Source: a virus
Virus record (IMG/VR): IMGVR_UViG_3300011113_000756
Location: 1-25,606 of that record
Length of the DNA stretch: 25,606 nt
Direction: 5' to 3' (one strand)
In this document: in pieces, positions 1 through 25,606 of the stretch
Position numbering within the stretch: the stretch's first letter is position 1
How the letters are laid out: each line of letters begins with the position of its first letter
Notes under the pieces: model-generated
What the model was told of the DNA's origin: nothing
Seen by the model: the letters and a program-made list of their open reading frames with translations, nothing else
Database searches by the model: none
Position numbers and translations under genes: made by a program

Positions 1-152
1 AAATAATATTAATTATTATAATATATGTTTGATACATACATTTCATTACTGATCAAACGATTTCATAACATTACATTTTATTCAATCTATTAATTAAATA
101 AATTTCATTAATCATAAATGAATATATGAAAAATATTTCAAATATCAAACCA
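1..152. other. AT-rich intergenic region at left edge
   Basis: This very AT-rich stretch lies downstream of the minus-strand endonuclease I gene and contains no credible ORF. It holds a perfect 7-bp inverted repeat, GTTTGAT at 27-33 and ATCAAAC at 52-58, with an 18-nt loop and no T-run after it. It also has a short AT-only hairpin near 128-146. Nothing else is recognisable. Confidence 0.6.
128..146 (-). terminator. weak candidate terminator after endonuclease I
   Basis: On the minus strand, starting 6 nt past the stop of the endonuclease gene, the sequence reads ATATT-TGA-AATAT followed by TTTTC. This is a 5-bp AT-only stem with a T-run. Its position at the end of the long minus-strand block fits a terminator, but the stem is very weak, so this is tentative. 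Confidence 0.25.
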
Positions 153-635
153 TTATTTAAAAAAAGATTTAATTGTTACCGGTTCTTCTCCGGATTTCAA
201 ACATTCAGCTAACCATTCTGTAGGTATTTCTTTTTTTGCAACATGCACAATACCTAATTTTTTTGCATACATTTCGTAAGTTGTTTTGCTCGTTTTAGAT
301 AAACGTTGATTTGGATTCTGAAATACTATACGTATATCAATTCCAGGATTTGATGCTAAAACATGTTTCATTTTAATACGGTCCGCGGTAGTCCAACGTC
401 CTTTTGTTTCTATGTACATAGTAACGCCATCGCGTTTAGTAAATACGAAATCAGGTGTATATTTATGACGAGACTCCGGTACTATATAATTTAATGATTT
501 CGTTTCATATTTCAAATCATATGGGCTAGATGTTATTTGTTCTGCAATAACATGTTCTAAGCCAGATTTGTAACCATGTTTAAGTGCTGCAGCTCGTTTG
601 GAGTTTCCAGAACTATGAAAGTGATTTTTTCGCAT
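153..635 (-). CDS. T7-type endonuclease I (Holliday junction resolvase)
   Basis: The 160-aa protein matches the phage T7 gene 3 endonuclease I family (149 aa in T7), a homodimeric Mg-dependent nuclease that resolves four-way DNA junctions and branched DNA. The catalytic pattern is visible in order: SGLE (E27), then YTPDF (D62), then ETKG (E76, K78), matching T7 E20/D55/E65/K67. RIVFQNP near 102-108 and the later IPTEWL motif also match the T7 protein. The ATG lies 5 nt after the stop of the upstream 554-aa gene with only a weak AAAGAA upstream, so translational coupling is likely. In a T4-like phage this role usually belongs to endonuclease VII (gp49). Family assignment is confident; the role in resolving packaging or recombination intermediates is inferred. 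Confidence 0.9.
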   Translation of the reverse strand: MRKNHFHSSGNSKRAAALKHGYKSGLEHVIAEQITSSPYDLKYETKSLNYIVPESRHKYTPDFVFTKRDGVTMYIETKGRWTTADRIKMKHVLASNPGIDIRIVFQNPNQRLSKTSKTTYEMYAKKLGIVHVAKKEIPTEWLAECLKSGEEPVTIKSFFK

Positions 636-640
636 AACAT

Positions 641-2305
641 TTATTCTTTAAGATCAGATTTTTGTATCCAAAAATCTACATATTCATTACCACTCTTAAA
701 TAATGCACTAACATAATTTCCGCTTCGGCCATTAGCATCCGGCAAATATTTAGTAGCAGCAGGCGGGTTAATTGTATATGTAGCTTTTCGTTTAAAAGTA
801 TTACCTTCTTTTTTAAAGAGGTCGATTTTTTCTAATTCATCTTTTATTTGTAAAGATTTTTTAGATGTTGTCCCTGCTTGTTGATCTAGATTATTTAAAA
901 TCTCTGGATTAGTTTCTATAATTAGATCTGCTATAGGTAATGCGTTACCATAATTTATAAAATTTTCAAACTTATTTTTATCATAACGTTCCCAATATCC
1001 AGATGTATGTTTATACACAAAAGATGGATATTGATTAGTAGTATAAAATATAGTATTATTAGGTGTTGTATATGGATAAGTAAGTTCCGCCGGTGCGTTT
1101 TTATATTTTCCGTTAATCTCTATTCCTACTTTTTCATACCTATCATTCGGAGATTTGCGTTCCCACCACGTACCATTAACATAGTCACCATTTTTATTAA
1201 ATCCGCCAGATGTATCACTTTCAAAGTATATAGCTTCTTCATCGGTTTCGTTACGCAAATAAACTTTGCCTGATTCAAACCATGCTTCTATTTCGCCGTT
1301 TTCATTTTTTTGAGACTTTAATCTTCCGACAAATTTTGATCGTTTAGATGATGGAGTATCAAAAATTATAACTCCTACTGTAGGTAATCCATTTTCAATT
1401 TTACCATTAAACGTAACGTCTTGTTTAGTGTGAGAATCAAAAAAATCTATAGATATTTGACCAGTAATTGGTATGATACGTGACATTCCTGTAACGGGAT
1501 CTATATCAGTTACTCCTTTACCTGTAAATGCTAAAGACTCTTTATCAGTTATTGATATAATATCGCCAGTATTAACATCGGGTGGTAGATCTACAAATTG
1601 TTTATCTAACATATCGAAATTCGGAATAGAATTTAATATTTTTTCTGATCTAGCGCCACGCGGAAATGTATTATTGTATAACTCCGGTTTCGTTTCTTTT
1701 AATGTTTTGATAAATCTTTTTAACGCGTTTGTTTGAAAAATAGCTTGTTGTTGCGTAGTAAGTTTCGATTGTTTAATCGCTGATTGATGTAATTTCAAAT
1801 TAGGTACATTTATAAAAACAGACTGTGGATCTCGTTTATATAATCTTTTAATTATTGATAAAAGCTGACCATATGCTGATGTTTCTGATATATCAATGAT
1901 CCATACATTAAATGTTTTTTTTGTTTTTTTATTTATGATTGGCGAACTTACTACAAATTGATAGTTAGTATTATCATAATATTGTTTAATTATATTACTT
2001 TGTTTAGCAAGATCTGTAATAGAAAAAAATAAATCTTTATAAGTTATAGATTCAGATGATTTATTATTTGTTTTAGCTACTACTAAAAAACCAGCTGCAG
2101 CACCATTCTCTACAGCACGTTTATCTACAACATCGGCTCGAAAATTAGAAATAATATTTTTTTCTCCTACTATTCTAAAAGTCCAATCAGATCGACCACT
2201 ATAACCTACAGTCTCTATTTCATCAGTATTTCCGCCTGCTATAGGTAATAAATGTTGTTCATTTAAATAGTTTTGTATAATATGTTGTATTTTTATATTT
2301 TTCAT
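641..2305 (-). CDS. 554-aa unknown phage protein, possible virion-associated
   Basis: No family is recognised. I start the gene at the ATG at 2305 (MKNIKIQHII); the same frame extends to a TTG at 2332, but that overlaps the kinase-like gene and has no Shine-Dalgarno sequence. The N-terminal 20 residues form an amphipathic helix ending in YLNEQ, similar in style to the leaders of the 715-aa and 286-aa proteins at the right end. The middle (about residues 230-390) is beta-rich with glycine-spaced strands that loosely recall MORN repeats (FNGKIENGLP, FVGRLKSQ, GTWWERK). The C-terminus (about 500-554) looks SH3-like, ending YVDFWIQKSDL. The ATATTTATAT box lies only 3 nt before the ATG, which would give a nearly leaderless mRNA if it is a promoter. 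No catalytic motif is evident. Confidence 0.75.
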   Translation of the reverse strand: MKNIKIQHIIQNYLNEQHLLPIAGGNTDEIETVGYSGRSDWTFRIVGEKNIISNFRADVVDKRAVENGAAAGFLVVAKTNNKSSESITYKDLFFSITDLAKQSNIIKQYYDNTNYQFVVSSPIINKKTKKTFNVWIIDISETSAYGQLLSIIKRLYKRDPQSVFINVPNLKLHQSAIKQSKLTTQQQAIFQTNALKRFIKTLKETKPELYNNTFPRGARSEKILNSIPNFDMLDKQFVDLPPDVNTGDIISITDKESLAFTGKGVTDIDPVTGMSRIIPITGQISIDFFDSHTKQDVTFNGKIENGLPTVGVIIFDTPSSKRSKFVGRLKSQKNENGEIEAWFESGKVYLRNETDEEAIYFESDTSGGFNKNGDYVNGTWWERKSPNDRYEKVGIEINGKYKNAPAELTYPYTTPNNTIFYTTNQYPSFVYKHTSGYWERYDKNKFENFINYGNALPIADLIIETNPEILNNLDQQAGTTSKKSLQIKDELEKIDLFKKEGNTFKRKATYTINPPAATKYLPDANGRSGNYVSALFKSGNEYVDFWIQKSDLKE

Positions 2306-2308
2306 TTT

Positions 2309-2318
2309 ATATAAATAT
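2309..2318 (-). promoter_or_regulatory. ATATTTATAT box before 554-aa gene
   Basis: The minus strand reads ATATTTATAT, 3 nt before the ATG at 2305. This is one of eight intergenic copies that all have this orientation relative to the following gene. Here it lies closest to the start codon, leaving no room for a Shine-Dalgarno site downstream of a promoter. The promoter role is inferred. Confidence 0.45.
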
Positions 2319-2321
2319 ATG

Positions 2322-2858
2322 TCACCAATCAACCATTACCATTTTTCCGTTCCACGTCATTATATTTTCAGATCTAAAATCTAAATCTAAATCAAATTCT
2401 GGAATATTTAGCTTTTCGATATCTAGTTGCAATGCATCTAAAAAATTATTTAATTGAGTATTTACTGAATCAGTTTGTGAAATAAATTCAAAAATAGATA
2501 CTTCTCCACCGTGTTCCCTAGCAAATTGACCAAAATCTCGCATAAACATATCAATTTCTTGTTTTATTGTTTCGGGTAACGGTTCTGCATTAGCCATTAT
2601 AAACATATCAGATCCATTAACATAATATACTGGTATGAATGAAGAATATTCTGTATGTTTATTAAGTATACGAGCTGCTACTTTATATTCATCACGTTCC
2701 TTAGTAATTTTAAAAACTTTATCTTCTCCATTAATTTCATAAACGCGACCATTATCTCCAGCACCTATACTTTTAAAGTCATCGTTTTTTATTTTCTCTA
2801 AACAACGTTTTAAATCAGGATCGGAAATTTCTCGTAATAATTGTTTTAATCGTATCAT
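2322..2858 (-). CDS. minimal protein kinase / phosphotransferase-fold protein
   Basis: The 178-aa protein carries the ATP-binding signatures of the kinase/aminoglycoside-phosphotransferase fold. It has a glycine loop GAGDNGRVY (32-40), an invariant-type lysine in KVFKIT (K50), a helix-C-like EYKVAARIL (57-65), a hinge-like MFIMANAEPL (85-94), and a catalytic loop LDLDFRSENIM with D160 and N165 five residues apart as in HRDLKPEN. It also has a metal-binding Asp in MVMVDW (D177). The protein ends right after that DFG-equivalent, so the activation segment and most of the C-lobe are absent. Other frames downstream show no obvious C-lobe remnant, so this looks native rather than broken. The N-terminus MIRLKQLLREI is an amphipathic helix of capsid-targeting style. 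The gene overlaps the stop of the 540-aa structural gene by 4 nt. Substrate and activity are unknown. Confidence 0.75.
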   Translation of the reverse strand: MIRLKQLLREISDPDLKRCLEKIKNDDFKSIGAGDNGRVYEINGEDKVFKITKERDEYKVAARILNKHTEYSSFIPVYYVNGSDMFIMANAEPLPETIKQEIDMFMRDFGQFAREHGGEVSIFEFISQTDSVNTQLNNFLDALQLDIEKLNIPEFDLDLDFRSENIMTWNGKMVMVDW

Positions 2859-4477
2859 TTTAAATTCCTATCTAAATCAATTCGAATTAAAAAATTCATA
2901 TCAACGTCAGATCGCTTACGTATTGGCTGTGCTAATTTTGCTACTGCTAATAATTGTCCAGCATCATTATATAATCCTACCGTAGTAATATAAGGAGCAA
3001 ATGTACTACCCGTAACAAATGAATAATATGTTTCATCATCATCTTTTGTAAGTGTGATATTGCTCGACATATTAAAATCGCCTGCATCTAATTTAGTAAC
3101 TATGCTTAATTCATTAATTGTTACTGTACTACGATATGAAGCCGTATATGGTGAATATATTAAACCATTAAATCTATAATCAGGAGAAGAAATTACAACA
3201 AGGCCTTGTTTATCAAAAACATTTCCACAATATTGTGATTGTAACAATGTGCCGCCTTCGTTGCGATCGGCAATGTAACCAACTTGAGTTGCAGATAAGG
3301 CTTTGTTATAAATTCTAAATTCATCTAATTTAGCTTGTACTGAATCTGTTCCGAATCCTCCTATTCGTAAATTATCCGTATTATCAAATCTAGCAGATGC
3401 TGTAAATGGTCCATTTGGAACTGATAACATTGTACTAGATACAGAATTATTCAATACACCATCTATGTAAATTTCCATATTGCTACCAGTTTTTTGACAA
3501 ACTACATGACTCCATGAATTCGTTGTTAACTGTGATGATGTTAATTGCGTTTTAAACGATGTACTTCCTGCAACGATGAAATTTATTTTACTGCCAGAAA
3601 CATGTTCTATTCTAAAAGGATATTGTGGTGTTAATGAACTAGAAGCTTTTGTTGCAATAATAGTGGATGTAACTGTATCAGAAGGATTAATAAAAAATGC
3701 AATTGCATAATCATGGTCTCTATCATAATAACCTGGTATATCAGTATACATATATGAAGATGCACTTAATTCGGCTGCTAATCCAATTGAACCGGAAAGG
3801 CCATTTATAGTAGTTACACCATTAACGAATGATATATTCTTATAAGATCGAGTAATTCTAGTTGTATCAAAGTATTCATTAAAACCTTCATAAAATGTAA
3901 TATCTGTAATATTAGAACTAGTATTATAAGATGCATCATATAAATTTCCATATCTATCTGATTTGATATATAACGGAGTAATTGTTCCATATGACGATGT
4001 TCCGTAATATGAAGAACCATAAATAGCGCCTATAGAATAACTTCCCGTAAATACAAATGATCCAGGTTTTATACCTTCACCTATTTTATTTTGCGGTATT
4101 GAAAGAATAGAAGCTGTTTGATATAAAAATTTTTTAGTTCGATTAATATCTGTTGGTCCATATGTTTTCATTGGATCATTTTTATATTTGTAATAAAGAT
4201 GATTGATAGAAAAATATGTTACTGATTGTAAACTTCCGTTAATATTAGATGCATCATTAAAAGTTAATTCACTTCCAATCGCCGGTAAAATATTAGAATC
4301 TGTATAAACACCTTGCAAAGGTAATAAACTGCTAGTACTACTACCAGAAACTACAGACCAACTTTTATATGATTGGAATGGATTTACTGAAATATCTGTA
4401 TTGTTAATTTTTTTAAAAACAGTAGGATAAATTCCTTTATATGTATTTTCAGTATTTTGTAATCTTATTTTTGTCAT
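2855..4477 (-). CDS. tail/fibre-like structural protein with LamG-type domain
   Basis: The 540-aa protein is rich in Ser, Thr, Gly and Tyr with many TGS/SGS turns, typical of phage fibre or baseplate appendage proteins. About residues 226-400 form a concanavalin/LamG-type jelly roll: SWSHVVCQKTG, then MEIYIDGVLN, LRIGGFG and DEFRIYNKALSATQV are the classic LamG strand order. The C-terminus (about 490-540) contains ITTVGLYNDAGQLLAVAKL, nearly identical to the end of the next gene upstream (426 aa), so this is a shared module for attachment or assembly. The start ATG follows CAGGG at a long spacing. The gene is preceded by a terminator-like hairpin whose loop contains the ATATTTATAT box, so it may begin its own transcription unit. 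Likely role: glycan-binding virion appendage (inferred). Confidence 0.8.
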   Translation of the reverse strand: MTKIRLQNTENTYKGIYPTVFKKINNTDISVNPFQSYKSWSVVSGSSTSSLLPLQGVYTDSNILPAIGSELTFNDASNINGSLQSVTYFSINHLYYKYKNDPMKTYGPTDINRTKKFLYQTASILSIPQNKIGEGIKPGSFVFTGSYSIGAIYGSSYYGTSSYGTITPLYIKSDRYGNLYDASYNTSSNITDITFYEGFNEYFDTTRITRSYKNISFVNGVTTINGLSGSIGLAAELSASSYMYTDIPGYYDRDHDYAIAFFINPSDTVTSTIIATKASSSLTPQYPFRIEHVSGSKINFIVAGSTSFKTQLTSSQLTTNSWSHVVCQKTGSNMEIYIDGVLNNSVSSTMLSVPNGPFTASARFDNTDNLRIGGFGTDSVQAKLDEFRIYNKALSATQVGYIADRNEGGTLLQSQYCGNVFDKQGLVVISSPDYRFNGLIYSPYTASYRSTVTINELSIVTKLDAGDFNMSSNITLTKDDDETYYSFVTGSTFAPYITTVGLYNDAGQLLAVAKLAQPIRKRSDVDMNFLIRIDLDRNLK

Positions 4478-4483
4478 GGTAGT

Positions 4484-4519
4484 AAAAACCCTGCTACATT
4501 TAATATAAATATAACAGGG
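4484..4519 (-). terminator. hairpin plus T-run between two structural genes
   Basis: On the minus strand, CCCTGTTA (4519-4512) pairs with TAGCAGGG (4496-4489): 8 bp including one G-U pair, with a 15-nt loop, followed by TTTTT (4488-4484). This is the best rho-independent terminator shape in the window. It lies just past the stop of the 426-aa gene. Its loop and stem edge contain the ATATTTATAT box serving the next gene. Confidence 0.5.
4503..4512 (-). promoter_or_regulatory. ATATTTATAT box before 540-aa structural gene
   Basis: The minus strand reads ATATTTATAT, 25 nt before the ATG at 4477 and embedded in the terminator-like hairpin. Same orientation as the other copies. Promoter role inferred. 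Confidence 0.45.
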
Positions 4520-4538
4520 CTAAATTACGTTGTTATTT

Positions 4539-5819
4539 TTAGAAATCTAATTTAACTCTTATAAGAGCTTCTCGCTGAAATGATTTTAATAATGGCCTAG
4601 AAAGTTTTGCTACTGCTAATAATTCTTGACGATCATTATATAATCCTACCGTAGTAATATATGTTTTAGGATCACCAATAAATGTTGTTTGTGAAATTTG
4701 ACCTACACTACCTGTTACATATGACGGATTATTTGAAAAATTATATTCTGCATTTTTAATTCTTACAAAATAATGTGTACTAGTTACTTTTTCTGAATTT
4801 CTTGCTTGGAATCCATATGGATCGGCAGTTGCTGGATTAGTAAATAATGCAGAGCCTGAAATTGAATGGTATAGTACAAAATGATTATTTCCTTCTGAAC
4901 TAGAAGATACATTAGTTTTAAATCCTAATCTACCATCTAACATTTTTCCGTCTAATACTAAAGTTCCATAGTCTGGATAAGCTAATCCATAATATACAGG
5001 AGCCGTTGAATTATAAACACCGCTGTTTATAGATCCAGAAACTATATTATAAACTTTACCAGAATCTCCAATTGTTGCAGATGCAATAGAAGAATCATCA
5101 ATCAACGTAACAACACTAGAAGTAGAATGTAAAACTACAGACCCCGTTGCATTTACTGCTCGAGATGCAACTTGTTGAAGTGCTAATTCAAAATTACCTG
5201 CATCTAAACGTTCTTTCAAACGATTACGTTTAAAATTAACTACATAAATATAATCAGTGCTACCTGATCCTGCAGTTGTAAATCTAGAATCTCCCGGTGA
5301 TAATAATAATTGTTTATACTGTGAATAAACTGCTCTACTAGGAGAGTCATTAAGTTGTCCTTGAGAATCGGATCCACTTCCTAATGCATGTCCAAATGCC
5401 AAAGAAAATTGTACTGCAGCCCCATCTGTACTAGGATTTTGTTGATTAACGTCGACGTAATATCTTCGCTGTGTATTGGTTTGACTAGATGCAGTAAAAA
5501 ATGAAGTTAAACTAGCTATGTTATCCGACCATAAACCTGCAGTAACAGTTTCAGTCTGATTGCTAATAATATCATTAACTGGATCAAACTTTGTATATGT
5601 TCTACCATTACGAGCTAATACTTGTGATTGTTCTCGTTCTGCAATAATCTGATTAGCAAGTTGTTGTGCTAATTGTCGTACTTGTTCCGTAACTCCATTA
5701 TTAGATGTCGACAAAACTTGATTTTCTTGTCTAAGTTGTTGATTTTCTCGTACAATTTGTGCCGGGATTCTAGGAACTCCGCCATGTCTCGGTTGTTGTT
5801 TTAATTTTTTATAATTCAT
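4539..5819 (-). CDS. virion structural protein with N-terminal coiled coil and shared C-terminal module
   Basis: The 426-aa protein starts with a basic segment and a Gln-rich coiled coil (about residues 25-70, QQLRQENQVL through QLAQQLANQI), suggesting oligomerisation. The body is beta-rich and Ser/Gly/Thr-rich. The C-terminus (about 387-426) has ITTVGLYNDRQELLAVAKL followed by a basic stretch and a final hydrophobic strand, paralogous to the end of the 540-aa protein. I do not recognise the body. It sits directly after the 216-aa gene (11-nt gap, AGGTT before the ATG) and before a terminator-like hairpin. Likely a tail, neck or baseplate appendage component; the exact position in the virion cannot be read from sequence. 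Confidence 0.75.
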   Translation of the reverse strand: MNYKKLKQQPRHGGVPRIPAQIVRENQQLRQENQVLSTSNNGVTEQVRQLAQQLANQIIAEREQSQVLARNGRTYTKFDPVNDIISNQTETVTAGLWSDNIASLTSFFTASSQTNTQRRYYVDVNQQNPSTDGAAVQFSLAFGHALGSGSDSQGQLNDSPSRAVYSQYKQLLLSPGDSRFTTAGSGSTDYIYVVNFKRNRLKERLDAGNFELALQQVASRAVNATGSVVLHSTSSVVTLIDDSSIASATIGDSGKVYNIVSGSINSGVYNSTAPVYYGLAYPDYGTLVLDGKMLDGRLGFKTNVSSSSEGNNHFVLYHSISGSALFTNPATADPYGFQARNSEKVTSTHYFVRIKNAEYNFSNNPSYVTGSVGQISQTTFIGDPKTYITTVGLYNDRQELLAVAKLSRPLLKSFQREALIRVKLDF

Positions 5820-5830
5820 TTTTTAACCTA

Positions 5831-6481
5831 TTATAAAGTTGCAGTTGTTGCTTTTCTAACTGTTACTGTTAATGTTACACTTCCACCAGTTTCATTACCA
5901 ATTACAGTTACTGTTGCTGTTTTATCTTCAATGAGTTGTGTTTTTGCAATTATTTTAAATTCAAACCCAGCTACTGCTACACTTTGTGCATCTTCATTAT
6001 CACCAATAAAACGCGGTGTTGTTGGGAGTACTGAATTTTGTAAAGCTCTAGTAACTTGAATATCACATACTGTAGAATCAGAAAGAATTGCAGTATATCC
6101 TAAATTAGCATTTCCGCCCTGGAAGTTACTTGTATTAGGAGAAATTATAGTGCTATCTCCAGGCGCTAAAAGAGTTATGGTTGTATTACCAACAGTTACA
6201 ACAGGTATATTAGTTGTTTGTTTAGGCAACGTAATCAATTTATATTTTAAAGCCTGTGTTTCATCTGGAATTGCTTCTGTTATTGGCATATTTTCAATGA
6301 TAGTACCATAATAAGCTGTACCTAGAGGATGATCTGGATTCCATAATGAATAATCAATTTCATCATCACCAACTGCAAATTGTGTAATATTAAATGCATT
6401 ACCACCTTTAGCTAAAAGTTCTCGTCCTTTTAGCGTTAAAATTGCGTCGACGGTAACGCTTGAATTATCTAAATATCCCAT
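5831..6481 (-). CDS. 216-aa virion structural protein, Ig-like C-terminus
   Basis: The N-terminus contains VDAILTLKGRELLAKG (about 11-26) and FNITQFAVGDDEIDYSLWN (about 30-48), a pattern I associate with small structural proteins of marine T4-like phages, though I cannot name the family. The C-terminal third (about 150-216) is a run of alternating hydrophobic/Thr strands ending VTVRKATTATL, consistent with an Ig-like fold. TTAAGGTT before the ATG is a plausible ribosome site, and an ATATTTATAT box lies 17 nt upstream of the start. It sits between the giant gp7-like protein and the two appendage-like proteins, so a baseplate or appendage connector role is inferred. Confidence 0.75.
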   Translation of the reverse strand: MGYLDNSSVTVDAILTLKGRELLAKGGNAFNITQFAVGDDEIDYSLWNPDHPLGTAYYGTIIENMPITEAIPDETQALKYKLITLPKQTTNIPVVTVGNTTITLLAPGDSTIISPNTSNFQGGNANLGYTAILSDSTVCDIQVTRALQNSVLPTTPRFIGDNEDAQSVAVAGFEFKIIAKTQLIEDKTATVTVIGNETGGSVTLTVTVRKATTATL

Positions 6482-6498
6482 GTTTTAACCTTAATTTT

Positions 6499-6508
6499 AT
6501 ATAAATAT
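6499..6508 (-). promoter_or_regulatory. ATATTTATAT box before 216-aa gene
   Basis: The minus strand reads ATATTTATAT, 17 nt before the ATG at 6481, in the short gap after the 1164-aa gene. TTAAGGTT lies between box and start. Same orientation as the other copies. Confidence 0.5.
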
Positions 6509-6522
6509 GAATCTTTTAAAAT

Positions 6523-9500
6523 TTATGCCAATCTAAAACTTCCTTGTTCGCCATTGTTTTGATATATCAATTGATTTGGATTTGCCGTTCGCCATTCAAC
6601 TACCGGTCCCCCATCAACTGTTTGTGTTGATACGATATTGAATCCAGGTGATGAAATTTTAGCACCAGAATAACGTTGATTTTCAATACCGCGCGGTATA
6701 TAATCTGAAAATTGAGATGATTCATAACTAGATGTACCATTCAATATAATTTTATATTCAGTCATCTCACTCCATGTACTTCCTGTTATTGAAGGACAAA
6801 CACCTTCACTTAACCAATACGGTGTAGATGCAGTAATATATGTACTACCTGATCTGATTAAATATTCGTATGAGTATGGAACTCCATCATATTTTTCAAT
6901 CTGTGATGCCGTTAAGTACATTTGCCATTGATCATCGTCTTCTGCAGTTAAAGTTAATACTTTACCATCTGCTGTACCTAAATACTGAAGATAATCGCCT
7001 GATGCAGTAGGTTGTGAATTTGATATAATAGAATTGTATGATGAATCAAAATTTTCAATTTTTGGTAATATAGTACCTTTATTTCTTTCTAATATATTAG
7101 GTTGTATCAATATACCAGTTAGTTTATCAACGCGTGCTGGTAGTAATTGTTCCAATTGTTTAAAGAATGATAAATCAAACAATGTAAACATGTTGATATA
7201 TGCATTGATATCATTTCTTTGTGAATATTTTTTCCAATATGATTGTGCGGCTTGAATTAATCTAGGATATGAATTAGATTCAGTTTGTCCTGGATCGCCA
7301 ATATATTGATCTAATTCAGTAAAACCAAATTGAGCTATAATATCTTCATCAATCATAGTTTGTGGAGAAAAATATATACCCAACTTTCTACTATCTAAAG
7401 GTGCTCGATCAAATTGACTACGTTCAGCTCTAGATTTAACATCTAACTGACCAATTAATTCATTATCTTCTATACGTATTTTATTATCATCATATGTGCC
7501 AACTGCCATGGAAATGCCATCATAATAATATGTTTCTTCAATAGAATCATATGGCGTATTTAATGACCAACCTGCAAATGAAGCTGATATTGTAGATGTT
7601 TTAGGTTGTATACCAAGTAAACTACTCGTTTGTGCGTGATTAATTTTTTGATTAAGCGGCAATCTAAAAATCAATTCTTCATAAGCATCGCTATTAGCAT
7701 TGTATGCAGCAGGTGCTTTTACATGATTATTAAATGCAGATTCATTTAAACTAGAAGACCAAAAACGAAGTTCTTGTAACTGACCGATAAATCTACTACC
7801 TCCCGTTGTACCTCCTAATGTCAATGTACCACTACTAGCAAATGTAGCTGAAACAGATGCTGTTACAGTAGCTACTATTTTTCCATATTTAGATTTTTTT
7901 GTAACTAATTGCAAATTGCTACCCGTTGTTCGTAGCATACATGTTAGCCATTCATCATTATATAATTCAATCTGGCCAGAATCAACGCCATTAATTTGCA
8001 TTACACCTTTATTGCCACTAATGAAGTCTAATGTTACTGTATTAGAGCCTATTGTAAATAGGTTCATGGTATTTGGTATCAAAGGATTAGTTACAATATT
8101 ATCAGGTCTAAAACGCAGTTGTACGGTACTAATAGGTTGGTTGTAATTTACAGTTACTGTTCCAGCTGTACTACTACTTAAATCTAATGCATAATCAAAA
8201 TTTAATTTTTCATATACCGGTGCTCTATCTAATCTTGGACCTCCATATTCATTAATATTGATGAAAGATTGTGGTATTCCATAACAAGATAATAAAGCCT
8301 GAATACTTCTTTTTGTTCCTTTACTTTTTAATAGCAATGGTAAATTATTTACAATTCTACGCCAAATTGTATATGTCATTTCGCGACCAGGTACAGACGG
8401 ATCGCCAACAGTATTCGAACCAGTAAGCGGAATACCTGCCTCATTCGTACCTAAAACATATTGCCATAAATCTTGAGATTGATTTCCATCAGTTAAAGAC
8501 CATCCGAATTGTTTTGCAACAGAATACAATAACTCATTAGGCATACCTAATTTCGGATTTTCTTCTCGTTTATTAATTAATGACATATGATGAATATATG
8601 TATATAAAACATCATAGTGTTGTGCTAACATATTAACAAACGTTACTAATTGTCCGTTAGAAGAATCATTGCGTACATATTCTGGTATTGTATAATATAA
8701 TGCATTAATATTTTGCGTATCATATAACGAAGCAGAATTATATAAACCATCATACCAATTATTAAATGCAGATGAAGATACTGCAACTAATGAATAAGGT
8801 CTAGATGTATTAGTTTTCGGAACTGGTTTAATATAACTACCCGTTAACTCTGCAACTGTAAATGTTTCTCTAGGTATATCATACGTTGTTAATCTAGATG
8901 ATGATTCGTAATATAAGTATTTTTCAAATTCATCAAAACCACCAATAAGATTAGATTTTAAATTTAAAAAATCTTGTTCATTAGTAGTAGCAACACTACC
9001 GGATATTTGTGATACAATAATACTTTGAGAAGTATAATATTCTAATAATTCTAGTTTATATTTAAAATTTTCTAATCGTTCTGTTGCTGAACTATAAAAT
9101 ATAAAATTGTTAAAGTCCGAATAATCGATATTTAACTTCATTCCTGATAAACTACCAGAAAAATATGCATCTATGATTTGCTGTGATGTTTGTACAGAAG
9201 ATCCTAATAATTCGGTCCATGTTTTAAGGCCTGTTTCATTTGACGTATTAAACGCAGAATTTGCTTGCCAATTAGGTCCTGCTAAAGAAGTAAAAGATTT
9301 AACAGGTTGTTTAACCGATATGTTGACTCTATCTAAATACGTAGATTTTTGTTCTTCAACTATCCAGCACTTAAAATTTTCAACAAATTGTGTTGGAAGC
9401 GGTTCATATAATTTAAGATAAACATACTCACCTATTACAACACTATTTACAAATAATACGCATTGATTTCTACTAAAATTTAATACATATGATTTATAAA

Positions 9501-10017
9501 ATCCACCACCGGTTTGATCAACCGTTTGAATAAAGTTTGTAATTTGTTGCAACCACTCCGGATCTTCAGCATCAATTGCTCGTAAACGAATTTCAGTTCT
9601 ATCTGGAGAAATTTCATCGATACGTAAATGTTGTCGTTCAAAACTTCCAATTAAGTTTTTGAAAAAATTAACAGCAATAGTAAAATTGCCAGCAGTTAAT
9701 TTTAACTTTTCTAATTCAGAATATACATCTATCCCAATTGGATTTGTTATAGAAATATTTTTATTAGTAGTTTTATCTATATAATCGGGAATACGTTTGA
9801 TAGTTTGTACTTTATGATTACCGGTAATCCAAGAATTACCGGCATATACATGTAATTCTATTCTAGAATCATCATTTTCTTTAAGTAAGTTTTCATTTGG
9901 ATAATAGGCTTCATTGAAATCATATGTAGAAAATTCTGTTCTAGTACGATCTATTCGTTCTGCAGAAAATGACTTTGCATTTTGATTTTGATCGATATTT
10001 TTATATTGACTTAACAT
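6523..10017 (-). CDS. giant baseplate wedge protein, gp7/P2 gpI-like, with LamG insert
   Basis: The 1164-aa protein is the largest in the window and follows gp25, gp6 and two smaller wedge-region genes, where T4 encodes gp7. About residues 446-580 hold a helical core (YVRNDSSNGQLVTFVNMLAQ, then WRRIVNNLPLLLKSKGTKRS and IQALLSCYGIPQS) that resembles the 'KGT' helix-turn of tail protein I / gp7-type wedge proteins. About 609-755 form a LamG-like jelly roll ending LQELRFWSSSLNES. The region just after that also contains beta-rich virion-type sequence, and the C-terminal 150 residues are Ser/Tyr-rich. The start codon is in a TAATG overlap with the 294-aa gene. Family naming rests on gene order plus the KGT segment, so the gp7 label is provisional; a structural baseplate role is likely. 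Confidence 0.8.
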   Translation of the reverse strand: MLSQYKNIDQNQNAKSFSAERIDRTRTEFSTYDFNEAYYPNENLLKENDDSRIELHVYAGNSWITGNHKVQTIKRIPDYIDKTTNKNISITNPIGIDVYSELEKLKLTAGNFTIAVNFFKNLIGSFERQHLRIDEISPDRTEIRLRAIDAEDPEWLQQITNFIQTVDQTGGGFYKSYVLNFSRNQCVLFVNSVVIGEYVYLKLYEPLPTQFVENFKCWIVEEQKSTYLDRVNISVKQPVKSFTSLAGPNWQANSAFNTSNETGLKTWTELLGSSVQTSQQIIDAYFSGSLSGMKLNIDYSDFNNFIFYSSATERLENFKYKLELLEYYTSQSIIVSQISGSVATTNEQDFLNLKSNLIGGFDEFEKYLYYESSSRLTTYDIPRETFTVAELTGSYIKPVPKTNTSRPYSLVAVSSSAFNNWYDGLYNSASLYDTQNINALYYTIPEYVRNDSSNGQLVTFVNMLAQHYDVLYTYIHHMSLINKREENPKLGMPNELLYSVAKQFGWSLTDGNQSQDLWQYVLGTNEAGIPLTGSNTVGDPSVPGREMTYTIWRRIVNNLPLLLKSKGTKRSIQALLSCYGIPQSFININEYGGPRLDRAPVYEKLNFDYALDLSSSTAGTVTVNYNQPISTVQLRFRPDNIVTNPLIPNTMNLFTIGSNTVTLDFISGNKGVMQINGVDSGQIELYNDEWLTCMLRTTGSNLQLVTKKSKYGKIVATVTASVSATFASSGTLTLGGTTGGSRFIGQLQELRFWSSSLNESAFNNHVKAPAAYNANSDAYEELIFRLPLNQKINHAQTSSLLGIQPKTSTISASFAGWSLNTPYDSIEETYYYDGISMAVGTYDDNKIRIEDNELIGQLDVKSRAERSQFDRAPLDSRKLGIYFSPQTMIDEDIIAQFGFTELDQYIGDPGQTESNSYPRLIQAAQSYWKKYSQRNDINAYINMFTLFDLSFFKQLEQLLPARVDKLTGILIQPNILERNKGTILPKIENFDSSYNSIISNSQPTASGDYLQYLGTADGKVLTLTAEDDDQWQMYLTASQIEKYDGVPYSYEYLIRSGSTYITASTPYWLSEGVCPSITGSTWSEMTEYKIILNGTSSYESSQFSDYIPRGIENQRYSGAKISSPGFNIVSTQTVDGGPVVEWRTANPNQLIYQNNGEQGSFRLA

Positions 10018-10901
10018 TAGCTAATTTCTTGATTCCATTCATCTACATTTTTACTCGCATCCGTTACAATCCAATATGATTGGTCTGCAATAATAAAATG
10101 ATATTGAGAGTCAATATTTTGACCCGCAAATGCACCAATAGATATTGTATCACCTATTTCAAATTCGTTATTTGGTATAATTACATCTAAATTTAAAGTT
10201 TGTATTTCATATTGTGCAATAGAACCAAACTCAGTAGGATTTGATATAGAATTATTTGCAAATGGACCTTTCCATTCTCGAATCAATCCACGATCTGGCG
10301 AATTCAATATCAAAGAAAAATAACTAGTACCATACCCAGATACATCGGCTTGATATTTATGTTGTAGTTTGATTCTAAAACGTAAATCTATACCCGCATT
10401 TTTAATTTCTTTAGTTATAAAATAACCATTAGTATTTTTTTGTGGCAAACCATCAACAACTTCATCCATTAATATACCACCGTAACGTTCTGCCCCGGGA
10501 CGAGTCTCATCGCCCGTTCCAATTCTACGATCTTCTGACGGTTTATAACGAGCATACACAACATCAAGTTCGCCAGCTTCTAAATTAGAAAAATCTAGAT
10601 CTAAATCTAAATCAACTTCTGGATCATCTTCTGTAATAATACGAGCTGGAAATTTAAAATAATTAAATTGTGTATCTAAAACTTTTAAGAGTGACTGATT
10701 GGTAATTTTAACTGATATTGGTTCAATAACAAGTAACGGATTATCAGTAGCACCTTCTTGTAAAATAATATTTCCAGCAGTATCTCTAGGAATGACATTG
10801 TTGTTATTAGAAACATAAGTTATTCCTTCGTTTTGATATCGAAGTTGTTTGTCTAAATCTATTTTGTCAATTATCCTACTTGCAAGATTTACTAGTGCCA
10901 T
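10017..10901 (-). CDS. 294-aa baseplate-region structural protein
   Basis: No named family is recognised. The protein starts with a short helix (LASRIIDKIDLDKQLRYQ), then is mostly beta. It has an acidic DLDLDLDF stretch near residue 95 and an Arg/Gly-rich loop (DRRIGTGDETRPGAERYGG) near 125-143. It ends with beta strands through YWIVTDASKNVDEW. Both ends are coupled by TAATG overlaps, with the DNRLRE-like gene upstream and the giant gp7-like gene downstream, so stoichiometric co-expression in the wedge is likely. Position suggests a gp8-like or connector role, but no sequence evidence for gp8 was seen. Confidence 0.75.
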   Translation of the reverse strand: MALVNLASRIIDKIDLDKQLRYQNEGITYVSNNNNVIPRDTAGNIILQEGATDNPLLVIEPISVKITNQSLLKVLDTQFNYFKFPARIITEDDPEVDLDLDLDFSNLEAGELDVVYARYKPSEDRRIGTGDETRPGAERYGGILMDEVVDGLPQKNTNGYFITKEIKNAGIDLRFRIKLQHKYQADVSGYGTSYFSLILNSPDRGLIREWKGPFANNSISNPTEFGSIAQYEIQTLNLDVIIPNNEFEIGDTISIGAFAGQNIDSQYHFIIADQSYWIVTDASKNVDEWNQEIS

Positions 10902-12019
10902 TATCTAACTACTTTAAAATATATTTCGTCGTCGATATATTGTTCAACAAATCCATCTACTATCTTAAGATTTAAACGATAATAACGTTCTGGCATAAAA
11001 CCGTTCATATCTACGTAAATGAAGTTACTTGTACTATCGCAACTTAATTTAGTATAAATATTATCAAACGGAATTATGACTTCATCTGTAGCAGCATCTG
11101 ATATTGAATAATATGATGAAGTAGGTAAATACTTAACAGTTTCTATAGGAAATAAATTAGTAGGTGATTTTCGTGGAAATTTATCTCGTACATATACTCG
11201 TATTTTAGCAACCTCAGTATCTTTATATGTAGGTTTAACTTTAGTATATACTGCATATGAATCTAAGTTAGCCGAAGTTAATGATCCTGTTGTAAAAGTG
11301 CTATTATCAAAGTACATTGTTAATTTAGGCACGTAGATCGTATGCGTTTCTCGACTAAAGAATCTAATAAATCCTTTTACGTTGTTATTAGCTTCGTCTG
11401 CATCAGAAAATCTTAATAAAAATCCATAGTTCGGAACAGCTTGTGCATCATTACCATTTATCCAAGTTTTAATTGCATCAGTGACATCCATACTTAAATC
11501 TGTGGTTTGAAGTGCAAATGATTGTGATGTAGTTAATCCTACTGTAGTTCCTACTGGATTATTTTGATACATCCAACTTCCGCCAGCTCCTGATCCTGTT
11601 ATATATAATGTACTAGACCCTACCGGCACGTTTTGACTGCCTGATATCCAAAAACTTCCGGACATCGAACCAGACCAACTTGCTCCATCTACAGTTAAAT
11701 TAGATAAAAAGCCCGTACCATTTACCCAATTTTCTCCTGTTAAGTTTGCAACAATTGTATAATTTTCCGGTAAATTTTTTGCATGAGATGTATATAATTG
11801 TAATACAAATTTACAATCATTAACTGTTTTAGAATATTTAGAAAGTGCGGCTGTTACTTCTGATAAATCAAATTTTACTAAACATCTAGACTTTAATAGC
11901 GAATCACCATCATATGATAAACGTTTACCAACTTCTAGTATTTCATCTACCCCAGTATTATAATCCGGATAAGCTTCATATAACGTTGTATCTTTTGCTG
12001 CATAAAATATTCTAAACAT
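10901..12019 (-). CDS. baseplate/tail protein with DNRLRE-like domain
   Basis: Residues about 5-237 of the 372-aa protein follow the DNRLRE-domain pattern: an N-terminal DTTLYEAYPDYNTG, then SRCLVKFDLSEV, ENWVNGTG, DVTDAIKTWINGN, GFLLRFSDADEA and IRFFSRETHTIYVPKLTMYF. Such modules are beta-sandwiches found in secreted surface proteins; in a virion this suggests a glycan- or surface-facing part. The C-terminal 130 residues form further strands with no recognised family. TAAGGATCAAA before the ATG is a clear ribosome site, 8 nt after the gp6 stop. The gene ends in a TAATG overlap with the 294-aa gene. The domain call is from pattern memory; a search would settle it. Confidence 0.75.
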   Translation of the reverse strand: MFRIFYAAKDTTLYEAYPDYNTGVDEILEVGKRLSYDGDSLLKSRCLVKFDLSEVTAALSKYSKTVNDCKFVLQLYTSHAKNLPENYTIVANLTGENWVNGTGFLSNLTVDGASWSGSMSGSFWISGSQNVPVGSSTLYITGSGAGGSWMYQNNPVGTTVGLTTSQSFALQTTDLSMDVTDAIKTWINGNDAQAVPNYGFLLRFSDADEANNNVKGFIRFFSRETHTIYVPKLTMYFDNSTFTTGSLTSANLDSYAVYTKVKPTYKDTEVAKIRVYVRDKFPRKSPTNLFPIETVKYLPTSSYYSISDAATDEVIIPFDNIYTKLSCDSTSNFIYVDMNGFMPERYYRLNLKIVDGFVEQYIDDEIYFKVVR

Positions 12020-12027
12020 TTTGATCC

Positions 12028-13908
12028 TTAATAATTAACTACGCGTCCTTTGATATCTTGATTTGGAAATTTAACTTCGAAGATGCTAGGATCTAATGAA
12101 GGATAAATTACTCCATTCTTAGTAGCTGCAGCTAAATCATACACATTACCTGAATAGTTAGAGGTAGATTCGTATAAGTTATTAAATGTTACATTGATAA
12201 CGTTTTGAACTCCCTTAACATTACCTAACAAGTTTAAAACCTCAGATTTTATAATAGGTTGATTGATTTGCCAACGATCTACATTGAAATAATCTTTTAA
12301 ACTGTTAATACAATTTAACAATACTTCGTTACTATTATAATTTGATAAAACTGAAATTTCAAACTGAACGCCAATATTGATTATAAATGCATCTTTTATA
12401 TTAACTGCATCAGTTAATATTCGATAATATCCTAAATATGTTTTTAAATTTTCTTTTATTGCATCATTTAAAGCGACAAGTTGTTTTGATTGATTAAATC
12501 CTAATACGTACATATTCATTGCTAAAGGATTAGCAATTCTATTTTGTTCATATGCTTCTTGTGCAATTTGATCATCTGGTACTATATATGCTTTTGCAAC
12601 ACTACCAAATTTTGCTGGCATTGAATATGCACGTATAATATAATCCTCTCGGGTAACTAAACGATTCTGAGTTGCAAAATTTGATAATGCATTATTTTTT
12701 ATGTCCTGTAATGAATCAGCTGTCTTTGCTCCAGCTGCCGGTGTAGCATTTGTTACAGCAACCGTTGACTTAATAAAATTAACTAAATTTGTATTGCTAG
12801 TTGCATTGATATCATCATCATATTGTACAAACGTTACATTTGTTAATACGTTAGCTGGGACATTATCTGCAATGCCATTTCCTATCGTATATGTTATAGT
12901 TAACGAAGTATTAGATGGAGCTTGACCATAAGTACGAGTATATAGAAAATTTGACGGATCAATATTTACATCAACATTTCTTCGTAAAGAAGACAACCCA
13001 TTTCCTACATTTGTTGGATTTGGAATAATCTCTTCGTCATTATTATCAGATATACCAGCTCCAAACTGTAATTCTAAACGATTATCGCTTCGCAATCTAG
13101 TAACATATCGTTTTGCTGTTTTTCTTAATTTTAATAAACTAGGAGATGATGCACGATATGTTGCAAGATCTGGATCATTTTCTGCTAAGTTAGGAACTGA
13201 CTCAAATATAGTATCTTGAGCTAAATACGGTACTTCATACCAATTATCTCCATCTGCTTCAGTAACCGAAATAATTTCAATAATATTTAGATCTGAAAGT
13301 ACTATTTTGTCATACGGAACTGCAGAACCAAAATTAAATGTTGCAGTTTTTACCTCTCCAGATACTGCTTGAACTTGTTTCTTTAAAAGATAATATGTAG
13401 GAAGTTTTGTTGCATTATCACTTTCATATATCGTTACTTCGGTTGCATCATATGAAGATGAAAATGCAAAATCAACTGAATCCAATGTTCTAAATATAGA
13501 ATCACCATTATTTTGTTTCACTCGCATACCCGATTTAATAGATAATGCATAATTATAATCAGGTTTTACATTAACACCCGAACCTATCGCAGGTACAATT
13601 TGATAAATATCTAATGTAACATATGCAGGAACAATATTATTAGGACGATATCCTAACGCTTTTGCAATATCATATATATTACCGCGCTCAGATGCTTGTT
13701 CTAATAATGATTCTCGTAAATTAATATCAGCATAATAAGAAAGCACATCGCCTACATATGATGCCATATCAATAAATAATGTACCTGGAGATGCTTGATT
13801 AAAGTCAGTATATGTATTTGGAAAATATTGTTTTGTAAATTCAATAAGATTTCTTTTGAATTGTCCAAAATCTTTACCTAAATATGAAATATCTTTTTTA
13901 TTTTCCAT
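12028..13908 (-). CDS. gp6: baseplate wedge protein, gp6 / Baseplate_J type
   Basis: The 626-aa protein is close in length to T4 gp6 (660 aa), whose dimers form the ring that holds the wedges together. The N-terminal region carries the family's strongest signature: FNQASPGTLFIDMASYVGDV (36-55), then LSYYADINLRESLLEQASE and IAKALGYRPN. The middle includes the beta-rich gpJ-type region and the helical TREDYIIRAYSMPAKFGSV segment typical of Baseplate_J proteins. ATAAAGGATAAC precedes the ATG, 8 nt after the gp25 stop. The gp25-gp6 adjacency is common in contractile baseplates, which supports the call. Confidence 0.93.
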   Translation of the reverse strand: MENKKDISYLGKDFGQFKRNLIEFTKQYFPNTYTDFNQASPGTLFIDMASYVGDVLSYYADINLRESLLEQASERGNIYDIAKALGYRPNNIVPAYVTLDIYQIVPAIGSGVNVKPDYNYALSIKSGMRVKQNNGDSIFRTLDSVDFAFSSSYDATEVTIYESDNATKLPTYYLLKKQVQAVSGEVKTATFNFGSAVPYDKIVLSDLNIIEIISVTEADGDNWYEVPYLAQDTIFESVPNLAENDPDLATYRASSPSLLKLRKTAKRYVTRLRSDNRLELQFGAGISDNNDEEIIPNPTNVGNGLSSLRRNVDVNIDPSNFLYTRTYGQAPSNTSLTITYTIGNGIADNVPANVLTNVTFVQYDDDINATSNTNLVNFIKSTVAVTNATPAAGAKTADSLQDIKNNALSNFATQNRLVTREDYIIRAYSMPAKFGSVAKAYIVPDDQIAQEAYEQNRIANPLAMNMYVLGFNQSKQLVALNDAIKENLKTYLGYYRILTDAVNIKDAFIINIGVQFEISVLSNYNSNEVLLNCINSLKDYFNVDRWQINQPIIKSEVLNLLGNVKGVQNVINVTFNNLYESTSNYSGNVYDLAAATKNGVIYPSLDPSIFEVKFPNQDIKGRVVNY

Positions 13909-13916
13909 GTTATCCT

Positions 13917-14363
13917 TTATTGTCCACCAATCAATGATTCAACTGTAATAGTTCCATTTTGATTACCTATTATTGTTAATTGAACTTCCTGTGTTGAAAA
14001 TCCAATCGTAACTGATATTTTAACTTCAATATCATTTTGCAAATTAGGATTTTCTAATGGTGTATTAATTTCTATTTGTTCAACTGTAATACTTGGTAGC
14101 CAAGTAGATACTGCTTCATTAATGTAATCTTGAATTTCACTTTTGAGAAAATCATTACTAGGTTGAAATAATGCATAAATCAAATCCGTTCCAAAATTTG
14201 GCTGTTGAATAATTTCTCCTTTTTTCGTAAGAAGCAAAAATTTCAAATTTTGAATAGCTTGTTCAATTGAATTATAATTTGATGAAAAAAGAGTCTGTGT
14301 GGATATGCCTAAGCCTAAGCTAGAAAAATTATTAGCAGATGTATCAATAATTTGATACGGCAT
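13917..14363 (-). CDS. gp25: baseplate wedge protein, GPW/gp25 family
   Basis: The 148-aa protein is near the usual length of T4 gp25 (132 aa), the wedge component that nucleates sheath assembly. Family features are SIEQAIQNLKFLLLTKKGE (32-50), PNFGTDLIYALF (55-66) and a C-terminal strand pair SVTIGFSTQEVQLTI. The place normally occupied by the conserved EPR core reads W88-L-P-S-I here, so Glu and Arg are both replaced. That is unusual, though the alignment around it is by eye. The ATG is in a TAATG overlap with the 174-aa gene and is followed closely by gp6. Confidence 0.92.
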   Translation of the reverse strand: MPYQIIDTSANNFSSLGLGISTQTLFSSNYNSIEQAIQNLKFLLLTKKGEIIQQPNFGTDLIYALFQPSNDFLKSEIQDYINEAVSTWLPSITVEQIEINTPLENPNLQNDIEVKISVTIGFSTQEVQLTIIGNQNGTITVESLIGGQ

Positions 14364-14887
14364 TATCTAACACCTTTCTTTTTATTCATTGCGGTCATTA
14401 ATGCAGAATAATCTCGAGTCATGGCTTTCGCAACAATCGGGTCTACTGCAAAATCTTTACCAGTTTCTGGATCATGTATTGTTTTAGGTGCAACAGGTGC
14501 TGTTGAATTAAAAGATTGACGTTGCATTCCAAAACCCTGTGCATTTTTAGATGTCATACTAATTGCAGTTTCATAATCTGAATCAATGCTTTCATTCATC
14601 ATTTGTGCAAAAGTACTTACACCTGACGGTTGATGATCTGATATTGGTTGAGTTTCATTTAATATAGAAGCCCATTTATTTTCAGAAAATTCTACTTTAT
14701 TTTTTACACCTTTAGTTTCATGAACCATTCTAGGTGCAATACGTACGGTTTGTTTAGTAGTTTGTTTAGGTTGCGTCATCTCATTAATTGTAGACTGCAA
14801 TCCTTCTCGAAGAATCTCTGTTAATTCTTCTTTTATAACTTCACGTACGGCAGTTTTAAGTGCTTTAATAAGTGTTTTTGAATCCAT
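14363..14887 (-). CDS. 174-aa unknown protein in baseplate block
   Basis: No family is recognised. The N-terminal 35 residues are a charged amphipathic helix (LIKALKTAVREVIKEELTEI), the centre is low-complexity and Gln/Ser/Thr-rich, and the C-terminus is a basic helix ending DYSALMTAMNKKKGVR. The layout, two helices joined by a disordered linker, suits an assembly chaperone, linker or scaffold. It lies between the hydrophobic 274-aa protein and gp25 and ends in a TAATG overlap with gp25. The ATG lacks a strong ribosome site, and an ATATTTATAA box lies 13 nt upstream. Confidence 0.7.
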   Translation of the reverse strand: MDSKTLIKALKTAVREVIKEELTEILREGLQSTINEMTQPKQTTKQTVRIAPRMVHETKGVKNKVEFSENKWASILNETQPISDHQPSGVSTFAQMMNESIDSDYETAISMTSKNAQGFGMQRQSFNSTAPVAPKTIHDPETGKDFAVDPIVAKAMTRDYSALMTAMNKKKGVR

Positions 14888-14900
14888 ATGAATACTTTTA

Positions 14901-14910
14901 TTATAAATAT
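14901..14910 (-). promoter_or_regulatory. ATATTTATAA box before 174-aa gene
   Basis: The minus strand reads ATATTTATAA, 13 nt before the ATG at 14887, in the gap after the 274-aa gene. It would let the 174-aa/gp25/gp6 group be transcribed separately from the spike genes. Promoter role inferred. Confidence 0.45.
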
Positions 14911-14915
14911 AATGA

Positions 14916-15740
14916 TTAGTAATTTACGCCCATTCCCCACTCGGAATCTGATATTTTAGGCCCGTAAATTATTTGTCGCAATGTATCAATAAAATAATCA
15001 CCTTGTTTTCCTTGATCGGATATTGGTGTTTGTTCTGATATAATTACATTGCTCGGAGCTTCTAATAAATCAGTTAAAACATTGCGTTGTTGTTCTAATA
15101 AATTGTCAATTAATTCATCTCGATTATCTAAATCTTCTTGAGATACATTAATAGTACGATAAAATTTGCTAGGATATTCATCTAGTTGAGCTCTAGTATC
15201 AGCTAATAAACTTTGTTCGGTTGTAGAATCTACTATAAATGTTTCATTAGTACATATGCTAGATAATAAATTTATAACAGGCCCAATTGATAATGATACT
15301 AACGTTAATGCGCCAGTAACAATACCTAATGTAATACTTATCTGTTTTAATGCAGAAATAACATTAGTAATTAGAGTATTTTGAACATTAACTAATTGTA
15401 TTCCAGAAGGCGGTGTTGGTATTGGTAGGGCAAGTTGAATATTAAGAATGTTTGTTGCAATCGTAGCTGCTACTGTTATAATACCAACTACCGTAGTTAG
15501 TATAAGTAGTACGTTTCGTATACGATCAATAATTGATTTTATTTTAGCTAGAAGCTGTTTTAATTCCGTTATCCTAGGATCATCGCATTTGATTTTACCA
15601 GGTATCAAGTTAGCTTTTTCTAAAAGTTTATTTAACTGACGTTTTAAATACGCAATCAATTTATTTAATGCAGCTGATAATTTATTTACAGCTTTTCCTG
15701 GCAATGAAGATAAACGATCAAAAGGTGGTGGAACTGCCAT
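14916..15740 (-). CDS. hydrophobic tail/baseplate protein with two TM-like segments
   Basis: The 274-aa protein begins with an amphipathic, Lys/Leu-rich helix region (about 15-75) followed by two strongly hydrophobic stretches, about 77-100 (LLILTTVVGIITVAATIATN) and 136-163. The C-terminal 100 residues are charged and end in a beta-type GDYFIDTLRQIIYGPKI. There is no signal peptide. In the middle of a baseplate operon, between the spike and gp25, membrane-spanning segments suggest a virion protein that inserts into the host membrane or lines the tail tube tip, but this is inference. No named family is recognised. AAAGGCAACATAAC precedes the ATG, 1 nt after the spike gene's stop. Confidence 0.75.
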   Translation of the reverse strand: MAVPPPFDRLSSLPGKAVNKLSAALNKLIAYLKRQLNKLLEKANLIPGKIKCDDPRITELKQLLAKIKSIIDRIRNVLLILTTVVGIITVAATIATNILNIQLALPIPTPPSGIQLVNVQNTLITNVISALKQISITLGIVTGALTLVSLSIGPVINLLSSICTNETFIVDSTTEQSLLADTRAQLDEYPSKFYRTINVSQEDLDNRDELIDNLLEQQRNVLTDLLEAPSNVIISEQTPISDQGKQGDYFIDTLRQIIYGPKISDSEWGMGVNY

Positions 15741-15741
15741 G

Positions 15742-16767
15742 TTATGTTGCCTTTATAAAATATTTTTTGCTACTTAAATTAGTTAACAAACGTTGAGCTT
15801 CTTGTAAATCAACTTGTCCATTTGTTACTGCGTTGCCACCTGCAGAATCAGTACACCCGGCGCCAATAGCACATATTAAATACTGCAGTATATCTTCTAA
15901 TATTCTTCCTTGCGGTATAGGTTGTGTTGCATTATCGCCACCTATATAAACGTTATTATCGCAATTTAAAATAATATCAGTTTTTGCATCAACAATTGCA
16001 GCATCGCGTCTAGCAGATATAATAACTTTATCTGCTACCCCTATGAATTGCGAACCTAAGAATCCTCGTCGTTTATCAGACAACGTTGTTGATAATGTTA
16101 AAGGAATTTCTTGTTTACTCGTTAAATATAAAGTAGATGCATCAGAATCTGCATTTTCTATTACGAATTCTTTTTTTGTTTTATCATTTCTACCATTGGA
16201 TAATATCATGATTGGATCGCCATCTTCACCATTATCCATTTTTTTCCAAGTTTGTGATAAAAAATAATATGGTCGTCCTGGATTAGTAGAAATAGTACTA
16301 CCAAATCGTATACTATTACCAAAACGTCCTTCAATCATCAAATCACCTTCATAAGGTTGTAAAGGAGATATTGATTTAGATTTAAATGTTCGTCCCGGTT
16401 TAATGTTATTAATTTCTTCTGCAGTTAAACCGTTAGATATACCTGGTAATAAATTTTCATTGATAGAAGATTGAACATCAATCGATGTTACATAATACCA
16501 ACCTTCTCTCCACTTTCTATTAGTTGTTTGATTGTTGAATGTTTTGTATATTAAAACAAATTCTCCAACTAATGGTATTTGTTTGGTATTGATATTGGAC
16601 GGCTTAACATAAAAAACTTCATTATTATAATATGAGCTACATGTACGAACTTTAAGAACAAAGAGTTTGTTAGTATTACCTAAGCCGGCCGAATCGGGAG
16701 CTAGATAACTATATGTATAATCATAATCTAATACTTCAGCAACATCCCATTCAATCTTTTTTGACAT
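15742..16767 (-). CDS. gp5-like baseplate hub/spike protein (OB fold, no lysozyme)
   Basis: Residues about 30-95 of the 341-aa protein form a gp5/VgrG-type OB barrel (KLFVLKVRTC, PLVGEFVLIYKTFN, GWYYVTSIDV). About 138-195 carry the spike-associated signature YEGDLMIEGRFGNSIRFGST and DPIMILSNGRN, then ADSDASTLYLTSKQEIPL. The next part continues as short beta repeats (KVIISARRDAAIVDAK, IILNCDNNVYIGG), as expected for a trimeric beta-helix base. A C-terminal helical region with two cysteines (CAIGAGC) follows. T4 gp5 has a lysozyme domain between OB and spike; none is present here. The gene overlaps the upstream 147-aa gene by 17 nt, and GAAAAGGATTCTG precedes the ATG. The role, piercing tip of the tail, is inferred from the family. 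Confidence 0.82.
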   Translation of the reverse strand: MSKKIEWDVAEVLDYDYTYSYLAPDSAGLGNTNKLFVLKVRTCSSYYNNEVFYVKPSNINTKQIPLVGEFVLIYKTFNNQTTNRKWREGWYYVTSIDVQSSINENLLPGISNGLTAEEINNIKPGRTFKSKSISPLQPYEGDLMIEGRFGNSIRFGSTISTNPGRPYYFLSQTWKKMDNGEDGDPIMILSNGRNDKTKKEFVIENADSDASTLYLTSKQEIPLTLSTTLSDKRRGFLGSQFIGVADKVIISARRDAAIVDAKTDIILNCDNNVYIGGDNATQPIPQGRILEDILQYLICAIGAGCTDSAGGNAVTNGQVDLQEAQRLLTNLSSKKYFIKAT

Positions 16768-17194
16768 CAGAATCCTTTTCTATCTTTTCCCGTGCTGTTT
16801 GTATTTTTTGATTGAGCATTTGACTTTCTTGCTCGATTTGATCAAACTCTTCTTCTAATTCAGCTGATAAGGTTTGTTCTGCAACCTTAAGCAATTGTTG
16901 TTTTTCTTCATCAGATAATAAGCCATCGGCACCTGATATAGTTTGTTTAGTTGAAATATAACGTTGAACTATAGCAGTTAGTTTTACTAGATGATCATCA
17001 TTTTTGATAGCAACATCTAAATACTCCTTAATTAACGGAACAATGATTGTTGCATCTGATGCATTTTTAATAAGTGGCTGTAACTGAGCAATTAATTGAT
17101 TTATTTGTCTATCTTTCTTTTTAGAATTATGATACACATCGGACATCAAATCGGAAAAACTAGTTCCTTTGAATAGTTCATCATTCTTATCCAT
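16751..17194 (-). CDS. 147-aa coiled-coil protein of the tail operon
   Basis: No family is recognised. The protein is nearly all helical: a charged N-terminus (LFKGTSFSDLMSDVYHNSKKK), a central helical pair (ATIIVPLIKEYLDVAIKNDD), and a C-terminal acidic coiled coil (about 95-140). It has no signal peptide, TM segment or cysteines. The stop overlaps the start of the gp5-like spike gene by 17 nt, so the two are probably co-translated. A chaperone or connector role for the spike is possible but not shown. TTAAAGGATTTTGCGTT before the ATG is a clear ribosome site, with the ATATTTATAT box immediately upstream of it. Confidence 0.75.
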   Translation of the reverse strand: MDKNDELFKGTSFSDLMSDVYHNSKKKDRQINQLIAQLQPLIKNASDATIIVPLIKEYLDVAIKNDDHLVKLTAIVQRYISTKQTISGADGLLSDEEKQQLLKVAEQTLSAELEEEFDQIEQESQMLNQKIQTAREKIEKDSDVKKD

Positions 17195-17210
17195 AACGCA
17201 AAATCCTTTA

Positions 17211-17220
17211 ATATAAATAT
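17211..17220 (-). promoter_or_regulatory. ATATTTATAT box before tail operon
   Basis: The minus strand reads ATATTTATAT, 16 nt before the ATG at 17194, just after the sigma-factor gene. AAAGGA follows within 2 nt, so a start site 6 nt past the box would fall inside the ribosome site. It is well placed to start the whole spike-baseplate operon. Confidence 0.5.
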
Positions 17221-17915
17221 CAAAACGGCAATTTTACGAAATCATTACGTTCATATTCTAAAAATTTGTCTTCGTAGATTTGTTTTAAAACTTTGATAAC
17301 ACGTGTAATGTTTGTAGTTTCTAATCCCGTACGTTCTCGTATAAAAATATACAAAGCTTTTTTATTGAAATTTTCAATGTTTTCTCGAGATTCAAAAATA
17401 TGTAATACTGAATCAGCTACATGTATGTCCGTAGGAATAGAAAATATATAGTTAATGTTATCATAACAATATTCGATATATGCATCCATAAATTCACGTA
17501 ATATTTCTGACATTTCGTTATTATGAATTTCTGTTATAATATTGCGTCGATCATCAATATCAATTTCCTGCGTATCAGCTTTTACCTTAGCATAGCCTTT
17601 TTGATTTTCAGCTATAATATAATTAAGTGCCGTTCTAGTATAATATGAATATGCTTTTCCATTCAACGGATTAAACTTGTCTAATCTAGCAGTTAAATAT
17701 GTTACTAAATCTGTTTGTAAATCTTCAAAAGAAGAATCGATATAATCTGGTTTAATTTTATTGATTATATTTTCAGAAAGCTTCATAAATGCTGGATATA
17801 TAAATCTTCGATATACTTTTTCTCTAGTAGCATAGTCTGAATTTTTGTTATAAGCAGATATTGCAATATCCGTTATTTTAGTAAAGTATACTTTATTTTT
17901 CCTCACTCTCGGCAT
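17220..17915 (-). CDS. gp55: gp55-like late sigma factor
   Basis: The 231-aa protein (T4 gp55 is 185 aa) has a sigma-70 region 2 type core: YPAFMKLSENIINK (40-53), FEDLQTDLVTYLTARLDKFN (63-82), and GKAYSYYTRTALNYIIAENQ (86-105), the helix pair that binds core RNA polymerase and opens the -10 region. In T4, gp55 directs late transcription from TATAAATA with the sliding clamp. The C-terminus ends NDFVKLPF, an acidic-then-hydrophobic tail that could be a clamp-binding motif (inference). The gene overlaps the upstream one-TM protein by 23 nt; GGAATTCG precedes the ATG. It directly precedes the baseplate operon that it probably controls. Confidence 0.85.
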   Translation of the reverse strand: MPRVRKNKVYFTKITDIAISAYNKNSDYATREKVYRRFIYPAFMKLSENIINKIKPDYIDSSFEDLQTDLVTYLTARLDKFNPLNGKAYSYYTRTALNYIIAENQKGYAKVKADTQEIDIDDRRNIITEIHNNEMSEILREFMDAYIEYCYDNINYIFSIPTDIHVADSVLHIFESRENIENFNKKALYIFIRERTGLETTNITRVIKVLKQIYEDKFLEYERNDFVKLPF

Positions 17916-18210
17916 CGAATTCCATTTTTAATGTTGTTATAACTTCGTTAAGAAGTTGAAAAGTTGTTCCTGCTTCATCATCTTTTTCAAATGCACCTAA
18001 TCTATCAATTTCTTGCATTAATTTATATGATTCATCGATTTTAAAATACATATATTGATTAAGAGCTTCTAATTCTTCAATATATTTTTCTAATTCGCTA
18101 GTACTATCTTGTTGATCGGCCAAAAGGCCGGCTAATATGTAAGCTCGATATGAAAAATATCCAAAGCCTGATAAAAATATTAGTGCCGATAATGATAAAA
18201 ATATAGTCAT
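17893..18210 (-). CDS. 105-aa one-TM coiled-coil protein
   Basis: I start the gene at the ATG at 18210 (MTIFLSLSALIFLSGFGYF) because AGGATTAAT lies just before it. A longer frame to 18252 would overlap the HD gene and adds a charged segment before the hydrophobic helix. Residues about 2-25 form one TM segment, followed by an acidic coiled coil (about 30-95). The layout resembles small membrane-anchored spanin-like or inhibitor proteins, but no family is recognised and there is no lysis gene nearby. It lies 1 nt after the HD-domain gene and overlaps the sigma-factor gene by 23 nt. Confidence 0.75.
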   Translation of the reverse strand: MTIFLSLSALIFLSGFGYFSYRAYILAGLLADQQDSTSELEKYIEELEALNQYMYFKIDESYKLMQEIDRLGAFEKDDEAGTTFQLLNEVITTLKMEFDAESEEK

Positions 18211-18211
18211 A

Positions 18212-18997
18212 TTAATCCTGATTGAATGATTTAAATGCGTTGAAAATATCATTTATTGATTGTTCTACAGATGGATTATTTTCAGCTAAGTTTTTTAAAC
18301 CATTACTTTTCTGTATTTTACTCTTTTCGGATACCGGGGCTGGTGATGTTGCTTTTCCATTTCTCCAACGCTCGAATTCAATTTGAGCTGCCATATGATC
18401 TGCATGATGTAAAATAATAGGTAAATTTGTTTTTAATTTGGCTTGCGCTGAACGAGCAACATAATATGGTTTATTTGCATCATCATACATTCCGTCATGA
18501 ATCTTAATTGCTTGATATTCATTCCAAGACATTTTAACATCATATTCTTGTAGCAACCAAATTGAAAGATCTGGTACCATAGTAAATGGAATGTTTTCGT
18601 TGTGCTTATACATCTTGTTTTGATTCTTGCGATGCCAATCTGATGTTTCAACTTGATATACTTCATTACCTTCGCCCGGAAATCCTACTTTACCTAAATC
18701 ATGATGCATTGCTGCAAACATTAATTCTTCCATGGTATATCCCGACATATCAGCTCCAGATGATTGCCATGTTGCATATAAGTTTCTAGCACATTCCATT
18801 ACACGAAGTACGTGATCCACATATCCTCCGGCAAATGCATTATGAAAATGAGCAATAGAAGAAGCTGGCATCATTACGATGCGATCTTCTAAATCATTAT
18901 ACATTGCATGAAGTTTTTCGTTGCGAGTCGGGAAGAACATATCAATTTCATCACGAAATCTTTCCCAATTTGATTTTATTTTTTCTGCTTCTAACAT
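18212..18997 (-). CDS. HD-domain metal-dependent phosphohydrolase
   Basis: The 261-aa protein has the HD-superfamily metal site spread as expected: GGYVDHVLRV (H62), AAMHHDLGKVG (H99, D100), IKIHDGM (H167) and LPIILHHADHMAAQ (H198, D200). Family members hydrolyse nucleotides, cyclic nucleotides or other phosphoesters; the spacing does not let me choose a substrate. The C-terminal 50 residues are low-complexity and probably a tail. The upstream region has only a weak ribosome signal, and the gap carries ATTTTATATAA, a degenerate form of the box seen elsewhere. It sits among small membrane and zinc-ribbon genes between uvdE and the sigma factor. A role in nucleotide signalling or degradation during infection is possible. 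Confidence 0.85.
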   Translation of the reverse strand: MLEAEKIKSNWERFRDEIDMFFPTRNEKLHAMYNDLEDRIVMMPASSIAHFHNAFAGGYVDHVLRVMECARNLYATWQSSGADMSGYTMEELMFAAMHHDLGKVGFPGEGNEVYQVETSDWHRKNQNKMYKHNENIPFTMVPDLSIWLLQEYDVKMSWNEYQAIKIHDGMYDDANKPYYVARSAQAKLKTNLPIILHHADHMAAQIEFERWRNGKATSPAPVSEKSKIQKSNGLKNLAENNPSVEQSINDIFNAFKSFNQD

Positions 18998-19013
18998 AAC
19001 TTATTATATAAAA

Positions 19014-19184
19014 TTATTTTCTAACTTCCAATATCTGACCGTTAACTAACTTGGATACACATTTCCAACATGTAACAGCTGTTGCTTTTTCATCAACTCG
19101 TTGACAAATTTCATCGCAATATTTACATTGCATCTTTTTGTATCCTTTCGGGGTAGGACTACTTGTTTTTCTCGTTTCTTTCAT
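19014..19184 (-). CDS. small zinc-ribbon protein
   Basis: From the ATG at 19184 (MKETRKTSSPTPKGYKK) the protein is 56 aa. It has CKYC (C20, C23), C27 and CWKC (C39, C42), a treble-clef or ribbon-type zinc site with a short Val/Lys-rich C-terminus. The start is uncertain. An internal ATG at 19133 (MQCKYC) has the best ribosome site, AAAGGATACAAAAAG, and would avoid overlap with the upstream membrane protein; an upstream ATG at 19214 is also open but has no ribosome site. It could be a nucleic-acid- or polymerase-binding small regulator; no family named. Confidence 0.65.
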   Translation of the reverse strand: MKETRKTSSPTPKGYKKMQCKYCDEICQRVDEKATAVTCWKCVSKLVNGQILEVRK

Positions 19185-20142
19185 TTCGTAACTTTTTCCA
19201 ATATGATAATACATTTGTGTTTTTTGACTTAGGTTCTGAAGATATCTTAGAAACTATAATCGGTTGTTCAAGTTTATCGTCAAGGGACTGAGTCGGGGCT
19301 TTAACCCTCTCGGCTTGACTCTCCTCATTATCCCTTGACTTTTCTGCCTGCAGAAATTTTGTTTGTAATGCTTTATTTGCAGATATTAATAAAATAATAG
19401 CTAATGGGTCAAACACTAATATTAGTGCAATTATCAACCAATTAACTACAATATCCATAGAAACCCCGGTAATTGAAGCAATATATTTCAACGGTCCAAC
19501 TTCCGATGTAACCTGCGAATTCGATTTTAAATCAGTAATAGATAAATCTAATCTAGATATAGAGTCTGACAATTGTATTTCTCGTTTATTTAGTTCAGTT
19601 AATCTAGAAGCTGATTGATCCAATTGTTTTTCATATGCTTTTCTATTTTCATTAGAAGTTCGTATAACTACATTACCTTTACGGTCTGTATATTGAATAC
19701 GGTTATTAGATAAAGCCTGAGTAAGTTGAATAACATTATCATTAACAATTTTCTTTTCTGAGACTACACTTGTTAATTGATTAGTTACATTTTGTTTTTT
19801 ATTCTCTATATTTGAAACTTCTAGTTCTAAGTTTTCTAATTTATATGCCGTATCTTGATATGCGGATACTAAGAATCCATAGATACCTAAAGAAGTAATA
19901 CACATCAATACGGTTACAGCTGTAATAAGATATGTTTTAATTAAAGTTGATATATCATACCAATATCGATGAAGATATGATGCTGCTATTAATTTAGATG
20001 CTTCAAGTGTCCCAGCAAGAATAATAACAGCTTGTGCTTGTGAAGAGAACAATTTACTTAATCCAAATACACTATAATATGCTGCACTAATAGCTAAACT
20101 TAATGATGCTAATAAAACAATGTATGGAAATAGTTTTCTCAT
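19159..20142 (-). CDS. multi-TM membrane protein with long central coiled coil
   Basis: The 327-aa protein has three hydrophobic segments near the N-terminus (about 6-27, 36-54 and 70-93), then a long coiled coil (about 98-208, including KLENLELEVSNIENKKQNVT and a repeat-like LTELNKREIQLSDSISRLDL). A fourth TM segment lies at about 231-254 and a charged, disordered Lys-rich tail at about 260-327. The coiled coil between TM3 and TM4 probably projects from one face of the membrane. No family name is known to me. Its ATG overlaps the stop of the upstream 59-aa gene (ATGA). A role in remodelling or guarding the host envelope during infection, such as superinfection exclusion, is a guess only. Confidence 0.75.
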   Translation of the reverse strand: MRKLFPYIVLLASLSLAISAAYYSVFGLSKLFSSQAQAVIILAGTLEASKLIAASYLHRYWYDISTLIKTYLITAVTVLMCITSLGIYGFLVSAYQDTAYKLENLELEVSNIENKKQNVTNQLTSVVSEKKIVNDNVIQLTQALSNNRIQYTDRKGNVVIRTSNENRKAYEKQLDQSASRLTELNKREIQLSDSISRLDLSITDLKSNSQVTSEVGPLKYIASITGVSMDIVVNWLIIALILVFDPLAIILLISANKALQTKFLQAEKSRDNEESQAERVKAPTQSLDDKLEQPIIVSKISSEPKSKNTNVLSYWKKLRNERNEKNK

Positions 20143-20318
20143 TCTCTATCAATAAAATATCGAGCAGATTCTAGTTTTTTCAATGCACGTGCTAAATTGT
20201 CTAGTGCAGACTGTTTGTCAATTTTACCTTCTTGTAACATTTTACCGGTTGTACGAATAATTTCTTTTGCATCTTCTACATCATCGGTAATTTTTGCTTT
20301 GTACTTGTAATGAGCCAT
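20139..20318 (-). CDS. 59-aa small helical protein
   Basis: This short gene was found by direct reading of the minus strand. It starts MAHYKYKAKITDDVEDAKEI and ends SARYFIDRE, with an amphipathic helical centre (GKIDKQSALDNLARALKKLE). AAAAAGGAAGTTAT before the ATG is one of the clearest ribosome sites in the window, and the stop overlaps the next gene in an ATGA junction, which supports it being real. No family is recognised. An ATATTTATAA box lies 19 nt upstream. Confidence 0.75.
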   Translation of the reverse strand: MAHYKYKAKITDDVEDAKEIIRTTGKMLQEGKIDKQSALDNLARALKKLESARYFIDRE

Positions 20319-20337
20319 ATAACTTCCTTTTTATTTA

Positions 20338-20347
20338 TTATAAATAT
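20338..20347 (-). promoter_or_regulatory. ATATTTATAA box before 59-aa gene
   Basis: The minus strand reads ATATTTATAA, 19 nt before the ATG at 20318, in the short gap after uvdE. It would start the membrane-protein/HD/sigma operon independently of uvdE. Confidence 0.45.
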
Positions 20348-20349
20348 AT

Positions 20350-21378
20350 TTAATCTAAAATCACGTGAGTATTTTCCTGGCAACATGTAACATTAAGTTG
20401 CTGTAAAGACTGCTCCTTAGCCTTAGCCTCAACCATGACATCTAAATCTGCAACACCATACGTATCAGGCAAGCGCGTAATAAAGTCGGCATGAGCTTGC
20501 TCCTTGATCTTGGTAAACTCCTTGTAATGTTTATGAAAGGTTGGCCATTGTGCAATATTGTCCATGGAAATACCATGATGCTCAAACATACGTTCGATAA
20601 GAAGTTGCTGCTCGCGTCTACGGGATTCGGAGTAATGCGTACATTGAGTCACACCGTGCACGGCCCAAGTGTCGCGAGCCATGAAGAATGCTTCGCGTTC
20701 GGTAAGGTCACCGGTATTGAATGTATGATGCCAATAGTCAAATGTAATAGGAATACCTAGAGGCCGATGCAAAAATTCATACAATTCACGAACTGAATAC
20801 ATTGATGCCTTGTCGTCATTCTCAACCACTAACCGAGCTCGACATGACTCAGACAAACGTTGATAGTTGTCAATCCAACGTGCAACGGTACCGGGCTTAT
20901 CACCATATGTGGCGCCAATGTGAATATTGATCTTGTTCTCAAAGCTAGGTGCAAAACCCATAAGGTCAAACAATTCGCTGTGTCGTTCAAGACCAATGAT
21001 AGAATTATCAACAACCACAGCATCAGGACTACCTAAGATATGAAACGGACCAGGATGCGTTGTAATGCGATGCCCATGGGCACGTGCATAATCACCTGCT
21101 GCACGAAGATGATGTGCGATTTCATCAATACCAGGTAAGTCACGTAATTCGTAATGATTCCAACGAGGAAATAATTCGGAACCTAAACGAAACAAACGAA
21201 TACCATGTTGCTCGTTCCATTGCAAAATAGTAAGTAAATCGCGAGCATTGGCAAGTGCAATGTCGGAAGCAAGTTGCAAACCACCTTGTTGAAATTTGCG
21301 ATCAATCATTGCACGGCCGGTGCGGATGCCTTGAGATGAAAGCTGCATATTGATGCAGGCATAGCCATAACGAATCAT
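20350..21378 (-). CDS. uvdE: UV damage endonuclease UvdE
   Basis: The 342-aa protein matches the UVDE/Uve1 family, TIM-barrel metal endonucleases that nick 5' of UV photoproducts. The metal-site motifs appear in order: TTHPGPFH (H108), NIHIGATYGDK (H153), VVENDDK (E186), TFDYWHHTF (D214, H217), CTHYSES (H248) and a late DVMVEAKAKE. The start MIRYGYACIN is typical of the family; the frame extends 12 codons to a TTG, which I reject. No good Shine-Dalgarno site precedes the ATG. GC content is far above the surroundings (one 60-nt sample at 20641-20700 is 57% GC against about 30%), so it looks recently acquired from a GC-richer source. It would stand in for T4 DenV in repair of UV-damaged phage DNA (inference). 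Confidence 0.95.
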   Translation of the reverse strand: MIRYGYACINMQLSSQGIRTGRAMIDRKFQQGGLQLASDIALANARDLLTILQWNEQHGIRLFRLGSELFPRWNHYELRDLPGIDEIAHHLRAAGDYARAHGHRITTHPGPFHILGSPDAVVVDNSIIGLERHSELFDLMGFAPSFENKINIHIGATYGDKPGTVARWIDNYQRLSESCRARLVVENDDKASMYSVRELYEFLHRPLGIPITFDYWHHTFNTGDLTEREAFFMARDTWAVHGVTQCTHYSESRRREQQLLIERMFEHHGISMDNIAQWPTFHKHYKEFTKIKEQAHADFITRLPDTYGVADLDVMVEAKAKEQSLQQLNVTCCQENTHVILD

Positions 21379-21445
21379 AGGATTTTTTTTTATAATATAT
21401 GAAATTTTTTGCAAGAATCAAAATATGTAGTTTTTTATTTCAGTA

Positions 21446-21455
21446 ATATTTATAT
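21446..21455 (+). promoter_or_regulatory. ATATTTATAT box before 715-aa gene (divergent region)
   Basis: The plus strand reads ATATTTATAT, 22 nt before the ATG at 21478. Read on the minus strand the same bases give the canonical T4 late core TATAAATA pointing at uvdE, 67 nt from its start. The site could therefore serve either gene. Confidence 0.5.
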
Positions 21456-21477
21456 GAAAGAAGTATACAGGAATTAT

Positions 21478-23625
21478 ATGAATTTTGAGCAAATTTTACG
21501 AGAAAATATATTAAGATTCGGAACAAAAAATCTTAATGAAAATATAAAAAATAAACTCATGTTAGAGCAAGATCCAAATGAAGAACTGCCGGATCCATTA
21601 GAAAATCCAGAAGATGCTGAAATTTCGTATAATAAAAAAACATTAAAACAACGTATTAATCAAACAGCTGCAACGGCGAAAAAAGTTATTGGAACTGCCA
21701 CATTAGTTGCTCCACTTTCTAAAATTATTCGAAATCGTCTTTTTAAAAGATATGTTACAAAAAATGGGATTCCTACTAAAGAACAATTGATAGCTAAAGA
21801 TAGCGATCGCGTTAAATCACATCCGGCATATCAACAAACAATTGATTTAATGTATCGAGATAAACGTACGTTAAAGAATGCATCTAGATATATGAATCAA
21901 GGTTATGGCGGTGCCAAACAAACAGCTGGTTTGCCTGTATTATATTGGTATGGAGTTCCTGCGTTAGGTGGAGAGGCAAATCCAGAAGATCAAAAATCTA
22001 TGGAAGCTTTGTTGAATATGATGGCATCAAATAAAGAATTGATGATTAGTAAGATGACAGATGATACTAAAAAATCAGAATTTAATTCTAATATTACTTT
22101 ATTAATTAATGGTTTAAAAGAATTATATGATAGCGGAGTTTATATAACTACGCAAGATTTATTAGATGCAACAAGTGGACAATGGTGGGGTGTGATATTA
22201 AACCAGTTACTTTCTGCACCAAATACATGGACTGATAATACTGCTTGGTATGAAGATGATGCATCAATGAGTCTAATTTCAAAAACTAAAAGTTTCTTAG
22301 CTGCAATTAAATTAGGTATAGCTGATTCCGGTATAACACCAAAAGGTGAAAAATTAAGAAACATGGAAATAACTGCAACTGCTACATTACAATTATCTGA
22401 TGATGAAAAATTAAATATTTTAACGATGTTTCAAGAAAGATCAGAAGAAGTTGGAAAACCAATTATTGATGCAACATATTGGGACATTGAATCTGCAGGA
22501 ATCGGAATTAAAACAAACAAAGCTATAGAAACTACTACAGTAAAAGGACAAAAAGGTGCCGTTGAAGTAACATATCAATTTTTTACATTACCAGCTGACC
22601 CTAATGGCCCGGAAGCTCGAAATGCATTTTTTGGTAATAGTGATAACGAAACTGTAGTTAATCAAGATGGAATTTCAAAAATGAATTCTTTACTTAACGG
22701 ATTAATTGATGAAGCTAAAAAACAAGGACAACAAGTAGTATCCGTACAATATTGTGCGGGAGCTAAAACTAGTGCCGTTGGTACCACATTTGGGATGTCA
22801 TCTAAACAAAAAGTTAGTGCTGGCGAAGAACAAAAAACACAAGCTAATGTTTCATTAGCTAATGCTAGATGTACATCTATATTAAAATCAATTAATGATT
22901 CTGTATTACCATCAATAAAAAGTCAGCCTAATATGGGTGATGACAAAGTTGCATATAGTACTATATCAGCTGCAGTTGGTGGAAATAAAGGAAGATTTGC
23001 ATATCCAAATTGTGGCCCAGGATGGTATGAATATTCTCCAGCGGGAACTAGCGATAAACATAAAGGTACAGGATATGGGCCTATATTTAATAATATATAC
23101 AATATTTTAAAAACAAACAATCCTAAAATCAATAATATTGCGTTATTTGAATATTACAATACTCCTAGATCATTTTATATTTGTAGAAATCAACCAGTAG
23201 CATATAAAACATTGGTAGGATATTTAACCGCATTAAAAAATTCAGATTCAAAAAAATACGGAAGTTTACAAATACCATCTGCACAACAAATCGAAGCAGA
23301 ATATCAATCAGTATTCGGTCCGTTCCGAGGAACATATGCAGGATTTTTAATTGGTACCGTAGTTGCAACCGAAACGGTTTCAAATCCGGAAGTAGATAAA
23401 GCTTTAGAAGTTGAAATTGAAAAATTTGGAGAATTTGAAGCAATTATCGATTGGACATCAAGATTTAAAACATTAACAACTCGTATTGGTACTTGGGTGG
23501 TTACAACATGGAAAAATTCATGGAAATGGGTTAAAAAAATTGAACTACCAAAATTACCTAATAATCCTAGCGGATTTTTGGGTGCAGTTCAATCAGTTGA
23601 ACATTTATGTAATGCGTATGATTAA
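21478..23625 (+). CDS. 715-aa candidate packaged/internal virion protein
   Basis: I start the gene at the ATG at 21478 because CAGGAATTAT precedes it; the frame is open farther up (a TTG at 21409 and an ATG at 21454 inside the box). The N-terminus (FEQILRENILRFGTKNLNEN) is nearly identical to that of the 286-aa protein at 24295, but the bodies are unrelated. Such a conserved leader followed by LNE and MLEQ sites recalls T4 internal proteins, whose capsid-targeting propeptide is removed by the gp21 protease. The body is mixed alpha/beta with few recognisable motifs; NVSLANARCTSILKSIN near residues 460-476 loosely recalls the OmpA-family 'LSxxRA' helix. The C-terminus is Trp-rich and basic. The gene is convergent with the CAP gene, stop codons overlapping by 4 nt. 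Function unknown. Confidence 0.75.
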   Translation: MNFEQILRENILRFGTKNLNENIKNKLMLEQDPNEELPDPLENPEDAEISYNKKTLKQRINQTAATAKKVIGTATLVAPLSKIIRNRLFKRYVTKNGIPTKEQLIAKDSDRVKSHPAYQQTIDLMYRDKRTLKNASRYMNQGYGGAKQTAGLPVLYWYGVPALGGEANPEDQKSMEALLNMMASNKELMISKMTDDTKKSEFNSNITLLINGLKELYDSGVYITTQDLLDATSGQWWGVILNQLLSAPNTWTDNTAWYEDDASMSLISKTKSFLAAIKLGIADSGITPKGEKLRNMEITATATLQLSDDEKLNILTMFQERSEEVGKPIIDATYWDIESAGIGIKTNKAIETTTVKGQKGAVEVTYQFFTLPADPNGPEARNAFFGNSDNETVVNQDGISKMNSLLNGLIDEAKKQGQQVVSVQYCAGAKTSAVGTTFGMSSKQKVSAGEEQKTQANVSLANARCTSILKSINDSVLPSIKSQPNMGDDKVAYSTISAAVGGNKGRFAYPNCGPGWYEYSPAGTSDKHKGTGYGPIFNNIYNILKTNNPKINNIALFEYYNTPRSFYICRNQPVAYKTLVGYLTALKNSDSKKYGSLQIPSAQQIEAEYQSVFGPFRGTYAGFLIGTVVATETVSNPEVDKALEVEIEKFGEFEAIIDWTSRFKTLTTRIGTWVVTTWKNSWKWVKKIELPKLPNNPSGFLGAVQSVEHLCNAYD

Positions 23626-24182
23626 AAGAATCGAACAACGGTTCTTCCAATAATTACCGGAGATGGTGTTATTTCGTTAACTAACTGCCATTGTTGTCCA
23701 ATTGCGATTTTTATAAAATTTGTACCTAATATTACGGCTCGATGGCCCGAAGAATTCATCCAAGCGTTAACTTGGCGAATTGCTTCTGATTTTACATTTT
23801 TTAACATTAATTCTGTACTTACTCCGCCGTAACATATCTCCCATATGGCATCCGGATTGCCGCTATAATGTCCAATTGCATTATCACCTAACATTTGTTT
23901 AGCATATATCTGACAAGACGCGTCTTTTGATTTAATTCTTTGAACAATGGGTAAATTATGTTGTTTTCGAATTCTATTGATTTCATCTACAATCAATTGA
24001 TTTAATGAATCTATTAATTTAGTATTAGTTAAAATATCTTGCGTTATGCGAATACTATCTGCTTTTCTCGTATTAGAAGCTTGTTGCAAGATAGAATTTT
24101 TAAAATCTACTTCCATAAACATGTTTTGCGAAAAAACATTACTAGATATAAAAACGTAAACTAAAACGATTAACTTTTTCAT
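23622..24182 (-). CDS. secreted CAP/SCP-domain protein
   Basis: I start the gene at the ATG at 24182 (MKKLIVLVYVFISSNVFSQ), which gives an ideal signal peptide with a likely cut before or at Q19, preceded by AGAGAG. The mature 168-aa protein contains a CAP domain (SCP/PR-1/Ag5, cysteine-rich secretory type): LIVDEINRIRKQHNLP (63-78), GHYSG (H105), WEICYGG (E115), then AIRQVNAWMNSSGHRAVIL (H147). The His/Glu/His set matches the conserved CAP cavity residues. Bacterial CAP proteins are secreted and of varied function; a phage copy is unusual. The signal peptide style (FSQ) is typical of Bacteroidota, which hints at the host. It shares a divergent 112-nt region with the 286-aa gene. Confidence 0.85.
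   Translation of the reverse strand: MKKLIVLVYVFISSNVFSQNMFMEVDFKNSILQQASNTRKADSIRITQDILTNTKLIDSLNQLIVDEINRIRKQHNLPIVQRIKSKDASCQIYAKQMLGDNAIGHYSGNPDAIWEICYGGVSTELMLKNVKSEAIRQVNAWMNSSGHRAVILGTNFIKIAIGQQWQLVNEITPSPVIIGRTVVRFF
23626..23646. terminator. hairpin at convergent gene ends
   Basis: AAGAATCG (23626-23633) pairs with CGGTTCTT (23639-23646) through a 5-nt loop: 8 bp with one G-U pair. It sits exactly where the 715-aa (plus) and CAP (minus) genes converge. On the minus strand it is followed by TT, with four T in total; on the plus strand there is no T-run. A possible weak bidirectional terminator that also lies inside the CAP coding end. Confidence 0.3.
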
Positions 24183-24260
24183 AAACTCTCTTTTATAGAA
24201 AATAAGAAATAAAACAATAATATCCAATCTTTTTATAAACTTATTTTTTTTTATTTGTTA

Positions 24261-24270
24261 ATATTTATAT
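24261..24270 (+). promoter_or_regulatory. ATATTTATAT box before 286-aa gene (divergent region)
   Basis: The plus strand reads ATATTTATAT, 24 nt before the ATG at 24295, followed by AAAGAA and the ribosome site AAAGGAAAG. The flanking sequence matches the 21446 copy (box, one base, AAAGAA). The opposite strand shows TATAAATA facing the CAP gene. Confidence 0.55.
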
Positions 24271-24294
24271 CAAAGAAACCTTAAAGGAAAGAAT

Positions 24295-25155
24295 ATGAAA
24301 AACATCTTAGCAGAAAATTTACTTCGTTTTGGAGTAAAGAATTTATCAGAAGATATCAAACGTAAATTGCAAGAACAAACCGACCCTACAACAGATCCGA
24401 ATGTAAATTTAGGTGCCGGTAGTAAATTAAATCAAACATTAGGAAATGTATTAGATGCTAAGCAAATAGAACTATTGAATCAGGGAAAGGCTGCAGTTAA
24501 CGACAGTACGCAAAAGCAAATATTTGATAACTACTACCAGGCTCAGCAATCAGCAGTTGGTAAATATTTAATACTTAATGGTATTTCTCCAAAATCTAAA
24601 ATAATAGGTCCAATAAAAGCAATATTTCAGGGTGTAGATGACGGCGGCAATTCTAGAATATTTGTATGGACAACTAAAACCCCTATATTAAATTTTTCTG
24701 GATTACAAAAAGCATATCTAGATATTCCTGTTAAAGATTTTAAAAGCACACTTTCGGGACATTTAAATGTCGCGTATGGTTTAGACGCCGGTGACATTAT
24801 TTTATCGAGAATAGTAGATAATAAAGGTTTACCGCCGCTGTCGTCTGATCAAGCACCGGGAATACCTTTATCATATTTTACAACTAAACCTAGAGCATAT
24901 GATTATGCAATATTTTCAGATAAAATAGTAGAAGGAAACAAATTTGCAATTTATAATAACACGGGACAACAAGTAGGTACAATACCAGTCCAAATTATGG
25001 TTACTAGTCAGACTTTAGACCAAACTGGAATAGAAGCTAGAACAAATCCTAATGAAACAAAACAAATTCAATCATTACGAACTGCAAATCTTAAAAAATT
25101 AAATGTAAATCAGCAACGGGCTAAAGAAAGAATAGAAAACGGTATTCAACCTTAA
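24295..25155 (+). CDS. 286-aa candidate packaged/internal virion protein
   Basis: The gene starts at an ATG preceded by AAAGGAAAGAAT, the strongest ribosome site in the window. The first 30 residues (KNILAENLLRFGVKNLSED, then IKRKLQEQTDP) are almost the same as in the 715-aa protein, while the rest is unrelated, so the leader is a movable module. LSE and LQE are candidate prohead-protease sites by T4 gp21 logic (L-x-E). The body is beta-rich from about residue 90 (KIIGPIKAIFQGVDDGGNSR, FVWTTKTPIL, FAIYNNTGQQVG) with a helical basic C-terminus. There is no signal peptide or TM segment. No family recognised. It ends 5 nt before the stop of the convergent DUF2927-like gene. Confidence 0.8.
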   Translation: MKNILAENLLRFGVKNLSEDIKRKLQEQTDPTTDPNVNLGAGSKLNQTLGNVLDAKQIELLNQGKAAVNDSTQKQIFDNYYQAQQSAVGKYLILNGISPKSKIIGPIKAIFQGVDDGGNSRIFVWTTKTPILNFSGLQKAYLDIPVKDFKSTLSGHLNVAYGLDAGDIILSRIVDNKGLPPLSSDQAPGIPLSYFTTKPRAYDYAIFSDKIVEGNKFAIYNNTGQQVGTIPVQIMVTSQTLDQTGIEARTNPNETKQIQSLRTANLKKLNVNQQRAKERIENGIQP

Positions 25156-25160
25156 TGTTA

Positions 25161-25606
25161 TTATTTATATAATTTTTTAATCAATAATTTATCAATATCA
25201 GAATATTCTGTAATAGAAGTCCATCCTTGATAAAACATGCTATTAGGATATGTCCAACTGTCATTTGGTAACCCTAAACATTGTGTCAATTCTTCTCGAA
25301 GAACATGTTTCTCTTCTTCTATCGATAGTTGATTTTTTGTGTCGACAAAAATTTTAGCAAAATAAATTTCATTGTTGCTATTAGTCCATAACGACCCCAA
25401 TCCTAATTGGTTGGAATATTTTCTAGAATGAGGAAAAATAATATTATATTCCTCCATACTTCCGAAAAATATAGGCATGTTGCTTTGAGTTGAATCTGAA
25501 ACGATGGAAATATTAATGGTTTCAATTAAATCGTTTAGTTCAGAGATTATTTTTTCTAACTCTAAAACGAGATATTCCTTTCTATCACCTTTTATGTAAA
25601 TTTTTA
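25161..25606 (-). CDS. DUF2927-like protein, N-terminus outside window
   Basis: The frame is open from the right edge (starting at KIYIKGDRKE) down to the stop, so the gene is partial; an internal ATG at 25478 is not needed as a start. The visible 148 residues begin with a helix (YLVLELEKIISELNDLIETI). The C-terminal half carries EEEKHVLREELTQCLGLPND, then SMFYQGWTSITEYSDIDKLL and the final LIKKLY. This matches the DUF2927 pattern of an EELtQ-LGLpND core, a 'siF' strand and an 'LT-lD-lLL-LY' end. These proteins are thought to be metalloprotease-like, but no HExxH motif is visible in this part. It sits convergent with the 286-aa gene in the same accessory cluster. Confidence 0.6.
   Translation of the reverse strand, partial: KIYIKGDRKEYLVLELEKIISELNDLIETINISIVSDSTQSNMPIFFGSMEEYNIIFPHSRKYSNQLGLGSLWTNSNNEIYFAKIFVDTKNQLSIEEEKHVLREELTQCLGLPNDSWTYPNSMFYQGWTSITEYSDIDKLLIKKLYK

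Follow-up and report, generated by a model that had tools for sequence, protein, structure and literature searches.

A short N-terminal leader, carried by proteins with otherwise unrelated bodies, is widespread in a group of uncultured phages and is most probably a capsid-targeting propeptide that a gp21-like prohead protease cuts off and that marks injected cargo. The leader is modular, keeps L-x-E sites at conserved places, occurs together with a gp21-like protease and behind a promoter motif of structural genes, and is swapped for a second leader exactly at L-x-E. In phage T4, the internal proteins IPI-III and Alt carry an N-terminal capsid-targeting sequence that gp21 cuts at L/I-x-E. We infer that the proteins described here are packaged, cleaved and ejected. 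The leader would direct unrelated late proteins to the core of the assembling prohead, where the gp21-like protease would remove it at L/I-x-E, the final cut falling after the last L-x-E and usually before Q or A. The mature proteins would then stay packed with the DNA and be ejected on infection. The initial annotation had read the leader of two proteins as a candidate for such a signal, and the module itself, its L-x-E sites, the gp21-like protease, the swapping, the gp21 N-termini and the promoter motif all support that reading at the level of sequence.

The two proteins are encoded in the window, a 25.6 kb fragment of a T4-like phage (uncultured virus record IMGVR_UViG_3300011113_000756). 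Its minus strand holds a T4-like baseplate operon, and the genes for the 715-aa and 286-aa leader proteins lie beyond it on the plus strand (Table 1); no head genes were found in the fragment. The 715-aa gene adjoins a gene for a UvsE-type UV endonuclease. An alternative upstream TTG start would extend its product to 738 aa, and we favored the ATG at 21478 because a ATATTTATAT motif lies 32 nt upstream of it. Both reading frames are in place and, as had been noticed earlier, their products start almost identically and then diverge completely. BLASTP aligned residues 3-33 of the 715-aa protein with residues 1-31 of the 286-aa protein (18 of 31 identical, E 6e-8) and returned no alignment outside this segment. 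When the C-terminal domain of the 715-aa family was compared with the body of the 286-aa protein, profile against profile, the probability was 0.1%, which indicates no detectable relation between the bodies. The shared segment, which ends at residues 33 and 31, is therefore not part of a longer homologous domain. The 286-aa body has no known relatives outside the present phage group. An exported YkwD/CAP-type protein is encoded between the two genes on the opposite strand (23622-24227, minus). In a 130 kb relative (G005, 120491-123790, minus), small exported proteins are likewise encoded in between leader genes and in the opposite orientation to them.

Table 1. Positions of leader genes, predicted processing sites and associated features in the window
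Feature	Position	Strand
178-aa protein with short leader MIRLKQLLRE, L-x-E at residue 10	2325..2858	-
ATATTTATAT promoter-like motif, 32 nt before ATG of 715-aa gene	21446..21455	+
715-aa leader protein, cargo candidate	21478..23625	+
Leader of 715-aa protein, residues 1-30, candidate capsid-targeting propeptide	21478..21567	+
Candidate cuts in 715-aa leader	after E9 (21504), E21 (21540), E30 (21567)	
C-terminal domain of 715-aa protein, residues 363-638, predicted OmpA-like fold	22564..23391	+
ATATTTATAT promoter-like motif, 34 nt before ATG of 286-aa gene	24261..24270	+
286-aa leader protein, cargo candidate	24295..25155	+
Leader of 286-aa protein, residues 1-27, candidate capsid-targeting propeptide	24295..24375	+
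Candidate cuts in 286-aa leader; predicted mature start Q28	after E7 (24315), E19 (24351), E27 (24375)	

When we searched IMG/VR with the 286-aa protein, 42 contigs matched, nearly all of them through residues 1-30 or so alone. A leader profile built from 20 leaders matched 177 contigs, and the loci retained for analysis were the best 79 of the profile matches across them. The search for other ORFs with this leader in related phages, which had been suggested for the original pair, thus returned 117 distinct proteins from the IMG/VR matches, some of them cut by contig ends, with up to six leader proteins on one contig. Their bodies fell into 71 families at a phmmer threshold of 1e-4, a number that may be an overcount, as remote relatives were possibly split. 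The consensus of the leader is MKNILAENMLRFGxKNLSE...LxE, with a core EN-x-x-RF-G-x-KN in which N, R, F and N are invariant. The profile had no match in GTDB genomes and no convincing match among the cultured phages of INPHARED, the leader was not found on the genes for the major capsid protein, the scaffold or the prohead protease, and its sequence was not found in the open-access papers searched.

Most leader genes share an upstream motif as well. The motif ATATTTAT was found 12-50 nt upstream of 83 of 102 leader genes, compared to 0.7% of random positions, and in relatives the same motif also stands in front of genes for portal, scaffold, neck and tail proteins. In G005, it lies at this distance from 15 of 53 genes of the structural region, many of which are probably in operons, and from 6 of 62 genes in the first 55 kb. 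The T4 late promoter is TATAAATA; the ATATTTATAT/ATATTTAT motif includes its reverse complement, perhaps by coincidence. A promoter motif and leader common to very different bodies would also be expected from a mobile cassette, in which recombination repeatedly joins one 5' end to new genes and the peptide has no function. We consider this explanation barely credible, as the codons of the invariant leader residues vary synonymously and the L-x-E sites persist at variable spacing, both of which indicate selection on the peptide and not on the DNA.

We then measured site positions in 102 nonredundant leader proteins relative to the invariant Phe. L/I-x-E is present at -5 in 100 proteins (98%) and at +7 in 77 (75%). 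A third L/I-x-E follows between +9 and +30 in 84 of 102, with variable spacing that peaks at +15 and +18. Body windows contain such a site in approximately 10 of 99 cases, and shuffled versions of the same stretch in 37 of 102; the expectation that L-x-E would be retained in leaders even where the spacing varies was thus borne out. The residue after the third site is Q in 37 proteins and A in 15. In the window, the 715-aa protein has LRE-9, LNE-21 and MLE-30, then Q, and the 286-aa protein has LAE-7, LSE-19 and LQE-27, then Q. Of the positions originally said to fit the T4 rule, LNE, LSE and LQE do so, while MLE-30 fits only loosely because of the Met in place of Leu or Ile at P3; LRE-9 and LAE-7 had been missed. 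We also looked for avoidance of L/I-x-E in the bodies. The ratio of 0.83 there, compared to 1.21 in other ORFs, hints at avoidance, but the comparison is confounded by a parallel depletion of L/I-x-x-E.

A second class of leaders comprises only ten residues, MI(K/R)LKxLLxE, and often stands behind the same promoter motif as the long one. Several body families include members with the long and members with the short leader, and in these homology restarts at the last L-x-E. For example, MIRLTDLLNE/QTRV in L103 corresponds to ...QSLNE/QTRV in L038 (67% identity over 391 aa), MIKLKSLLME/ADPGDPSQ in L015 to ...QRLTE/ADPGDPSQ (64% over 184 aa), and MIKLKSLLLE/QDENYW in G005 to ...LILQE/QNDEYW. This restart is what a removable leader predicts and would place the mature N-terminus directly after the last L-x-E. 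The window encodes a short-leader protein of 178 aa, which is conserved in four of five long relatives and is possibly a further cargo or core-associated protein. Its motifs GxGDNGRVY...VFK and DLDLDF-SDN-M...VDW look like those of kinases or phosphotransferases, a reading that profile searches did not confirm. The neighboring 554-aa protein (approximately 644-2305, minus) starts with MKNIKIQHIIQNYLNEQHLLPIAGG, has LNE followed by Q near its N-terminus, and possibly carries a further leader type.

The protease that would act on these sites is encoded by the same phages. A gp21-like S77 protease (PF03420, E 1e-33 to 1e-35) is present in all five of the longest leader contigs, three of which also have a gp23-type capsid protein. 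The gp21-like enzyme anticipated in the initial annotation thus exists, in relatives of a window that itself has no head genes. Conversely, when contigs were fetched for a close gp21, leader genes were present on 9 of 9 contigs of at least 50 kb and on 0 of 7 shorter ones, as expected if gp21 and the leader genes lie apart. The proteases themselves resemble the leader at their N-termini, which mostly read MSKQLIVEYMPFKPVGSLTES (78 sequences). Ranked by the leader profile among all 378 non-leader N-termini of the five long records, they took positions 1, 2, 5, 16 and 88 (P = 0.0003, which is optimistic because the five protease N-termini are related to one another). Their log-odds scores are below zero, so the link is one of ranking and resemblance and not proven homology. 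In four of the five, the glutamates of paired [L/I/V]-x-E motifs are 12 residues apart, the same spacing as in the leader. This resemblance, together with the strong conservation of ENMLRFGxKNL beyond the first L-x-E, is also compatible with a leader that attaches to the prohead core, or to some other factor in assembly, and stays on, leaving core-associated proteins that need not be injected. Such permanent binding is, however, quite improbable, given that the swap with a ten-residue leader takes place exactly at the last L-x-E, as predicted for a cut site.

The bodies behind the leader are mostly unlike anything known. In Pfam and PHROG scans almost none could be named and most matched nothing. 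Phage proteins that are injected usually go unseen in sequence data, since their mature parts change rapidly and resemble nothing known; if the propeptide reading is true, a removable leader would list the cargo of this widespread group of uncultured phages straight from the DNA, predict each mature N-terminus, and offer a tag with which foreign proteins could be loaded into such heads. A peptide-pattern scan for close relatives of the 715-aa protein found none, and a profile search succeeded, identifying a family of 18 members among the collected loci, all 18 with the leader. The full-length model was poor (pLDDT 59), which made a structure search with it meaningless, whereas the C-terminal domain alone was modeled by AlphaFold2 with a pLDDT of 82.8 and a pTM of 0.79. 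The top eight Foldseek matches of this domain in the PDB are all OmpA-like domains, with E-values of only 0.1-0.3, and one of them was solved with diaminopimelate. The protein had no match in Pfam, and PF00691 appeared below threshold in the records of four relatives. It is tentatively predicted to end in an OmpA-like (peptidoglycan-associated) domain.

Envelope-type domains occur in other leader proteins too. Among long-leader members, one matches LysM and one an endolysin family. Short-leader proteins match PG_binding_1 (five members), Phage_lysozyme2 (four), Phage_lysozyme (two) and GDSL lipase (two), as well as M23, VanY and LysM. One short-leader protein (L099:16466-17821, minus) combines GDSL lipase, peptidoglycan-binding and phage lysozyme domains. 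Another (L004:10570-11010, plus) has a SET-domain match (Pfam E 4.6e-8), which is unusual in a phage, and is possibly an injected modifier. These domains raise the question of whether the leader instead serves to dock proteins onto the tail or baseplate, its bearers being cell-wall-acting tail components held by their N-terminal peptide. Leader genes often adjoin baseplate genes, and OmpA-like, LysM, lysozyme and peptidoglycan-binding domains occur among the proteins with long or short leaders. Among the points against capsid targeting, we counted that the leader is missing from the capsid, scaffold and protease proteins, that the T4 capsid-targeting sequence gave no score and that the short-leader 'tail lysozyme' and peptidoglycan-binding domains could suit tails. 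A tail tag nevertheless does not account for the presence of three L-x-E sites, for their retention where the spacing varies or for the Q or A that follows. Moreover, prohead proteases work inside the head in T4 assembly, and many leader proteins are 90-250 aa long and match no tail family. On balance, we regard tail docking as unlikely.

If the leader is a capsid-targeting propeptide, the ejected cargo could help to cross the envelope, as T7 gp16 does after ejection; here a role in the tail is the main rival. More tentatively, we propose that this contractile-tailed phage group might use two interchangeable removable labels to fill its heads with a large and rapidly changing set of proteins, many of them envelope-directed (OmpA-like, LysM, lysozyme or lipase-type), and that the ejected cargo might aid the DNA through peptidoglycan and periplasm. 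To our knowledge, such cargo-aided passage occurs in podoviruses and is not known for T4, and we know of no shared removable leader of the present kind on the ejected proteins of T7, P22 or crAss001. T7 gp14-16, P22 gp7, gp16 and gp20, and crAss001 cargo are stored in the virion and ejected to help the DNA across the envelope (PMC10172136), which would be a plausible job for leader cargo with OmpA-like or lysozyme domains.

The closest parallel is with the T4 internal proteins. As in IPI-III and Alt, the leader is N-terminal, common to otherwise divergent proteins and ends in L/I-x-E, and the phages that use it encode an S77 prohead protease and a gp23-type capsid. T4 propeptides of 10-19 residues target their proteins and are cut by gp21, and in IPIII targeting needs no more than the first ten residues, with residues 8 and 10 as processing determinants (PMC9026906). 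The short leader likewise has its L-x-E at residue 10. The long leader differs in its length of approximately 27-30 residues to the last site (the first is at residue 7 in the 286-aa protein), in having up to three sites, and in marking a far larger protein set across the phage group, with cargo candidates that have envelope-type domains. T4 IPIII ranked 379 of 427 against the leader profile, with no sequence similarity. The leader would thus do the job of the T4 capsid-targeting sequence with an unrelated string of residues, which sets it apart from the T4 family and, if true, means that the same principle is in use far from T4. Several cut motifs within one propeptide are found in SPN3US (PMC10052503) and in T4 and phiKZ head proteins (PMC5694885). 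The removable propeptides of SPN3US and phiKZ inner head and ejection proteins are similar in this respect; they are mostly much longer (often more than 100 residues) and are cut at A-x-E in SPN3US. In phage P1, the N-terminal part of DarB sends the protein, and also a reporter, into a myophage capsid (PMC9024508); this is a comparable N-terminal signal in a different phage, not described as a leader common to many proteins.

Among isolates, the closest capsid proteins are those of Microcystis phage Mel-JY01 (55%), the Flavobacterium phages immuto (54.7%) and Rhodothermus phage RM378 (39%), and from these isolates we conclude that the group probably infects Bacteroidota. The present leader is absent from Flavobacterium phage immuto, and no virion proteomics of this phage was found in the open-access papers searched. 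Immuto (NC_055915; host Flavobacterium sp. LMO8) has two analogous leaders of its own: FDLKKFLVENKLTxNSxLL is shared by four proteins that are otherwise unrelated, and MKKQILSEQFxRMQxLAGIITES by two proteins. Its annotation (loci L203-L206) makes no mention of leaders on these six proteins. Of the four copies of the first leader, three have two L/I-x-E motifs at a distance of 12 residues, as in the leader of the uncultured group. Judged from their sequences, the immuto leaders are an independent example of the principle, and they make the capsid-targeting idea testable in practice in a cultured phage.
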